Positions 1 through 64,000 of a stretch of 64,000 nucleotides of DNA are shown piece by piece (position 1 is the stretch's first letter; every line of letters begins with the position of its first letter). The DNA comes from Rhodanobacteraceae bacterium (lineage in GTDB: Bacteria > Acidobacteriota > Terriglobia > Terriglobales > Acidobacteriaceae): assembly GCA_903970285.1 (NCBI GenBank), contig CAJCHN010000141.1, positions 62,001 through 126,000 on the forward strand, given 5' to 3'. The notes below the pieces were generated by a model, which worked only from the letters and a program-made list of their open reading frames with translations, did not search any database and was not told where the DNA came from. The position numbers were made by a program, and so were the translations under genes.

Positions 1-952
1 CGGCGTGCTCGGCCGCAATCGACTCCAGCAGCGCATGGAAGATCTCGGTCGTCACATAGCGCGGAAGCAGATGCGAGAACAGCTCCTCCGGCGACTGATC
101 GAAGATGTAATCCACCTCGGCTGTGCCGAACTTCTTGGCCTCGCGATCCATCTCCGTCGTCTCCGGCTCGAAGACATCGATGCCTTCAGACTCCGCCGCC
201 AGAACCGCGGCATCCCGCTGCTCCTGGGTCATCGCCTGGAACGACTCAATCTCCTGCACGCCCAACTTGCGAATCGGGAGCAGCTTCTGCACCACGATCC
301 GCTGCGACAGAACCGATTTGAATTCGTTGAAAACCAGGTACACCGAATCGATCTCCGCCCGCTCGTAGCGCTCGATGATCGACCGCGCAACCCCGGTCAC
401 CTCTTCAAAATCCGAGTGCAGCAACAGGTCAGCGTGTTCCGCTGCCACCTCGATCTGCTGCGCGCGCTGCCGCGTCGTCTCGTAGTGCACGGAGAGATCG
501 TTGTCGTAGTGCTCTTCCCGCGTCTGGTAATCCGCCGCTGCATACTTGCGTTTGTAAAATCCTATTGCCTTCTTTCCGATCGGCTCCAGATCCACGTTCT
601 GGCCGCGCGCCACACGCGCATCGATGAACTTCTGCGCAGCCTTGCCCACATTCGAGTTGAAGCCGCCTGCGAATCCTTTATCCCCCGCGATCACCAGCAG
701 AAGAAGATTCTTCTCCTCGCGCTCAGCCAGCAGCGGATGCCGGATCGCACCCGTCTCCGGGTTGTAGAGATCGGTGCGCCGCACCAGCGATTCCAGCACG
801 TTCGCCAGCATCTGCGCATACGGCCGGGCATGCAGCGCCCGTTCCTGCGCGCGGCGCAGCTTCGCCGCCGAGACCATCTTCATGGCCTTGGTAATCTGCC
901 GCGTGTTCTTCACACTGCGAATGCGGCGCCGTAGATCGAGAACGTTGGCCAT
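1..952 (-). CDS. atpG: ATP synthase F1 subunit gamma (3' end cut by window)
   Basis: Reading the minus strand from an ATG at 952 gives a protein starting MANVLDLRRRIRSVKNTRQI, the classic gamma-subunit N-terminal helix, followed by AMKMVSAAKLRRAQ. The gamma subunit is the central rotor shaft that couples proton flow through Fo to catalysis in the alpha3-beta3 head. About 317 residues are visible before the window edge, so the C-terminal helix, which inserts into the head, is only partly seen. It starts 3 bp after the atpA stop, in the standard order delta-alpha-gamma, so co-transcription is near certain. atpD and atpC are expected just outside the left edge. The family assignment is secure; only the 3' end is missing. 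Confidence 0.95.
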   Translation of the reverse strand, partial: MANVLDLRRRIRSVKNTRQITKAMKMVSAAKLRRAQERALHARPYAQMLANVLESLVRRTDLYNPETGAIRHPLLAEREEKNLLLLVIAGDKGFAGGFNSNVGKAAQKFIDARVARGQNVDLEPIGKKAIGFYKRKYAAADYQTREEHYDNDLSVHYETTRQRAQQIEVAAEHADLLLHSDFEEVTGVARSIIERYERAEIDSVYLVFNEFKSVLSQRIVVQKLLPIRKLGVQEIESFQAMTQEQRDAAVLAAESEGIDVFEPETTEMDREAKKFGTAEVDYIFDQSPEELFSHLLPRYVTTEIFHALLESIAAEHA

Positions 953-955
953 GGG

Positions 956-2560
956 TTACTTGTTGCCCACCATCGCCGTCGCCGGCGTCGCTTCGCTGCC
1001 CTTCGTCGCTTCGGCCTGCCTGGCGCTCTCGCTCGCCTTGTTCTTCAGGGTTTCCAGAAAGCCCTTCTTGTAGTCGTTGATGGCATCAGTCAGCCGCTTG
1101 CGCAAATCGTCGTCCAGCGCCTTCTTGGTCGCGATGTCGGTCAGAATCGTTGGCTGCTGACCCTCGAGGTACGGGTAGAACCCATCCTCAAACGCCCGCA
1201 AATCCTTGATCTCGACATCTTCCAGCAGATTGTTGACGCCGGCGAAGATAATCGCCACCTGCTTCTCTGCCGGCAGCGGCTGGAACTGCGGCTGCTTCAG
1301 CAGTTCAACCAGGCGCGCGCCCTTGTTCAGCTGATTCTGCGTCACCTTGTCCAGGTCCGAACCGAACTGCGAGAAGGCCGCTAGTTCGCGATATTGCGCC
1401 AGGTCAAGCTTCAGCGTCGCACCCACCTGCTTGGTGGCCTTGGTCGCCGCCGAGAAGCCGACACGAGACACCGAAAGCCCCACGTTCACCGCCGGACGCA
1501 CGCCGGAGTTGAACAAATCGGTTTCGACGAAGATCTGGCCGTCCGTGATGGAGATCACGTTGGTCGGAATGTAGGCCGAGACGTCGCCCGCCTGGGTCTC
1601 GATGATCGGCAGAGCGGTCAGCGATCCGCCGCCCAGCTTCTGACTTACCTTGGCCGAACGCTCCAGCAGACGCGAGTGCAGGTAGAACACGTCGCCGGGG
1701 TACGCCTCGCGCCCTGGAGGACGACGCAGCAGCAGCGAAATCTCGCGATAGCTAGCCGCGTGCTTCGAGAGATCGTCGTAGATGATCAGCGCGTGCCGCC
1801 CCGAGTCGCGGAAGTACTCGCCCATCGCGGTTGCGGCAAACGGCGCCAGATACTGCATCGGAGCCGGCTCCGACGCGGTCGCGGCCACCACGATCGTGTA
1901 CGCCATGGCGCCAAAGCTCTCGAGCGTCTGAACGACCTGAGCCACTGAGCTGCGCTTCTGCCCGACCGCACAGTAGATGCAGATCAGGTTGTTCTTGGCC
2001 GAGTTGATGATGGTGTCGAGCGCGATCGCCGTCTTCCCCGTTTGGCGGTCGCCGATCAGCAGTTCGCGCTGTCCGCGTCCGATCGGAATCATCGTATCGA
2101 TGGCCTTGATCCCGGTCGCCATCGGCTCCTTCACGCCCTGGCGGTCGATCACGCCCGGCGCCAGCCGCTCCACTGGCAGCGTCTTGTCCGTGTTGATCGG
2201 ACCCTTATCGTCGATCGGCTGGCCCAGCGCATTCACCACGCGGCCAATCAGCGCCTCACCCACCGGCACCGACATGATCTTGCCCGTGCGCTTCACCTGC
2301 TCGCCCTCGCGCAGCAGGTCGAACTCGCCCAGCAGCACCGCGCCCACCTGGTCTTCATCGAGGTTCATCGCCAGTCCGGAGACGCCATGCGGAAACTCGA
2401 TCAACTCGCCGGCCATCACCTTGTCCAGCCCATGAACGCGCGCGATGCCATCGCCCAGCGACACGATCGTTCCTACCTCGTCCACCTGCACCCGCTGCTC
2501 GTAGTTGTCGATCTTCTCGCTCAGCAGCGCGGTAATCTCGTCAGCCCTCATGGTTGCCAT
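956..2560 (-). CDS. atpA: ATP synthase F1 subunit alpha
   Basis: The 534-residue product carries the nucleotide-binding P-loop GDRQTGKT near residue 175, the [20 protein letters not shown] segment and the downstream VGLSVSRVG region of the alpha signature. The alpha subunit is the non-catalytic nucleotide-binding partner of beta in the F1 head on the cytoplasmic side of the inner membrane. It is slightly longer than the usual 503-515 residues because of a short Ala/Thr/Lys-rich C-terminal tail. Two start codons lie close together (MATM...), so the N-terminus could begin three residues later. It sits 71 bp after atpH and 3 bp before atpG in one operon. Confidence 0.97.
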
Positions 2561-2631
2561 AACTCGTCTCGATCCTGTCCTCGGCCCGCATCTCCAGGCC
2601 GCAAATCCAATGTCTCAATATCCTACGGAGC

Positions 2632-3180
2632 CTAAGCGCTCAGCAGCGCCCGCTTCATCTGCTCCAACTGCGCCCGGACCGACCCGTCGTACACCGTCGA
2701 TCCAATCTTCACCACCGCCCCGCCCAGCAGTGCGGAGTCCAGCTTATACGCTACCCGAATCCTGGTCCCGGCCAGCTTCGCCACCTGCATCTCCAGCTCC
2801 GCGCGATCCTCGCCGTTCAGCTCGTGAACCGTGCTCACCTCGGCCTCGGTGACGCCCAGGTCCAGATCAGCCACCTGATCATACGCGGACAGGATGACGT
2901 TGAGATCACCCAGCCGCTGATGATCCATGATGATAGCCAGGAAGTTGCGCACCTCGCGCATCATTCCCAGGCGCGCCGCAATGCCGTCCAGCACGTTCAG
3001 CTTCTGCTCGTTGGCGATCGAGGGGTCCATCAACACCTCGCGCAACTGCGGGTTCGACTCGAAAAGGACAGCGAAATCAGCCATCTGCTGCCGCGCCGCG
3101 ACCAAGTCCAGACCCTTCTTCAGGGCAACTCCGGCAAACGCGTGCGCGTAACGAAGAGCAACCACACCCACGTTCGCCAT
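2632..3180 (-). CDS. atpH: ATP synthase F1 subunit delta
   Basis: This 182-residue protein has the delta/OSCP pattern. An N-terminal six-helix domain begins ALRYAHAFAGVALKKG. The C-terminal half contains VTEAEVSTVHELNGEDRAEL and ends in the characteristic LGGAVVKIGSTVYDGSVRAQ motif. Delta ties the top of the alpha3-beta3 head to the peripheral b/b' stalk. The start codon overlaps the atpF stop by one base (TGATG), which indicates translational coupling with the stalk subunit it binds. The position between atpF and atpA is canonical. Confidence 0.95.
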   Translation of the reverse strand: MANVGVVALRYAHAFAGVALKKGLDLVAARQQMADFAVLFESNPQLREVLMDPSIANEQKLNVLDGIAARLGMMREVRNFLAIIMDHQRLGDLNVILSAYDQVADLDLGVTEAEVSTVHELNGEDRAELEMQVAKLAGTRIRVAYKLDSALLGGAVVKIGSTVYDGSVRAQLEQMKRALLSA

Positions 3181-3908
3181 CAGTTTGCCCCGCCCTTGCC
3201 GCCTTCATCCTCACCCAGACGCTGCGCAAAGCTCTTCACCAGCAGGCGGTCAGTCTCGGCGGAGATCACCAGGCGGCGCGCTGCCTGCTCCACCGCGAGC
3301 GTCGCCGCATACTGCTGCAACTGGCGCTGCGCAGTCTGGGTCGCAGACGCGATCTCCTGGTCCGCCGACGCCAGAATTTTGTTCTTTTCCTCTTCGGCAG
3401 CCGCTTTGAACCGCTTCTCCTCAGCCGCGGCATCCTGCTCCGCCTGTGCCTTCATCCCGGCGATTTGCTCATCCAGCTTCGCCAGCCGCGCCTCCACGCT
3501 GTTCAGCCGCACGGTCGCCTCCTCGGTGGCCGAGCGCGCATCCGTCAACTCCTTCTGAATCGCAGAGCTGCGGTCGCGGAAGGTCTTCGGCAGCGACTTC
3601 AGCAGCAAGGCACCGATGGCGACCGCAAGAATGCCGAAGTTCAGCACCACGAACGTCGTCGAGGCCGCCTCCGTGCTCATGCCCAGCATCTTCGCCATCT
3701 TCTGCACCACGGCGGAGTGCAGATACACCTCGTTCTCGTCCTTCTCGCCCTGATTTGCCTTGGACGAATTCGCCTCCGGCGTGGTCGCCCGGCCGCTGTC
3801 ATCCTGCTTCGCCGTCTGCTGCGCGCGCACCGGCAAGCCGCCCGCCAGCAGGACGAGCCCCAGCACAGCCGACAATCCAACCCGTTTCGTCACTGAGAAA
3901 CCCTTCAC
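3180..3908 (-). CDS. atpF: ATP synthase Fo subunit b with signal-peptide-like N-terminal extension
   Basis: This is the peripheral-stalk b subunit: one membrane span (about residues 84-104, TTFVVLNFGILAVAIGALLL) followed by a long charged helix (FRDRSSAIQKEL and onward) that reaches the delta subunit. At 242 residues it is roughly 80 longer than a typical b subunit. The extra sequence is N-terminal: a basic stretch, a hydrophobic run (VGLSAVLGLVLLAGG) and a signal-peptidase-like VRA-Q site, then a ~45-residue polar linker. The start overlaps atpF' by 4 bp (ATGA), and the stop overlaps atpH by one base. No downstream Met gives a normal b subunit without losing charged residues before the span, so the extension appears genuine. 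Confidence 0.9.
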   Translation of the reverse strand: MKGFSVTKRVGLSAVLGLVLLAGGLPVRAQQTAKQDDSGRATTPEANSSKANQGEKDENEVYLHSAVVQKMAKMLGMSTEAASTTFVVLNFGILAVAIGALLLKSLPKTFRDRSSAIQKELTDARSATEEATVRLNSVEARLAKLDEQIAGMKAQAEQDAAAEEKRFKAAAEEEKNKILASADQEIASATQTAQRQLQQYAATLAVEQAARRLVISAETDRLLVKSFAQRLGEDEGGKGGAN

Positions 3909-4372
3909 TGGGTGGCCTCCGTTCCGGTCACACCCGCAGGCAGCACCGCCCGCAAAATCTTCGCGCTCAGCTCTTCGCTCATCGATTCAATCTGCTGCCG
4001 CGCCACCACCGCGCTGCGCTCAATCTCCAGCCGGGCGGCGTTCACCTTCGCCGCCGTGATCGCTCGCGCCTCAGCCAGCGCAGCCTCGCGCTCCTCCGCC
4101 CACTGCTTCAGGCGCAGCTCCCGCGCAGCGAACAACTCCGCCCGCGCCGCGCGCAGTTTATCCTCGTAGACTGCCGTCTCAGCCTCGGCCGCGCTCATCG
4201 CGCCCTTCGCCTGTTCGATCGCCCCCCTGGTGCGCTTACGCCGCTCCGCCAGCACCGCATCCAGCGGCCGCCGCACCAGCAGCCCGTAGGCCGCGACCAG
4301 GATGATGAAAAACACCATCGTCGGCACCGCGCCGATCATCAATCCACCAAGTTGTTTGAGGATGGCATCCAT
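3905..4372 (-). CDS. atpF': ATP synthase Fo subunit b' (second b-type stalk subunit)
   Basis: This 155-residue protein has a single N-terminal transmembrane segment (VPTMVFFIILVAAYGLLV, about residues 16-33), the conserved RRPLDAVLAERR turn and then a long amphipathic alanine-rich coiled coil. It pairs with the adjacent b subunit to form a heterodimeric stator stalk, as in bacteria that encode b and b'. It is the first gene of the cluster. Upstream lies hflX on the same strand, not atpB/atpE, so the a and c subunits must be encoded elsewhere. A good sigma-70 promoter lies 115-143 bp upstream. Confidence 0.88.
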   Translation of the reverse strand: MDAILKQLGGLMIGAVPTMVFFIILVAAYGLLVRRPLDAVLAERRKRTRGAIEQAKGAMSAAEAETAVYEDKLRAARAELFAARELRLKQWAEEREAALAEARAITAAKVNAARLEIERSAVVARQQIESMSEELSAKILRAVLPAGVTGTEATQ

Positions 4373-4486
4373 GAATAAGAGGCAGTCGAAAAGGCCCTGC
4401 CGTTAACCTCGTGACCCTCTGCCGGAAACACGCGCAAGGCCGGCTTTGATGATGTTGTTCGTAGTGAGCAGCTTGAATACCTCTAA

Positions 4487-4515
4487 GTTTTAGCAAACAG
4501 GGGTGGGGGTGTCAA
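4487..4515 (-). promoter_or_regulatory. Putative sigma-70 promoter of the ATP synthase operon
   Basis: On the minus strand a perfect -35 hexamer TTGACA (4515-4510) is followed by exactly 17 bp and then TAAAAC (4492-4487), four of six matches to TATAAT. The spacer is the C-rich block CCCCCACCCCTGTTTGC. Transcription would start near 4480, giving a leader of about 108 nt before atpF'. This supports the stalk/F1 cluster having its own promoter, separate from hflX. The spacer and -10 overlap a degenerate copy of the C-rich post-stop repeat described under findings. Confidence 0.6.
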
Positions 4516-4566
4516 ACAAAGTGAGCGTTATCCGCACCGTTTGGACGATAAGCGAACACCCGCGTT

Positions 4567-6030
4567 TCAAGCCGGAGAACGGTCGATAAAACGCCTGAAC
4601 CGCCCCACCAGCGACGCCGGACCCACCGCCCGAAGATACACCAGATTGCCCTCGAAGCGCTTGTTCGCGATCACTGCACCCGCTTCCAGCGCGGCCAGCG
4701 CCGCTCCCTCGGACTGCGGCAGCCGAAACTCCGCCTCGGTCAGCGGATCAATCACCAGCGCCCGGTCGATCGCCCCCAGCAGCTCCGCCAAGCCCGTTCC
4801 TTCCAGGCCGGAAACAGTCACCGACCCCGGTCCGGACCGCAGGCGTTCGCGATCTTCAGCCCCCAACAGATCCACCTTGTTCAGCACTTCGATCACAGGC
4901 TTCCCGCTCACCTCCAGCTCCGCCAGCACCTTCTCCACCTCCGCCTTCTGCTCGTCCATGGCTTCGCTCGAAGCGTCCCGCACATGCAGCAGCACCTCCG
5001 CGCGCTCCACCTCTTCGAGCGTCGCCCGGAAGCTGGTCACCAGCGTATGCGGCAGGTTCCGGATGAACCCGACCGTGTCCGATAAGAGCACCTTGCGCCG
5101 CGACGGCAGCTGAATCTGCTTCAGCTTCGGATCCAGCGTGGCGAACATCCGCTCGCTCTCCAGAACTCCCGCCGACGTCAGCGCGTTGAACAGCGTACTC
5201 TTGCCCGCGTTCGTATACCCCACCAGCGCCACCACCGGCACCGGCACCGCCTCCCGTCGCTGCCGCTGTTGCCGGCGAATGCTGCGCACCGATTCCAGCT
5301 GCCCCTTCACGTGGTCGATGCGCAGCCGAATCCGCCGCCTGTCCGTCTCCAGCTTGGTCTCGCCCGGTCCCCGCGTCCCGATGCCACCGCCGAGCTGCGA
5401 CATCGCCTTGCCCTTGCCCGCCAGCCGCGGCAACTGATATTCCAACTGCGCCAGCTCCACCTGCAGCTGACCTTCGCGTGTCCGCGCGTGCCGCGCGAAG
5501 ATGTCCAGGATCAACTGCGTGCGGTCAATCACCCGGCACGGCAGACTCGCCTCCAGGTTGCGCAGCTGCGATGGAGTCAGATCGTGGTCGAACAGCACCA
5601 GGTCTGCCTCGGTCGAAGCCACCACACCCTCAATCTCCTCGATCTTGCCGGTCCCTACCAGCGTCGCTGCGTCCGGTCGCGCCCGGCGCTGCACCAGGGT
5701 CGCCGCCACTTCGGCGCCGGCACTCTTCGCCAGTTCTTGGAACTCGGCAAGCGAGGCCTCGAAATCCAATCCCGCCGATCGCTCGGCCGCCTGGCTCTCC
5801 GGCACGGGGTCGTCACCCTCACGCAGCATATCGTCCAGCACATCCTCCGGCGTGCCAGCCGAGCTCCGCCCGCGCGCCACCACCGCTGCCGAACTCTTCG
5901 CCAGGCGCGCCGCCGCCGACTGCCGCCGGCGTTCGCCGGTAAACTCCACCGCTACCAGAACAGCACGTTCAGGCCGGGCCATGCCTGAACCCGGCACGAT
6001 CCCAGCCCCGTTCCAAGTCTTCGTCGTCAC
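4567..6030 (-). CDS. hflX: GTPase HflX (ribosome-splitting factor)
   Basis: HflX is a translation-associated GTPase that binds the 50S subunit and rescues stalled ribosomes under stress. The 487-residue product shows the HflX N-terminal domain ([20 protein letters not shown]), the linker signature [20 protein letters not shown] and the G domain with G1 [10 protein letters not shown]3 DTVGFI and G4 NKVD. It is about 60 residues longer than E. coli HflX because of an N-terminal extension ([15 protein letters not shown]). It lies 70 bp downstream of hfq on the same strand, the classical hfq-hflX pairing, and runs toward the ATP synthase genes with 194 bp between. Confidence 0.95.
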
Positions 6031-6100
6031 GTTTCACTATCCCGTCAGCCGAAGCGCTCCGCCGCGCACTTCCGCGCGATGGCTCAGCTACTGGCTCTGC

Positions 6101-6412
6101 CTACTCGGAGACCGAGTCAACTGCAGCATGCGCAGCATTTCCCCCGGCGGCAGCCACGCGGCTCTCCCCGCGGCCTTCGCTTCGAGGCTCCAGGTGCACG
6201 CCCGCCCGTCCGCTCACCACCGTTGAGATCGCATGCTTGAAGATCAACTGCTCCTGGCTGTTGTTCTCCAGCAGCACCGAATACTTATCGAAGGAGCGAA
6301 TTTTACCCGTCAGCTTGACCCCGCTGACCAGGTAGATCGTAATCGGACTCTTGTCCTTCCGTACCGTGTTCAGAAAGGTGTCCTGAATGTTCTGTGCCGG
6401 CTTTGATTCCAT
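6101..6412 (-). CDS. hfq: RNA chaperone Hfq
   Basis: Hfq forms a hexameric Sm-like ring that anneals small RNAs to mRNAs. The first ~70 residues are canonical: Sm1 ([28 protein letters not shown]) and Sm2 with FKHAISTVV in place of the more common YKHA. The remaining ~33 residues form a flexible Gly/Arg/Ala/Ser tail. The ATG at 6412 is preceded by a good ribosome site (AGGAG about 8 bases upstream). The gene is first in the hfq-hflX pair and is divergent from the aminotransferase gene. Its presence suggests sRNA-based regulation operates in this organism. Confidence 0.97.
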
Positions 6413-6637
6413 AGTGCCGATCTCCTGTTGTTACAACTGCTTGCCATTAGACGCCAGAACGAACCGCGCGTATGCTCGCAACGCCTCGCCACGCTCCTCC
6501 AGAAATGGCGTACGCAGCAGCCAATCCGGCAGATAAAGTTAAGATGCGCAAAAGTAAGCTGAATAAACACCTTCAAGGTACGAGCATCGCCCCGGAATAT
6601 CAAGCCGCCCCGCTCCGCGCTTCCCGGCTGCCGCCAG

Positions 6638-7867
6638 ATGTACGATACTCCAGTGTCTTCCGTCGCCGCACCACCCGCTCAGCCCGTTCCATTCCTCGAC
6701 TTTTCCCGCCAGTTCGCCTCCATCCGCGACGAGGTCATGTCGGCCATCGAAGAGGTCTGCGTCTCCCAGCGCTTCATCCTCGGACCCGAGGTCGCTTCCT
6801 TTGAATCCGCCGCAGCCCTGGCCTGCGCCGCCCCTCACGCCATCGGATGCGCCAGTGGAACTGACGCTCTCTGGCTCGCCCTTGCGGCTGCCGGCATCGG
6901 AGATAGCGCCAGCTCCACCCGTTCTACCTCGCAGCATGCGGTCGTCACCACTCCCTTCAGCTTCTTCGCCTCCGCCAGCTGCATCCTCCGTGCCGGTGCC
7001 CGTCCAGTCTTCGCCGATATCGACCCGCTCACCTTCAACCTCTCTCCAGCCGGCGCGAAAGACGTCCTCTCCAGGCATCCCGGAACCCTCAAAGCCATCC
7101 TGCCCGTGCACCTCTTCGGCCAGTGTGCCGACTGGGACGCTTTCACCCGCCTGCAGCAGCACCATCCCGGCCTGCTCCTGATCGAAGACGCCGCCCAGGC
7201 CTTCGGCGCCACCTGGGCCGGCATTCCTGCCGGCGGCCTGGGCGACGCCGCCGCCTTCAGCTTCTACCCCACCAAGAATCTCTCCGCCTTTGGCGACGCC
7301 GGCCTGCTCACCACCCGCTCCAGCCAGATCGACCGCCGCGCCCGCTCGCTGCGCGCCCACGGCATGACCCGCCGCTACTTCCACGACGAAGTCGGCTGGA
7401 ACTCCCGCCTCGACACGCTGCAGGCCGCCGTGCTCGAGGTCAAGCTCCGCCACCTTCCGGCCTGGACCCAGCAGCGCCGCAACCTCGCCGCGCGCTACTC
7501 CGAGCTGTTCCTCGCCGCCGGCATCGGCGTCCTCACCGAACCCGGAGCACCCCGCACCATCGCCGACGGGATCGTCCTTCCCTACACCGCCCCGCGCGCC
7601 CAGCACGTCTTCCACCAGTACGTCATCCGAGCCCCGCGCCGCGACGATCTGCGCGCCGCGCTCTCCGCCCAGGGCATCGGCACCGAAGTCTATTACCCGC
7701 TCTGTCTGCACCAGCAGGACGCTCTCCGGGATCTCGGCTACAGAACCGGCGACTTCCCGGAAGCCGAGCGCGCCGCCAACGAGGTCCTCGCGCTCCCCAT
7801 CTACCCCGAACTCCGCGACGACGAGCAGCAAATCGTGGTCGAAGCCATCGCCCGCTTCTACGCGTAG
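6638..7867 (+). CDS. DegT/DnrJ/EryC1/StrS family PLP-dependent aminotransferase
   Basis: This 409-residue protein belongs to the sugar aminotransferase family that converts nucleotide-linked keto-sugars to amino sugars for polysaccharides or antigens. Landmarks are CASGTDALWLAL (cofactor phosphate binding), LLIEDAAQAFGA (aspartate contacting the pyridine nitrogen) and SFYPTKNLSAFGDAG, whose lysine forms the Schiff base. The C-terminal part has the usual EVYYPLCLHQQ motif. No sugar-nucleotide dehydratase or glycosyltransferase is adjacent, so the substrate cannot be named. No clear Shine-Dalgarno precedes the ATG at 6638, and the N-terminus (residues 1-15, Pro/Ala-rich) is the least certain part. 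Confidence 0.88.
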   Translation: MYDTPVSSVAAPPAQPVPFLDFSRQFASIRDEVMSAIEEVCVSQRFILGPEVASFESAAALACAAPHAIGCASGTDALWLALAAAGIGDSASSTRSTSQHAVVTTPFSFFASASCILRAGARPVFADIDPLTFNLSPAGAKDVLSRHPGTLKAILPVHLFGQCADWDAFTRLQQHHPGLLLIEDAAQAFGATWAGIPAGGLGDAAAFSFYPTKNLSAFGDAGLLTTRSSQIDRRARSLRAHGMTRRYFHDEVGWNSRLDTLQAAVLEVKLRHLPAWTQQRRNLAARYSELFLAAGIGVLTEPGAPRTIADGIVLPYTAPRAQHVFHQYVIRAPRRDDLRAALSAQGIGTEVYYPLCLHQQDALRDLGYRTGDFPEAERAANEVLALPIYPELRDDEQQIVVEAIARFYA

Positions 7868-8069
7868 ATGCCCGTTCGGCCACCCGAACCACGGTCAAAT
7901 CACGATCCAGTCGCTTAGGCGCTGAGCCCCCCAGGCTGACGGCCCGATCCTATCTCACCCTTGAGCGCAGCCCAAGGGATCAGCCGAAGGTATCCAGCAA
8001 GGCACAAATGGAAGCCGCCGGGCCAATCCTTCGTTCGCGGCGGCGCCCGTTCCGGCTTTCAGCCGCCCT

Positions 8070-9050
8070 TCACACTCGCGCCCGACCCGCCAGGGAAGCC
8101 GCAATCGTCACCCCGAGAATCCCCACGATCACCGCCAGCGAGACCAGCGGCCCCACCTCGTACCAGGGCGCCATCAGCATCTTGACCGAGGCGAAAAACA
8201 GCACGGCCGCCAGCCCCAGGTGCAAAAAACGCAGCTTGCGGAACATGTGCGCCAGCAGGAAGTAGAGCGAGCGCAGCCCCATCACCGCCAGAATGTTCGA
8301 CGTGTACGCGATAAACGGATGCCGCGTGATGGACAGCACCGCCGGAATCGAGTCGATCGCAAACACGATATCCGCGGTCTCGATCGCAATCAGCGCCAGG
8401 AACAGCATCGTCACCATCGGGCGCACCGTCGGGGATCCCGGCGGTGCCTCGCGTGTGAAGAACACATCGTGGCGCAGCGACACCGGATGAATCCTCGAGA
8501 TCCAACGCGTCCATGCCGGAGCCTTCGGCGCGGCGTCTGCCTCCGCATCCTGCCTTGCCGGCACCAGCAGGCGCAGACTCGCCACCAGCAGGATCAACCC
8601 GAACAGATAGCTGATCCAGTGAAAACGCTCCAGCAGACCCAGCCCCCCGGCAATAAACCCGCCGCGCATCACGATCGCGCCCAGCACCCCCCAGAACAAG
8701 ACCCTCGGCTGAAAACCGGCCGGGATTTGGAAGACCCGGAAGAGCAGCAGGAAGACAAACAGGTTGTCGATCGAAAGCGACTCTTCAATCGCGTATCCCG
8801 CCAGGAACTGGGTACCCGATTCAGCGCCGAGTGCCTGCCATAAGTAAGCCGCGCAGGCAAAGGCCGCGGCCGTCCACATCGCCGTCGCCGCGATCGCGTT
8901 GCGATGCTGGCGGGCAGGACGGTCTTCGGGTGCGAGCGCTCGAAATCCCCACCGTGAAAAGACCAGTTCCCCCGCCATTAGGAGCACCAGGGCCAGGTGA
9001 AAGCCCAGCCAGTCATGAAACGGCGTAGAGATCATGGTCTGCTCGATCAT
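8070..9050 (-). CDS. alx: TerC/Alx family integral membrane protein (probable manganese/metal exporter)
   Basis: This 326-residue polytopic protein has about nine hydrophobic segments and the family hallmarks EESLSIDNLFVFLLLF (acidic IDN motif in the membrane) and IETADIVFAIDSIPAVL. Family members Alx and TerC are linked to Mn2+ export and tellurite resistance; the assignment rests on those motifs. It is encoded convergently with the aminotransferase gene and divergently from the DUF3761 gene. I looked for the Mn2+-sensing yybP-ykoY leader common before alx and found none, only a short GGTGTG-CTT-CACACC hairpin at 9065-9079 just before the start codon. The start at 9050 could instead be the ATG five codons downstream. 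Confidence 0.85.
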   Translation of the reverse strand: MIEQTMISTPFHDWLGFHLALVLLMAGELVFSRWGFRALAPEDRPARQHRNAIAATAMWTAAAFACAAYLWQALGAESGTQFLAGYAIEESLSIDNLFVFLLLFRVFQIPAGFQPRVLFWGVLGAIVMRGGFIAGGLGLLERFHWISYLFGLILLVASLRLLVPARQDAEADAAPKAPAWTRWISRIHPVSLRHDVFFTREAPPGSPTVRPMVTMLFLALIAIETADIVFAIDSIPAVLSITRHPFIAYTSNILAVMGLRSLYFLLAHMFRKLRFLHLGLAAVLFFASVKMLMAPWYEVGPLVSLAVIVGILGVTIAASLAGRARV

Positions 9051-9253
9051 ACGGGCAGACGGGTGGTGTGCTTCACACCCCAGCCCGCCCCAACCGATCG
9101 GCTGCCCTATCCCTGCTCGCGCCTCTCGCTACGAGGTTGAGGCGGAACGCTCGTCCGTACTCTTGCACACGCATCCCTTCTCAGGCACCGGTTCTCTGCA
9201 TTAGCATGGCGGCGCCGGCTGCTTTCCGAACAGAGCATCTCCAAGGAGTGGCG

Positions 9254-9811
9254 ATGAGAGCATTGCGTTGCGGGTTGAGCACACTGTGTCTGCTTTGCAT
9301 CGGGTTCGCGGGAGCGCAGACGCCACTCGACGTTCCAGCCGGTGCTCCAGCCGGTACCACGGGCATCTGCAGGGATGGTTCCTACTCGACCGCCGCCAGC
9401 AAATCTGGCGCATGCCGCGGACATAAAGGGGTGCAGACTTGGTACGCCTTATCCGCGACGCCGGTGCCGGCCGCCTCGACCCCGGCAGAGTCCGCACCCT
9501 CCACAACCGGCACGAAATACCCGTCCATGCCCGCACCGGCGCCAGCGATCTCCGCCCCCATCGCCATGCCCGCTCCCGCAAGCGCCGCAACCCCGGCCAG
9601 GAAGCTCAGCCCCGCGCAGGCCGCCGCGGCCAGGCCGGTCGCTCCCGGCGGTGCCCCGGGCCTGGTCTGGCTCAACTCCGCCAGCAACGTCTATCACTGC
9701 CCCGGCGACCCCTTCTACGGCAAAACCAGGGCCGGAGCCTACATGAGCGAGGCCGACGCGAAGGCTAAAGGAGCCCACGCCGACCGCGGCCAGGCCTGCG
9801 CCGCCAGGTAG
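9254..9811 (+). CDS. Secreted DUF3761-domain protein
   Basis: The ATG at 9254 is chosen because AAGGAG lies 7 bases upstream; an in-frame upstream extension to 9068 lacks a ribosome site and looks non-coding. The 185-residue product has a signal peptide (MRALRCGLSTLCLLCIGFAG-AQ). Next comes a compact cysteine-containing module (GICRDGSYSTAASKSGACRG) typical of DUF3761. A Pro/Ala-rich linker of ~70 residues follows. The C-terminal module WLNSASNVYHCPGDPFYGKT plus AYMSEADAKAKG recurs in secreted proteins of soil bacteria. The function is unknown. The location is presumably the periplasm or outside, with one likely disulfide per module. Confidence 0.7.
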   Translation: MRALRCGLSTLCLLCIGFAGAQTPLDVPAGAPAGTTGICRDGSYSTAASKSGACRGHKGVQTWYALSATPVPAASTPAESAPSTTGTKYPSMPAPAPAISAPIAMPAPASAATPARKLSPAQAAAARPVAPGGAPGLVWLNSASNVYHCPGDPFYGKTRAGAYMSEADAKAKGAHADRGQACAAR

Positions 9812-9886
9812 CGATACTCCTGAAAATAAGTGGGTGCCCCAGAAATGGTGCAACCAGAAAACGTCTCTTGTACATGCCTTGTACCA

Positions 9887-9942
9887 GGGCTAAGTTCCCT
9901 GCTTTGAAGAATATGCGCAACAAACGTGGGGAGGGGTGGGGT
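9887..9942 (-). repeat. Post-stop C-rich repeat element, copy 1
   Basis: Read on the minus strand, this ~56-bp element runs from a C-rich block (ACCCCACCCCTCCCC) through GTTTGTTGCG and CATATTCTTCA to ACTTAGCCC. It begins about 20 bp after the stop codon of the M28 peptidase gene (9963) and shares its orientation. It matches copies at 14235-14287 (plus strand) and 29156-29209 (minus strand). No gene is seen in the 9812-9962 gap. Confidence 0.75.
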
Positions 9943-9962
9943 AGCCGCCCAGAGAGGCTCCT

Positions 9963-10943
9963 TCAGCGCTGATCCACCAGACGAATCAACTCCAGAAACA
10001 GCTCGCCGGCAATCTGTAACGACTGCGGGCTGATCTTATCGAGGGTGTCCTGCGCGGTATGGTGATAGCCATCGGGCGTCTGGTTGGTGTGCGGCCCATA
10101 GTCGTAGTCGATCACATCCAGCACCGGCACTCCGCGCCGCGCAAACGGCACGGTATCATCCTCGATCGGCGTCCTGTCCTTCGAGATCACGTTGGGGTGC
10201 CCGATGTCTTTCGCCGCTACCTTCAACAGCTCGACCAGATTCGAGTTCGAGTTGCCATCCTGATCGATGTCCAGATCTTTGTCGCCGATCATGTCCGCCA
10301 GCAGGAACGCCTTGATCTTGCCCAGAGTCCCATCCTGCGACCACTTCGCCGCCAGGTGCCGCGAGCCATACAGCGAGTCCTGCGCCGACCACTTGTCGAC
10401 CGCCTCTTCGCCATCGAAAAACACCAGCACCACCGAGTAGCCTTGCGGTGGATGCGTCCGCAGATACTGCCCGATCTCGATCAGCAGCGCGGAGGTGCAG
10501 GCGCCATCGTTCGCCCCGACAAATGCAATGTCTTTCAGCGGGTAGTTCGTCTCGTAGTGGGAGCCAATGACGATCATCCCGTCCTTCTTGCCCGGGTAGC
10601 GCACAAGGATGTTGTGCATGGTCTGCAGCCCCGCCGGCGTCGAAGCGGTAAATGTATCGATATCCAGGCGGTGCTCTTTCGCTTCCGTCTGGAAGTGCGA
10701 CTCGATAAACTCCTCAGCCGCCTTGTGGCCGGGTGAGCCGTTGAAACGCTTGGGCGCAACCGCCAGCAGCTCCTTGGTCAGTGCGTAGGTAGCTGCGCCG
10801 GAGATGTGGCCGCGCTCCTGCGCCTGAAGCGGCAGTATCCCCAGGGCTGCCAGCATCCACACGCAGATGCGCGCTAAAGCCTTGTTGGTGGCGCTTCGTG
10901 GGAGGTTGGACGATTGGCATGAGACCGACTGGACCGGCTGCAT
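9963..10943 (-). CDS. Secreted M28 family metallopeptidase / glutaminyl-cyclase-like protein
   Basis: The 326-residue product has a membrane-targeting segment (ICVWMLAALGILPLQA-QE, about residues 26-43) and a di-zinc M28 fold. Candidate metal ligands are the His of GSHYET, the Asp of GANDGACTS, the Glu pair of FFDGEEA, the Asp of DMIGDKDLD and the His of YHHTAQDTLD. The YETNYPLKDIAFVGANDG and DMIGDKDLDI stretches resemble glutaminyl-peptide cyclotransferases more than generic aminopeptidases, so either N-terminal pyroglutamate formation or peptide cleavage is possible. The start at 10943 overlaps the tatC stop by one base (TGATG), which argues for translational coupling and against the longer reading upstream. 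Confidence 0.82.
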   Translation of the reverse strand: MQPVQSVSCQSSNLPRSATNKALARICVWMLAALGILPLQAQERGHISGAATYALTKELLAVAPKRFNGSPGHKAAEEFIESHFQTEAKEHRLDIDTFTASTPAGLQTMHNILVRYPGKKDGMIVIGSHYETNYPLKDIAFVGANDGACTSALLIEIGQYLRTHPPQGYSVVLVFFDGEEAVDKWSAQDSLYGSRHLAAKWSQDGTLGKIKAFLLADMIGDKDLDIDQDGNSNSNLVELLKVAAKDIGHPNVISKDRTPIEDDTVPFARRGVPVLDVIDYDYGPHTNQTPDGYHHTAQDTLDKISPQSLQIAGELFLELIRLVDQR

Positions 10944-11725
10944 CAGACTTTCAACTCCTTGGCTTTGCGGCGCGAGGGATGCGCGAACCAGGCGACCGCC
11001 ACGCCCAGCACATAGAGCGCCAGCATCGGGCTGGCAAACAGGCACATGCTCACCGGGTCCGGTAACGGGCAGATGATCGCCGAGATCAGGAAGATGACCA
11101 GGATGGCGTAGCGATACTGCTTGAGAAAAAACTTGGCGTCGGCAATGCCGAAGAGCGCGAGGAAAAACATCAGGATCGGCAGCTCGAAGCAAATCCCGAG
11201 GCCGAGAATGACGGCGAGAAAGAACTGCGTGTAGTCCTCTATAGTCAGGATCGGGTGGAAGCGCTTGCCGAAGTCGAGCACCAGCACCTTGATCGCGCCC
11301 GGAAGCACCCAGTGGTAACCGAACCACACCCCGGACGCGAACAGGCCGATGGTCGCCGTCATAAATGGGCCGACGTATTTCTTCTCGTGCGCGTACAGTC
11401 CCGGCGAGATAAACAGCCAGACCTGGTACAGAATGAACGGCGCGGCCAGAATCGCGCCACCCAGGAACGCAGTCTTGATGTAGAGATTCAGGCCGTCGGT
11501 CGGGTGGGTGAAGTTCAGCGGGATGTGCAGATCGTCGAGCGGCTTCTGGATGATGCCGTAAAGCCGCTCATGAAAGGCGTAAGCAACCGCGAAGCCGATG
11601 ACCAGAAAAGTCACCGAGCGGATGAGCCGCTTGCGCAGCTCCTCCAGGTGCTCCATCAGCGACATCCCGGGAAGCTCGACGCGATCGGAGATGCCGTTCC
11701 TCACCTGGTCGATGACGTCAGCCAT
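10943..11725 (-). CDS. tatC: Sec-independent protein translocase TatC
   Basis: TatC is the multispanning receptor that recognises twin-arginine signal peptides. The 260-residue protein has six hydrophobic segments, the N-terminal motif MSLMEHLEELRKRLIRS, the conserved LYAHEKKYVGPF loop and the FELPILMFFLALFG span. The start overlaps the TatA/B-type gene by 8 bp, and the stop overlaps the M28 peptidase start, so all three are likely one transcript. Apparent Tat substrates in this window (multicopper oxidase at 39.8 kb; two ferritin-like proteins at 49.5 and 50.6 kb) are consistent with an active pathway. Confidence 0.96.
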   Translation of the reverse strand: MADVIDQVRNGISDRVELPGMSLMEHLEELRKRLIRSVTFLVIGFAVAYAFHERLYGIIQKPLDDLHIPLNFTHPTDGLNLYIKTAFLGGAILAAPFILYQVWLFISPGLYAHEKKYVGPFMTATIGLFASGVWFGYHWVLPGAIKVLVLDFGKRFHPILTIEDYTQFFLAVILGLGICFELPILMFFLALFGIADAKFFLKQYRYAILVIFLISAIICPLPDPVSMCLFASPMLALYVLGVAVAWFAHPSRRKAKELKV

Positions 11726-12254
11726 GGGTGGATGCCTCGGTTTCGGCTGGCGCCGTCATGGCCACCGGATCGGCAGTATGAGGGATCGTATCGAAGAGGC
11801 CGCCCAGCGAGCCCGAACCCGTCGAGCCATTCGCGAAATTGGAGCGGCCCACCGGCAAACCGCTCGCCGGCGGCATCAGGTGCAGATCGCCGTTCGAGGC
11901 AATGGGAATTGGCTCCAGCGTTGCCGTGGCTGCCAGCGTGGCAGACGCCGCTTCAGCAACGGCGCCGGGTTGCGGCTCAACCGGCATCGGCGCTGGCAGG
12001 TGCGGATGCTCAGGCTCTGGAATGTTGAGCGGAGCCACCGGGGCGGCGGCTTCAATCGCAGCGATCTTCTGCTGCTGTTCGGCTTGTTCCATCGCGCGGA
12101 ACTCGTCCTCCATCTGCAGCCGGAATTCGGACGAAGCGCGGCGAAACTCGCCCATCAGCTTGCCCAGGTAGCGCGCGAGTTCCGGTAGCTTCTTCGGACC
12201 GAAGAGCAGAAGAGCGAGCAGGAAGATGACGGCACTATCGGAAAAGCTGGGCAT
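11718..12254 (-). CDS. tatB: Twin-arginine translocase subunit of the TatA/TatB family
   Basis: This 178-residue protein has one N-terminal span (FSDSAVIFLLALLLFGPKKL) with the conserved Phe-Gly hinge, then the amphipathic helix LPELARYLGKLMGEFRRASS. The rest is a long Pro/Ala/Glu-rich low-complexity tail that ends EASTHG. The length and extended charged helix fit TatB better than the shorter TatA, but one protein could serve both roles. It directly precedes tatC with an 8-bp overlap. No second TatA homologue is visible in the window. Confidence 0.85.
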   Translation of the reverse strand: MPSFSDSAVIFLLALLLFGPKKLPELARYLGKLMGEFRRASSEFRLQMEDEFRAMEQAEQQQKIAAIEAAAPVAPLNIPEPEHPHLPAPMPVEPQPGAVAEAASATLAATATLEPIPIASNGDLHLMPPASGLPVGRSNFANGSTGSGSLGGLFDTIPHTADPVAMTAPAETEASTHG

Positions 12255-12596
12255 GAGTCCTGGGGTTCATGATACGTCCAAGCGGAGGACGCAACAAAAT
12301 GGATGCGCAGATTGGCGTTCTGAAATCGGCACCGCCTGAGAGTGTGCCGGGCTGCACTGGAACGAGTAGAATTGGACTCATTACACAGCACGGCGCCCAC
12401 TCAAAGGCAACGCGGTGCGGGCGTGAAGGGTTGCAACATCCCCGTGGGTTGAGGATCGAGATTCTGGTCCGCCAGAGATCGACTCGGCGAATCCACTGCA
12501 ACCGCGATGGAAATGCTTTCAACATCCCCGTTTCCCAAGCGAAGTGCGCAGGCGGCATCGCGCACCACGAATTGGCGAGACTGAAGGCGGCGAAGT
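12255..12596 (+). other. Divergent intergenic region between tatB and nadA
   Basis: This 342-bp spacer must hold the promoters of tatB (minus) and nadA (plus). I see no convincing hexamer pair. The only repeat noted is a direct 12-mer CAACATCCCCGT at 12434-12445 and 12520-12531. A 111-codon open frame crosses it but has no recognisable domain or ribosome site and is not called. Confidence 0.4.
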
Positions 12597-13757
12597 TTGA
12601 TTGAAACGATTGCGGAAGCGGCAGGCGCAGCCCTGCTGGAGGAGCCGGCGCACGTGCCGGTTCTGTGCTCGCTGGAGAATTACCTGGCCGAGCCGGATCA
12701 CACAATGGATGCGCGAATCGCCGCGGCGCGGGTCAGACTCGGCCGGCAGGCAGTCATTTTGGGGCACCACTACCAGCGCGACGAGGTGATCCGGTTTGCA
12801 GACTTCACCGGCGACAGCTACAAGCTGAGCAAGATCGCGGCGGAGACCGAAGCCAAGTACCTCATCTTCTGCGGTGTCCACTTTATGGCCGAAAGCGCGG
12901 ACGTGTTGGCCAAGCCATGGCAGCAGGTGATCCTGCCCGACCTGAACGCCGGCTGCTCCATGGCGGATATGGCCGAAATCGGGCAGGTCGAAGATTGCTG
13001 GGACAGCCTGCAAAGGCAGGGACTTGCGACAAGTGAAAAGGGCCTGATCCCGTTGACGTACATGAACTCTGCGGCGGATATCAAGGCCTTCTGCGGCGAG
13101 CGCGGCGGCTTGGTCTGCACCTCGTCGAACGCGCGCGGCGCATTTGAATGGGCGTTTGCGCGCGGCGAGAAGATTCTCTTCCTGCCCGATCAGCACCTGG
13201 GGCGGAATACGGCCTTTGCCATGGGCATTCCGCTGCACGAGATGGTGGTGTGGGATCCGTACCAGCTCAATGGCGGCGTTTCGCCGGAGCGGCTGCGGGC
13301 GGCCAGGGTGATCCTGTGGAAGGGCCACTGCTCAGTCCATCAGCGCTTCCTGCCGGAGCACGTGGACCGTATCCGCAGAGATGAGCCGGGAATGACGGTG
13401 GTGGTGCATCCAGAGTGCCGCTTCGAAGTGTGCCAGAAGGCGGACGTGCTGGGTTCGACCGAGAAGATCATTGAAACGATCGAGCGCGGCGGCGAAGGTT
13501 CCAGCTTTGCCGTGGGCACCGAGATTCACCTGGTGAATCGGCTGGCGGCACGATTTGCTCCGCTGGGCAAGCGTGTGATCACGCTGGATGACTCGGGCTG
13601 CCTGTGCACCACCATGTACCGCATCTCACCGGCGCATCTGGCATGGGCGCTGGAGAACTTGGTAGCCGGCAGGGTCGTCAATCAGATCAAGGTTTCGGAG
13701 GATACCAAGCACTGGGCGAAGGTAGCGCTGGACCGGATGCTCGAAGTAAAACGGTAG
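12597..13757 (+). CDS. nadA: Quinolinate synthase A
   Basis: NadA condenses iminoaspartate (made by NadB) with dihydroxyacetone phosphate to quinolinate in de novo NAD synthesis, using a [4Fe-4S] cluster. The 386-residue protein has LGHHYQRDEVIRFADFTGDS, a first cluster Cys in IFCGVHFMAESAD, a second in VCTSSNA and a third in the DDSGCLCTTMYR segment, plus VVHPECRFEV. The coding frame opens with TTG at 12597; the next alternatives are a GTG at 12654 and an ATG at 12705, so the first ~35 residues are uncertain. nadB lies 4.5 kb downstream on the opposite strand; nadC is not in the window. Confidence 0.93.
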   Translation: MIETIAEAAGAALLEEPAHVPVLCSLENYLAEPDHTMDARIAAARVRLGRQAVILGHHYQRDEVIRFADFTGDSYKLSKIAAETEAKYLIFCGVHFMAESADVLAKPWQQVILPDLNAGCSMADMAEIGQVEDCWDSLQRQGLATSEKGLIPLTYMNSAADIKAFCGERGGLVCTSSNARGAFEWAFARGEKILFLPDQHLGRNTAFAMGIPLHEMVVWDPYQLNGGVSPERLRAARVILWKGHCSVHQRFLPEHVDRIRRDEPGMTVVVHPECRFEVCQKADVLGSTEKIIETIERGGEGSSFAVGTEIHLVNRLAARFAPLGKRVITLDDSGCLCTTMYRISPAHLAWALENLVAGRVVNQIKVSEDTKHWAKVALDRMLEVKR

Positions 13758-13786
13758 GGCGGGTGGCAAGGCTGAGGAGTTGTGGC

Positions 13787-14227
13787 TTGGGCAAGACATT
13801 CACGTTGGATGAGGCGACGATGCTGCTTCCGGTGCTCGGGGCGCTGCTGGGCCGGGCGCGGGAGGCCGCGTTGCGGGCGGGCCTGCTGGAAAACGCGATG
13901 CAGGCGCTGAGTCAGCGCATTTTCCTGTCGGGCGGCCTGCATGTGGATGTGCCGGCGGCGGCGCGACGGCGAGCGGAACGGGAAAAGGCGATGCAGGAAG
14001 CGCGGACCACGATCGAGGAGATCGCCGAGATTGGGGTGCAGGTGGCGGAGAACTCGGAGGGTGTACTCGAGTTTCCCTGCCTGCTGGAAGGGCGGACGGT
14101 GCTGCTGTGCTGGTCGCTGGGAGACGAGGAGATCCAGTGGTGGCGGGAGGAGGGGGACGAGCCGGACGTGCGCAAGCCAGTCGATGGACGGTTCGCGTCG
14201 CGGCGGGAGCGGGAACGACCAAATTGA
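13787..14227 (+). CDS. DUF2203 family protein
   Basis: The product (146 residues from a TTG preceded by AGGAG at 13775) matches the DUF2203 pattern: N-terminal FTLDEATMLLPVLGALL, a central helical region, then GVQVAENSEGVLEFPCLLEGRTVLLCWSLGDEEIQWW in pieces. In many bacteria the family sits near metabolic genes, and its function is unknown. It follows nadA by 29 bp on the same strand and is probably co-transcribed. The TTG start is chosen on the ribosome site; an in-frame GTG at 13763 is the alternative. The post-stop repeat element begins 7 bp after its stop codon. Confidence 0.72.
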   Translation: MGKTFTLDEATMLLPVLGALLGRAREAALRAGLLENAMQALSQRIFLSGGLHVDVPAAARRRAEREKAMQEARTTIEEIAEIGVQVAENSEGVLEFPCLLEGRTVLLCWSLGDEEIQWWREEGDEPDVRKPVDGRFASRRERERPN

Positions 14228-14234
14228 GGCGCCA

Positions 14235-14287
14235 GGGTACCCTCCCCGGGAATGTTACCTATATTCTTCACAGGCTTGCACTTAGCT
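14235..14287 (+). repeat. Post-stop C-rich repeat element, copy 3 (plus strand)
   Basis: On the plus strand the element reads from ACCCTCCCC through ATGTTACC and TATATTCTTCA to CACTTAGCT. It starts 7 bp after the DUF2203 stop codon and has the same orientation as that gene. It aligns with the copies at 9887-9942 and 29156-29209, both on the minus strand downstream of minus-strand genes. The remaining 14288-14548 stretch before the acyltransferase shows no gene and no clear promoter. Confidence 0.75.
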
Positions 14288-14548
14288 GTGGTTCTCCAAC
14301 ACCGGCTGCACCAAAGAATGTGCATCGGCTGCGACGGTTTGGAAGGAAGAGCATGCGCGGTGCAGAGCCCTCGCGAGCGGCCGCGCACCCTTTCCAGAAA
14401 TGGTCATGGCGACAGTACTTACAACCCCGGCCACACCGCGAGGAAAGCGGCTTGCCCTTCTGTAGCATTGGGCGGGTTTGGGTGAAGAGTATGCATTGGC
14501 AGTAAAGGCGTTTTCGGGTCGGGAACACCCCAGTCAGAGAGGATCGTG

Positions 14549-15664
14549 ATGGAAAGAACGAAGACGCGCTCTCTGCCGAGATTCCGATCTCTCGATGGAA
14601 TGCGCGGCATCGCGATCTCCCTGGTTTTTGCCTTCCACTTTCACGTCCTGCCGCAGGGATGGATGGGCGTGGACATTTTCTTTGCTCTGTCCGGCTACCT
14701 GATCACCACCATCATTCTGGGCGAGCGGAGGGAGCGCCGCTTCTGGCAGATTTACTGGGCGCGGCGTGTCGCGCGCATTGTTCCCGCGCTGCTTCTCGCG
14801 CTTGGGCTGGCCTACGCATGCTTCCGCTTTCCGCCGGTGTTGTGGTCCTACTTCCTGCTTGCGGGGGCCAATCTTGCGGAGATGAAGTACCACGTGCTGC
14901 TGGGCGAAATCGGACTTCCCACGCTGTGGTCCCTTGCCGTTGAGGAACAGTTCTACCTCATCTGGCCGACCCTGGTAAGAAGAGCCGGCAAACGCACGCT
15001 GATGTTGGTGCTCGCCGGCGTCTTGCTTGCAGGTCCTCCAGCGCGGCTCTTCGCACTGACGTTTGGCGAACCGGGGAAATATGCCACCCTTTTCCTCACT
15101 CCCTTCCGGCTCGATGGACTTGCCGCAGGAAGCCTGCTGGCGATCGCCATGGCGACGGAGAACTCACGGGCGTGGATCGCTCGAAAGGTCGGGTCTCTGG
15201 CCCCGGTGGCATGGTTCGTGCTGATTGCCTTCATGCCTCTGCTCACGTACGAGAAGCATACTTCTCTCTGCATCACTCTGGGCTTTTCCGTTGTTTCCCT
15301 GGCTTCGGCGGCCACGATAGCGCACCTTGTCCTTTTGCCGGGTTCCGCGCTCAGCCGTACCCTTTCCTTCAAGCCGCTCGCGTTTCTGGGACGTATCAGC
15401 TATGGAATCTATCTTTTTCACATGCTGGTCAAGGCGTCTCTCATCCACCTGGCGAATGCCCGTGGTTACGAACACAACAAACGGCTCATGATCTTATCGA
15501 TCCCCCTGACGATCCTCGTCTCCTGGGCGTCCTTCGCGCTGTACGAGTCGCCGATCTCAGAGTTCGGCAGGCGTTTGATTCGATCGATGAAGGAAGAGCA
15601 GCTGGTGATTGCGTCCGGGGTTGGCATCCGGACCAGCGAGCCTGAAGTTGCTGCCGAGCCTTGA
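14549..15664 (+). CDS. Acyltransferase 3 family membrane protein (OafA/YrhL type)
   Basis: These multispanning enzymes O-acylate polysaccharides, peptidoglycan or lipids. The 371-residue protein starts with the family motif RSLDGMRGIAISLVFAFHFH, whose His is the presumed catalytic residue. It continues with GVDIFFALSGYLITTII and WSLAVEEQFYLIWP, and ends with the last span and a charged C-terminal tail. About ten hydrophobic segments are visible. The start ATG at 14549 has GAGAGGA upstream; a GTG one codon earlier is possible. No glycan cluster surrounds it, so the acceptor is unknown. Confidence 0.88.
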   Translation: MERTKTRSLPRFRSLDGMRGIAISLVFAFHFHVLPQGWMGVDIFFALSGYLITTIILGERRERRFWQIYWARRVARIVPALLLALGLAYACFRFPPVLWSYFLLAGANLAEMKYHVLLGEIGLPTLWSLAVEEQFYLIWPTLVRRAGKRTLMLVLAGVLLAGPPARLFALTFGEPGKYATLFLTPFRLDGLAAGSLLAIAMATENSRAWIARKVGSLAPVAWFVLIAFMPLLTYEKHTSLCITLGFSVVSLASAATIAHLVLLPGSALSRTLSFKPLAFLGRISYGIYLFHMLVKASLIHLANARGYEHNKRLMILSIPLTILVSWASFALYESPISEFGRRLIRSMKEEQLVIASGVGIRTSEPEVAAEP

Positions 15665-15775
15665 CAACGGCGCAGCGGCTCTCCGTTCCGGATCCAGACG
15701 GAAACTTGGGTAGCATGAGGTAGTGCCGTTCGGGTGGAGCTTGCGTCGAACCAGCACTGGCTTGCGAGGGCAATG

Positions 15776-16951
15776 ATGACGAAACGAACGGCTGGGCCGG
15801 GATGCAGGTGGCGTGCGGCAGGAGTGGTGGGGTTGGGCTTCGCGCTCTTGACTGGATGCGCAAACTTCTTCCAGAATCCGAACAATACGGGGACCACAGG
15901 CCCGACAACCGGGACCGGAACCACCACCGGCGACTACGTCTATGTGCTGAATGACACGACCAATACGCTGAGCCAGTTCCAGGTCGGACCTTCGGAGCTG
16001 ACGCCGATCTCCGGCTCGCCGATTTCGCTGGGCGGGACCGGCTTTGAGTCGGCGGCGGTGACGCGCGGGAACCAGTTTGTGTATGTCGGCGGTGCGGGCG
16101 TGCTGCAGTGCTACTCGATCGGCTCGACCGGTGCGCTGACGGCGCAGAGCGCGGCCGAGTTGACCCAGGCGAACACGCAGTTTGTGTCCTTGACGACCTC
16201 ACCCGTGGGTTTGTGGCTGTTGGCGCTCGATGGAAACACGCAGACGATCTTCGTATACGGCATCAACACGACGACCGGCGTGCTGACGCAGACGCAGGCG
16301 CTGCCCTACACGGTCCCGAGCGGGGGAACCGTCACTCCGCACCAGATTTCGATCTCGCCCAACGGCGGACTGGTGGCGGTGGCGCTGGGCGCGGCGGGCG
16401 ACCTGGTGTTTACGTTCAATACCTCGACCGGTCTGCTGACACAGACGGCGGGAATTAATCCGGCCTCGCAGTACAACGACAACGCAGTGCTGTTCGACGC
16501 GACCAGCGGCTACCTGTTTGTGGCGCGGCAGGGGCCGCTGGCGGGGTCGAGCGGGATCACAAGCTACTCCATCACCACCACGGGCGTGGCCACGGCGGCG
16601 CAGAGCCTGATTGCCAGTGGAGACGATCCTTACTGGCTGGTCGAAGACAAGTCAAACACCTATATCTACGCGGCGAACCGCGGGTCTACCTCCAATTCCA
16701 TCTCGGGATATTCGGTTTCGGGCGGAACCTTGACGGCGCTGGCGACTTCCCCCTATGCGAGCGGAACCCAGCCTACTGCGCTTGCGGTCGACAGCAGCGG
16801 CAAGTACCTGGTGGCGGCCGCGATCGGCGGATCGAACGATGTGACCATGTACGGCTTCGACGCGCTTACCCTGGGTAAGCTGGACCCGGTCGCCACGGCG
16901 ATCAGCGGCACCGATCCGGCCGGCAGCGCCGTGGTGCTGGCGACCTACTAG
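15776..16951 (+). CDS. Beta-propeller lipoprotein (lactonase/YVTN-like)
   Basis: The protein has a lipoprotein signal (hydrophobic VVGLGFALLTGC with lipobox LLTGC, about residues 16-27), a Thr/Gly-rich linker, then repeated ~50-residue units of the type DYVYVLNDTTNTLSQFQV, QFVYVGGAGVLQCYSI and TYIYAANRGSTSNSISGYSV. This is the pattern of a seven-bladed propeller such as 6-phosphogluconolactonase-like proteins. Paired ATG codons at 15773 and 15776 follow GAGGG; either could initiate. The mature protein would be tethered to the outer or inner membrane. The biochemical activity is unknown. Short gaps link it to the downstream lipoprotein gene. Confidence 0.72.
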   Translation: MTKRTAGPGCRWRAAGVVGLGFALLTGCANFFQNPNNTGTTGPTTGTGTTTGDYVYVLNDTTNTLSQFQVGPSELTPISGSPISLGGTGFESAAVTRGNQFVYVGGAGVLQCYSIGSTGALTAQSAAELTQANTQFVSLTTSPVGLWLLALDGNTQTIFVYGINTTTGVLTQTQALPYTVPSGGTVTPHQISISPNGGLVAVALGAAGDLVFTFNTSTGLLTQTAGINPASQYNDNAVLFDATSGYLFVARQGPLAGSSGITSYSITTTGVATAAQSLIASGDDPYWLVEDKSNTYIYAANRGSTSNSISGYSVSGGTLTALATSPYASGTQPTALAVDSSGKYLVAAAIGGSNDVTMYGFDALTLGKLDPVATAISGTDPAGSAVVLATY

Positions 16952-17034
16952 AGCGGCGGGTGGTAAGCCGGACGATGGCCGGTGGTAGTCTCAGGAAGGG
17001 ACTGACTCTGGTTGCGAATGGAACGATTGCATTG

Positions 17035-18228
17035 ATGTTTCAGCATTTTCGTGGGTACCGCGGCCGCCCTGGGGCGGGACGCATGGTGGGTCTGGCCGCG
17101 CTCTCCGCCTTGTTTGCAGGGTGTGGACACTTCAAGCCGAAGCCAGATGATTCGTATGTCTTCGTCACCTCGAAGCAGGGTTACCTGCGCGACCGGGTGG
17201 CGGCCGTGTCGAACCGCGTGGCCGAGGTAAAGAACGGCGAGCGGCTGAAGATCCTGGATCATGGACGGCACTTTCTGAAGGTGCAGACGGAGCAGGGGCA
17301 GGTCGGCTGGATCGAGGAGCGGACCGTGGCGACGCCCGAGACGGTCGCGGCCTTCGATGAGATGAAGCAGCAGCACGCCAACGACCCGGAGATCGTGGGG
17401 GGAGTGACCCGCGACGAGGTGTACATGCACCTGAACCCGGGGCGCGAGACCGCGCATTTCTACCTGGAACCCGAAGGCGAAAAGCTGAAGCTGCTGAAGC
17501 GGGCGATCGTCCAGAAGGTGGTGCCGCCGGGCACGGCAGCGAAGGCGCAGAAGGCGATTCCGGAAGCCGTGGGAACGCATGCCGCGCTGAAGGGCGCCCC
17601 GCCGAAGGCTGCGGAAGCGGCACCTGCGCCCCCCGCGATGGAGGATTGGTGGCTGGTGCGCGACGCCGAGGGCCATACCGGCTGGTTGTTCGGGCGGATG
17701 ATGGACGTGGATGCGCCGGATACCCTGACGCGCTACTCGGAGGGGCAGAAATTTGTCGGCGCTTACGTGCTGACGACGGTGCACGATGAGGGCGCACCGA
17801 CCGAACTGAAGGATATTCCGGAGTATGTGACGGTGATGAACTCCTACCAGGCGGGCCTGCCGTACGACTTCGACCAGGTGCGGGTGTTTGTTTGGAGTCT
17901 GCAGCATCACCGCTACGAGACAGCGTTTCGCGAGAAGAACGTTGAAGGGTATCTGCCGGTCTCGGTCACCAGAATGAAGGATCCGTATGGCAAGTTTCCG
18001 GTGGCGCAGGAGCTGTTGCCAGCCTTCTCGTACAAGGTGCTGGCGGCGGATGCGCCGGCGGTGACGCCCGCGGCGAACGGCGAGATCACTCCCACGAAGA
18101 CGATCACCAAGACCTACCGGCTGGAAGGAAACCTGGTCCGCAGCGTCACGCCGGTGGGCTCCGTGCCGGAGCCTGAAGCGCACCCGGTGGCGGAGACGGA
18201 CAAGAAAGACAAGAAGAAGCGGCGGTAA
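17035..18228 (+). CDS. SH3-domain lipoprotein of unknown function
   Basis: The start at 17035 gives a lipoprotein signal ending in the lipobox LFAGC (MVGLAALSALFAGC). Two bacterial SH3-like modules follow: VTSKQGYLRDRVAAVSNRVA leading to VQTEQGQVGWIEE, and a second around EDWWLVRDAEGHTGWLFGRM. The C-terminal third contains VWSLQHHRYETAFREKNVEG and a Lys-rich end (DKKDKKKRR). Such modules often bind peptidoglycan or proteins in the periplasm. It lies 83 bp after the propeller lipoprotein on the same strand. Exact function unknown; the start could also be 17083. Confidence 0.65.
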   Translation: MFQHFRGYRGRPGAGRMVGLAALSALFAGCGHFKPKPDDSYVFVTSKQGYLRDRVAAVSNRVAEVKNGERLKILDHGRHFLKVQTEQGQVGWIEERTVATPETVAAFDEMKQQHANDPEIVGGVTRDEVYMHLNPGRETAHFYLEPEGEKLKLLKRAIVQKVVPPGTAAKAQKAIPEAVGTHAALKGAPPKAAEAAPAPPAMEDWWLVRDAEGHTGWLFGRMMDVDAPDTLTRYSEGQKFVGAYVLTTVHDEGAPTELKDIPEYVTVMNSYQAGLPYDFDQVRVFVWSLQHHRYETAFREKNVEGYLPVSVTRMKDPYGKFPVAQELLPAFSYKVLAADAPAVTPAANGEITPTKTITKTYRLEGNLVRSVTPVGSVPEPEAHPVAETDKKDKKKRR

Positions 18229-18252
18229 GCGGCCGGCTTGCGTTCCACAGAG

Positions 18253-18281
18253 CCAGCCAAGCAAATCCTTTCCCTTGCTGG
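18253..18281. terminator. Possible bidirectional hairpin between convergent genes
   Basis: CCAGCCAAG (18253-18261) pairs with CTTGCTGG (18274-18281), leaving one bulged C and a 12-base loop. It sits in the 75-bp gap between the stops of the SH3 lipoprotein (plus) and nadB (minus). There is no T tract, so termination is only suggested by position. Confidence 0.3.
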
Positions 18282-18303
18282 TGGTAGACCAGGCACACGG
18301 CTT

Positions 18304-19854
18304 TCAGACTTCGAAGCGCAGTTCTCCGTAGGTGATGACGGAGTGCAGCGGACCCTCCCAGCGGCCGGGAAAATCCAGCCGGAAGTGGGCGCCCCGGCTC
18401 TCTTCGCGGCCGAGCGCCGAGGCGACCATCACGGTGGCGAGCGTGTGCAGATTGCGCGCTTCGATCGCTCTGCGGGTCAGTCCGCGCGGCATGGTCTCCG
18501 CCATCTGGACGAGCGTTGCACGAGCTCTCCCCAGCCCCTGAGCGCTGCGCAGCAGGCCAGCGTCTCGCCACATCAGGTCTCGAAGCTGCTGAATCCAGGC
18601 TTCGATCGCGGCGGCGTCTTCAAGCGTGCTGCGATCCGGTGGCTGAGCCGCTTCCGGCTCGGTGAGGTCCAAAGCGGCACAGCGTTCCTGGATCATCGCC
18701 TGCGCGGCTTCGACACCGAAGACCAGCCCTTCCAGCAGCGAGTTGCTGGCCAGCCGGTTGGCCCCGTGGACGCCGGTGCAGGCAGCCTCGCCGGCGGCGT
18801 AGAGCCCGGGCAGCACGGTGCGACCGTGTAGATCGGTCTTAATGCCACCCATCAGGTAGTGCGCGGCCGGGCGTACGGGAATGAGATCGCGGTTCAGTCG
18901 CAAACCGAAGCTCTCAAGAAACGCCGAGATGCCGGGGAAGCGGACGGCAAGATCCTGCCGGACGTGTCGCATGTCGAGATACACGGGGCCCGCGAGCGAC
19001 TCGCGCGTGATCGCCCGCGCGACCACATCGCGGGGAGCGAGTTCGGCCTGGGGGTGGACGCCGGGCATGAAGCGCTCGCCCCTTGCGTTGCGAAGCAGGG
19101 CTCCCTCGCCGCGGAGCGCTTCGCTCAGCAGAAAACGGGGCGCGCCCTGCATCGCAAACGCGGTCGGGTGAAACTGGTAGAACTCCATGTCTTCAAGCGG
19201 GGCGCCGGCCCGGTAGGCCATCGCAATGCCGTCTCCGGTCGCGACCGCGGGGTTGGTGGTGTCGCTGTAGATTTGTCCCGCTCCTCCGCTGGCCAGCAGC
19301 ACGGTGCCGGCGCTCACCTGGGTGAGGGTTGCGCCGGGTGCGAGCAGCGTCACCCCTGCGATGCGTCCGTTTCTGGTTATGAGATCGACCGTGGTGGTCC
19401 ATTCGCGGAGCTTCACGGATGAGAGCGTGCGCACATGCTCCAGCAAGGAGCGGGCAATCTCGCGTCCGGTCGCGTCTCCCTTGGCGTGCAGAATGCGCGA
19501 GAGGCTGTGCGCGCCTTCGCGGGTGCGTTCGAATTGTCCCTCGACGTCGCGATCGAACTCGGTGCCGATGCCGAGCAGTTCCTCTACCCGCGGCGGACCG
19601 GCCTCGACCAGCAGCGTCGCGGCGGCGCGGTCGACCAGCCCATCGCCCGCGACGAGCGTGTCTTCGAGGTGCAGCCGGACATCTTCCGCGCCACCCATCG
19701 CGACGGCGATCCCACCTTGCGCGTAGCTGGTATTCGACTCGGCCAGCGCCTCCTTGGTGACCAACAGAACGGACCCTGCTGCCTGCAACCGGGCCGCCGC
19801 GCTGAGGCCCGTAATGCCCCCACCCACCACCACAAAATCGAAAAACTCCATCAT
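18304..19854 (-). CDS. nadB: L-aspartate oxidase
   Basis: NadB oxidises L-aspartate to iminoaspartate, the first step of bacterial NAD synthesis, feeding NadA. The 516-residue flavoprotein starts with the FAD-binding motif DFVVVGGGITGLSAAARL. It has SNTSYAQGGIAVAM, the substrate-proximal HSLSRILHAKGDATGREI and the GLYAAGEAACTGVHGANRLASNSLLEGLVFG segment. The C-terminal helical domain is present, so it is full length. It is convergent with the SH3 lipoprotein and divergent from aroB. A double ATG leaves one residue of uncertainty at the start, and no strong ribosome site is seen. Confidence 0.95.
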   Translation of the reverse strand: MMEFFDFVVVGGGITGLSAAARLQAAGSVLLVTKEALAESNTSYAQGGIAVAMGGAEDVRLHLEDTLVAGDGLVDRAAATLLVEAGPPRVEELLGIGTEFDRDVEGQFERTREGAHSLSRILHAKGDATGREIARSLLEHVRTLSSVKLREWTTTVDLITRNGRIAGVTLLAPGATLTQVSAGTVLLASGGAGQIYSDTTNPAVATGDGIAMAYRAGAPLEDMEFYQFHPTAFAMQGAPRFLLSEALRGEGALLRNARGERFMPGVHPQAELAPRDVVARAITRESLAGPVYLDMRHVRQDLAVRFPGISAFLESFGLRLNRDLIPVRPAAHYLMGGIKTDLHGRTVLPGLYAAGEAACTGVHGANRLASNSLLEGLVFGVEAAQAMIQERCAALDLTEPEAAQPPDRSTLEDAAAIEAWIQQLRDLMWRDAGLLRSAQGLGRARATLVQMAETMPRGLTRRAIEARNLHTLATVMVASALGREESRGAHFRLDFPGRWEGPLHSVITYGELRFEV

Positions 19855-19965
19855 GGAATGCTACGCCTGATGACGGCGCGGGATCGGGCCCACCCAGAGG
19901 CTGTTCTCGTGAGGTGAAGGTGCTGCGGCCCGGTCGATAACGCGCCGCGCTACCATAGGAAAGCC

Positions 19966-21096
19966 GTGCCACCGATCAAGATCATCCGCCTCGCTGCCGC
20001 CTCCGCTACCTACGATATCCATGTCGGCGGTGGGCTGCTGGGGTCGCTTCACGCGCGGCTGCAGCGGCTTGCCCGCGGCAAGCCCTATCGACCCTTCCTG
20101 ATTACCAGTCCGAACATCTGGAAGCTATGGGCGGAAGAGGTGCGGAGTTCCTTCCCGGAGGCGCAGTCACCCACCGTGCTCTTTGTGCCGGCGGGCGAGA
20201 AATACAAGCGCATGGCGACAGTCGAGGCGCTGGCCGAGCAGCTTGCCGAAGCCGGCGCCGACCGTGACGCGCTGCTGCTTGCGTTCGGCGGCGGCGTGAT
20301 TGGCGATATCACCGGATTTCTGGCGGCCATCTACATGCGCGGCGTGCCCTATGTGCAGATACCGACGACGCTGCTGGCGCAGGTGGATTCTTCGGTGGGA
20401 GGAAAGACCGGCGTGAACCTGGCGGCGGGCAAGAACCTGGTGGGCGCCTTCCACCATCCGCGCGCGGTCTTCGCGGATACTGATCTGCTCCGAACGCTCC
20501 CGCCCGCGGAACTCAACGCCGGCCTGCAGGAGTCGATCAAGGCCGGGATCATCCGCGATGCGAAGCTCTTCCGCCTGCTCGAACAGCAGCAGGAGGAGAT
20601 TCGCGCGGGCGATCCGGTGGCACTGACGCGGGTCATTGCGGCTTCCATCCAGGTGAAAGCCGGGGTCGTCGCGCAGGATGAAAGAGAATCCAGCCTGCGC
20701 ATGATCCTCAACTTCGGACACACCCTCGGACATGCCATCGAGGCGGCAACCGGCTACAGCAAGCTGCTGCATGGCGAAGCCGTGGCCTGGGGAAGCATCG
20801 CCGCGCTCTACGTTGCGTTCTCCCGCAACCGGATTACGGGGAAGGAGTTTGCCCGCATGGCGAACCTGATCCTGGCATATGGGCCGCTGCCGCGCTTTCG
20901 CGCCTCGGCCCAGCAACTGGTGGACCTCACGGCGGCCGACAAAAAGACGCGCAGCGGACGCCGGGCGTTCATCCTGCCCACCTGTGTGGGCCATGCCGAA
21001 GTGGTCTTCGACGCGACCGATGCCGAACTGCTGCAGGCCGCAGACGCCATGCTGAGCGACATGAAGCGCCTTACCAAGCACAAGGTTGCGTCATGA
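19966..21096 (+). CDS. aroB: 3-dehydroquinate synthase
   Basis: AroB converts DAHP to 3-dehydroquinate, step two of the shikimate pathway. The 376-residue protein has the NAD-binding [39 protein letters not shown] and the zinc-ligand regions [20 protein letters not shown] and HGEAVAWG. It starts with GTG at 19966, preceded by AGGAAA. The stop region overlaps ubiE by 4 bp (ATGA), so the two genes are translationally coupled. Quinone rings derive from chorismate, which may explain the pairing with ubiE. Confidence 0.97.
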
Positions 21097-21872
21097 TCTC
21101 GAGCGACAGACCTCTGATCACCGCCGGTGCCAAACCGGTCCATGCTCCCGATGCGGCTCCTGAAGTAGCGGCGCAGTCGGTGCAGAGCATGTTCGACGCG
21201 ATCGCCAACAGGTACGATCTGCTCAATCACCTGCTGTCGCTGGGCACGGATCTTTACTGGTGGTGGCGGGCTGCACGAAAGCTCCGGCCCATCCTGCGGC
21301 GACCCGACGCACGCGTCCTGGACCTTTGCTGCGGCACCGGAGATATGACTCTGGCGCTGATGCGGCACCGTCCATCCACAGTTGGCACAGCCCCCCTTCT
21401 GGCTGTGGATTTCTCCCACCAGATGCTCTCGCGTGGTCGAGACAAGTTCAATCGTTGCAACATCATTCCGATTGAAGCTGATGCATTACATCTTCCATTA
21501 CCGAATGGTTACCTGGACGTGATTTCCGCTGCCTTTGGTTTTAGAAATCTGGCCAGCTACGAGGCCGGACTGGCAGAACTGTTCCGCGTCCTCAAACCCG
21601 GCGGACAGATCGCCATTCTCGAGTGCAACCAGCCCGGTGGTCTGGTCGGGCTGCTGTACAACCTGTACTTCAAGCGAATACTCCCCCGCATCGGTGGCCT
21701 ACTCTCCAGTCGCGAAGCCTACACCTATCTGCCCACCTCAGTCGAGCGATTTCCACGGCCGCCGCGCATGCTGGAACTGATTCGGGAAGCCGGCTTTGAA
21801 ACCGGAAGTTGGACGAGCTACACGTTCGGGGTCGCAGGACTTTATCGCGCAACCAAGCCGCTGAGCTCCTGA
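21093..21872 (+). CDS. ubiE: Demethylmenaquinone methyltransferase (UbiE/MenG)
   Basis: This SAM-dependent enzyme performs the ring C-methylation that completes menaquinone (or ubiquinone) synthesis. The 259-residue sequence shows [20 protein letters not shown], the SAM motif [30 protein letters not shown] and the late motif [13 protein letters not shown] ~25-residue N-terminal extension precedes the family core. Acidobacteria respire with menaquinone, so the menaquinone reaction is the likely one. It is coupled to aroB through an ATGA overlap and ends 13 bp before a convergent transporter gene. Confidence 0.94.
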
Positions 21873-21885
21873 CCGCTCCCGAGCT

Positions 21886-23205
21886 CTAAGCCACGGAGGG
21901 TGCATGACTGGCCGGCCGTACCACCTCCGACACTCCCAGTGAGACGAGCAGGATTCCGGCGGCCACAAAAAACGCCAGGCCGGGCGACCAGCCCAGCGAG
22001 CGGCTGAAGATCCAGGTAAACAGCCCCGGGCCAAGCATGCCGGCGATGCCGCGCAGGCTGTTGACCGCACCCTGCAATTGTCCCTGCTCACTGACGCCGA
22101 CCTCGCGCGACATGATGCTCTGCGCCGAGGGCCAGACCAGCGACATCAGGTTGAGCACGGGCAGCGCCGCCCAAAGCAGCATGCCCCTTGAAGAAGCTCC
22201 CATCATGATCCAGCCGGCGGCCCCGCAGGTGAGTCCCACCGCCATGGTCTTGCGTTCGCCAAGCGCGGCCACCACGCGCTTGACCAGCAGCGCGCCATAC
22301 AGGCCGGAGAAGATGCCGACCACGCCCAGCGAGAGGCCGGCCGTCTGCACCGTCCAGTGGTAGCGGAAGTCAGTGTAGATGACATAAACATTCATCAGCG
22401 ATTGCTGCGCCAGGTAGCCGAGAACCAGCACCGCCGCCATGCCCAGCAACACCGTGTTCTTGCGCAGCAGCCTGACCGACCCCACGGGGTTGGCCCGCTT
22501 CCACGAAAAAGGCGACCTGTGCTCCGGCTTCAGCGATTCCGGCAGCACGAAGAGACCGTACATGCCGTTCAACAGGCTCAAGCCGCCTGCCACCCAGAAC
22601 GGAAGCCGCGGACTGATGCCCCCGAGCAACCCGCCCAGCGCGGGGCCCAGCACGAAACCCATGCCGAAGGCGGCGCCCAGCATGCCAAAAGCGGCAGCAC
22701 GTTTCTCGTACGGCGTCACATCGGTCATGTAGGCCATGGCCGTGGGAACACTGGAAGCGGTAAAGCCGGAGACGATCCGCCCGAGAAACAGCCAGTTCAG
22801 GCCGGGAGCGAGCGCCATCACCACGTAATCCAGTCCCAGACCGAAGTTCGACAGCAGCACGACCGGCCGGCGGCCGAACCGATCGGAGATAGAGCCCAGC
22901 ACCGGAGAAAAGCAGAACTGGATGCCAGCGAACAGGGTGCCAAACAGGCCGAGCATGCGGGCAGCGCTCGCGGTATTTCCGTGCAGGAAGCCTTCGATCA
23001 ACCGCGGCAGCACCGGAGCGATCATCCCCAGGGCGAGCATGTCGAGGGCAACGGTAAAGAAAATGAAGGTCGCGGCGGCGCGGCGCCCCTCCGGAATCCT
23101 GGGCGCCGGGATCGTGGAACTCGCATCGCCACAGGGTTCGACGAACTCCGGTTCTGCGCCGAGCGGGCTTGGTTCCAGCTCGTAATCGGTCGATTCTTCG
23201 GCCAT
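21886..23205 (-). CDS. MFS transporter, tetracycline-resistance-like (TCR/Tet) type
   Basis: This 439-residue protein has about twelve transmembrane segments and the major-facilitator motif A between spans 2 and 3 (GSISDRFGRRPVVLL). It also has the antiporter-type motif C (GMGFVLGPALGGLLGG). Overall it resembles the TetA(A/C) drug:proton antiporter subgroup. A ~40-residue acidic cytoplasmic N-terminus is unusual for the family. The substrate cannot be told from sequence; resistance to tetracycline should not be assumed. No TetR-type regulator is adjacent. Confidence 0.85.
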   Translation of the reverse strand: MAEESTDYELEPSPLGAEPEFVEPCGDASSTIPAPRIPEGRRAAATFIFFTVALDMLALGMIAPVLPRLIEGFLHGNTASAARMLGLFGTLFAGIQFCFSPVLGSISDRFGRRPVVLLSNFGLGLDYVVMALAPGLNWLFLGRIVSGFTASSVPTAMAYMTDVTPYEKRAAAFGMLGAAFGMGFVLGPALGGLLGGISPRLPFWVAGGLSLLNGMYGLFVLPESLKPEHRSPFSWKRANPVGSVRLLRKNTVLLGMAAVLVLGYLAQQSLMNVYVIYTDFRYHWTVQTAGLSLGVVGIFSGLYGALLVKRVVAALGERKTMAVGLTCGAAGWIMMGASSRGMLLWAALPVLNLMSLVWPSAQSIMSREVGVSEQGQLQGAVNSLRGIAGMLGPGLFTWIFSRSLGWSPGLAFFVAAGILLVSLGVSEVVRPASHAPSVA

Positions 23206-23295
23206 GGTGCGGTCAGTCTATACCGTGGGCGTGCAAGTTGGACCCGTGCCGCAGAGGGTGACGGAGGAACAGCCTCTTGTTTCGGTCCGGAAATG

Positions 23296-23327
23296 GCGAA
23301 GGGAACGGCCGCAGCCGTTCCCTTCGC
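23296..23327. terminator. Perfect 14-bp stem hairpin, probable terminator
   Basis: GCGAAGGGAACGGC (23296-23309) and GCCGTTCCCTTCGC (23314-23327) form a perfect stem with a four-base CGCA loop. It lies 176 bp beyond the cold-shock gene stop and 91 bp upstream of the MFS start, both on the minus strand. On that strand it is followed by ATTTCC, a weak U tract, so it may end the csp transcript or insulate the transporter. Confidence 0.5.
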
Positions 23328-23430
23328 AGATCTCGTGAGTGAACCTCTGGTTCAGGCGAACCGTGGCAGCCCGTGAGTCAAGCACGCGACACCGAAAAAG
23401 AACCCTTGCCTAGACAAGAACATGATCCGG

Positions 23431-23492
23431 TGCCGATCAGATCCGACCCAGCATGACCTGACGATGAGATGTCGGTCAGATGTCGATCAGAT
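23431..23492. repeat. Three 12-bp repeats in the 3' flank of the cold-shock gene
   Basis: TGCCGATCAGAT (23431-23442), TGTCGGTCAGAT (23470-23481) and TGTCGATCAGAT (23481-23492) share the pattern TGYCGRTCAGAT. They lie 11-72 bp beyond the cspA stop codon. They could be a protein-binding array or part of a 3' untranslated region; nothing else identifies them. Confidence 0.5.
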
Positions 23493-23502
23493 CTGGAGGA
23501 GA

Positions 23503-23703
23503 CTAGAGAGGCTGAACGTCAGACGCCTGCCAGCCCTTGGGCCCCTTGACCACGTTGAACTGCACAGCCTGACCTTCTTGAAGGCTCTTGAATCCGTTTG
23601 AATTGATCGCCGAGTAGTGAACAAACACATCCTCGCCATTCTGACGGCTGATGAAGCCAAACCCCTTGGCATCGTTAAACCACTTTACTGTTCCCTGTTC
23701 CAT
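23503..23703 (-). CDS. cspA: Cold-shock domain protein (CspA family)
   Basis: The 66-residue OB-fold protein carries both RNA-binding motifs, KGFGFI (RNP1) and VFVHYSAI (RNP2), and starts [14 protein letters not shown]. The ATG at 23703 is chosen over an in-frame ATG 57 bp upstream because AAGGAAAT lies 6-7 bases before it and the family starts exactly there. These proteins melt RNA structure and are often cold- or growth-induced. The region before it (23704-23928) has a TAGAAT -10-like box near 23843 on the minus strand but no matching -35. The adjacent 3' flank holds unusual 12-bp repeats. Confidence 0.95.
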
Positions 23704-23928
23704 TTTCGTTATTTCCTTAAAGCCTTCTTGAATTTGCCGCTGGAACAAATCTGGGTTCATCAGCTCGACACTTTACAGCCCTTGCAGAAAACCCGTCTGT
23801 TGCAAACGATGAACCAAGAGTAGCACACCCGACACACATTCTACCAAAAAGTTTCACAAATCTGCGAATATCCCGAGAAACCACTGCCGCCTACACTCAG
23901 CCCCACACGCCCGGATGCAATTTCCCCT

Positions 23929-24624
23929 TCAGGGCCGCAGGTGCTCGCACACGATCTGCTCGCTGCGGGCCAGCACCTCGTCCAGCGAAAGCGCGGTCGA
24001 ATCGATGCGGATCGCATCGTTCGCGGCGCGCAGCGGACTCTGCGCCCGGTTGCGGTCCCGTTCATCCCGCGCCTGCATCTCGACCAGCACGGCCGTTTCG
24101 GTCACCGGTACCGCCTCGTGCTCATGCGACGCCACCTGACGATACCGCCGGCTTCCCCGCACCTCGGGATCGGCGTCCAGGAAGATCTTTACCTCGGCAT
24201 CCGGGAACACCGCCGTGCCGATGTCGCGGCCTTCCATGACCACGCCGCCAGCTGCACCGAGCGCACGCTGCTGCGCCACCATCCACTCCCGCACCAGGGG
24301 ATGGACCGACGCCCGCGAGGCCGCCGCTGTCACATCGCCGTCGCGAATCCGGCGGGACACATCGCGCCCATCCAGCAACACCCGGTTGCCGTCGCGCGCC
24401 GGCTCCAGCGCAATCTGCGTCACCTTGCAGAGCGCCAGCAGCTCCGCCTCGCTGTCCAGGTCTAGGTCGGCGTCGATCGCCTTGTAGGCGAGCGCGCGGT
24501 ACATCGCGCCCGTCTCCAGATTGAGGAAGCCGAAGCGGCGCGCGAGGTGCGCGGCGAGCGTGCTCTTACCGGCGCCTGCCGGTCCGTCGATGGCGATCAC
24601 AGGCCGCCGGCGTCCGCCGCTCAC
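23929..24624 (-). CDS. cmk: Cytidylate kinase
   Basis: Cmk phosphorylates CMP/dCMP to the diphosphates. The 231-residue protein has the P-loop IAIDGPAGAGKSTLAAHLA, the NLETGAMYRALAYKA acceptor site, GRDVSRRIRDGDVTAAASRAS and the GVVMEGRDIGTAVFPDA motif. The length is standard. Its start overlaps the stop of the upstream disordered-tail protein by 4 bp (ATGA), indicating coupled translation with that uncharacterised gene. Confidence 0.96.
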   Translation of the reverse strand: MSGGRRRPVIAIDGPAGAGKSTLAAHLARRFGFLNLETGAMYRALAYKAIDADLDLDSEAELLALCKVTQIALEPARDGNRVLLDGRDVSRRIRDGDVTAAASRASVHPLVREWMVAQQRALGAAGGVVMEGRDIGTAVFPDAEVKIFLDADPEVRGSRRYRQVASHEHEAVPVTETAVLVEMQARDERDRNRAQSPLRAANDAIRIDSTALSLDEVLARSEQIVCEHLRP

Positions 24625-26840
24625 TGGCCACCCTCGTTCCGCCTGCGCGATGTCGGGGCAGATCCCGACCCTGACTTGCGCGGTGCGCCCAAGCCGCGGA
24701 AAGGCTTGTTGCCGTCGGCGAACTTGGTGAACGGCCCCCCCTTGGCGGCAAACCCACCATGCTTCGCGGAGGGCTTTTGGCCGCTAAAACCACCCGGCTT
24801 TGAGCCGAATCCGGAACGTCCTTCGCCGCGCGAACGTTCGAAGCCTCCAGAACGTTCGGAACGCGGACCATCCAAGCTGCGCTTCGGGCGTTCGCCATCG
24901 AACGGCCGCGGGCCGGAGCCGGAACGCGATCCGGAGGAAGGCTTGCCGCCGAATGGCTTAGCCCCCGACGGTTTCGCTCCGAATGGTTTGGCGCCGAATG
25001 GCTTGGCGCCGCGCGGCGCGTCGAATTTGCGGAAGATCTTGCGCGGAGCGGAAGCCCCCTCGCCTGCATCCGGCTGCGGGCGCTCAGGCCCGCGCGCGAA
25101 GCCCGCCCCCGCCCCGGACTGCCGGTCGGGCCGCGCATTGGATCGTGAATCCACATTGGAGCGTGAATCTACACGGGAGCGCGAATCCACATTGGCGCGT
25201 GAACCATAGCGCGCATCGGGACGAGGTCCAGAGGGTCGCGGCGTATACGATCCCGGACGCTTAAAGCCACCCGTTGCCTGCCGCCCACCGCCATCCCCGG
25301 CGGCGCCAGCCGCAAAGTCGCGGCGCGGCGGGCGACCTTCGCCGCCACCCTGCGAGCTGAAGCCTTCGCGCTTGCGTGCGAAAGTCCCCGGCTTGGAGAA
25401 CGTCCGCTTCGGTGCCTCGCCGTCCTGCGGGGTAAACTCCCGCCGCGGCGGCCGGGCGCTACCGGCTCCGTTGGCAGCTTCGCCGAAGGCTGGACGTCGC
25501 GTGAATCCCGGTCGCTCGCCGCGCTCGGCACCCGCCCCCGGCCGCGACGGCCGCTGCTCCTGCCACGGCTTGTCGAAGCGCGGCCGCGCAGCCCCCGCGG
25601 CACCGTCAGGCCGCGCAGCGGCGCCATTAGGCCGGACAGCAGCATCGCCGGGCCGGGCAGCAGCGCCATCACGCTGGAAGGGACGCCGTTCGCGATCGCC
25701 GCCGAACCCCGGCTTGCGGCCGAAGCTGCTCTTTTTTCCAAATGCTGCCCGGTTCCCTGCCCCAGGCTTGCCGAAAGCCGGTTTCGCCCTCAGGCCGGTG
25801 CCGATCTTGCTCCCGGGCTTCGCTGCAAGCTTGCCGATGCGCGAGCCCGAGCTCTCTTCCTGTCCAGCAGCATCTCCGGCTTCCGGCACCCGCTCAGCCG
25901 CTGCCGCCGCGAATGCGGGCAACTCACCAGCCACATGCAGCAGCGTCTTGCCGTCGATCACCAGCGTCTCCAGCTGCCGCGCGGACATCAGCGCATGCAC
26001 CACGTCGCGCACCCGCGAGCGCGGTGCCAACGGCGACAGGAACGACTCGATCTCATCCTCCGTCGCCACGATCGCCTGTCCCAGGTAGAGCGAGATCAAC
26101 GCACTCAGCGCCGAGGGCTGACCCGCATTCGCGCCGGCCTTGATCTGCTTGGTAAAGCGTCCGCTGGCCAGCTCCCAGAGGGTCGCGCTCGCCAGCCCCG
26201 ATGCATCCTGCTGCGGCACAGGAAGCACGCGCAGCTGCGACCACAGCTCAGTCAGCGCGCGCAGTACCGCACCCTCGGTCACACCGCTGCCCAGTTGCGT
26301 GGTCAGGTCGTAGGCCGAAAGCGTCACCTTCTCGGAAAGAATCTCGTACGCTGCCAGCGCCAGCGGCGAAACCTTCACCGCACCGAAGGTCACCGGAGAC
26401 TGCTTCCAGGCTTTGTTTCCGCGCAGCGTAAAGATGTAGGAAAACACCGCGGCCGAAACCACGAAATCCGGCTGGTCGGTCCCCACCGCGCCGGTCGCTC
26501 CCAGCAGATTCAGCGGAACCGCGCTGCCTTCGACGATCAGCCGTGCAAGCAGGCTCCTGGCGGCATCGAAATCGGTCAGCTCCGGCGTGGCATTCGCCTT
26601 GCCCAGCACGGCCTCTACCAGCGTGGGAGCCGGCGCGCCCAGCTGCGGCTTCGGCGCAAACAGCACCAGACCGCTGCGCTGCAGCCATTCGCGCAGGCTT
26701 TCCAGGCTCAGCAGCGCCCTGCCATCCTGGTGCCAGTGCGCGCCGCGCGCCGTGGCCAGCTGATCCGCCGAAGGGTTCTGGTTCTCTGCTTTCGCAATCC
26801 GCGTCCGCGCCGGCTGCGTCGTTATCTCTTCCTGATTCAA
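24621..26840 (-). CDS. Winged-helix/AlkZ-like N-terminal domain fused to a ~410-residue disordered basic tail
   Basis: Residues 1-320 look folded, with repeated helix-turn patterns (YEILSEKVTLSAYDLTTQLG, EGAVLRALTELWSQLRVLPV) that resemble winged-helix domains of AlkZ/YcaQ-related DNA-binding proteins; this is a weak recognition. From about residue 325 the sequence is almost purely Gly/Ala/Arg/Lys/Pro/Ser/Phe. It includes tandem units KPFGAKPFGAKPSGAKPFGG, repeated VDSRSN/VDSRSR units and many RPG, FGKP and SGGF motifs. Such tails bind RNA or drive condensate formation. It overlaps cmk by 4 bp and probably forms an operon with it. The exact function is unknown. Confidence 0.6.
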   Translation of the reverse strand: MNQEEITTQPARTRIAKAENQNPSADQLATARGAHWHQDGRALLSLESLREWLQRSGLVLFAPKPQLGAPAPTLVEAVLGKANATPELTDFDAARSLLARLIVEGSAVPLNLLGATGAVGTDQPDFVVSAAVFSYIFTLRGNKAWKQSPVTFGAVKVSPLALAAYEILSEKVTLSAYDLTTQLGSGVTEGAVLRALTELWSQLRVLPVPQQDASGLASATLWELASGRFTKQIKAGANAGQPSALSALISLYLGQAIVATEDEIESFLSPLAPRSRVRDVVHALMSARQLETLVIDGKTLLHVAGELPAFAAAAAERVPEAGDAAGQEESSGSRIGKLAAKPGSKIGTGLRAKPAFGKPGAGNRAAFGKKSSFGRKPGFGGDRERRPFQRDGAAARPGDAAVRPNGAAARPDGAAGAARPRFDKPWQEQRPSRPGAGAERGERPGFTRRPAFGEAANGAGSARPPRREFTPQDGEAPKRTFSKPGTFARKREGFSSQGGGEGRPPRRDFAAGAAGDGGGRQATGGFKRPGSYTPRPSGPRPDARYGSRANVDSRSRVDSRSNVDSRSNARPDRQSGAGAGFARGPERPQPDAGEGASAPRKIFRKFDAPRGAKPFGAKPFGAKPSGAKPFGGKPSSGSRSGSGPRPFDGERPKRSLDGPRSERSGGFERSRGEGRSGFGSKPGGFSGQKPSAKHGGFAAKGGPFTKFADGNKPFRGLGAPRKSGSGSAPTSRRRNEGGQ

Positions 26841-27013
26841 GGGGTACTGCCTTCCTGCTCGAATCGCCTGCTGGTTGGCACGGCCGGTCCGAGCTTCCTT
26901 GCGCCCAAAGCGACACCAAGGAACACTGCGCTAAGTTGTCAATTGGAGCCCAATTGCAAGTGAAGCCAGCCGGGCGTCGCCCGGCCCCGCGGCTCTCTTT
27001 TTGTCTGATGCGG

Positions 27014-28993
27014 CTACGTGCGCTGAAACGCGCGTTCGATCTCTCTATGAGAATACCGCAAGGCGATCGGCCGGCCGTGCGGACAGCTGGTCGGATGCTC
27101 GGTCTTTCCCAGTTCCGTCAGCAGCCACTCGATCTTCGCCCCGTCCAGCGGCATGTTGATCTTCACCGCGGCATGGCAGGCGATGCTCGCGGCGATCCGG
27201 CGCCGCCGGGCCTCGGCGTTCTCGCCCTGGCCCAGACGATCTTCGGCGCCCAGCAGCTCCGCCAGCATCAGCTCCAGCTCCTTGCCTTCCAGCCCTACCG
27301 GCGCGGCCTTCACGGCAAGCGTGCGCGGACCGAACGGCTCGGCCTCGAATCCGTTGCGTTCCAGTTCCCCCGCAATCCGCGCAAACGCCACCATCTGCGC
27401 CGGCAGCAGGTCCACCAGCAGCGGCATCAGCAACCGCTGGCGCTGCACCTGCTCGGTATCGCGCTCGCGCATCACTTTCTCGAACAGCACGCGCTCGTGC
27501 GCCACATGCTGATCGATGATCCACAACCCTTCGTCGTTGACCGCCAGGATGAACGAGTCCCGCACCTGCCCCAGCGGCTTCAGCGTGGAGAGCGAAAAGA
27601 GCGTCGGAGCCTCGACCACGCCGCTCCCAACATGCATCTGCCCTCCCAGCATGCCGGGTTCCCCATTCATCCCAGCTTCATCGCTATGAGCGGGATCTGC
27701 GAACTCCAGCCTTCCCGCCGAAGGCGCGACCGGCACCGGCCTGAGCTCAAGTCGTTCCGCTTCATCCCCGGCGTGCTCTTCCGACCCAGCCCCGGAGCCC
27801 TCCGCCGCCCGGCCAGGCGAAAACACCGGGTCGCCCGGCATCGACGGCATCGGGCTCACATCCAGCAGCAGGCTGGCGCTGGCCCCGGCGTAGGGCGCAC
27901 CGGTCAGGGCCGCGGCAAAGCTGGCCACCGGGCGCGCCTGCATCAGCGCCGCGCGAACCTGGTCGCGGATGAAGTCGTGCACGAAGCTGGGCTGACGAAA
28001 GCGCACCTCGGTCTTCGCCGGGTGCACGTTCACGTCGACCTCCTGCGGCGGCATCTCCAGAAACAGCAGAACCACCGGGAAGCTGGACGGCGGAATAATG
28101 TTCCTGTACGCCTCACTCATGGCATGCAGCACCAGCCGGTCACGGATCAGGCGTGAGTTCACGAAGACGTAGATCGAGTTGCGGTTGAGTCGCTGCAGCT
28201 CCGGCTTGGAGACGAAGCCGCTCAGCCGGATGTACCCCGGATCGGGCGCCGCGTAGTCCTCCTCGCGCCGCCATGGCGGCGGCTCCGGCAGCCCCGCGCG
28301 CGAAAAGTCCATCTCCGCGGTCACCGGCAGCATCAGGCCAGCAGTCTCCGCGCCGAAGATCTGGTAGAGCCGCTCGCCGGCATCGGCCACCGCCGGCGCC
28401 ACCAGCAGCGCCTGAGTGGAGGTATGCAGCTCGAAGTGGCGCGTTGGATTGGCCAGCGCATAGTGCGTCACCAGCGCGGCAATATGCTGCAGCTCGGTGG
28501 TTTCCGACTTCAGGAACTTGCGCCGCGCCGGCGTGTTGAAGAACAGGTCGCGGATCGCGATCGTGGTTCCCGGCGGCAGACCCGCTTCTTCCACCCGCAG
28601 AATGCTTCCGCCGGTAATCTCGACCAGCGTACCGGCCGTATCTTCCGGGGCGCGCGTCTCCAGCGTCAGCCGGGCGACACTGGCGATGCTCGGCAGCGCC
28701 TCCCCGCGGAAGCCCAGCGTGGCGATCGAAAGCAGATCGTCGGAGGTACGCAGCTTGGAGGTCGCATGCCGCTCGAAGGCCAACAGTGCGTCATCCCGCA
28801 TCATGCCGCAGCCGTTGTCCACGATACGGATCAGCTTGCGGCCGCCGCCCTCCACCTCGATGCGGATCCGGGTCGCCCCGGCGTCGAGCGAGTTTTCGAG
28901 CAGCTCTTTCACCACCGACGCAGGCCGCTCCACCACCTCGCCGGCGGCGATCTGGTTGGCGACCTGGTCCGGCAGAATATGAATGCGCCCCAC
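27014..28993 (-). CDS. mutL: DNA mismatch repair protein MutL (endonuclease type)
   Basis: MutL couples mismatch recognition by MutS to strand incision. The GTG start at 28993 gives VGRIHILPDQVANQIAAGEV, the universal N-terminus; the open frame extends upstream but that part is not conserved. The GHKL ATPase motifs are present (LLENSLDAGA, VDNGCGM, TLGFRGEALPSI). Near residue 493 is DQHVAHERVLFE, the metal-dependent endonuclease motif DQHA(x)2E(x)4E with Val for Ala, and CPHGRP lies near the C-terminus. This organism therefore probably nicks DNA with MutL rather than a MutH homologue. A ~130-residue Pro/Gly/Glu linker joins the domains. Confidence 0.95.
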   Translation of the reverse strand: MGRIHILPDQVANQIAAGEVVERPASVVKELLENSLDAGATRIRIEVEGGGRKLIRIVDNGCGMMRDDALLAFERHATSKLRTSDDLLSIATLGFRGEALPSIASVARLTLETRAPEDTAGTLVEITGGSILRVEEAGLPPGTTIAIRDLFFNTPARRKFLKSETTELQHIAALVTHYALANPTRHFELHTSTQALLVAPAVADAGERLYQIFGAETAGLMLPVTAEMDFSRAGLPEPPPWRREEDYAAPDPGYIRLSGFVSKPELQRLNRNSIYVFVNSRLIRDRLVLHAMSEAYRNIIPPSSFPVVLLFLEMPPQEVDVNVHPAKTEVRFRQPSFVHDFIRDQVRAALMQARPVASFAAALTGAPYAGASASLLLDVSPMPSMPGDPVFSPGRAAEGSGAGSEEHAGDEAERLELRPVPVAPSAGRLEFADPAHSDEAGMNGEPGMLGGQMHVGSGVVEAPTLFSLSTLKPLGQVRDSFILAVNDEGLWIIDQHVAHERVLFEKVMRERDTEQVQRQRLLMPLLVDLLPAQMVAFARIAGELERNGFEAEPFGPRTLAVKAAPVGLEGKELELMLAELLGAEDRLGQGENAEARRRRIAASIACHAAVKINMPLDGAKIEWLLTELGKTEHPTSCPHGRPIALRYSHREIERAFQRT

Positions 28994-29155
28994 AAGCCCG
29001 ATTGTACGGGCTGCAGCCCGGGCGGCCAGCCGTACACTGGCGCACGACGCGCGCAACCCGCATGCCTTCCTGCCCCGTGCGAGCAGATCAACACGCAGAT
29101 GCAGCCCTGACTTCGAGCAGCTCCAGGGTCTGCGCCGGAGAGTCATCGTGTTCCA

Positions 29156-29209
29156 GAGCTAAACCTTCTGGATTGAAGAATATAGACAACAATCGGTAGG
29201 GGTGGGTCT
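29156..29209 (-). repeat. Post-stop C-rich repeat element, copy 2
   Basis: Read on the minus strand: AGACCCACCCCTACC, then GATTGTTGTC, TATATTCTTCA and finally GGTTTAGCTC. It starts 17 bp after the pyruvate kinase stop codon (29226) in the same orientation and ends about 160 bp before mutL. It aligns along its length with 9887-9942 and 14235-14287. The 28994-29155 remainder shows nothing else clear. Confidence 0.75.
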
Positions 29210-29225
29210 AAGACCACAAACGAGC

Positions 29226-30734
29226 TCAATCCTCGTGATCGCGGTCGCCCACCATGTGCAGCCGCATGAAGTTGGTCGCGCCCGAGCGCGTCCGCGTTCC
29301 GGCGACGATGCCTACCACCTGGCGCCGCTGCACAAACCCCCGCTGCTCCAGGATCTGCTCCGCCATGTTCACCAGCATGTCGGTATCGCGGAAGCGCTCG
29401 CACAGGATCGGGTAGGTCCCCCACAGCATCATCGCCCGGTTGATCACCGACTCGTACGGACTCATGGCGTAGATGGGCGGCTCCGGCCGGTACTTCGAAA
29501 GCAGACGCACCGTGCTGCCGGTCTCGGTGAAGATGGCGATGGCCGCCACGTCCAGGTCTTCGGCCGAGTGCGCCATGCACTCGCAGATGGTCTCCGCGAC
29601 CGAAAGCTTAGCGAGTCGCCGAATCTTCTTGTCCGTCGGCGGATCGAGCCGGATCTGCTGCTCGGTCTCGCTGACGATCTTGGCCATCATCGCGACCGCC
29701 TCCACCGGATACTTGCCGGCCGCCGTCTCCGCCGAAAGCATCACCGCATCGGTCCCATCGTAGATGGCGTTCGCCACGTCGGACGCCTCGGCGCGGGTGG
29801 GCCTCGGGTTCTCGATCATGGACTCGAGCATCTGCGTCGCCGTGATCACCGGCTTGCGAAACTCCCAGGCGCGCCGGATCATGTGCTTCTGAATGGCCGG
29901 AACCTTCTCCGGCGGAACCTCCACGCCCAGGTCGCCGCGAGCTACCATGATGCCGTCGGCGACTTCAAGAATGGAATCCAGGTGCTCGATCGCCTGCGGC
30001 TTCTCCAGCTTGGCAATCACCCACGCATCGGAGCGGAGGGCCGCCAGGCGCGCCTTCACGTGGCGCACGTCGTCCGCCGTCCGCACGAATGAAACAGCGA
30101 TGCTGTCGACCCCCTGGTCAACAGCGAAGATCAGATCCTCCTCATCCTTTTCCGTCAGCGAAGGTACTTTCACCGGAATACCCGGCAGGTTGATGCCCTT
30201 GTTCTCACCTAGCTCGCCGCCGTTCACAATTTCGCAGACGACGTCCAATCCGACGACCCGCTCGACCCGCAGCTCGATCAATCCGTCGGAAAGAAGAATG
30301 CGCGATCCCGGCTCCAGATTCTCGGCCAGCGTCAGGAAGGTGGTGCCGACCTTCTCGGCGCTTCCTTCGTACTCGCCCGGTGTGATGGTGAGGCGCTCAC
30401 CCTCCACCAGTTGCACCTTCTTGTGATCCTTCAGCTTTCCCGTGCGGATCTTCGGCCCCTGCAGGTCGGCCAGAATGCAGATTGGCTTGCACTCTTCCTT
30501 CGAGACCTGGCGCACCATGCGGATCAGTTCGGCCTTCTGCTCATGGCTGCCGTGCGAGAAGTTCAGCCGCGCCACGTCCAGGCCCGCGCGAACCAGCTTC
30601 CGGAACATCTCGGTGGTGCTGGTCGCCGGTCCAAGCGTCGCGACGATCTTCGCCCGGCGCGCCCGTCCCGACGCGCCTCCGCCGAACGGCATTGAGGTTG
30701 GCTGATGGGTGTGCTCGCTGGGGTCGCTCGTCAT
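29226..30734 (-). CDS. pyk: Pyruvate kinase
   Basis: Pyruvate kinase makes pyruvate and ATP from phosphoenolpyruvate in the last step of glycolysis. The protein of about 502 residues has KIVATLGPATST, DLQGPKIRTG, ARGDLGVEVPPEKVPAIQKH (metal site) and the ATQMLESMIENPRPTRAEAS signature, plus the C-terminal regulatory domain. An N-terminal extension of ~30 residues (His/Thr/Gly-rich) precedes the core. The start is taken at the ATG 30734; a TTG at 30749 with AAGAAAG upstream is an alternative. The C-rich repeat element follows its stop codon. Confidence 0.95.
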   Translation of the reverse strand: MTSDPSEHTHQPTSMPFGGGASGRARRAKIVATLGPATSTTEMFRKLVRAGLDVARLNFSHGSHEQKAELIRMVRQVSKEECKPICILADLQGPKIRTGKLKDHKKVQLVEGERLTITPGEYEGSAEKVGTTFLTLAENLEPGSRILLSDGLIELRVERVVGLDVVCEIVNGGELGENKGINLPGIPVKVPSLTEKDEEDLIFAVDQGVDSIAVSFVRTADDVRHVKARLAALRSDAWVIAKLEKPQAIEHLDSILEVADGIMVARGDLGVEVPPEKVPAIQKHMIRRAWEFRKPVITATQMLESMIENPRPTRAEASDVANAIYDGTDAVMLSAETAAGKYPVEAVAMMAKIVSETEQQIRLDPPTDKKIRRLAKLSVAETICECMAHSAEDLDVAAIAIFTETGSTVRLLSKYRPEPPIYAMSPYESVINRAMMLWGTYPILCERFRDTDMLVNMAEQILEQRGFVQRRQVVGIVAGTRTRSGATNFMRLHMVGDRDHED

Positions 30735-30823
30735 CGGTGGGTGCCGCAATCTTTCTTGAAACCAGGGCCCGGCTCAGCACCGGCAGGTCTTCGCAATAGG
30801 ATGAAGTGTTTCCGAAGGACATT

Positions 30824-31747
30824 CTACCCGCGCGGGGCGCTGAACGCTTGCCAGCTTCGCGGAGACTCGCCGGCGGAGATCCTGGGATTGAATTGGGCGT
30901 TGAACTCGGCACCGCAGAGGAAGCTGAGAAAGACCAGGTAGAGCCAGAAAAGCAAAGCGATTCCGGCACCAAGCGGACCGTAGACCTGACTGTAGTTGGC
31001 GAATCGAGTCACGTACCAGCCAAACGCCAGGGTCGAAACAAACCACATGCCGGTGGCTACGATGGCGCCCGGAACCGCTCGCCGTCCGCTCTGCGGCACC
31101 GGGATGCCAAAGTGGTAAATCGACGCGGTCAGGCCGGCCACGCCGCCCAGCGAGATGACCCAGCGCGCGGCCAACGCGACCGCGAAGAATGCCGGCTGGA
31201 TGGCGGGCGCTAGGAACGCAGCCGCCCATGCCGCCAGAAAGCGGCCGAAGACGACCAGCACGGTGGCCAGCAGCAAGGGAAACAGCGAAAGCGGAACCAG
31301 CAGGAGCGCCCGCCTGCGCCGCTCCATGCCCCTCCAGCAGTTCGCCGGCAGGTTCTGCGCGCGCCGCAGCCCCTCCATGAGAGTGACGATGACGCTGGAG
31401 CCACCACTCAAACTGACGATGCCCGCCAGCACCAGCGAACGGATCGTATGCGCGTGTTGCGTGCCCGGGCCACTCACGAAGTAGCTGGTGAGCAGCGCGA
31501 GCGCACTGGCTGGCAATACCTCATCGAAAAACTCGCCGATCTCGACCTTCAGCGGAGCGACATTCGGCAGCAGAGCGATGATGGCGGCAGTCACGATCAT
31601 CGCCGGGAACAAGGCGACGATAGCGGAGTAGGCGGCAGACTGCGCCAGGTTGAGCGCATCGTGCTCCATGGCTTGCAGTACCGCCCGCCGAAAGGTTCCG
31701 GGGAGGCGCAGGCACGGGCGCGCCAGCCCACGCAGCCGGCGGATCAC
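30824..31747 (-). CDS. YihY/BrkB family inner-membrane protein
   Basis: This 307-residue protein has about six to seven membrane spans and the family's typical features: an N-terminal LAQSAAYSAIVALFPAMIV, a long central pair of spans and the C-terminal YSQVYGPLGAGIALLFWLYL motif. YihY proteins were once called RNase BN, but that activity belongs to another gene; their role is unknown, possibly export. It is 76-89 bp downstream of the thioredoxin-like gene in terms of strand order and upstream of pyk. The C-terminus ends in a short polar tail. Confidence 0.85.
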   Translation of the reverse strand: MIRRLRGLARPCLRLPGTFRRAVLQAMEHDALNLAQSAAYSAIVALFPAMIVTAAIIALLPNVAPLKVEIGEFFDEVLPASALALLTSYFVSGPGTQHAHTIRSLVLAGIVSLSGGSSVIVTLMEGLRRAQNLPANCWRGMERRRRALLLVPLSLFPLLLATVLVVFGRFLAAWAAAFLAPAIQPAFFAVALAARWVISLGGVAGLTASIYHFGIPVPQSGRRAVPGAIVATGMWFVSTLAFGWYVTRFANYSQVYGPLGAGIALLFWLYLVFLSFLCGAEFNAQFNPRISAGESPRSWQAFSAPRG

Positions 31748-31781
31748 CGGCCCAGCGCTCCTGGCGCCGCTAGAGACTCGA

Positions 31782-32285
31782 TCAGCCCTTCCACCGGTTC
31801 AGGAACTCGTTGACCGACTTGCTGTCCATGTAGCGCATATCGCGGAACTCGCCCGTGCTCTGGGAGTACAGCACTTTGCCCCTGGCATTGAGGACAGCAA
31901 GCGCCGGCACGCCATGCTTGATCGGCACCCCATACTGCATGGCGAGGTCGAGATTCTGATCCATGTGGCCGATGAAGACATGCACCAGCACAAAGTGCCG
32001 CTCCAGGATCTCCTGGTTGGGCGATTCATGGAAGTAGATGTCGAGCACCTGGCAGTCGCCGCACCAGTCGCCGCCGAAGTCGATGATGACCCGCTTGTGT
32101 TCGGCCTTTGCCTGCTTGAGGGCGGCCGCGATATCGGCTTTGGGATCAGCGTCCTCGGCGTAGATGTGCTTCTTCGTGTAAGGGTGGGCAGGCGGGCGCT
32201 GCGGCGGCGAAACCTGTTGCGCGTGTACGACAGCCGGCCCGCTCAACGCCAGACCCAGGGCTGCCAGCTTCAACCATCTGTTCAT
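31782..32285 (-). CDS. Secreted thioredoxin-fold protein with CxxC site
   Basis: The ATG at 32285, with GGAGAG upstream, gives a 167-residue protein with a signal peptide (MNRWLKLAALGLALSGPAVVHA-QQ) and a thioredoxin-like fold. The redox motif is IIDFGGDWCGDCQVLD, and the cis-proline region is HGVPALAVLNARG. The WCGDC site suggests disulfide reduction or isomerisation in the periplasm, or metallochaperone-like roles. A longer in-frame reading to 32345 is rejected because it runs through the tandem repeat upstream and lacks a ribosome site. Three tandem repeats lie 36-95 bp before the start. Confidence 0.85.
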   Translation of the reverse strand: MNRWLKLAALGLALSGPAVVHAQQVSPPQRPPAHPYTKKHIYAEDADPKADIAAALKQAKAEHKRVIIDFGGDWCGDCQVLDIYFHESPNQEILERHFVLVHVFIGHMDQNLDLAMQYGVPIKHGVPALAVLNARGKVLYSQSTGEFRDMRYMDSKSVNEFLNRWKG

Positions 32286-32320
32286 CGTCTCTCCGTCCAG
32301 GTAACTGCAGTAACGCTGCT

Positions 32321-32380
32321 TCACGACTTGGGCTGCTTCACTCACGACTTGGGCTGCTTCACTGACTTGGGCTGCTTCAC
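32321..32380. repeat. Tandem repeat (21, 21 and 18 bp) before the thioredoxin-like gene
   Basis: Two perfect copies of TCACGACTTGGGCTGCTTCAC (written here in parts: TCACGACTTGG + GCTGCTTCAC) at 32321-32341 and 32342-32362 are followed by an 18-bp copy lacking the CAC at 32363-32380. On the minus strand they lie between a TATAGT box (32386-32381) and the start at 32285, so they would be in the leader of the mRNA. Confidence 0.85.
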
Positions 32381-32447
32381 TATAGATGACGGGAAGTGCG
32401 TAAGGTTTCTCATACCATGGGCATCTACTCTGAAACGAATCGGAAAC

Positions 32448-32474
32448 CTTGAAGCATCTCCGAGCAGCTTCAAG
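32448..32474 (-). terminator. Hairpin at the end of the small DUF gene
   Basis: CTTGAAGC (32448-32455) and GCTTCAAG (32467-32474) are perfect inverted repeats with an 11-base loop. The stem includes the stop codon of the minus-strand gene ending at 32470 and is followed on that strand by GTTTCC. It is weak as an intrinsic terminator. Confidence 0.35.
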
Positions 32475-32868
32475 CCTCTGCGATCAGCCCATTCTTCCAC
32501 AGCGCAAGCACCACATCCATCTGGCTGGCGTGCTCACCGCCCTCGCCGTCGGCCACTTCCGCCCACAACTGCGAAACCGTTGTGTGGGTTCCCGCACGCA
32601 AGAGTTCCACCGCCTTGACCGCGTAAGACTTGTGGCGGCTGGCGGACGAAGTTGCCGGCGCCGACGGCGCGGCCGGAATTCCCTTCACCAGTCCGGCCTC
32701 GCACAAGCCCAGGAAGGCGCCACGCGGACCGCCCTTCTTCTGTCCGGCCGGCGTGGTGGGATAGAGCTTTCTCACTGCGTGCTCCCAGCGCTCGCCCGGG
32801 GTAAGCACCTTGCCGAACGTCTCCATGCGGACCGCCATCAGCGCCGCCTCGCCGTACCGATTCGCCAT
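32470..32868 (-). CDS. Small conserved protein (DUF6979-like), function unknown
   Basis: The 132-residue cytoplasmic protein begins MANRYGEAALMAVRM and contains KLYPTTPAGQKKGGPRGAFL with GLCEAGLVKGIP. It ends with SQMDVVLALWKNGLI, a pattern I associate with DUF6979; that assignment is from memory. No membrane span, signal or catalytic motif is seen. A linker of Ala/Pro/Ser (AAPSAPATSSAS) separates two parts. It lies between the mannosidase stop (49 bp upstream, same strand) and the thioredoxin-like gene; no functional link is evident. Confidence 0.65.
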   Translation of the reverse strand: MANRYGEAALMAVRMETFGKVLTPGERWEHAVRKLYPTTPAGQKKGGPRGAFLGLCEAGLVKGIPAAPSAPATSSASRHKSYAVKAVELLRAGTHTTVSQLWAEVADGEGGEHASQMDVVLALWKNGLIAEA

Positions 32869-32916
32869 GCAACCATGATGCCATGGCGAGGGCTTTCGCT
32901 CGGCAGGACGGGCTAC

Positions 32917-35900
32917 TCAGCGAGTTGCTGCACGGCTCGAAACGGGAGCTTGCGCAAGGACTGGATCGCTGTAGCCCACCAGCACGCTCAGGATTTCGTA
33001 CGGCTTGATAGGCAGAGTCACCACGTCGCCGCTGACCGGCAGTTTCGCGCCCTCGGGCTTCTCCATCAGGTTGCTCTCCACCGCGTAGGTCGCGCCGACC
33101 GGCACATGCAGCTTCACCTGCGAAGCTTTGCCGGCCCACTCATACATGCGGAAGAGCAGCGCCCCATCGTCTTCTGCCTTCTTCATCGCGGTGAGCGTGA
33201 CGTTGGCGTTCTCGACCGATGCGAACGATTTCTCGGCAGGCAGCGAGCCCTCGTGCGCGAAGACCTGCTCACCGGTCAGGCGATCGTTCAGGACGCGACC
33301 ATGGCGCACGGTCTCAGCGGACTTCCAGTCTCCGGGATGCGGATAGATGGCGTACGTGAACACCTGCCGGCCGCGATCGGCGTTCGGATCCGGCCACACC
33401 GGCGACCGCAGCAGCGTCAGCCGCAGCAGGTTGCCGACGGCATCGTAGCCATACTTCGAGTCATTCAGGATAGAGACTCCCTGGGCCTGATCGCCAAGGT
33501 CCGCCCAGCGCATGGCCGGAACCTCGAACTTCGCCTTCTCCCACGAATTGTTGCGCGTGGTCGGACGTTCGATGGAGCCAAAGGGGATCTCGTAGGTGGC
33601 CTTGGCGGCTGAAGCCGCGAGCGGAAAGGCCGCCTTCAGGAGCACGTGGGTCTCATGCCAGTCGACATCGTTCGCTACTTCCACCTCGTCCGCCGCGGCA
33701 TCGAGGGAGATGTCCTGGATGAACTTCGACTGCTGCCAGTGACGCGTGATCCGCACCGTCGCTCGCAGCGGGCCTTTGTCCAGCATGGCGACCGAATCGA
33801 CCTCCGAGATCGGCGTCATGGTTCCATCCAGTGTCCCCGGATCGATATTCCAGGCGTCGTAGTCCTTCGGGGTGTCCTGGAACGTCTGCAACTGGTTGCC
33901 GCAGGCGCCCGGCGCCAAAAACTCCCGTTCGCCGGCCTTGAGGCTACTGATGCACCCGGTCGCTTTGCTGATGGTGACCGACAGACGCGCGTTGCTGAGC
34001 ACAAAGGTGTTGGCAGATTCGGCGGCGCGCAGGTCCGACGGCACCGCCTGGGCATCCTTTGCAGCCGCAGCATGCAGCACCTTGTAGCCAAGCGCCGGAA
34101 CCGCTTTGGCGTGGACCAGAAGTTCAAACTGGTGGGTCGTCTTATTCCGCGAGACGACCTGCGAAAGCAGCGGCCTGCCGCTGGCATCGGAGATTTGAAG
34201 TTCGTCCGCAGGTTCGGCTAGTTGCACTTTCAACCGTACCGTGCCGGATCGCTGCCAGCCCTCGGAATTCCAGACCATCAACGGCACGCCGTTCTTCGTG
34301 CGCGTGTCAACCTGCGCGGACAGGATGTCGATCGCTGCGCGGGATACCTCGTCATCGACGTGAAAGACCTCGTCGAAGTCCTGCTGCGCATCCTTGTAAA
34401 TGACGCCGATGCCTGACCCGGCCGCCAGATCGTGAAACTGGTTGAAGGTGATCTTTTTCCAGTTCTCCGTCAGTTGACCGGCGGGATATGTCATTCCACT
34501 CAGCCACGCCAGCGAAGCATACTTCTCAGCGTCGAGGGTCGCTACCTCGCTGCGCCGCAGGTTGTTCTTGTGCGCAGCCTGGGTCGTAAAGACGCCGCGA
34601 TGGTATTCAAAGTAGAGTTCATCCTTCCAGGTCGGCACTCCCATGGTGCCATTCGCACCCGCGGCGGGAGCGGTCCAGCCCTTCGCGATGCGATCGTAAT
34701 CCCATTCCGGCGACTCCGGGTTCAGCTTCGTCTCGACGTCCGAGAAGTAGTGCTGCGCGGTCGCATAGCGCATGGTGGGCACCGCTTCGCCGGCTTTGTC
34801 TTCGGCAATCCAGTGGTCGCCCTGGTCGAGCATGTCGCGGGTAGGACCTCCGCCATGATCGCCAATGCCATAGAGGTCGAGTAACTCGGTCGTGCCGGGA
34901 TTTCTAGCTTCCGACTCGGCAAAATCAGCCGTAATCCGGGTCGGGTTCAGGTTGTCGTGAACATAGTCCGTGGGAAAGTAGGTGATCACCTTGCTTCCGT
35001 CCGGCGACTCCCACCAGAAGAGACGGAACGGCATAATATTCGTGTCGTTCCAATGCATCTTCTGAGTAACGAAATAGTCGAGACCGCTGCGTTTATAGAT
35101 CTGCGGAAGCTGCCAGTTATACCCGAAGCTATCGGGATTCCAGCCGATGCGGGCGGTCACCCCTAAGTCCTTCTGAAACTCGCGCTGGCCCACCAGCAAC
35201 TGCCGCACCAGGCTTTCGCCACCGGGCAGGTTGAGGTCCGGCTCGACCCACATGCCGCCCACAATCTCCCATCGGCCCTCCTTTACACGCTGCTTGATCT
35301 GTTCGTTCATCTGCGGATATTTCTCCGCCATCCAGGCGGTGTACTGCGCCGCGCTCTGGGTGTAGGTATATCCCGGATATTCGTTCATCAGTTGCAGCGC
35401 AGAGGTGAATGTCCGGCGCACGACATCAATCGTCTCCGACCGCGGCCATAGCCAGGCCGCGTCGATGTGCGAATTGCCGGCCAGGTCGATCCTGGCCTCG
35501 GCCATGACGGAGTGGAGTCCATCCAAGATGCCCTGCGCCTTCCGCAAGGATGCGTCGAAGGCTGCCTGGTTGCCCTCCGCGAGCGCGTTCAGATCGATAT
35601 CCGCAACCGCCTCCTCCACCCTGGGCAGCAGGTCGCGGCGCGGGACAGGCAGCGCTGGCAGCAGGTTCGCCGCGGCCAGGCACTGCACCCGCACGTCGTC
35701 GGGATTGGGCCTGCCGCTGTTGCCTGCCGCATCCGGCTCGACCTTCAGGCTGACGCTCTCGAAGTGCTTTTGATCGACAGTGTGCAGCAGCTTCACGGCG
35801 ACCAGCACCTTGTCCCCAGGTCTGGCGGGCTCGAACAGCACGATCGGCTCCAGATCGTCGCCCAGCGCCACGCGCCGCCCGTTGAAGTAAACGATCTCCG

Positions 35901-36285
35901 GCACCGGACCATTTGCGTCCGCACGAAATTGGAACCAGATGCGCGCGCCGGAGAGGTCGTAGCCATTCAGCGTCTTCGGCACATCAATCTCACGGCGGTA
36001 CCAGACTGCCTCGTTGGGAGCGGTGACGCTATGGCCGGGCTCGGGTTGCACCAGCGGCCACGCCGCATCGTCGAGGCTGACCGCCTCGCCGTGTGGCAGG
36101 TCGCCGGCGTGAAAGCGCCACGCGCCGCCCGGCAAAGCGTCGAGCGCCTGCAGCTTCTGGAGCTTCGCCACAGCCTCCGGCGAAAGGTTTTTCTGCTCCC
36201 GTACCGGGGTGAACGACTGCGCGCACGCAACCCCACAAACGATCAATGCAGCTAACGAGGCAGACGAGACGATCCGGATTCGCAT
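32917..36285 (-). CDS. Secreted GH38 alpha-mannosidase
   Basis: This 1122-residue enzyme has a signal peptide (MRIRIVSSASLAALIVCGVACA-QS), an N-terminal jelly-roll region, and the GH38 catalytic barrel with GNSHIDAAWLWP near residue 270 and GWNPDSFGYNWQLPQIYKRS near 381, whose Asp is the nucleophile. The zinc ligands are in HIDAAW and DHGGGPT. A large beta-rich C-terminal part completes the family architecture. It would release terminal alpha-mannose outside the cytoplasm. It is divergent from the GH3 gene, suggesting joint use of plant or fungal glycans. A 54-codon membrane microprotein gene lies 43 bp upstream on the same strand. Confidence 0.93.
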   Translation of the reverse strand: MRIRIVSSASLAALIVCGVACAQSFTPVREQKNLSPEAVAKLQKLQALDALPGGAWRFHAGDLPHGEAVSLDDAAWPLVQPEPGHSVTAPNEAVWYRREIDVPKTLNGYDLSGARIWFQFRADANGPVPEIVYFNGRRVALGDDLEPIVLFEPARPGDKVLVAVKLLHTVDQKHFESVSLKVEPDAAGNSGRPNPDDVRVQCLAAANLLPALPVPRRDLLPRVEEAVADIDLNALAEGNQAAFDASLRKAQGILDGLHSVMAEARIDLAGNSHIDAAWLWPRSETIDVVRRTFTSALQLMNEYPGYTYTQSAAQYTAWMAEKYPQMNEQIKQRVKEGRWEIVGGMWVEPDLNLPGGESLVRQLLVGQREFQKDLGVTARIGWNPDSFGYNWQLPQIYKRSGLDYFVTQKMHWNDTNIMPFRLFWWESPDGSKVITYFPTDYVHDNLNPTRITADFAESEARNPGTTELLDLYGIGDHGGGPTRDMLDQGDHWIAEDKAGEAVPTMRYATAQHYFSDVETKLNPESPEWDYDRIAKGWTAPAAGANGTMGVPTWKDELYFEYHRGVFTTQAAHKNNLRRSEVATLDAEKYASLAWLSGMTYPAGQLTENWKKITFNQFHDLAAGSGIGVIYKDAQQDFDEVFHVDDEVSRAAIDILSAQVDTRTKNGVPLMVWNSEGWQRSGTVRLKVQLAEPADELQISDASGRPLLSQVVSRNKTTHQFELLVHAKAVPALGYKVLHAAAAKDAQAVPSDLRAAESANTFVLSNARLSVTISKATGCISSLKAGEREFLAPGACGNQLQTFQDTPKDYDAWNIDPGTLDGTMTPISEVDSVAMLDKGPLRATVRITRHWQQSKFIQDISLDAAADEVEVANDVDWHETHVLLKAAFPLAASAAKATYEIPFGSIERPTTRNNSWEKAKFEVPAMRWADLGDQAQGVSILNDSKYGYDAVGNLLRLTLLRSPVWPDPNADRGRQVFTYAIYPHPGDWKSAETVRHGRVLNDRLTGEQVFAHEGSLPAEKSFASVENANVTLTAMKKAEDDGALLFRMYEWAGKASQVKLHVPVGATYAVESNLMEKPEGAKLPVSGDVVTLPIKPYEILSVLVGYSDPVLAQAPVSSRAATR

Positions 36286-36328
36286 GCCGGGAAGCTTACC
36301 AGCCTGGAGCCGCAGGGAACAAAACCGC

Positions 36329-36493
36329 TCAATGCTGGGACGTCGGGGAAGTGGGCGTCGGCGATTCCGAGCCGCGGGGGCGCAGCGCCAGGAACAGGGC
36401 GAACAGAACGACGATCACGCCCAGGATGAGAAAACAAAGGAGCCGGCTGCGCGAGTCACCACCCTGTTGCGGTTCACGATCTCCAGAGCGCAT
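36329..36493 (-). CDS. Predicted single-span membrane microprotein (54 aa)
   Basis: On the minus strand an ATG at 36493 opens 54 codons ending in TGA at 36329. The product has a charged N-terminus (MRSGDREPQQGGDSRSR), one strong transmembrane segment (LLCFLILGVIVVLFALFLAL, about residues 18-37) and a Ser/Thr/Pro-rich tail (RPRGSESPTPTSPTSQH). Positive charges flank both ends of the span. It is 43 bp upstream of the mannosidase gene, so co-transcription is possible. The ribosome site is weak (CAGG close to the ATG). It is too short for homology recognition; the hydrophobic pattern is the main support. Confidence 0.45.
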   Translation of the reverse strand: MRSGDREPQQGGDSRSRLLCFLILGVIVVLFALFLALRPRGSESPTPTSPTSQH

Positions 36494-36652
36494 GCCTGCG
36501 TTGGATGCGCGCGGGCGGCGCGGGTTTGCTTTGCGCGAGACGCAAATAGCCTGAAAGTTGTACTATGCGGGGGCATGTTTGCCAGGCATTTCCGTACCTG
36601 GAAAACGCCAGCCACGCTTTTCTTCGGCCAAATCAAAGCACGAAGGTACGCC

Positions 36653-39205
36653 ATGAACGTCCGCATGCTCACGTTTTCTATCCTCTGCTTCACAGCGGCA
36701 GCTGCCCTTGCCCAGAGCCCGCACCCGCTCACCCCCGCCGAAGACGCGAAGATCGACGCGCTGGTTCATTCCATGACGCTCGAGCAGAAGCTGGATTACA
36801 TCGGCGGCACCGGATTCGCGGCGCGTGCTGTCCCCTCGCTGGGCATTCCCGCGCTCGAGATGTCGGACGGACCGTTCGGCACCCGCTCCAACTCCGGCTT
36901 TCCGTCCACCACCTATGCCGCGGGCATCGGGCTGGCGGCTTCGTGGGATCGCGACCTCGCAGTGCAGGTGGGCGCAGGCATTGGACGCGACGCCCGCGCT
37001 CGCGGAGTGCACTTCATGCTTGGCCCAGGGGTCAACATCTACCGGTCGCCACGCAATGGGCGCAACTTCGAGTACTTTGGCGAAGATCCGTTTCTCACCT
37101 CGAATATCGCAGTTGGGTATATCACCGGCATGCAGCAGCAGGGCGTCAGCTCCACCATCAAGCACTACATTGCGAACAACTCCGAATACCTGCGGCACGA
37201 CTCCGACTCGATCGTGCAGGAACGCGCCCTGCGCGAACTCTACCTGCCCTCGTATGAAGCAGCCGTCAAGACCGCCCACGTCGGCGCCATCATGGACTCT
37301 TACAACCTCATCGATGGGCTTCATGCAACGCAGAACGGGTATCTCAATATCGATATCCTGCGCAAGGAATGGCATTTCCCCGGCGTCCTGATGTCCGACT
37401 GGGATGCCACCTACGATGCGATCGGGGCGGCGAACGGCGGGCTCGATCTCGAGATGCCGACCGGCAAGTTCATGAACCAGAAAGACCTGCTCGCCGCGGT
37501 GAAGAATGGCACCGTGCCCGAGGCGACGATTGATCTCAAGATCCACCATATCCTGGCCACAGCTCAATCGTTCGGCTGGCTCGATCAGGGCTACTCTCAA
37601 CGCGACAGCAATATCTCCGTCGCGGACGTTCACGACCAGCAGATCGCCCTGCGCTCCGCGCGGGAGTCCGCCGTGCTGCTGAAGAATGAAGGCAATCTGC
37701 TTCCGCTGGACAAGTCGAAGCTGAAGACGATCCTGGTGGTTGGCCCGGACGCCTACCCCGGGGTTCCCGTGGGCGGAGGCAGCGCCGGTGTGGTCCCGTT
37801 CCACCTGGTCTCCGATGTGGAAGGTCTGACCACTGCCTTAGGCACATCGGTTAACGTGTTTTACGATCGCGGGCTACCGACACTCTCGCATCTGGCGAAT
37901 GAGACCAGCTTTACCACCGCCGCAACAGGCGGTCAGGAGGGCGTGACGGTAGAGAGCTTCGCCAACCCGAACCTGGAGGGCCAATCCGCCACCTCCACGG
38001 TCAAACACGTAACCCTCGATGGCCTCAGCATCAAGAAGCTGATCGAGAATCTCGATGCACTCCTCCCGACCCTCTTCAACGCCAGCGACAAGCAGGTTTC
38101 GCATCGCTTTACCGGGTTCTACACCGCGCCCGCGGATGGCCGGTACGTGGTGGCACTGGAAGGGTCGGGCGAAGGCTCCGGCAATCGCGTCTTCGTGGAC
38201 GACAGGCTGATCTTTGACGACTGGAAACTGGTCCGGGCCTTCCAGCCCACGACAACCCTTCAGCTCTCCGCCGGGCCTCACAAGATTGTGGTGGAAGAGT
38301 GGCAGCGCAACGTCGTCGGCGGCAGTCTCCTGTTCGCCATCACGCCCGCCGACAAGATCGTCAACCCGCATGCACTCGAACTTGCGCGCAAGGCAGACGC
38401 TGTCGTGATTGCAGCCGGCTTCCAGCAGGAGTCGGAGTCGGAGGGGGGCGATCGCACCTTTTCGCTTCCCTTCGGTCAGGATGAGTTGATCAACGCCATC
38501 GCCGCTGTCAATCCGAAGACCGTGGTCGCCGTGACCTCCGGTGGAAACGTCGATTCGTCCGCCTGGCTTGACCACGTGCCGGCGGTGCTCGAAACCTGGT
38601 ACGCCGGCCAGGAGGGCGGCACCGCGCTCGCCGAGATCCTGTTCGGCCAGGTCAATCCCTCCGGACACCTGCCGGTCACCTTCGAGCGTCGCGCCGAGGA
38701 CAATCCCACGTACGCCAACTACTATCCGGAGGGCGACACCCGCCGCGTGCTCTACAAGGAGGGCATCTTCGTCGGCTACCGCGGCTACGAGCACAACGGG
38801 GTCAAGCCGCTGTTCCCGTTCGGCTTCGGTCTCTCGTACACCACGTTCGACTTCTCCAACCTGGCCGTCGCCCGCGCCAGTGGTGGCGCGAACGAGGCAT
38901 ACAGCATCAGCTTCGACGTGAAGAACACCGGCTCGCGAGACGGCGCGGAGGTCGCGCAGGTCTACGTCTCGGCGCCCGCGGGTGGAACACCGCGTCCGGC
39001 ACACGAGTTGAAGGGCTTTGAGCGGGTGCAGCTTGCGCCCGGCGAGACGCGCCACGTCACGCTGACGCTCGACTCGCGCGCGTTCGCTTACTACGACGTT
39101 CCCAGCAAGTCGTGGAAGGTGCCGGCCGGTTCATACATCATTCACGTCGGCGACAGCGTGGAGCACCTGCCGCTGCAGGCGCCGGTCAACGTACCGAGTC
39201 TCTGA
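36653..39205 (+). CDS. Secreted GH3 beta-glycosidase with PA14 insert
   Basis: The ATG at 36653 (GAAGG upstream) gives an 850-residue protein with a signal peptide (MNVRMLTFSILCFTAAAALA-QS). The GH3 N-terminal barrel has the nucleophile Asp in GVLMSDWDATYD near residue 248. The second domain holds the acid/base Glu in ESESEGGDRTFSLP near 592. Between them lies a PA14 module (about residues 484-564, RFTGFYTAPADGRYVVAL) that shapes substrate access in beta-glucosidases. A fibronectin type III-like domain ends the protein. Beta-glucosidase or beta-xylosidase are the likeliest activities. The longer frame reaching back to 36209 is rejected because it overlaps the divergent mannosidase start. Confidence 0.93.
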   Translation: MNVRMLTFSILCFTAAAALAQSPHPLTPAEDAKIDALVHSMTLEQKLDYIGGTGFAARAVPSLGIPALEMSDGPFGTRSNSGFPSTTYAAGIGLAASWDRDLAVQVGAGIGRDARARGVHFMLGPGVNIYRSPRNGRNFEYFGEDPFLTSNIAVGYITGMQQQGVSSTIKHYIANNSEYLRHDSDSIVQERALRELYLPSYEAAVKTAHVGAIMDSYNLIDGLHATQNGYLNIDILRKEWHFPGVLMSDWDATYDAIGAANGGLDLEMPTGKFMNQKDLLAAVKNGTVPEATIDLKIHHILATAQSFGWLDQGYSQRDSNISVADVHDQQIALRSARESAVLLKNEGNLLPLDKSKLKTILVVGPDAYPGVPVGGGSAGVVPFHLVSDVEGLTTALGTSVNVFYDRGLPTLSHLANETSFTTAATGGQEGVTVESFANPNLEGQSATSTVKHVTLDGLSIKKLIENLDALLPTLFNASDKQVSHRFTGFYTAPADGRYVVALEGSGEGSGNRVFVDDRLIFDDWKLVRAFQPTTTLQLSAGPHKIVVEEWQRNVVGGSLLFAITPADKIVNPHALELARKADAVVIAAGFQQESESEGGDRTFSLPFGQDELINAIAAVNPKTVVAVTSGGNVDSSAWLDHVPAVLETWYAGQEGGTALAEILFGQVNPSGHLPVTFERRAEDNPTYANYYPEGDTRRVLYKEGIFVGYRGYEHNGVKPLFPFGFGLSYTTFDFSNLAVARASGGANEAYSISFDVKNTGSRDGAEVAQVYVSAPAGGTPRPAHELKGFERVQLAPGETRHVTLTLDSRAFAYYDVPSKSWKVPAGSYIIHVGDSVEHLPLQAPVNVPSL

Positions 39206-39216
39206 GGCGCCGATCT

Positions 39217-39675
39217 TCAGACCAGGAGCAGCAGCAAAGGAACCGCGATCCCCGCCGCGAAGACGATCGAGACCACCAGCTTGCGGCGGGTGTAACGCCA
39301 CGCCATCGCGAGCCCGGTGCATGTCGAGACCACAAGCCCGAGGGCGGTCAAGGCAAAGAAGACTTTTTCCGCAAGAGCACTGTGGGCGGGTGCGGGCGGC
39401 GAAATCGGCGGCACTTTGGGCGACTCCGGCTTTGCGCCGGCGGCCGCTGCGGGAGATGGCCGGCGAGGAGGCACATACACCGTGCCCTTCTTGTGCAGTT
39501 GCGACAGATGCACCAGAATCGAGGGCGGCACGTATGAGCTGCCGCGGCTGCTTTCGTGCAGCCCAAACATCTGCAGGGCGCCGGTGAACGCGAAGAAGAG
39601 AAGGGCCGGAGCGAAGAAGACACCGGAATAGTGGTGGGTGAGGCGCAACGTTTTATGGAGTTTGTTGGCGGGCAT
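39217..39675 (-). CDS. PepSY-associated TM domain-like membrane protein
   Basis: This 152-residue protein begins MPANKLHKTLRLTHHYSGVF, where the HHYSG motif is typical of PepSY-TM proteins. Three hydrophobic segments follow (APALLFFAFTGALQMF; a span near residue 105; a C-terminal IVFAAGIAVPLLLLLV), with a Pro/Ala-rich periplasmic loop. Family members often accompany heme or metal uptake or reduction. The ATG at 39675 follows GAAGGG directly with no spacer; a TTG at 39714 is an alternative. It is divergent from the multicopper oxidase, with only 83 bp between, and convergent with the GH3 gene. Confidence 0.68.
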   Translation of the reverse strand: MPANKLHKTLRLTHHYSGVFFAPALLFFAFTGALQMFGLHESSRGSSYVPPSILVHLSQLHKKGTVYVPPRRPSPAAAAGAKPESPKVPPISPPAPAHSALAEKVFFALTALGLVVSTCTGLAMAWRYTRRKLVVSIVFAAGIAVPLLLLLV

Positions 39676-39724
39676 CCCTTCTAAAGTAAAGGGGGAAGTT
39701 TGCAGTTTCGCCAATGCGTGGTTT

Positions 39725-39752
39725 TTGCGCGCCTAAAGTGATCGGCGATACT
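39725..39752 (+). promoter_or_regulatory. Possible promoter for the multicopper oxidase, leaderless
   Basis: TTGCGC (39725-39730), a 16-bp spacer and GATACT (39747-39752) stand directly before the ATG at 39759. If real, the start site would fall on or next to the ATG, making a leaderless mRNA. Both hexamers match consensus at only four positions. Confidence 0.3.
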
Positions 39753-39758
39753 GGACCC

Positions 39759-41132
39759 ATGGCCGTGCACTCTCATTCTGCAACGTGGACGCGGCGCCGG
39801 TTCGCGCAAGTCTCCAGCCTGACGGCCGGGGCATTGTCGCTGCCCGGATTGAGTTTGCCGGCGGCCCCGGCCGACATCGCGATCGAAATCGCTCCCTATA
39901 CGGTAGAGGCGTCTCCCAAGCACCATTTCCGCACCGTGGCCTACAACGGCCAGGTTCCCGGGCCGCTCCTGCGCATGCGTGAAAGGCAGGCGCAGACGGT
40001 CGAAATCCGCAACCGCACCAGCGACCCGGAAGTCGTTCACTGGCACGGGCTCCATCTGCCCTCGGAGATCGACGGAGCCGTGGAGGAAGGTACGCCGCTG
40101 ATCTCTCCCGGAAGCTCTACAAGTTACACGCTGGTGCCTGAACCCGCCGGCTTTCGCTGGTTTCACACGCACACCTTTGCCGGCAAGAACCTCACGCGGG
40201 CGCAGTACGGCGGTCTGCACGGCTTCCTGCTGATCGAGCCGCGCGATCATCCGGGACGCTACGACCGCGAGATCTTCCTCGGGCTGCACGATTGGGGCGG
40301 CCACTTTATGGGCGGTGACGACGGGTACATGAATCCCGTGTACGACGTGACCACCATCAACGGCAAGATGCTGGGATACGGCGATCCGATTCAGGTCCAG
40401 TCGGGCGAACGCGTGCTGATGCATGTGCTCAACTCCAGCCCCACCGAGGTTCACTGGATCGCACTGGCAGGCCACAGCTTTCGCGTGGTGGCGCTCGACG
40501 GCAACGAGGTTCCGCAGCCACAGACGGTCTCAATGCTGCGCCTCGCACCCGCGGAACGCGTCTCAGCCATCGTCGAGATGAACCAGCCCGGAGTCTGGAT
40601 TCTGGGCGAAGTCCGCAAGCATGTGCAGGCGACCGGTATGGGGGTCGTGATCGAGTACGCGAACGCCACGGGAACGCCAGTGTGGACGCAGCCGGAGGAA
40701 CTGGTGTGGAACTACAGTCAGTTCGCCGCTGCCGGCCACGCGCCTTCCACGCCGCCCGAGACGGCCAGCATCGAGCTGGTCTTCGACTCCAAGTTCCAGG
40801 GCCATGGCAACGAGGAGCTTTGGCGCATCAACGGGCAAAGCTATCCGCAGATTGAATCGCCCGCACTAGAGGCCGGCCGGCGCTACCGTCTGGTGATGAA
40901 GAATGAGAGCCTCGACGATCATCCCATGCACCTGCACCGGCATACCTTCGAGGTGCGCCGGGTGGATGGCAGTCCAGAACTGCGCGGGCTGCGTAAAGAT
41001 GTTGTACTGGTGCGTTCCGGCGGCACGGCGGAGGTCGAGTTCGTGGCCGACAATCCGGGTAAGACGCTGTTTCACTGTCACCAGCAGGACCACATGGATC
41101 GAGGCTTCATGATGGTGTTCCACTATGCGTAA
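39759..41132 (+). CDS. Tat-exported multicopper oxidase
   Basis: The ATG at 39759 gives a 457-residue protein with a twin-arginine signal (TWTRRRFAQVSS then LTAGALSLPGLSLPAA). The copper-site motifs are all present: HWHGLHLP, WFHTHTFAG, HPMHLHRHTFEV and FHCHQQDHMDRGFMM. At the type 1 site the usual axial Met position is Phe, as in high-potential laccases; HLHRH replaces HLHGH. Substrates could be Cu(I), phenols or metals. It depends on the TatBC system encoded at 11-12 kb. The stop overlaps the next gene by 8 bp. A PepSY-like membrane protein is divergent from it, hinting at a metal redox function. Confidence 0.92.
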   Translation: MAVHSHSATWTRRRFAQVSSLTAGALSLPGLSLPAAPADIAIEIAPYTVEASPKHHFRTVAYNGQVPGPLLRMRERQAQTVEIRNRTSDPEVVHWHGLHLPSEIDGAVEEGTPLISPGSSTSYTLVPEPAGFRWFHTHTFAGKNLTRAQYGGLHGFLLIEPRDHPGRYDREIFLGLHDWGGHFMGGDDGYMNPVYDVTTINGKMLGYGDPIQVQSGERVLMHVLNSSPTEVHWIALAGHSFRVVALDGNEVPQPQTVSMLRLAPAERVSAIVEMNQPGVWILGEVRKHVQATGMGVVIEYANATGTPVWTQPEELVWNYSQFAAAGHAPSTPPETASIELVFDSKFQGHGNEELWRINGQSYPQIESPALEAGRRYRLVMKNESLDDHPMHLHRHTFEVRRVDGSPELRGLRKDVVLVRSGGTAEVEFVADNPGKTLFHCHQQDHMDRGFMMVFHYA

Positions 41133-41937
41133 GAACTGGCTGCAAACCGTCAACCTCCTGCTCCTGCTCGCAGGCTGCGTATGCTGGTGCCGGCAAGCCT
41201 GCGGGCAGGGCAACTACGAGATCCAGGTTTACGGCGCGGACACGGTTCCGCCGAAGACTCTCATGACCGAGCTCCACTCCAACTACACGGTCCAGGGCCA
41301 GAGGTACACGATCGATGGGGTGCTTCCGACCAATCACCAGGAACATGAGACCCTGGAACTCACCGAGGGCATCAACGCCTGGTCGGAGATTGGCTTTTAC
41401 GTCTTTACCAGCGAACAGGACGGGCATGGCGTGCAGTGGGTCGGCGACCACATCCGCCCGCGCGTCCGGGCTCCGGACAGCTGGCATCTGCCCGTAGGGC
41501 TCAGCCTCTCGACCGAAATTGGTTATCAGCGGGCGGTCTACTCGCCGGATACCTGGACATGGGAGCTGCGGCCAATCATCGACAAGACCGCCGGGCGCTG
41601 GTACTTTGCCTTCAACCCGGCTCTGGAGCGCACGTGGCATGGACCCGATGTGAACCAGGGGCTGGGCTTCTCTCCCGCGGTGAAAGTCAGCTACGACTTC
41701 ACCCGCCAGGTCAGCGGCGGTGTCGAGTATTACGCGGATTACGGCCGACTGGGAGCTTTCGATTCGCTGCACGAGCAGCAACAGCAAATCTTCGCGGTCA
41801 CCGATCTGAACGTCTCGCCCAAGTGGGAGATTAATATCGGCGTCGGAGTGGGACCGACGGCGGCCACCGACCACCTGATCGTCAAGGGAATCCTTGGACG
41901 GCGCTTCGACTGGGGACACCATTCCGCAGTCGAGTGA
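41125..41937 (+). CDS. Predicted outer-membrane beta-barrel/lipoprotein paired with the oxidase
   Basis: The 270-residue product starts inside the oxidase stop (8-bp overlap), so translation is likely coupled. The N-terminus is hydrophobic with a possible lipobox (LLLAGC) or cleavage after QACGQG. The mature part is rich in alternating aromatic/polar strands (GINAWSEIGFYVFTSEQDG, RWYFAFNPALERTWHG, QVSGGVEYYADYGRLG) and ends with WEINIGVGVGPTAA, typical of a barrel protein. No named family is recognised with certainty; it resembles the MetA-pathway/phenol-type barrel group. A role in delivering substrate to, or supporting, the copper oxidase is inferred from the overlap only. Confidence 0.6.
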   Translation: MRKNWLQTVNLLLLLAGCVCWCRQACGQGNYEIQVYGADTVPPKTLMTELHSNYTVQGQRYTIDGVLPTNHQEHETLELTEGINAWSEIGFYVFTSEQDGHGVQWVGDHIRPRVRAPDSWHLPVGLSLSTEIGYQRAVYSPDTWTWELRPIIDKTAGRWYFAFNPALERTWHGPDVNQGLGFSPAVKVSYDFTRQVSGGVEYYADYGRLGAFDSLHEQQQQIFAVTDLNVSPKWEINIGVGVGPTAATDHLIVKGILGRRFDWGHHSAVE

Positions 41938-42031
41938 TGGCAGCGGCCTTGCCCCGCCCTGCGGGAGACAGCCGATGAGCAGGGTGGAAGGTATCCCATC
42001 CAAACCGTTCCCGCTATGTGAGACTTGAGCC

Positions 42032-43279
42032 ATGCGGTTTGAGCTCTTCATCGCGGCGCGCTATCTTCGCGCCAAGCGCCGGCAGGCTGTCATCGGGGTA
42101 GTGACGGCGATCTCGGTGATTGGCGTGGCCGCCGGCGTTGCGTCGCTGATTGTGGCGCTGGCCATCACGAACGGGATGAAGCGCGATCTCGAAGCCCGGC
42201 TGCTGGGTTCGACCGCGCACGTCGACCTGATGCGGGTGGCGGCGGACGGAATCCGCAACTGGCGCCCGCTGCTGGCGCGCCTGCGGGCGCTGCCACACGT
42301 GACGGCGGCCGCTCCGGGGCTTTATGGGCAGGTGCTGATCTCACGCGGCGCGCGCAGCGGAGGCGGATTGATCAAGGGTGTGATCCCGGCGGAAGAGCAG
42401 ACGGTCAGCGATCTGCTGCAGTCGGTGAAGGAGGGTTCAAGCGCCGCTCTCGCTCCTGCTGCCGGAACAGCGGAGATGCCTGCGGCGACTCCACCGATCG
42501 TGATCGGCAAGGATCTGGCGGAGACGCTTGGCGCGCAGGCCGGAGATACCGTCCTGGTCACCAGCCCACAGGGAGACTTGACCCCGCTTGGCCTGGTGCC
42601 GCGCTACCAGCGGTTCCAGGTAGTGGGCATCTTTACCTCCGGTTTCTATCAATACGATTCAAGCTATGCGTTCATGCGCCTGGCCGACGCGCAACGTCTG
42701 TTTGCGGAGCCGGATCTGATCTCGGTGATCAGCTTCAAGGTGGACAATCTCTACCAGGCGGACCGGATCGGGCGAGAGATTGAGCAGGCGGCCGGCCCAG
42801 GTTTCCAGGCGACCAACTGGATGGAACAGAATCGCGAGCTCTTCCGCGCGCTGAAGCTGGAGCAGGTAGTCACGTTTATTGTGCTGGCGCTGATTGTCTG
42901 CGTCGCAGCGCTCAACATCCTGATCGCGCTCACCATGATGGTGATGGAGAAGACCAAGGACATCGCGGTGATGATGGGCTTCGGCGTGACGGCAGCGCAG
43001 ATTCGCCGCATCTTCCTGCTGCAGGGGCTGATGATCTCGGTGGTTGGGACCGTGATCGGAATGGTGGTTGGCTTCGGCGTCAGCTGGGCGGGAGGGCACT
43101 TTCGCTTCATCCGTCTGGATGCGGCGGTGTACTCGCTCGATTATCTGCCGTTCGCGCCGCGCTGGTTCGACGGCGTAATCGTGGGAGCGGTGTCGCTGGG
43201 GGTGAGCGCGCTGGCGACGCTTTATCCCAGCGCGAGCGCCGCCAGGGTGCTTCCGGCGGAGGCGCTGCGCTATGAATGA
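42032..43279 (+). CDS. lolE: LolC/LolE-type lipoprotein-releasing ABC permease
   Basis: This 415-residue permease has the LolC/E N-terminus (FELFIAARYLRAKRRQAVIGVV), one early span, a large periplasmic domain and three C-terminal spans with the FtsX-like ALNILIALTMMVMEKTKDIAVMM motif. LolCDE transfers lipoproteins from the inner membrane to the LolA carrier. Only one permease is visible and no lolD ATPase is next to it, so the transporter may be a LolFD-type homodimer with the ATPase elsewhere. It follows the barrel protein by 94 bp. Symbol given for the LolC/E family, not to distinguish C from E. Confidence 0.82.
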   Translation: MRFELFIAARYLRAKRRQAVIGVVTAISVIGVAAGVASLIVALAITNGMKRDLEARLLGSTAHVDLMRVAADGIRNWRPLLARLRALPHVTAAAPGLYGQVLISRGARSGGGLIKGVIPAEEQTVSDLLQSVKEGSSAALAPAAGTAEMPAATPPIVIGKDLAETLGAQAGDTVLVTSPQGDLTPLGLVPRYQRFQVVGIFTSGFYQYDSSYAFMRLADAQRLFAEPDLISVISFKVDNLYQADRIGREIEQAAGPGFQATNWMEQNRELFRALKLEQVVTFIVLALIVCVAALNILIALTMMVMEKTKDIAVMMGFGVTAAQIRRIFLLQGLMISVVGTVIGMVVGFGVSWAGGHFRFIRLDAAVYSLDYLPFAPRWFDGVIVGAVSLGVSALATLYPSASAARVLPAEALRYE

Positions 43280-43334
43280 ACCACGGGGAGTCTGAGCCGC
43301 GGCAGTATGATTTCGCGCGAGGAGAAACTTTTCC

Positions 43335-43781
43335 ATGCCACCACGTTTGAAATACGGACAACTGGCGCCCGAAGGACTTGAGCGCATGACTGCGCTCGAG
43401 CATTATTTGAACCGCGACGCCGGCTTGCCCGCCCTGCTGCGCGAACTGGTACGCCTGCTGGCGTCGACCCTGAATGGATGCGAATACTGCGTCCGGGTGC
43501 ATACGGCGGAGCTGCGCAAGCTCAATCAGCCGGAGGAGCGGATTGCCGAGCTGGCTGGCTGGCGGAGCTCGATGCTGTATACAGAGCCCGAGCGGGCAGC
43601 CCTGGATTGGACGGTAGCGCTGACGAATATTCAGCAGGGCCATGCGCCGGATCCGGTGTACGACAAGCTGCGCGAGCATTTCTCCGAGGTTGAGATCGTC
43701 AACCTGACGCTCACCATCACCACCATCAATGCCTGGAACCGGCTGGCGATTGCGCTCGGCAATCATTCTCAGCGCGGCTAG
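43335..43781 (+). CDS. AhpD-like carboxymuconolactone decarboxylase family protein
   Basis: The 148-residue protein has the family's redox motif NGCEYCVRVHT (CxxC followed by His), then helices with DWTVALTNIQQGHAPDP and a C-terminal INAWNRLAIALGNH. Most such proteins are AhpD-like peroxidase reductants rather than decarboxylases. It follows the LolE gene by 55 bp on the same strand. The specific partner peroxidase is not in the window. Confidence 0.85.
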   Translation: MPPRLKYGQLAPEGLERMTALEHYLNRDAGLPALLRELVRLLASTLNGCEYCVRVHTAELRKLNQPEERIAELAGWRSSMLYTEPERAALDWTVALTNIQQGHAPDPVYDKLREHFSEVEIVNLTLTITTINAWNRLAIALGNHSQRG

Positions 43782-43870
43782 GAGCGGCTCCGCCTGCAGG
43801 CAGGATTGAGGGTCGGACTGACTCTCAGCGAGTGATGCTTACCCTGGTAGAGCTTCTACTCAGATTTTGT

Positions 43871-43900
43871 TTGACAATCGTGTCGTGTGACTGCGAAGAT
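43871..43900 (+). promoter_or_regulatory. Possible promoter of the small TonB-C gene
   Basis: A perfect TTGACA at 43871-43876 is followed after 18 bp by GAAGAT (43895-43900), a poor -10. Transcription would start near 43907, about 26 bp before the ATG at 43933. Confidence rests mainly on the -35 box and location. Confidence 0.4.
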
Positions 43901-43932
43901 GGTGACGGGTACTTTTACCCTTCGGAGTTCAC

Positions 43933-44397
43933 ATGACGCGTACCATTGTGGCCATCCTCGCGCTTGCTCCGGGCATGCTCGTCGCCCAGTCCAAGTCGCC
44001 TGCTCAGCCCAGCTCTACGCCTGTCCTGCAGTCCGCCCTCCTCCAACCCGCAGCTTTCTCCGCTTTTTCGGCAAAGGACAATACTGCGACTTCGTCTACA
44101 GGAAAGATCCGCATCTCCAGCCTGGTCGCTCCGAAGCTGATTCAGAGCGTCAGCCTGACCGTCGCCAGCAGCCCCCGCATGCTCGCCACAGACAGCACGG
44201 TCGTGCTCGACCTGACCGTCGATGAGAGCGGCAAGCCCACCAACATCCAGGTCGCCGAGTCGGCTAACCCGTCGCTCGATCAGGAAGTCGTCGCCGCAGT
44301 CAGCCAGTTCCGCTATAAGCCAGGCACTCTCGATGGCCAGCCAACCGCCTTCCCGGTCAAGCTGCACTACACCGTGAAGCAGGGCTCCTCCTACTAA
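43933..44397 (+). CDS. Small secreted protein with a TonB C-terminal-like domain
   Basis: The ATG at 43933 follows GGAG. The 154-residue product has a signal peptide (IVAILALAPGMLVA-QS) and a C-terminal domain of TonB type (VVLDLTVDESGKPTNIQVAE, AAVSQFRYKPGTLDGQPTAF). It lacks the N-terminal inner-membrane anchor and Pro-rich rod of real TonB, so it cannot transduce energy by itself; such proteins are common in acidobacteria and probably bind periplasmic partners. It ends just before a strong terminator. A second protein of this kind lies at 60.9 kb. Confidence 0.7.
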   Translation: MTRTIVAILALAPGMLVAQSKSPAQPSSTPVLQSALLQPAAFSAFSAKDNTATSSTGKIRISSLVAPKLIQSVSLTVASSPRMLATDSTVVLDLTVDESGKPTNIQVAESANPSLDQEVVAAVSQFRYKPGTLDGQPTAFPVKLHYTVKQGSSY

Positions 44398-44412
44398 GCT
44401 TCTTGGTTCCTC

Positions 44413-44441
44413 AAGGCGGACTCTTCGGAGTCCGTCTTTTT
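44413..44441 (+). terminator. Intrinsic terminator after the TonB-C gene
   Basis: CGGACTC (44417-44423), a UUCG tetraloop and GAGTCCG (44428-44434) form a stable stem that can extend by about four pairs. It is followed by TCTTTTT, a good U tract. It ends the plus-strand gene at 44397 and lies between that gene and xseB. Confidence 0.85.
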
Positions 44442-44457
44442 CATGGGGCACAGCGGC

Positions 44458-44700
44458 CTAATCATCTCCGCCCACTTCCTCTTTCTCCACGTCCATCTCA
44501 GCCACCTGCACCCCGCCCCCCTGGGTGTCCACCAGGATCTGGATGCGCCCTTCGGCCTTCTCCAGTTCCAGCTTGCACGCGTTCGACAGGCCCACTCCTT
44601 CCTCAAACAGGCGCACCGAATCCTCGAGCGTTAGCTCTCCCCGCTCCAAGCGCTCCACGACCGCTTCGAGAGCGTTCAGTTTGTCTTCAAACTTCGCCAT
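44458..44700 (-). CDS. xseB: Exodeoxyribonuclease VII small subunit
   Basis: XseB partners with XseA in the exonuclease that degrades single-stranded DNA. The 80-residue protein has the short helical-hairpin pattern FEDKLNALEAVVERLERGEL and TLEDSVRLFEEGVGLSNACK, then an acidic tail (EMDVEKEEVGGDD). The large subunit is not in the window. It follows the BHMT-MTHFR gene by 9 bp on the same strand and is probably in one operon with it, an unusual pairing of DNA and one-carbon metabolism genes. Confidence 0.92.
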   Translation of the reverse strand: MAKFEDKLNALEAVVERLERGELTLEDSVRLFEEGVGLSNACKLELEKAEGRIQILVDTQGGGVQVAEMDVEKEEVGGDD

Positions 44701-44709
44701 CTCGCCTCG

Positions 44710-46629
44710 TCATCCCCTTGCAAATCCCAAAACCTGCGCCGCCGCCTTGTACTTGCCGAAGGGCGCACTCACCTGCACGCCCTGGACCCTGCCGCGCACC
44801 TCTGCCAACATCTCCTGCGCAATGGCGACACCCTCGGCACGTGCGGTGTCGGGGCTCTGGGCCGCAGCCATGCGCGCCAGGATGCTCTCCGGCACACTCA
44901 CCTTCAGATCGTTCTTCATGAACTGCGCATTCTTGAGACTGGTGAGCGGCCAGATGCCCGCGATCACGGGAATGCGAAACCCCTCAATACGCCGCAGGAA
45001 TTGCTCGAGCAGGCGGAGCTCGAACACCGGCTGGGTAATGCCGTACTCTCCCCCCGCTTCCACCTTGGCCGCGAAACGCCGTACTTCGTTGTCGATGTCG
45101 ACGACACCTGGATTCGCCGCCACCGCGATGGTGAATCCGGCCGATCCGCCGATCGATCCGCCACCAATATCCATGCCGAGATTGAGATCGCGCACAATCC
45201 TGGTCAATCCGATGGCGTCCACGTCGAAGACCGCCGTAGCCTCCGGGTAGTTGCCCATCTTTGGCGGATCGCCGGTCAGGCACAGGATATTGCGCAGCCC
45301 GATCGACGCCGCGCCGAGCAGATCGCTCTGAATGCTCAGCAGATTTCGGTCGCGGCAGGTATAGTGCAGCACTGTCTCGATCCCCACCCTCTGCTGAATC
45401 TGCACGCACAGGCTCTGCGCACTCATGCGGGCGCTGGCGCGCGGACTATCCGGCACGTTGATGGCATCGACGCCCAGCTTGAACAGCTCTTCCGCGCCCT
45501 CGAGTTCGCGGCTGCAGTCAAAGCCCTTGGGCGGAACGATTTCTACCAGCGTGCAGAACTGACCAAGCGCGATCATGGCACCGATCTTCGAGCGGTCGCG
45601 GAATGGCACCGGCTGGATGCGGCTCTCCTTGAGGATGGTCGCGCCACTCTCGACCTCGTGCACGCCGGTCTCCTGCGCCTCCAGCGCCCGCAGCGCGCCG
45701 CGCATGGCGCGCGTATGCTGGGGCGTGGTGCCGCAGCAGCCGCCCACGAATCGCGCCCCGGCTTTGACGAACTTGCGCGCGAAGCTGGCCATGTATTCGG
45801 GCGAGGTGAGATAGATGTGCCGCCCGTCCACCGCCTTGGGCGCGCCCGCGTTCGGCATCGCCGCCAGCGGCAGTCGGGTGACGTGGCGCATCCGCTCGAT
45901 GGTGCTCAGCACGATGGCCGGACCCTCGCTGCAGTTGCATCCAATCGCATCCGCGCCCCAGCTTTCCAGCAGCCGCGCTGCATCCTCCGGAGTCGTCCCG
46001 TCCAGGCAATTTCCCTCCGGGTCGACCGTCACCATGGCAATGATGGGAATCCCGCCGCCTTCGGTCCGGGCAGCCCGCAGCGCAAGCTCCGCCTCGGGCA
46101 TGGCCATGATGGTTTCGATTACGAGAAGATCGGCGCCCACACCCGGTCCACCTTCGGCCAACGCTTGAACCTGTTCGGCAAAGGCCGCGTACGCTTCCGC
46201 CTCGCTGACCTTGGCGTCGCCTCCCACCTTCAAGCCCAGGGGACCCATCGCGCCGGCGACAAACGCGTCCGCGGCCTGCTTTTCGCGCATCTGGCTCACA
46301 CATTCACGCGCCAGCCGGATACCTGCCTGGTTGAACGTGCGGGCCTGGTCCTCCAGCCCATAACGCTCGAGCCGAATGCGATTCGCGCCGAAGGTATTCG
46401 TCTCCAGGATCTCCGCGCCCGCCTGCAGATATTCCCGGTGCACTTCCCGCACCAGCTCCGGCTGGGTCACATTCAGCTCGTCGTAGCAGCGGTTGATGAA
46501 GACCCCGCGCCCGTAGAGCATGGAGCCCATGGCACCGTCGCACAGCACGGTCCGTTTGCCGCAGAACATCTGTGCGACGCGATCGCGCACCAACTCCTCA
46601 ACTGCCGCGTCTTTCGCCGCTCCCGCCAT
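44710..46629 (-). CDS. Fused homocysteine S-methyltransferase / methylenetetrahydrofolate reductase
   Basis: The 639-residue protein joins two enzymes. The N-terminal half is a homocysteine methyltransferase barrel with CDGAMGSMLYGRGVFINRCY, ILETNTFGANRIRLE and zinc ligands in GCNCSEGP and GGCCGTTP. The C-terminal half is a MetF-type reductase with VEIVPPKGFD, ILCLTGDPPKMGNYPEATAV and GITQPVFELRLLEQFLRRI. Together they could make methyl-THF from methylene-THF and methylate homocysteine in one polypeptide. It is followed by xseB with a 9-bp gap. I saw no SAM or cobalamin riboswitch in the 100 bp upstream. Confidence 0.93.
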   Translation of the reverse strand: MAGAAKDAAVEELVRDRVAQMFCGKRTVLCDGAMGSMLYGRGVFINRCYDELNVTQPELVREVHREYLQAGAEILETNTFGANRIRLERYGLEDQARTFNQAGIRLARECVSQMREKQAADAFVAGAMGPLGLKVGGDAKVSEAEAYAAFAEQVQALAEGGPGVGADLLVIETIMAMPEAELALRAARTEGGGIPIIAMVTVDPEGNCLDGTTPEDAARLLESWGADAIGCNCSEGPAIVLSTIERMRHVTRLPLAAMPNAGAPKAVDGRHIYLTSPEYMASFARKFVKAGARFVGGCCGTTPQHTRAMRGALRALEAQETGVHEVESGATILKESRIQPVPFRDRSKIGAMIALGQFCTLVEIVPPKGFDCSRELEGAEELFKLGVDAINVPDSPRASARMSAQSLCVQIQQRVGIETVLHYTCRDRNLLSIQSDLLGAASIGLRNILCLTGDPPKMGNYPEATAVFDVDAIGLTRIVRDLNLGMDIGGGSIGGSAGFTIAVAANPGVVDIDNEVRRFAAKVEAGGEYGITQPVFELRLLEQFLRRIEGFRIPVIAGIWPLTSLKNAQFMKNDLKVSVPESILARMAAAQSPDTARAEGVAIAQEMLAEVRGRVQGVQVSAPFGKYKAAAQVLGFARG

Positions 46630-46897
46630 CTCCTCATCCTATTCCAACCGGCTGCTGCCTGATCCAATGACCGCTTCACCCACCTTTTCGGCTTTCGCGG
46701 AGAGGATCTGAGGTTCACCCCCGTTCCCGCTCGTGGAATGCTCCTCTGCGCCCACGCATTCTGTCGAGGCCATCAGCGGAGCATGCCTCACCACAGCGCC
46801 CCGGCTTCGTCTTACGGGAAAGCTGCTTTGTTATACTTCGAGAGACCCTGACAGCCGCGCATTTCGTGCAGCCGCACTCAGTTTGGAGCCGTTTACG

Positions 46898-48388
46898 TTG
46901 ACCATTCGCAGTCTTCCCGCCTCGCCCGCCACCTGGACTCACACTTTTTCGAACTCTCCCCGGCGCGGCCTCCTTCTGGCTCTGCTCACGTCCATTTTCG
47001 TTCTGGCGACCACCGCCTGCGGCACCTCGAACTATCAGTTCCCCGAGTACAATTTTGCCGGGCGCCCCGTTCCTCCGAGCAAACTATCGAACCGCGTCAT
47101 GGTCGGCTACACCACCGGAAACTCCGGCGTCCTGCAGATCCTGGACGCGCAGCGGGACATCCGCAACAACGTTTACAACGCCAACTCGACGTTCTCCATC
47201 AGCGGCTACTCCGGCAACAACCCAAACCTGATCCTCAGCTTCCCGGACGAGCTTCGGGGCTACGTCTACTCGAACGCTCCGTCCTATCCCCTGACCATCA
47301 TCAACTATGGAACCGAATCAGCCACTGGCGCGGCCGTGACTTTCAGCTCGCCGTCCAACTCGGTCACCACGGCCTCTGACTTCGGGCGCATTCTCTCCGC
47401 ACAGGAAGAGACGGGGCAATTGATCGTCGCCGACGCCAAGTTGGGCACGTTTGCGCTGAACCTCCCGAATGTCTACCAGGTGGCCATGAATCCCGGCGAC
47501 ACAATTCTGCTGGCCATGGTGCGCAACTCCAACAGTCTGTACCGGGTAATCCGTGTCAACGAAAATGGACCTACGCCTCCCGGGGCGGTCGACTGCGAAC
47601 CCACCATCCTGCCGGTCTACTGCGTCATTCCCGTTCCAGGTACGTTTGACCGGCCAGTAGCCGTCGATTTTGCCGTTGATGGATCGAACGCCTACGTGGT
47701 GAGCTGCGGCGTCGAGTGCGGCGGAGGCTCAAACGGGGGGGCGGGCATCAGCCTGATTCCCGAGGCCGCCCTCCAGTTCAACAACGCGCCCACGTCGTTC
47801 CCTTATCCGGCCGTGGTCAGCACCACCGTGCCCATTCCCGGAGGCGCGACCGACGCGATATCGGACGGCACCAACCTCTACATCGCTGGGCAGCAACTGC
47901 AGCCGGACGGGCTGTTTGAAGGTTTCCTGACGACCATGCCGCTCAATACGCTGGTTCCGGGCACTCCGACCCCGATCTCCGACGGATATCACTCGAAGCT
48001 GCTGTTTGCCGACAACAACACACTTTGGATCGGGTCGCAGGCCTGCTCCAACGGCGAGCGAGCCAAGCTCGGGCTCAACTACAACTGCCTGACCCGCTAC
48101 GACCTGACGGAGCAAACCGCAGCCGTCGTGCCGGCGCTGCTGCCTGCAACCGCAACCACGCCGGCAACCGTACCCTATCCCAACTCCAGTGAAAATCCGC
48201 TTTACCTCGGGTCGCTGACCGGGATCTGCTGGGTGCAGGGTCTGAATAAGGTCTACACCGCCTATGGCGGTCAGATTCATGCCTTTAAGACAGCCGATGG
48301 CTCAGAAATCGACAATTACTACATCACCGTGCAGGGAACCGCGCTTGATGTAGCCTACATGGACGCCAATACCGACGAGGCAAACTAG
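46898..48388 (+). CDS. Large lipoprotein, probable beta-propeller, function unknown
   Basis: A TTG at 46898, preceded by GGAG, starts a ~496-residue lipoprotein; the N-terminal positive region leads to RRGLLLALLTSIFVLATTAC with a lipobox ending in Cys (about residue 42). The body has repeating strand patterns (NRVMVGYTTGNSGVLQILDA, DAISDGTNLYIAGQQLQP, YLGSLTGICWVQGLNKVYTA) that suggest a propeller fold. The upstream segment 46630-46897 contains a TATACT box near 46832 but no clear -35. No catalytic motif is seen. It is 8 bp from bshB1 and may be co-transcribed. Confidence 0.6.
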   Translation: MTIRSLPASPATWTHTFSNSPRRGLLLALLTSIFVLATTACGTSNYQFPEYNFAGRPVPPSKLSNRVMVGYTTGNSGVLQILDAQRDIRNNVYNANSTFSISGYSGNNPNLILSFPDELRGYVYSNAPSYPLTIINYGTESATGAAVTFSSPSNSVTTASDFGRILSAQEETGQLIVADAKLGTFALNLPNVYQVAMNPGDTILLAMVRNSNSLYRVIRVNENGPTPPGAVDCEPTILPVYCVIPVPGTFDRPVAVDFAVDGSNAYVVSCGVECGGGSNGGAGISLIPEAALQFNNAPTSFPYPAVVSTTVPIPGGATDAISDGTNLYIAGQQLQPDGLFEGFLTTMPLNTLVPGTPTPISDGYHSKLLFADNNTLWIGSQACSNGERAKLGLNYNCLTRYDLTEQTAAVVPALLPATATTPATVPYPNSSENPLYLGSLTGICWVQGLNKVYTAYGGQIHAFKTADGSEIDNYYITVQGTALDVAYMDANTDEAN

Positions 48389-48396
48389 AGACTGCA

Positions 48397-49119
48397 ATGG
48401 CAGAAGCGCCGCAGATGGATGTTCTTGCCATCGCAGCCCATCGCGACGACGTGGAACAGACGTGCGGTGGAAGCCTGCTGGTGCAGCAGGCTCTGGGCTG
48501 GCGAACCGCCATCCTCGACCTCACGCAGGGTGAATCGGGAACCAGAGGCTCCGCGGCAGAGCGCGCGGCCGAGGCCACAGAGGCCGCAAGCATTCTGCGG
48601 GTCAGCCACCGCGAGGCACTCGATCTACCCGACGGAAGCCTTCAGAATACGATTGAAAATCGTCTCAAGATCGCAGGCGTTCTGCGCCGCCTTCGTCCGC
48701 GCGTGGTCATCCTTCCGTATTGGCAGGGCCGCCATCCCGACCACTACACGACGGCCACGCTGGGCTACGAAGCCTGCTTCGCAGCCGGTCTCTCAAAGTT
48801 GGATTTACCCGGCGCGCCTCACCGTCCCTACAAGATTCTCTACGCTTCCCTGTACGCCGACGTTCGTCCCAGCTTCGTGGTCGACATCACACCCCATGTC
48901 GAGACCCGTCTGCAGGCGCTGCTTGCGTACCGATCCCAATATGGAAACCAGACGGAGGGCAGCGGCCTTTTTGTCCCTGAGGAAGAGATTCGGGAGCGCA
49001 CTTTTGCTTCGGCGCGGCATTACGGTCTGCTCGCTGGCGTGCGCTACGCGGAGCCATTCGTGTTGAAGGAGGTCGCGCTGGTCGACGACCTGATGCACCT
49101 TCCCGTAGCTTCCATCTGA
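48397..49119 (+). CDS. bshB1: Bacillithiol-type LmbE deacetylase (BshB1-like)
   Basis: The 240-residue protein is a zinc GlcNAc deacetylase of the LmbE family. It has LAIAAHRDDVEQTCGGSLLV (the usual AHPDD becomes AHRDD), ILDLTQGESGTRGS, and the zinc ligand region YWQGRHPDHYTTA, with PYKILYASLYADVRPSFVVD and LAYRSQYGN in the C-terminal half. In bacillithiol synthesis it removes the acetyl group from GlcNAc-malate. bshA and bshC are not in the window, so the pathway assignment rests on family resemblance. The gene follows the lipoprotein by 8 bp. Confidence 0.85.
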   Translation: MAEAPQMDVLAIAAHRDDVEQTCGGSLLVQQALGWRTAILDLTQGESGTRGSAAERAAEATEAASILRVSHREALDLPDGSLQNTIENRLKIAGVLRRLRPRVVILPYWQGRHPDHYTTATLGYEACFAAGLSKLDLPGAPHRPYKILYASLYADVRPSFVVDITPHVETRLQALLAYRSQYGNQTEGSGLFVPEEEIRERTFASARHYGLLAGVRYAEPFVLKEVALVDDLMHLPVASI

Positions 49120-49531
49120 TTCGAGATATCGAGTAAGAGCACATTCCCCGTAACAGACAAACCTTTGCCCCAGTGTGTGGCAAGCCACGCATGCGCGTAG
49201 CTTCGCGCACAAGCTGATAGTCAACCGAGCTTAAGGGTTGCCGCGTTGCCATAGGCGGCTGACGACATCGCGCGCGTGCTTAGTTGAAATCCGGGCATTT
49301 CTCTGCTGTCCCATGCAAAGCATCCCGAGATGCAAGCACGCGCAGTTAAAACGGTTTACACGGCAACACGCATCAGAGTCGTTGTCACTCAGGGGAGATG
49401 CAGGTTCGTAGTTGAATCTGAGTCTTTTCACTATGGTGGCGACTCGACCGCTTTCTTTGTAAGTCGCACAGCAGGCTTAGCCGAATTTCTACGCAACGCA
49501 AGGGTTATCAGAACTAAAAGGGGTAACAACC
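49120..49531 (+). other. 412-bp upstream region of the ferritin-like pair
   Basis: This long leader holds no gene. It contains a 10-bp inverted repeat, GCGCGTGCTT (49272-49281) and AAGCACGCGC (49334-49343), enclosing 52 bases with a smaller GCATC/GATGC hairpin. The TATGGT box near 49431 and the ribosome site AAAAGGGG near 49516 precede the GTG start at 49532. A structured or regulated leader is possible. Confidence 0.4.
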
Positions 49532-50500
49532 GTGGACATACTCAACGAGCTCTACCAAAAAGGCGTCTCCAGGCGCAATTTCATGCTTGGAGCCAGCGCC
49601 CTTGGTGCAACATCCGCGCTGGCCGGATGCTCCGGCGGCGGCACGATCGATGCCACCGTCACCGGGATCTCGGACACCGACATTTTGAACTTCGCGCTCA
49701 ATCTGGAATACCTTGAAGCGGAGTTCTTCCTGAATGCCGCTACCGGATCCGGCCTCGCCAGCACCGACATCACCGGTACCGGCACGCAGGGTGCAGTCAC
49801 CGGCGGCGGAACGGCCGTCCCCGGACTCACCTCGCAGCAGCAGGACTTCATCAACGAGATGGCTTATACCGAACAGCAGCACGTGCGCTTCCTGCGCAGC
49901 GCTCTCGGCTCGGCCGCGATCGCCATCCCGGCAATCAACATCGGCTCTTCCTTCGGAGTGCTCGCCGCCGCCGCCGGACTCAGCTCCACGTTTTCACCTT
50001 ATACCAGCTACGACGCTTTCCTGGTCGGCGCCTTCATCTTTGAAGACGTAGGCGTGACGGCTTACACCGGCTCCGCACCGCTCATCAGCCCCGCCGGCAT
50101 CGCCTCCGGGCTGCTGAGCTATGCTGCCGGGCTGCAGGCGGTCGAAGCCTACCACGCCGGATCCATCCGCACCCAAATTACCGCTGGTGCAATTGCCGCG
50201 GCACAAGCCGGCACCAGCTCCAGCTTCCCCTACCTCAGCTACGCGAACGCGGTCTCGACGCTGCGCGGCACGCTCGGCGGGGGCAATGAAACACCGCTCA
50301 CGGTGCCGGTCCAGAACTCCGGCGGAACTTTCACCGCCAGCTCGATTGTGCAGGCGAGCCCAACCACCGCCATCGGCTATGGCCGCAGCTTCGACCAGAT
50401 TCTTCACATTGTGTATGGCACCGGCGGCGGAGCAGGCGTGTCGAGCGGTGGATTCTTCCCAAGCGGCGTCAACGGCGCCTATACCGTGACCCAAAGCTAG
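49532..50500 (+). CDS. Tat-exported ferritin-like protein A
   Basis: GTG 49532 follows AAGGGG and starts a 322-residue protein with a twin-arginine signal (GVSRRNFMLGASALGATSA) ending in a lipobox-like LAGC. The mature part is a four-helix ferritin-like domain. The diiron ligands appear to be in LEYLEAEFF, EQQHVRFLR, FIFEDVGVTAY and VEAYHAGSIR, i.e. Glu and ExxH pairs. The C-terminus ends GGFFPSGVNG. Similar proteins are annotated as ferritin-like or desiccation-related; iron or peroxide chemistry outside the cytoplasm is inferred. A paralogue follows 80 bp downstream. Confidence 0.8.
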   Translation: MDILNELYQKGVSRRNFMLGASALGATSALAGCSGGGTIDATVTGISDTDILNFALNLEYLEAEFFLNAATGSGLASTDITGTGTQGAVTGGGTAVPGLTSQQQDFINEMAYTEQQHVRFLRSALGSAAIAIPAINIGSSFGVLAAAAGLSSTFSPYTSYDAFLVGAFIFEDVGVTAYTGSAPLISPAGIASGLLSYAAGLQAVEAYHAGSIRTQITAGAIAAAQAGTSSSFPYLSYANAVSTLRGTLGGGNETPLTVPVQNSGGTFTASSIVQASPTTAIGYGRSFDQILHIVYGTGGGAGVSSGGFFPSGVNGAYTVTQS

Positions 50501-50580
50501 AGCCGTGCGCTGACGGCCTGAGCCTAAACCCACAGCCTGAACAGAAACTCAAACGGTAGTGATCTCCAAGGAAAACGATC

Positions 50581-51624
50581 ATGGCAACGCAGGAAACTAA
50601 GGTAGTCGATCACATCATCGCCAGCAGACGTGCTTTGCTGCTCGGTGGCGGCGCTGCTCTCGCCGCGCTCACCCTTCCCAAAGCCGCGAAAGCCGCGTCC
50701 ACCGTCGCTTCGTTCACCGACAACGACATCCTGAACTTCGCGCTGAATCTCGAATACCTCGAGGCCAACTTCTACTATCTCGCCGCCTTCGGCACTACAA
50801 TCGACCAGCCGAACGCAGCCTCTATCGCTGCCGGTGGTCCCACGGCAGGCATCCCCATTAACGGAACAGGCACCCAGGGAACGGTCACCGTCAAAGCCAA
50901 CCCTCAAGTGCCCTTTACCACCATTACCGCAGGGTCCTATGCCACGGAGGTGGCGATCGAAGAGGGCAAGCACGTGCTCTTCCTCAGGTCGCAGCTCGGC
51001 TCCTACGCCGTGGCGCAGCCCGCGCTGGACCTGCTGAACTCGTTCAACGGCCTCGCTTCGAAAGCGCAAATCGCTTCGAGCTTCGATCCATTCTCTTCCG
51101 ACGCCTACTTCCTCGTTGGGGCCTATATCTTCGAAGATGTCGGCGTCAGCGCCTACCACGGCGCCGCTCCGCTCATATCCACCACATCCACAGGCAAGAC
51201 AATCCTGGCGGCTGCAGCCGGCATCCACGCGGTTGAGGCCTATCACTCCGGCCTGATCCGCCAGAGCATCTTCGCGCTCGATCCCACCAACAGCCAGGGA
51301 CTTCTGACCATTACTCAGCAGATCTCCGCGCTGCGCAGCAGCGTCTCCGACCTGGTCGCCCCGACACCAACCGCCGTTAGCGCCGTCGTTGACCCGACGC
51401 CCGACGACTACGGTGTCTCCGACGGAACGTTCACCGTTTCGCTGGCCAACGGAGCCAGCGTGCCACGGACCAACATCACAGATGCCACCACCAACAACGT
51501 CCTGGGCGTTGCCCGCAGCACCATCGAAGTCCTTAACATCGTTACCGCAGGAGGCGCCGCCATCGCTGGAACCAAAGCCACGGGCGGATTCTTCCCGGCC
51601 GGACTGAACGGCGTCCTATCCTAG
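50581..51624 (+). CDS. Tat-exported ferritin-like protein B (paralogue)
   Basis: The ATG at 50581, with AAGGA upstream, begins a 347-residue paralogue of the preceding protein. The signal is shorter (ASRRALLLGGGAALAALTLPKA, lacking the Phe of the strict RRxF motif) and there is no lipobox. The ferritin-like core has LEYLEANFYYLA, EEGKHVLFLR, YIFEDVGVSAY and VEAYHSGLIR, so the metal-binding positions match protein A. It also ends with GGFFPAGLNG, a shared C-terminal motif. The pair ends at a strong terminator, so they likely form a two-gene operon whose products may assemble together. Confidence 0.8.
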   Translation: MATQETKVVDHIIASRRALLLGGGAALAALTLPKAAKAASTVASFTDNDILNFALNLEYLEANFYYLAAFGTTIDQPNAASIAAGGPTAGIPINGTGTQGTVTVKANPQVPFTTITAGSYATEVAIEEGKHVLFLRSQLGSYAVAQPALDLLNSFNGLASKAQIASSFDPFSSDAYFLVGAYIFEDVGVSAYHGAAPLISTTSTGKTILAAAAGIHAVEAYHSGLIRQSIFALDPTNSQGLLTITQQISALRSSVSDLVAPTPTAVSAVVDPTPDDYGVSDGTFTVSLANGASVPRTNITDATTNNVLGVARSTIEVLNIVTAGGAAIAGTKATGGFFPAGLNGVLS

Positions 51625-51645
51625 CCAAAATCTTCTTTCGCCTTC

Positions 51646-51678
51646 GGCTCCGCAGGTCAGCCTGCGGAGCCTCTTTTT
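51646..51678 (+). terminator. Strong intrinsic terminator after the ferritin-like pair
   Basis: GGCTCCGCAGG (51646-51656), loop TCAG, CCTGCGGAGCC (51661-51671), then TCTTTTT. An 11-bp perfect stem with a U tract ends the plus-strand operon. Confidence 0.92.
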
Positions 51679-51694
51679 CGCGTTCGAGTCTCGT

Positions 51695-52309
51695 TCAAGA
51701 TGCCACCGTACTTATCCTGCTGCGCACGAAATCGACCAGTTCGCGGCTGCAGTATTTCTCCGCAGAGCCACGAAACTTGCGCGCCCGCTCAATCAATCGC
51801 AGCGAGATTCCCTCCCACTCAGGCTGCACCAGCCCTTCACCCACCACCACCACCGCGTCCGCCCGGTCCAGGTAGCGTCTCGCCGATTCTTTGAAGTCCC
51901 TGGTCTCTGGATCCAATACGCTGACGAACACATCCGGCCGAAGAAACCGCAGAACGCTGTTGGACTCGATGATGGCATTTTCCGCCCGCGCAATCTCCTG
52001 CCGCACCCGCGGCATCGCCTCCGCCAACTGCCCCACGCGGGTGCGCACCCAAAGTGAGCGCAGCGCTCCCGCGGCCAGGTAACGCGAAGAGTCAGTTCCA
52101 CTCGTGCGGTCGCGCTCCTCCGAGATGGCAATCGTATGCTCCGCCGTCTCGCAGTCGCAGGGCTCGCCGTTTGCCGAGCACACTCCATGGCCAAACTGCG
52201 TGATCTTGAACGCGGTCCAACGCATCTCCGGCAGTGCCGCGATCAAACCGGCCACCACGCTCGTCTTGCCGATGTTCCGCGTATGTCCGCCGACCACCAC
52301 GACTGCCAC
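51695..52309 (-). CDS. P-loop NTPase related to MobB
   Basis: This 204-residue protein begins with a P-loop of MobB/SIMIBI type (VVVVGGHTRNIGKTSVVAGL). It has a cysteine cluster (GVCSANGEPCDCETAEH) that could bind metal, and the DAVVVVGEGL region near the end. MobB proteins support molybdopterin guanine dinucleotide synthesis; no other molybdenum gene is nearby, so the role is unproven and other nucleotide-dependent functions are possible. It lies 22 bp downstream of lpxD on the same strand. Confidence 0.6.
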   Translation of the reverse strand: MAVVVVGGHTRNIGKTSVVAGLIAALPEMRWTAFKITQFGHGVCSANGEPCDCETAEHTIAISEERDRTSGTDSSRYLAAGALRSLWVRTRVGQLAEAMPRVRQEIARAENAIIESNSVLRFLRPDVFVSVLDPETRDFKESARRYLDRADAVVVVGEGLVQPEWEGISLRLIERARKFRGSAEKYCSRELVDFVRSRISTVAS

Positions 52310-52331
52310 GGTTTACCTCTGCCAGGGAAAG

Positions 52332-53252
52332 CTAACTGCTCCGCCGCAACTTCGCCAGATCCTTCAGATACTCTCGGATGGGCCGCGCCGGGGTTCCCCA
52401 GAAGACCTCGCCGCTGCCGGTTAGACGTTTGCTGGTTGGCACTCCGCCCTGCGCCCCGACAATGACCCCAGGCCCGATCTCCACATGCTCGGCCAGGCCG
52501 ACCTGTCCTGCCAGGATCGCGCCGTCACCCACCTTCGTCGATCCCGCAATCCCCACCTGCGCGGCGATGATCACGTCCTCCCCGATGGTGCAATTGTGGC
52601 CAATGTGCACCAGGTTATCGATCTTGGTCCCCCGCCCGATGCGCGTTTCGCCCAGCGCTCCGCGATCGATTGTGGTGTTCGCGCCGATCTCCACCCCATC
52701 TCCGATGACCAGCCGTCCCTGCTGGGGGAACAGAATGTAGCTCCGATCGGGTCCGCGTACATAGCCAAAGCCGGTCGAGCCGAGAACTGCGCCCGCCTGC
52801 ACCACCACGTCGTCACCCAGCATCACGCCGGGGTGAATGGTCACATGATTTCCGATGCGGCAGCACTTTCCGACCGCCGCGCCATCCTCAACTACGGAAT
52901 AGGCTCCTACCGAAGTGCCAGGCCCAATCTCCGCCCGCTCGCCGATCCACGCGGTGGGATGAATGACTCCGCCGGGCGATCCGTTCATCCAGCGCCCCAG
53001 CAAGGCAAAGGCGTACTTCGGTTGGCGCACGCCCAAAATGCGTCCGTTGCTGCCCGGGACCAGCGAGTCTGGCGCCAGAATCAACCCTGCCGCACTTGCC
53101 AGCGCAGCCTGCAGGGCACCCTCATCTTCGGCGAAGACGATCGAGTCCGGCGCAGCATCCTCAAAGCCCGAGAGACGCTGGAACCGGCGATCCTCTCCGG
53201 TTGCCTTCACCTCGAGCAGTTCGCAAAGGCTCTTTAGCGTGATTCCCGTCAT
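52332..53252 (-). CDS. lpxD: UDP-3-O-acylglucosamine N-acyltransferase LpxD-like
   Basis: LpxD adds the N-linked hydroxyacyl chain in lipid A synthesis. The 306-residue protein has an N-terminal uridine-binding domain ([19 protein letters not shown]) and a left-handed beta helix of hexapeptide repeats ([20 protein letters not shown]). The catalytic His is in [14 protein letters not shown], and the [20 protein letters not shown] end is typical. It is a little shorter than E. coli LpxD. The start overlaps the lpxL-like gene stop by one base (TGATG). Confidence 0.88.
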
Positions 53253-54163
53253 CAATACACTCCCGGCTCCCCTGCCGGCCGCGTCTTCCAGCGACGGTGC
53301 ATCCACAGCCACTGTTCCGGATTCCGCCGGATAGCCTCTTCAATGGCTGCCGTGAAGGCGGCGGTATTCGCCTCAATGTCGGCATCCGCATCGCCCGTCC
53401 GCCGCAGCTCCAGGCACTCGCCAAACCGCAGGACATAGCCGCTCGCCGTCTCATCCCACAGCAGAAATCCCGGCAAGACTGCCGCATCCGTCTTCAGCGC
53501 GACCCGCGCCAACCCCGACGCAGTGCAGGCCTTTACTCCGAAGAAGGGGACGAAGACGCCCTGCGGCGGCGTCATATTGGTGTCCATCAAAATCCCCACC
53601 GTATGGCCGGCCCGCATCGACGAGATCAGACCGCGGGCGAAATCGTCCTTGTGGATCACCCGATTGCCATGCAAGCAGCGAATGCGGTTGACGAATCGAT
53701 CGACCAGCGGATTATCCAGGCGACGGATGACCAGGCCCATCGGGTATCCCACCAGCGAATGATAAAAGCTCGAAAGCTCCCACGCGCCCAGGTGTCCTGT
53801 AATGATGAGCACGCCCTTACCCCGCCGGCTGGCCGCCAGGTAATGCTCCAGCCCGTCGTACCGTATAAATCCGCTCGCCTGCTCCGCCGTGTAGCGCGAC
53901 ATGAGGCAGAACTCCGCAAGATGGTGCCCCAGGTTGCGGTAAACAGACTTCAGGGTCCGCTCGCGGTGCTCGTCCGGCAACTCGGGAAAGGCAAGCCGTA
54001 AGTTCGTGATGCCGACGCCGCGTAGCCGCTCGAAAAGCACGTAGGCAGCCGCGCCCAGGCACGCACCCACCGCGCGGGCGACCGCTCGCGGCAGGGAACC
54101 CAGGCTCCTGACCAAAGTCCACACCAAAAAAAACTCGAGCCGATCTCGTAACGAAGCTTCCAA
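53252..54163 (-). CDS. lpxL: Lipid A/lysophospholipid acyltransferase, LpxL/HtrB family
   Basis: This 303-residue enzyme has one N-terminal membrane segment and the acyltransferase motifs: catalytic HLGAWE (HxxxxE) in [57 protein letters not shown] and the late [13 protein letters not shown]. It would add a secondary acyl chain to lipid A or a related glycolipid at the inner membrane. It is translationally coupled to lpxD. Whether the chain is laurate or another cannot be told. Confidence 0.88.
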
Positions 54164-54228
54164 GATCCCAGTTTACCGTCTCGCCGGGAGCCATTTTCGA
54201 GCCCGCGCGGAACTGCGCCAGAAAGCAT

Positions 54229-54256
54229 GAGGGCAGCCATCGCGGTGGCTGCCCTC
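54229..54256. terminator. Perfect 11-bp stem hairpin between SYLF and lpxL genes
   Basis: GAGGGCAGCCA (54229-54239) pairs with TGGCTGCCCTC (54246-54256) around a six-base loop. It lies 43 bp past the stop of the SYLF gene on the minus strand and upstream of lpxL; it probably ends the SYLF transcript. The following U tract (TGCTTTCT) is weak. Confidence 0.55.
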
Positions 54257-54298
54257 GTGCAAGCTGTGGAGTGAACCTATGGTTGAGTGGTTATCGGT

Positions 54299-55000
54299 TT
54301 AGTGGTTATCCCGCGAGATGACGAAGTACTTCGCGACTGTCCGCACGAAGGGACGTGCATCCGGAGGCGTCGGAATCCCGCCGCTCAGTACCTTCTGGAA
54401 GGAGACGTCCGACCCGTACTCAGTACGGGTATCGTCCTCGTTCTGAGACAACACGGTGCCATCGAGGTCGAGGCCGGCGAACAGGCCCTTCGAACGCGAA
54501 TACGTGAGGAACTCCGCGTTCAGCTTCCAATCGGTCCCCGCCGCTGCATTGCGGCCAACCGGGCCTGCAGACGCGGCCGCATCGGCACCAAGTTTGAACT
54601 TGTTTTGCAGCATATGCTGCAGTCCGTCATGGTTCATCGCGATGAGAACCAGATCCGTCGACTGGCCGCCAATCTGAAAGCCAAAACTCCCACCCGTCAA
54701 TTGCACGAACACCGGCGAACTCCAGCCCTTCGGCGTGCGGCATGTCGCGACACCCTGGCCATACTGACCGCCGACGATGAACGCAGCCTTCTTGTAGGCC
54801 GGTACCACCACCACGCAGGACGCGCCTGCGAGAATCGTTTGTGGGATGCCCTTATCCGGCGTTGCCATCACCTCGTCGATGACGGCGCGGGCGTCGCTCA
54901 AGCGCTCATCCAGCTTTGCCTTGTCGGCGGCGGCAAAAGACGACTGAAACGACCCCACGGTTAGAGCCACGGCGGTCAAGACGGTTGCGAAATGCTTCAT
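54299..55000 (-). CDS. SYLF-domain (YSC84-like) secreted protein
   Basis: The 233-residue product has a signal peptide (HFATVLTAVALTVGSFQSSFA) and a SYLF domain with IPQTILAGASCVVVVPAYKK, FIVGGQYGQGVATCR, GGSFGFQIGGQSTDLVLIAM and AEFLTYSRSKGLFAGLDLDG. Eukaryotic SYLF domains bind phosphoinositides; bacterial versions are envelope proteins of unknown role. The ATG at 55000 has GGAGG upstream. A TTGACA promoter with an inverted-repeat operator lies about 50 bp upstream, so a repressor or activator probably controls it. Confidence 0.85.
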   Translation of the reverse strand: MKHFATVLTAVALTVGSFQSSFAAADKAKLDERLSDARAVIDEVMATPDKGIPQTILAGASCVVVVPAYKKAAFIVGGQYGQGVATCRTPKGWSSPVFVQLTGGSFGFQIGGQSTDLVLIAMNHDGLQHMLQNKFKLGADAAASAGPVGRNAAAGTDWKLNAEFLTYSRSKGLFAGLDLDGTVLSQNEDDTRTEYGSDVSFQKVLSGGIPTPPDARPFVRTVAKYFVISRDNH

Positions 55001-55049
55001 CGGTAAATCCTCCAGTAAGGCGCCACAATCCGAATCCCGGGGCCCTCAC

Positions 55050-55076
55050 GTAACAGTCCATGAGATGGACTGTCAA
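55050..55076 (-). promoter_or_regulatory. Promoter with overlapping perfect inverted repeat (operator) for the SYLF gene
   Basis: On the minus strand TTGACA (55076-55071) overlaps ACAGTCCAT-N3-ATGGACTGT (plus coordinates 55053-55073), a perfect 9-bp inverted repeat. The -10 region is weak: TGTTAC (55055-55050) at a 15-bp spacing is the best match. A dimeric regulator binding here would cover the spacer. The start codon is 50 bp downstream. Confidence 0.6.
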
Positions 55077-55118
55077 CCCCTTAGGTTGCACCTGAGCCGC
55101 AATGCGGTTCCCCTGATC

Positions 55119-55220
55119 AAAAAAAACGGGACTGCAAACAGGCGCGAACTCGGTGCTCCTGGGAGAGCCTTGTCGCTCCCCAAAGATGCATCGGTCCGCT
55201 GTTGCAGTCCCTCTCCCAGG
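55119..55220 (-). ncRNA. Candidate structured small RNA with U8 end
   Basis: On the minus strand the segment ends in eight U (55126-55119). Stem A pairs GGGACTGCAACAG (55211-55199) with CTGTTTGCAGTCCC (55141-55128), with one bulge. Stem B pairs CCTGGGAGAG (55220-55211) with CTCTCCCAGG (55167-55158). The two stems interleave and cannot both form without a pseudoknot. Inside, GGGGAGC and GCTCTCCC add a small hairpin. The 5' end is unknown; a TATATC box near 55277 could start a ~140-nt transcript. It lies between the LuxR gene stop and the SYLF promoter. No known RNA family is recognised. Confidence 0.45.
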
Positions 55221-55341
55221 TATGTTGCTCTCTCACTCTCGCCCGCTTGCACCATCCACGCAACGGTACGGAGGGATATAGACCTGCGTGCTGTCCTCCC
55301 ATGAGGAAAAATGCGAGGAGGAGGTTTTCGTCAATTTATCG

Positions 55342-55980
55342 CTAGACCCACTTGGCTTCGATGGCATGCACGCCCAGCGCCGTGCGATTGTCCACTCCCG
55401 CCTTCCGCATCAGCCGGCCCAGATGCGCCTTCACAGTCGCCAGTTCCACCGCCAGCGCGTGCGCAATTTCGCGGTTTGAAAGCCCCTGGATCAGCATGTT
55501 CAACACCTCGATCTCGCGCTTTGTCAGATGAACCGGCGCCGCGCTGCGCGGTGCCTCGTTGGCCCGGTCCAGCAGACGCGAAAGCACCTTGCGCGGCGCC
55601 CACACCGAGCCATCGCTCACCACCGAGACCGCCATGCGCAGCTCCTCCTCCGTCGATTCGCTGCTCAGGACACCGCGGGCTCCGGCGCCGATCACCTGCT
55701 CGATGAACTCCAGCTGGTTATCGCCGCCCATCACCAGCAGCCGAATTCGCGGACGCAGCCGCCGAAAACTCGCCACCAGTTCCGGCAGGTGCGGCGTTGA
55801 GGCGGCGTCGATCAGCACCAGGTCCAGACCCGCGCTCTCGAGCGTCCCCGGCTCGGACAGCAGGACCACTTCCATCTTTCCGGAGTCGGCAAACAAGGCG
55901 CGTATTCCTGCAATGCGCAACTCGTCGGTCGTCACAATGCCCAGCCGAGGCAGGGTCTTCCCCTGTTCTGCCTCTCCCAT
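55342..55980 (-). CDS. Orphan LuxR/NarL-type response regulator with degenerate receiver
   Basis: The 212-residue protein has a receiver-like N-terminal domain (LGIVTTDELRIAGIRALFA) with an Asp in LVLIDAAS, and a C-terminal LuxR helix-turn-helix (LTKREIEVLNMLIQGLSNRE, ATVKAHLGRLMRKAGVDNR). The usual switch Thr/Ser and the conserved Lys of the receiver are replaced (LVMGG; GARGVLSS), so phosphorylation control is doubtful. No histidine kinase is adjacent. The ATG at 55980 is used; a TTG at 55998 would add six residues. Targets are unknown; the neighbouring RNA and SYLF promoter are candidates. Confidence 0.82.
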   Translation of the reverse strand: MGEAEQGKTLPRLGIVTTDELRIAGIRALFADSGKMEVVLLSEPGTLESAGLDLVLIDAASTPHLPELVASFRRLRPRIRLLVMGGDNQLEFIEQVIGAGARGVLSSESTEEELRMAVSVVSDGSVWAPRKVLSRLLDRANEAPRSAAPVHLTKREIEVLNMLIQGLSNREIAHALAVELATVKAHLGRLMRKAGVDNRTALGVHAIEAKWV

Positions 55981-56033
55981 GCTTCCCCCGCACTCCAAAG
56001 CCCAAGATGCTCAGACACTCCTAAAGAACCGCG

Positions 56034-56588
56034 CTACAACTTGGGGAGGACGATTCCCTGCTGCTTCTGATATTTGCCCCGGCGGTCCGCATAGCTCACC
56101 TCGCAGACCTCATCCGACTGGAAGAACAGAATCTGGCACAATCCCTCATTGGCATAGATCTTGGCCGGCAAGGGCGTCGTGTTCGAGATCTCGAGAGTCA
56201 CGAAACCCTCCCACTCGGGCTCGAAAGGAGTCACGTTCACGATAATGCCGCATCGTGCATACGTCGACTTCCCCACGCAGATCGTCAACACGTCGCGCGG
56301 TATCTTGAAGTACTCGACCGACCTCGCCAGGGCAAACGAGTTCGGTGGAACAATCACACTCGGCGCCTGCACCGAAACGAACGACCGCTCATCGAAGGCC
56401 TTCGGATCGATGATGGCGCTGTTCACATTGGTGAAAATTTTGAACTCGTCCGACACCCGCAGGTCGTACCCGTAGGAGGACAGCCCATAAGAAATGCAGC
56501 CATCCTTCACCTGCTTTTCGCTGAATGGAGCAATCATGCCATGCGCTTCGGCCTGCTTGCGAATCCAGCGGTCGCTCTTGATCGACAT
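56034..56588 (-). CDS. dcd: dCTP deaminase
   Basis: Dcd deaminates dCTP to dUTP, the main source of dUMP for thymidylate synthesis. The 184-residue trimeric enzyme has [57 protein letters not shown] with the catalytic Glu, and [19 protein letters not shown]. Length and motifs fit the monofunctional enzyme. It is divergent from the HU/IHF gene with 259 bp between. Confidence 0.96.
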
Positions 56589-56741
56589 GCAACAATCCTC
56601 TCTCGATGGATTCGATACTCCATCCTAAATGAGGGTATTCGTTGATAGCGCTCTCTAGCGCGCTCTAACCCGGCCCGCTGGCGTTCCGTTTGACGCGGGT
56701 CCGCTTGAACGGCCAGGGAATCTGCTCCAGCCGCGATGGAA

Positions 56742-56770
56742 TTGACATTCCCTCACCCGGTTTCTACCAT
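56742..56770 (+). promoter_or_regulatory. Sigma-70 promoter of the HU/IHF gene
   Basis: TTGACA (56742-56747), a 17-bp spacer and TACCAT (56765-56770). The start site would be near 56777, giving a ~70-nt leader before the TTG start codon at 56848. This is one of the best hexamer pairs in the window. Confidence 0.7.
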
Positions 56771-56847
56771 CGCCATACACCTGAAGTAAGAGATCATTCA
56801 TCCTATGAGGACAGAACTGATCCCAGGAATGCAGGGAAGGTACCCAG

Positions 56848-57117
56848 TTGATCAAACAGGATCTCATCCAGCGCGTCGTAGAACGCACCGGGCTTGTCCG
56901 CACCAAGGCAGAAGCAGCCGTAGACGCCATCTTCGAGTCCATGAAACAGTCGCTGGCTGAAGGAGACCGGATCGAACTGCGCGGGTTCGGCGTCTTCACC
57001 GTCAAGCCACGCAAGACCGGAGTCGGCAGAAATCCTCGCACCGGCGCCGAGGTCACTATATCCCCAGGCAAAGCCATCCGCTTCAAGCCGGGAAAGGATC
57101 TCCACGTTCTCGACTAG
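56848..57117 (+). CDS. HU/IHF family nucleoid DNA-binding protein
   Basis: The 89-residue protein shows the whole family fold: TKAEAAVDAIFESMKQSLAE, IELRGFGVFTVKPRKTGVGR and the DNA-intercalating arm GRNPRTGAEVTISPGKAIRF. The arm's NPRTG motif suits HU or IHF. The TTG start codon follows AGGGAAGG at a good distance. It has its own promoter. Whether it is HU or an IHF subunit cannot be fixed without a partner gene. Confidence 0.94.
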   Translation: MIKQDLIQRVVERTGLVRTKAEAAVDAIFESMKQSLAEGDRIELRGFGVFTVKPRKTGVGRNPRTGAEVTISPGKAIRFKPGKDLHVLD

Positions 57118-57201
57118 TCGCTCTGGATCAACTTTTGGGGTCACGCGAGAACCTGCGCCAGCCTCCGCAAGACGTCGGACCGGAACTCTCCCAGGTCTCT
57201 T

Positions 57202-58170
57202 ATGACATCGCCGAGCCTCCTCACTGAACCTGCTCCGCCGGTCCCTGCCCGTAAAATTTCCAGCCCCGGCGTCGGGCTCCCGATTCTCTTCTTCTGCGCC
57301 ACCCTGCTGTCGACCACCGCGGTCGGCATGCGCTACATGTACAAGTTCAAGCTGGGTCAAGCCCCGCTCGACTCGCAGGCCGACGTCCTGCCCTTCCCCT
57401 GGATTTTCAGCCATCTTTCCGCTTTCCGCTCCGGCCTCCCGTTCTCGCTGACCCTCATCGCCATCCTGCTGGCGCACGAGTTTGGCCACTACTTCGCCTG
57501 CCGCGCCTTCGGCGTGCGAGCCACGCTCCCCTACCTGCTGCCCGCGCCTTCGCTCAGCGGAAGCCTGGGCGCCGTCATCCGTCTGCGCTCCCGTGTGCGC
57601 TCCCGTGCCGCCCTCATCACCATCGGAGCGATGGGGCCCATCTCCGGATTTGCCGTCGCGCTCGCTACCGTCACGATCGGCCTGAGCCTCAGCCACCAGG
57701 CGCCACATCCGCTCGCCATGCGCTTCCAGACTCCGCTCATCATCGCCGGATTGCACGCGCTGCTCGCCCCTGGCCGGCCCGTCGACACACTCGTTCCCCA
57801 CCCCGTCCTGCTCGCGAGCTGGATGGGCCTGCTGATCACCGCCCTCAATCTCATTCCCGCCGGGCAACTCGATGGCGGACATATCCTCTACGCGATCTCA
57901 CCCGCCGCCCACCGGCTATCGAGCCGCATCGTGGTCGGAGTGCTCTTCTTCCTCGGCATCTTCTTCTGGGTCGGCTGGATCTTCTGGGGCATGATCCTCA
58001 TGGTGCCCGCCATGCGCCACCCTGCCGTTCCCGACGAGCGCGATCTCGACGCCTGGCACCTCTGCCTTGCGCCTGTCTGCCTGGCCATCCTGGTCTTCTG
58101 CTACACCTACCAACCCTTCGAGGGGTACAGCCTGCTCGCAATTGTCGGGAAGCTCTCCCACCACTTCTAA
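57202..58170 (+). CDS. Site-2 protease (M50) membrane metalloprotease
   Basis: This 322-residue intramembrane protease has the zinc motif HEFGH in ILLAHEFGHYFACRAFGVRA and the second ligand motif LDGGHIL near residue 228, with about six spans. M50 proteases cleave membrane anti-sigma factors or peptides. No PDZ domain is present, so it resembles the short SREBP/SpoIVFB-like group. It follows the HU gene by 84 bp and is convergent with priA. Its substrate is not encoded nearby in an obvious way. Confidence 0.88.
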   Translation: MTSPSLLTEPAPPVPARKISSPGVGLPILFFCATLLSTTAVGMRYMYKFKLGQAPLDSQADVLPFPWIFSHLSAFRSGLPFSLTLIAILLAHEFGHYFACRAFGVRATLPYLLPAPSLSGSLGAVIRLRSRVRSRAALITIGAMGPISGFAVALATVTIGLSLSHQAPHPLAMRFQTPLIIAGLHALLAPGRPVDTLVPHPVLLASWMGLLITALNLIPAGQLDGGHILYAISPAAHRLSSRIVVGVLFFLGIFFWVGWIFWGMILMVPAMRHPAVPDERDLDAWHLCLAPVCLAILVFCYTYQPFEGYSLLAIVGKLSHHF

Positions 58171-58212
58171 AATGCACGGATCAGTCCCCGGTCCTCCGTC
58201 GCAGCGCAGCCG

Positions 58213-58253
58213 ACGACGAGCCCAGAACTACAAACGACGAGCCAGCAACTACA
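58213..58253. repeat. Degenerate direct repeat at the end of priA
   Basis: ACGACGAGCCCAGAACTACA (58213-58232) and ACGACGAGCCAGCAACTACA (58234-58253) are near-identical 20-mers. The second copy covers the priA stop codon (58249-58251). They resemble low-complexity tandem tracts rather than a gene. Confidence 0.6.
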
Positions 58254-60792
58254 TGAGGTTGACTGCATCCACATCCACCACCAACGCCCGCCGCGGCATC
58301 CCTTCTCCCTCCGCAAAGACCAGCATTCGGTGGAGCGTTTCGCTGATCGCCCCGCGCCGTTCCGCCTTCAGGATCAGGTGAAAACGCCAGATCCGCTTCA
58401 GGCGCACAATCGGCGCTGCCGCCGGTCCCAGCACCTTGACGCCCACCGGCTTTTCGCGCTGAAACCATCGCCCCAGCGCCCCCACCCAGGCCGCTGCTTC
58501 TTCCATCGTCCCGCCCTGCACCAGAACATTTGCCAGGAGCGAAAACGGAGGATAGTGCAGGCTCCGCCGGAACGACATCTCCTTCGCAACGAAGCCGCGA
58601 TAGTCGTGCCGCGCCGCGCACTGCACCGCGTAATGCTCCGGATGATAGCTCTGCACCAGCACCCGCCCCGGAGTCTCCCCGCGTCCCGCTCGGCCCGCTA
58701 CCTGCGTCAACAGCTGGAACACCCGTTCCGCCGCCCGGAAGTCGGGCAGACCCAGCGCATGATCCGCCCCCACCACACCCACCAGCGTCACTCCATGGAT
58801 GTCGTGCCCCTTGGCCATCATCTGCGTGCCCACCAGCAGGTTGATCTCGCCCGCATGCAGCCTCGCCAGCAGCCGTTCCATGTCAAACCGTCCGCGCACC
58901 GTGTCCCGATCCATGCGTCCGATCCGCGCATCCGGAAACAGCTCCTGCAGCTTCTCTTCACCCTGCTGCGATCCCGCCCCCAGGAAATAGAGGTGTTCGC
59001 TCGCGCACTTCGGACAAGCTTTGGGCACCGTCCTACGAAACCCGCAGTAATGGCACTCCAGCCGCGTCCCCGGCCCCGCAGCTGTCTCGCTGTCTTCCCT
59101 TCCCTCGTCTGCCGTCCCTAGCCCATGCTTCTTGTGGTAGGTCATCGCGATCGCGCAGTTCTCGCACTCCACCTTCTCCCCGCAGCTCCGGCAGATCACC
59201 ACAAACGAATACCCTCTCCGGTTCAGCAGCAGCAGCACCTGCTCGCCCCGGTCGAGCGTCGCCCGAACCTCCGTCACCAGCCGCCGCGAGAAGATCTCTT
59301 CCTTACCCGCCGCGCGAAACTCCTCCCGCATATCGATCAACTCGACCCGCGGCAGCGCCCGTCCCGCCACCCGCTCCGTCATCTCCACCCGCTCATACCG
59401 CCCGCGCTCCGCGTTCGACCAGCTCTCGAGCGAAGGCGTCGCCGAGCCCAGCACCACCACCGCTCCCTCCAGCTTCGCCCGCATCACCGCGACATCGCGC
59501 CCGTGATAGCGCGGCGTCTCCTCCTGCTTGTAGCTGCCGTCATGCTCCTCGTCCACGATCAAGAGCCCCAGCCTCACCATCGGGGCGAAGACTGCCGACC
59601 GAGTCCCCACTACCACCCGCGCCTCACCGCGCCGGATGCGATGCCACTGCTCTGCCCGCTCATCCGGCGTCAACCCCGAGTGCAGCAGCGCCACCTCCGT
59701 CCCGAAAGCCGCCACCATCTGCCCTGCCATGGCCGGAGTCAGGCCAATCTCCGGAACCAGCAGCAGCGAGCTCTTCCCCGCGGCAAGGGCGCGGCTCATG
59801 GCTGCGAAGTACACCGCTGTCTTGCCCGAACCCGTGACGCCGTACAGCAGGATTCCCCTGAATCCGTCCTTCGCCACCGCCGCCGAGATGGCCGCCGCCG
59901 CTGCCATCTGCCCCTCGTTCAGAGGATGCTCATGCGCATGCTTCTTCCGCGCTGAGTGCGGAGCCCCTTCCCCGCCAAACAGGAAATCCTCCGCTACCTC
60001 CTCGACCGACACCAGGCCACGCGCAACCAGGGTTCCCAGCGTCGACTCCGGAAACCCCAGCCGCCGCAACTCCGCCGTCTCCACCCTTCCGCTGCGGGCC
60101 TCCAGATGCGCCATCACCCTCAACTGGTTTGCATTGAGCCTGGGCAATCGCCGGGCGCCGCCCTGACTGAGAACTGAGGACTGAGAACTGAGGACCGCCA
60201 CCCTCACCAGCCGCCGCGCGTCCCGCTCCTGCGCCACCGATTCCCGAACCAGCCACTTCTTCTTCACCATACCTTCCAGCAGCCCGCGTCCCGCGCCGGT
60301 GGCCGAACGCAGCGTGCCCGCCTTCGCCGGCTCGCCGCTCTCCAGGTAGTTCAAGACCGCATACTCGCGATTCTGCTCTTCGGGCGTCAGCCGCGAGCGA
60401 CGCGAAGCACCCTTCGCCGCGCCTTCGTACAGCACCCTCCGGCCGGCTTCGGCAATCCGGTAGGTGAACTGCCGCTTCACCTCGGCTGCCAGCGGAAGCA
60501 TTCCGCGAATCACCTCGCCCAGTGGCGCGCAGTAGTAGCCGGCAATCCATTTCGCCAGCTCCATCTGTACATCGGAAAGCAGCGGCCCCTGGTCCATCAC
60601 CGTCTGTACCGGCCTGGCCTCGACACCTGCCGGAAGCGGGTCGTCGTGCACCCGCATCACCAACCCCATCAGCTTTTGCCCGCTGAACGGCACCAGCACC
60701 CGCGCGCCCACCGCCGGCACCATCCCATTGACCGCATAGGTGAATGTGCGGTCGAGCGGAACCGGCAGAGCTACATCGCAGTACAGAGGCAC
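58249..60792 (-). CDS. priA: Primosomal helicase PriA with in-frame repeat insertions
   Basis: PriA restarts collapsed replication forks. The 847-residue protein has the helicase motifs GVTGSGKTAVY, VPEIGLTP and DEEHDGSYKQEE, HYCGF in the zinc region, and a C-terminal domain with QMMAKGHDIHGVTLVGVV and DFRAAERVFQLLTQVAGRAG. The zinc-binding cysteines are CRSCGEKVECENC, CHYCG and CPKC; an 18-residue Gly/Glu/Asp insert separates them. Near residue 200 the segment LSSQSSVLSQ is encoded by heptad DNA repeats at 60167-60194. The GTG start at 60792 is supported by the conserved N-terminus. Only the inserts are odd. Confidence 0.93.
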   Translation of the reverse strand: MPLYCDVALPVPLDRTFTYAVNGMVPAVGARVLVPFSGQKLMGLVMRVHDDPLPAGVEARPVQTVMDQGPLLSDVQMELAKWIAGYYCAPLGEVIRGMLPLAAEVKRQFTYRIAEAGRRVLYEGAAKGASRRSRLTPEEQNREYAVLNYLESGEPAKAGTLRSATGAGRGLLEGMVKKKWLVRESVAQERDARRLVRVAVLSSQSSVLSQGGARRLPRLNANQLRVMAHLEARSGRVETAELRRLGFPESTLGTLVARGLVSVEEVAEDFLFGGEGAPHSARKKHAHEHPLNEGQMAAAAAISAAVAKDGFRGILLYGVTGSGKTAVYFAAMSRALAAGKSSLLLVPEIGLTPAMAGQMVAAFGTEVALLHSGLTPDERAEQWHRIRRGEARVVVGTRSAVFAPMVRLGLLIVDEEHDGSYKQEETPRYHGRDVAVMRAKLEGAVVVLGSATPSLESWSNAERGRYERVEMTERVAGRALPRVELIDMREEFRAAGKEEIFSRRLVTEVRATLDRGEQVLLLLNRRGYSFVVICRSCGEKVECENCAIAMTYHKKHGLGTADEGREDSETAAGPGTRLECHYCGFRRTVPKACPKCASEHLYFLGAGSQQGEEKLQELFPDARIGRMDRDTVRGRFDMERLLARLHAGEINLLVGTQMMAKGHDIHGVTLVGVVGADHALGLPDFRAAERVFQLLTQVAGRAGRGETPGRVLVQSYHPEHYAVQCAARHDYRGFVAKEMSFRRSLHYPPFSLLANVLVQGGTMEEAAAWVGALGRWFQREKPVGVKVLGPAAAPIVRLKRIWRFHLILKAERRGAISETLHRMLVFAEGEGMPRRALVVDVDAVNLM
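60167..60194. repeat. Heptad tandem repeat inside priA
   Basis: CTGAGAACTGAGGA occurs twice in tandem (60167-60180 and 60181-60194); each copy is itself two near-identical heptads (CTGAGAA, CTGAGGA). On the coding strand it encodes LSSQSSVLSQ-like residues within the DNA-binding half of PriA without breaking the frame. Confidence 0.9.
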
Positions 60793-60929
60793 GTCCCTAG
60801 CCTACTAGGCTGTCATCCGCAGAACGCGGCACAGATCCTCGATCGCCCGTCCGCCGCGCGCCTCCGCTCCTGCCCTTTATTCAAATCCCCGCGAACCCGC
60901 GTTATTCTGTTCCATGGAGCCAATAACCT

Positions 60930-61817
60930 GTGATCTTGACCCTCGCCCTACTCTTCGCGCTGCAGACCCAGGCTCCCGCCCAGGGGTCCGCCCTCATCCA
61001 GGACGAACCCCTCAGCGTCCCAGCGATCGTCTACCCTGCCGACGCCAAAAAAGCTCGCATTCAAGGCTCCGTGCAACTCCAGATCAACGTCGACGCCACC
61101 GGCCACGTCACCGAGGTTCACGCTCTCGGCGGCCCCATTCCGCTCCGCCAGGCCGCCATTGACGCCTACTCCCAGGCCACCTACCGGCCCATCCTCGTCA
61201 AGGGCAGGCCCGCTCCCGCGATCATCACCACTTCCGTCAACTTTACCCTCCAGGAGCTTCCGCCCGACACCGACCAGCTCGTCGACGTCCAGTTCAAACC
61301 GCTGCAGGCCAACTGCCAGGAGCTCTCTCGCCAGCACTCCCCAGACGCCCTGCCCGCCTGCCGCAAGGCGCTCGACATGGCCAGCCACTTTTCGCCGGGC
61401 TTCGAGCTCGAAGCCCATGCCACCGCCTACAACGATGTCGTCCTGCTGCTCACGGCCGACGGCAAGAAGTCCAAAGACCTGCCCGAAGCCGGCGTGCTCG
61501 CTGACCAGGCCATCGACCTCATCACCCCGGTCGCCCACACCGCGCGCGACGTCGCTCACACTCCCGCCGTCGCCGTCGCCTATATCACCCGCTGCGAAGT
61601 CCGCTCGCTCGCCGGCGACCTCAAGGGCGCAGCCGCCGACTGCGCCATGGCCGAAGAGACCCTCACCACCATCCTTCACGACTATCCCGAGAACGAACGC
61701 GCCGGCAATTACCGCGTCCAGTTGCGTGAAACCCTGCAGCTCCACGCCGTCATCGCCGATCGCGACCACCACCCTTTTGAAGCAAGGAAATTGAGAAATC
61801 GCGCCGACACCATCTAG
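60930..61817 (+). CDS. TonB C-terminal-like protein with helical C-terminal region
   Basis: GTG 60930 follows GGAG and gives a 295-residue protein with a short signal peptide (MILTLALLFALQTQAPA). A TonB-C-like domain (QGSVQLQINVDATGHVTEVH, GGPIPLRQAAIDAYSQATYR) comes first. A helical segment with TPR-like pattern follows (AAADCAMAEETLTTILHDYP). As with the 43.9-kb protein, there is no energy-transducing anchor. It is divergent from priA. The role is unknown; a periplasmic scaffolding function is one possibility. Confidence 0.65.
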   Translation: MILTLALLFALQTQAPAQGSALIQDEPLSVPAIVYPADAKKARIQGSVQLQINVDATGHVTEVHALGGPIPLRQAAIDAYSQATYRPILVKGRPAPAIITTSVNFTLQELPPDTDQLVDVQFKPLQANCQELSRQHSPDALPACRKALDMASHFSPGFELEAHATAYNDVVLLLTADGKKSKDLPEAGVLADQAIDLITPVAHTARDVAHTPAVAVAYITRCEVRSLAGDLKGAAADCAMAEETLTTILHDYPENERAGNYRVQLRETLQLHAVIADRDHHPFEARKLRNRADTI

Positions 61818-61970
61818 ATTCCCAAGTCAGAAGCTCGACGAACTTCGCGGACCCTCTCATTGCTCCTCCCCGTCGATGGAGCATTGCACCGCACGTTCAG
61901 CTTGGTTTGTCAGGATAGCTGCCGAAAGTGAGTCGACACGAGCTACGAACAGCAAATAGGTCGCCGCACT

Positions 61971-62570
61971 ATGCAGCCCAGATCGCTCCTGCAAGTCCTC
62001 GACCAATCGATAGCGTCCGCCATACAGCGCTCCGGGGCGCACCTTGCCTGCCGTCCTGGCTGCGCGCAGTGTTGCCACGGCGTCTTCGAGATCTCCGCGC
62101 TCGACGCGCACCGCCTTCGCGAGGGCCTTGCGTCCGCCGAACCTGGCCTTCGAGCACGGATTCAAACCCGCATCGCCCAAGCCCGCGCGCACCTCGCCCC
62201 GTTCTTCCCCGGCAATCCTGAGACCGGCAGGCTGAACCCCGACCCCGAAGCGCAGGAACTCTTTGAAGAGTGGGCACACGCCGATCCCTGCCCCATCCTC
62301 GACCCCGCCACCCAGACCTGCGACCTCTACGCTGCCCGTCCTATCCTCTGCCGTACCTTCGGGCCGCCCATCCGGAACGACCCGGACGATGCCGAAGCTG
62401 GCTTAGCCATCTGCGAACTCTGCTTCACCGGTGCGACCCCGGAAGAGGTCGCCGCCGCCGAAATTGACTCCAGCTTCCGCAAACTCCAGCAGCAGGAAGA
62501 AGCTGCATGCGAAGCGGCTCATCCCGGTTCGGGGCCGACCATCATCGCTTTCGCCTTTCCGCCGCTCTGA
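61971..62570 (+). CDS. YkgJ-family cysteine-cluster protein
   Basis: This 199-residue protein has the YkgJ metal-binding pattern: RPGCAQCCHGVFEIS near residue 28, then DPCPILDPATQTCDLYAARP and ILCRTFGPP, and a late AICELCFTG, so at least eight cysteines. The family is thought to bind zinc or Fe-S and its role is unclear. It starts 153 bp after the TonB-C gene; the intervening stretch shows only a weak TGCTCC/GGAGCA hairpin. Confidence 0.8.
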   Translation: MQPRSLLQVLDQSIASAIQRSGAHLACRPGCAQCCHGVFEISALDAHRLREGLASAEPGLRARIQTRIAQARAHLAPFFPGNPETGRLNPDPEAQELFEEWAHADPCPILDPATQTCDLYAARPILCRTFGPPIRNDPDDAEAGLAICELCFTGATPEEVAAAEIDSSFRKLQQQEEAACEAAHPGSGPTIIAFAFPPL

Positions 62571-62688
62571 ACTCCTGCAGGCCCACATCAACGCCTCCCC
62601 AGGATCTCTTTCCCATCAACGAAACGGCTGTGCAGCAACCGCCCTCCACAACAGCGGAGCGTCATCTTGCTCTAGTCTGGTAAGAGAC

Positions 62689-63300
62689 ATGCTCGAAGCC
62701 GCAAGCGCACGCCGCAACATCACTCTCGCCATCACGGGCGCCAGCGGATCGATCTACGCGCAGCAGATGCTGCGACTGCTTGCGGCCGACGCACGCGTGG
62801 AGCACATCGATCTGGTCGCCTCGGACTCCGCGCTGCGTGTCCTTGCCGAGGAACTGAATTTCTCCGGCCGCCACAATCTGGTCGAAAAGCTGCTCGGGTC
62901 AGCCAGCAAAAAGGTCCAGCAACATCCCGACGAGAACATCGGCGCCAACATCGCCTCCGGCTCCTACCCTGCCGACACCATGGTGATCCTGCCCTGCTCG
63001 ATGGGCACTCTGGCCGGCATCGCCCATGGCCTGGCCTCCAGCCTCATCGAGCGCGCCGCCGACGTCGCGCTCAAGGAGCGCCGTCCACTGGTTCTCTGCG
63101 TCCGCGAGACTCCGCTCAACCTCATCCATCTCCGCAACATGACCCTGGCGGCCGAGGCCGGCGCAACCGTCTTCCCGGTCATGCCCACGCTCTACAACCA
63201 GCCGCAATCCACCGCGGACATGGCGCAGCAATTCGTCCAGCGCGTGCTGGCGCATATCGGCCTGTCGCAGCCCGGGGCATACATTTGGACGGGCGCATAG
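62689..63300 (+). CDS. ubiX: Flavin prenyltransferase UbiX
   Basis: UbiX makes prenylated FMN, the cofactor of UbiD decarboxylases. The 203-residue protein starts (ATG 62689, weak AAGAG site) with ITLAITGASGSIYAQQML, has VASDSALRVLAEELN and IASGSYPADTMVILPCSMGT with the conserved Cys-Ser, ending near VPVMPTLYNQPQSTADM. The frame is open upstream but without conservation, so the ATG is preferred. ubiD is not in the window. It may be co-transcribed with the YkgJ gene 118 bp before. Confidence 0.9.
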   Translation: MLEAASARRNITLAITGASGSIYAQQMLRLLAADARVEHIDLVASDSALRVLAEELNFSGRHNLVEKLLGSASKKVQQHPDENIGANIASGSYPADTMVILPCSMGTLAGIAHGLASSLIERAADVALKERRPLVLCVRETPLNLIHLRNMTLAAEAGATVFPVMPTLYNQPQSTADMAQQFVQRVLAHIGLSQPGAYIWTGA

Positions 63301-63412
63301 GGCATGTTTCCTGTGGGAGTAACCCTCATCAATTTTTGCGGTTTCCCATCCGAGGGAACGGCACCCGTCCCTTTTCAACTCCGCAGCGACCGGAAGTTTG
63401 CCTTAGCCGCCA

Positions 63413-64000
63413 TCAGTGCGGCGTGCCCGGAACCGTCGATTCTCCGCCGCGGATCGGCGGGTGCGCCTCAAGAAACCGGAGGGTGCCATCCAGCACTGGC
63501 CGGCTGCACTCGCCCGGCGCCAGATGTCCACAACCCTCGATCAGCAGCAGGGATGAGCCGGGAATCTGCCGATGCATGCGCTCGCCGACCGAGGGCGGAA
63601 TCAGCTTGTCCAGGCTGCCCCACACAATCAGCGTTGGCTTCTCGATACGGCCCAGTTGAAAATCCAGCAGATCGCGTCCGGCTTCCATCGAAACCACGCT
63701 GCGTTCGATCACCCACGCGTTCTGCTGCAGTCGCCGGATGGCCGCCTGGTCCACAAATGCCGGCAGCGGCTTAGGACGCGGCGTCAGCATCGCGCTCAGC
63801 TTGGCCACGCCCACCGAGTCCGTCGGCGTGAACAGCGATGCATTGAAGGTTGGCGGAAAATAGATCCCCGCCGAGTCATAGACGATCAGGCGGGTCACCC
63901 GCTCCGGATAATCGCGCGTCAGCTTCAGCGCGATCCATCCCCCCATCGACCAGCCGCCAACGTCGGCCTGGTCCAGGTGGACCGCTTTCATGAAGTCCAG
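63413..64000 (-). CDS. Alpha/beta-hydrolase fold protein (5' end cut by window)
   Basis: The visible 196 residues include the nucleophile elbow GGWSMGGW, a cap-domain helix region, the acidic residue in IVWGSLDKLIPP and the catalytic His in IEGCGHLAPGE. Spacing fits a complete hydrolase C-terminal two-thirds; the N-terminus and oxyanion region lie outside the window. Such proteins may be esterases, epoxide hydrolases or C-C hydrolases; the substrate cannot be inferred. Confidence 0.8.
   Translation of the reverse strand: MDFMKAVHLDQADVGGWSMGGWIALKLTRDYPERVTRLIVYDSAGIYFPPTFNASLFTPTDSVGVAKLSAMLTPRPKPLPAFVDQAAIRRLQQNAWVIERSVVSMEAGRDLLDFQLGRIEKPTLIVWGSLDKLIPPSVGERMHRQIPGSSLLLIEGCGHLAPGECSRPVLDGTLRFLEAHPPIRGGESTVPGTPH

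Follow-up and report, generated by a model that had tools for sequence, protein, structure and literature searches.

Qrr RNAs of Vibrio are multi-copy, trans-acting small RNAs (sRNAs) that combine a conserved single-stranded seed with an intrinsic terminator. In the GacA-RsmY/Z and UvrY-CsrB systems, a LuxR/NarL-type regulator controls an sRNA carrying GGA, and a dyad lies upstream of the promoter. Acidobacteria are among the commonest soil bacteria and, to our knowledge, no sRNA circuit is known for the Terriglobales lineage. A table in a 2022 review counts only four distinct annotated sRNAs in Acidobacteria (PMC9029176), and a table in an earlier study describes Acido-1 (RF01686) and Acido-Lenti-1 (RF01687) as acidobacterial candidate noncoding RNA motifs (PMC2864571). 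Neither of these two motifs matched positions 55000-55345 of the DNA analyzed here up to E = 10, nor any of 15 related loci up to E = 1.

Here, we describe an element on the minus strand of a 64,000-nucleotide (nt) stretch of acidobacterial DNA (the window). On balance, we read it as a free-standing regulatory sRNA gene of Terriglobales (Acidobacteriota) whose leader probably acts in trans by base pairing. From 5' to 3', its parts are a dyad, a -35 TTG, a 17-base spacer, a -10 NAnnnT, the leader, a terminator hairpin, and a T-run (Table 1). The predicted RNA starts at the G seven bases past the -10 box and ends in U8. The initial annotation had placed the element at 55119-55220, which takes in the hairpin and U8 but excludes the 5' end of the leader (55228) and the promoter (to ~55292). 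Its stem A with the U8 end proved real, as the predicted 3' end of a minus-strand small RNA gene spanning ~55228-55119. In this stem, GGGACTGCAA (55211-55202) pairs with TTGCAGTCCC (55137-55128), followed by one base and then U8.

Table 1. Positions of the predicted sRNA gene, its parts, and related features in the window.
Feature	Position	Strand	Description
Predicted small RNA	55119..55228	-	~110 nt here versus ~75-80 nt in relatives; conserved in 31/31 genus loci
Conserved single-stranded leader, proposed seed	55211..55228	-	GCAACAUACCUGGGAGAG; genus consensus GCAACACAGACCUGGGAGAG; invariant alignment columns
Terminator hairpin	55128..55211	-	Stem A arms 55202-55211 and 55128-55137; apical part longer than that of relatives
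U8 run of terminator	55119..55126	-	T-run of at least 5 at hairpin end in 31/31 genus loci
Stem B 3' arm	55158..55167	-	In genome-specific hairpin extension; not conserved; pairing probability 0
Predicted -10 box	55235..55240	-	GAGAGT here; relatives NAnnnT, mostly CAnnnT
Predicted -35 box	55258..55263	-	TTGCGT; 17 bases from -10
Dyad-symmetric site	55265..55292	-	Just upstream of -35; here GCAGGTCTATATCCCTCC; idealized GGTACGAAGG-n-CCTTCGTACC
LuxR/NarL-type regulator, degenerate receiver, candidate activator	55342..55998	-	Pfam GerE; no Response_reg match
SYLF/Ysc84 domain protein	54299..55000	-	PF04366; downstream of RNA
hfq (Sm-fold part)	6206..6388	-	Same window
Exact complement of leader	57186..57196	+	CTCTCCCAGGT, facing leader segment ACCUGGGAGAG; directly precedes predicted ATG (57202) of M50 peptidase

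The initial annotation had also proposed that stem A and a second stem, stem B, exclude each other, as in a switch or attenuator, or form a pseudoknot. Both stems are present letter for letter and in the strand order first described (B5'/A5'-B3'-A3'), with stem B an exact 10/10 complement between CCTGGGAGAG (55220-55211) and CTCTCCCAGG (55167-55158). The region as a whole is strongly folded: for positions 55100-55270 of the minus strand, the minimum free energy (MFE) was -72.7 kcal/mol versus a mean of -56.7 for shuffled sequences (z = -4.2; 0 of 200 shuffles as good). The plus strand of this stretch likewise outdid nearly all of its shuffles (z = -2.7; 2 of 200 as good), which is expected of a near-palindromic hairpin. 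The two stems contribute unequally. The 107-nt RNA had a free MFE of -52.7 kcal/mol, versus -31.5 kcal/mol when stem B was enforced by hard constraints, a cost of 21 kcal/mol, and all ten pairs of stem B had a probability of 0.0 in the ensemble. Among the 31 genus RNAs, only that of the window itself has a 10-nt complement to the leader (1 of 31), the others having at most 5 nt, and the RNAalifold consensus contains no second helix. The hairpin of the window is ~35 bases longer than those of its relatives, and the stem B arm sits in this extra part. Stem B is thus real as letters, not as structure. Since it is unique to one genome and energetically out of reach, the switch, attenuator, or pseudoknot reading is not supported, and we reject a riboswitch or attenuator built on stem B, as two conserved, mutually exclusive folds were not found. 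The other proposed form held up: stem A with U8 has, by its sequence, the form of an ordinary intrinsic terminator, which folding, the T-run, and covariation all support.

To follow the element among relatives, we examined 31 genus loci (L002-L032, with that of the window included), which are the regions upstream of the SYLF gene, reached via the SYLF protein. All 31 contain the element. When 61 genomes were searched at the DNA level with the window as query, two matched, the source itself and one relative; the hairpin diverges too fast. In the genus alignment (A2), the TTG of the predicted -35 box never varies, nor do positions two and six of the predicted -10 box (A71 and T75), and the two boxes lie 17 bases apart, the textbook spacing, in 31 of 31 genus loci and in 59 of 71 loci overall (L085 being counted through an alternative match, as its CATACT sits at 18). 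The 12 loci without this spacing are five extra copies, four with 18 bases (L095, L098, L099, and L113), and three with no match (L100, L103, and L108). These boxes suggest that the RNA has a promoter of its own.

The leader that follows is nearly fixed in sequence. It is 18-20 nt long and ends in CACAGACCUGGGAGAG in the 31 genus loci, where its consensus is GCAACACAGACCTGGGAGAG and its conservation 90%, versus 37% in the flanks; its core, CACAGA(A)CCTGGGAGA or a variant, is kept in other genera. The hairpin changes in sequence while its pairing is kept, through compensatory changes of the kind that the initial annotation had called for: of 12 consensus pairs, 9 have changed on both sides. Cells with double changes numbered 49, versus 14.3 in shuffled alignments, and 93.8% of hairpin cells were paired, versus 44-58% when slid. 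The count of further pair types was within chance (17 versus 15.8; 140 of 500 shuffles).

Immediately upstream of the -35 box, dyad symmetry peaks 15.5 bases before the TTG, where 8.2 of 14 positions are symmetric across the 31 genus loci and 5.6 of 14 across 32 distant loci. Most of the remaining centers score 2-5, the next best being 6.5 at -11.5 (genus) and 5.3 at -15.0 (distant), and in some species, the dyad is nearly perfect (GGTACGAAGG-n-CCTTCGTACC). A pattern combining the dyad with the -35 box gave 33 matches in 41 genus genomes (present in 28 of the 41). By coordinates, 28 matches are at this locus and 5 are elsewhere, versus 9 for the reversed control, and the site therefore looks dedicated to the RNA.

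The gene just upstream encodes the LuxR/NarL-type regulator. Of the genus loci, 30 of 31 have it at this position, as do 29 of 40 distant loci; the distant loci were hand-chosen from order-scan matches for genus spread and extra copies and are not a random sample. The regulator was not found upstream in 1 genus locus and 11 distant ones; of these 11, 5 represent extra copies and 2 are close to a contig end. Its link to the RNA may not be general. In an alignment of the protein of the window with those of 59 loci (one being the window's own), the DNA-binding half is conserved and the receiver eroded. Judged by eye, most genus members retain the phosphorylation Asp, LLGN or LLGS stands in that region in many distant orthologs, and the usual Lys is lost.

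Sequence comparison establishes the parts of the gene and their conservation, the covarying hairpin, and the existence of copies at unrelated sites with a common leader and a terminator at the end, whereas we infer transcription of the RNA, a link between regulator and operator, binding by Hfq, and base pairing with targets. In the mechanism that we propose, the dedicated promoter (-35 TTG, 17 bases, -10 NAnnnT) with its dyad operator would start the RNA at ~55228, and the operator would probably be bound by the LuxR-type regulator encoded just upstream. In this RNA, the terminator hairpin and U tail would come after a short, unpaired leader that hardly varies in sequence. The leader would then base pair in trans with mRNAs, and Hfq, bound to the terminator and the U tail, would probably assist. 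Hfq is encoded in 39 of 41 genomes and in 24 of 25 of the genus, and the initial annotation's second option, an sRNA in an Hfq-containing organism, stands, with an RNA ending in an intrinsic terminator and hfq in the same window. Hfq sRNAs typically carry a U-rich stretch, whereas the leader here is G/A-rich, which we count against this explanation.

A covariance model of the 31 sequences found the RNA in 163 of 298 genomes, in 42 of the 70 genera sampled from Terriglobales. Among the matches listed in this order scan, all genomes belong to the family of the window. For a scan of the phylum, we used a second model (R2), whose alignment has 72 rows; we chose to omit L098-L102 and seven genus loci that were near-duplicates, and an E-value cut removed L097 and L107. 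It matched 41 of 396 genomes, 37 in the family of the window; the other four are weak outliers (24.8-28.9 bits), which we treat as chance. An exact-pattern scan of the genomes of 84,980 species returned at least 119 stretches. R2 finds the RNA at 43 bits or more in 78 of the 80 pattern stretches listed, with 21 bits at L156 and no match at L115; the pattern is part of the model and some loci come from the same genomes, such that the two are not independent. Among the matches listed, carriers include Edaphobacter modestus, E. lichenicola, E. aggregans, Granulicella rosea, Terriglobus roseus, and T. albidus, as well as many Sulfotelmatobacter and Acidobacteriaceae metagenome-assembled genomes (MAGs). 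The T. roseus copy lies at L177 4782-4852 on the minus strand (NC_018014). T. roseus KBS 63 is strain DSM 18391. Rbosomal RNA-depleted RNA-seq with 75-nt reads exists for KBS 63 (PMC8407424), a type of library from which short RNAs may be lost. A strong copy (51.6 bits; L179, 7357-7434, minus strand) lies on a contig labeled as a Rhodanobacteraceae MAG, possibly through misbinning or transfer.

While the genus loci examined have one copy per genome, with second matches being the antisense of the same hairpin except in L026 (17.6 bits), some genomes carry more, namely, G109, with four copies, and G075 and G226, also with additional copies. CACAGACCTGGGAGAAGAGGG is common to all four copies in G109, and their stems and upstream sequences differ. 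Five extra copies (L076-L079 and L082) keep the leader and have shorter terminators, and at these, both the regulator and SYLF are absent. Their neighbors, including those of the three extra copies of G109, are unrelated, namely, M14 peptidase/HAD, a SpoIIE phosphatase, a PHO4 transporter, a gamma-glutamyltranspeptidase, and transaldolase/MacB. By these copies, the RNA is independent of a neighboring gene. If the leader is a trans-acting seed, it should stay constant while the hairpins and the genomic sites change, as seen here. By eye, L079 and L082 keep an upstream GGTCC...GGTAAC stretch resembling the dyad, and the same regulator may therefore reach both copies.

To look for targets, we searched 10 genomes for the complement of the leader (15 bases, up to 2 mismatches), which gave 94 matches, ten of them the RNA itself. 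The remaining 84 near-complements represent a mild excess over the 54 for the reversed pattern. A script scanned 80 of the 84 for nearby start codons and found no start-site position common across the genus; repeated cases occurred only between the near relatives G013 and G085 (e.g., at L252 and L311, where the site precedes an ATG by 23 bases) or fell within reading frames. In the window, an 11-nt exact complement precedes the M50 peptidase gene, 2 kb from the RNA gene, where by our own arithmetic ~0.03 such 11-mers are expected in the window. The site is absent at the two close homologs of the gene, in G019 and G003, and the peptidase is a possible target in this genome only.

The leader might instead bind a protein, making the RNA a sponge like CsrB/RsmY that a LuxR regulator resembling GacA would switch on. 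Nothing is more fixed than GGGAGA, which includes a GGA, and the adjoining LuxR-type regulator and the dyad before the promoter do recall GacA-RsmY. However, CsrA (PF02599) was found in 1 of 41 genomes, which belongs to a different family within the class, and in none of the 25 genus genomes, and the leader has a single GGA, which lies outside a hairpin loop. This rarity makes a CsrA sponge unlikely, and in its strict sense, we reject it. A protein partner other than CsrA may be involved, and we consider a sponge of any kind improbable but worth keeping in mind.

That the RNA is instead the leader of the downstream SYLF gene, with exclusive folds deciding between termination and read-through, we judge very unlikely. 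The RNA lies on the same strand as SYLF and upstream of it at 31 of the 40 distant loci (the 31 genus loci show this arrangement by design, having been fetched through SYLF), it ends in a terminator, and a stem B complement exists in the window. Against this stand the lack of stem B in the other genus loci, its zero probability, and the single helix of the consensus, together with a widely varying distance between the motif and the matched SYLF start, 183-405 nt in the genus and ~950 nt in L114. The RNA has its own conserved promoter and terminator by sequence, and five extra copies lie away from SYLF, which makes a role as the SYLF leader unlikely. At several genus loci (e.g., L006, L007, and L026), a recurring TACAACTCG-like stretch, seen by eye, lies between the terminator and the SYLF start and is perhaps part of SYLF's own promoter.

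Slightly less probable still is that the hairpin merely terminates the transcript of the upstream regulator. It does lie ~110 nt past the regulator stop on the same strand, but a promoter with invariant boxes lies between gene and hairpin, the leader is conserved far beyond a terminator's need, and copies exist without the regulator. We give almost no credence to the idea that the Shine-Dalgarno-like GGGAGA serves a tiny ORF or ribosome binding, as although many genus members have TTG-TAG, a frame of one codon, after GGGAGAG, neither a start codon nor an ORF is common to the 31 loci, 10 of which lack any complete ORF in the stretch scanned, and the stem varies by compensatory changes; a leader peptide is rejected on these grounds.

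We return to the reading of the element as a trans-acting sRNA gene. The initial annotation had matched it to no known family, and no Rfam 15 family matches it in the window or in 15 related loci; four matches lie elsewhere in those loci. Nor did titles and abstracts of the open-access papers listed by literature searches yield a recognizable description of it. We rate the element as a new RNA family of a known kind. Elsewhere in the window, two tandem nadA riboswitch matches occur on the plus strand (12429-12503 and 12515-12588; 54.9 and 46.8 bits, both above gathering).

6S RNA (RF00013) was considered as an identity for the element and rejected, as it gave no match there. Like 6S RNA, the element forms a long imperfect hairpin and occurs in the same genomes; 6S RNA itself lies on other contigs. 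The assembly, with a listed contamination of 5.43%, has two 6S RNA matches (G000:C12:35645-35831 and G000:C117:12134-12320), and each genus relative with a 6S match has one.

More tentatively, the element could be a core regulatory RNA of Terriglobales with paralogs, under a dedicated LuxR-type regulator that would no longer read phosphorylation through a normal receiver; regulator, RNA, and SYLF would then form an old, conserved, lineage-specific stress/envelope circuit. We hold this broader picture to be possible, with somewhat less than even confidence. Carriers include isolates (Terriglobus roseus, Edaphobacter, and Granulicella, among the matches listed), and with a defined leader, a promoter site, and a candidate regulator, RNA-based control in acidobacteria becomes directly testable.

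Set beside GacA-RsmY/Z and UvrY-CsrB, the locus shares a LuxR/NarL-type regulator, here beside the element, a GGA, and a dyad upstream of the promoter. It differs in that no CsrA occurs in the genus genomes tested, the leader has one GGA, and the gene of the regulator, whose receiver is degenerate, adjoins the RNA. Unlike Qrr, the element has one hairpin and, in the genus loci examined, one copy per genome; sequence comparison was confined to Rfam models, which gave no match. Like Qrr, it combines an unpaired conserved 5' segment with a variable terminator stem and what appears to be its own promoter with a regulator site, in an organism that has Hfq and with seed-sharing paralogs in some genomes.
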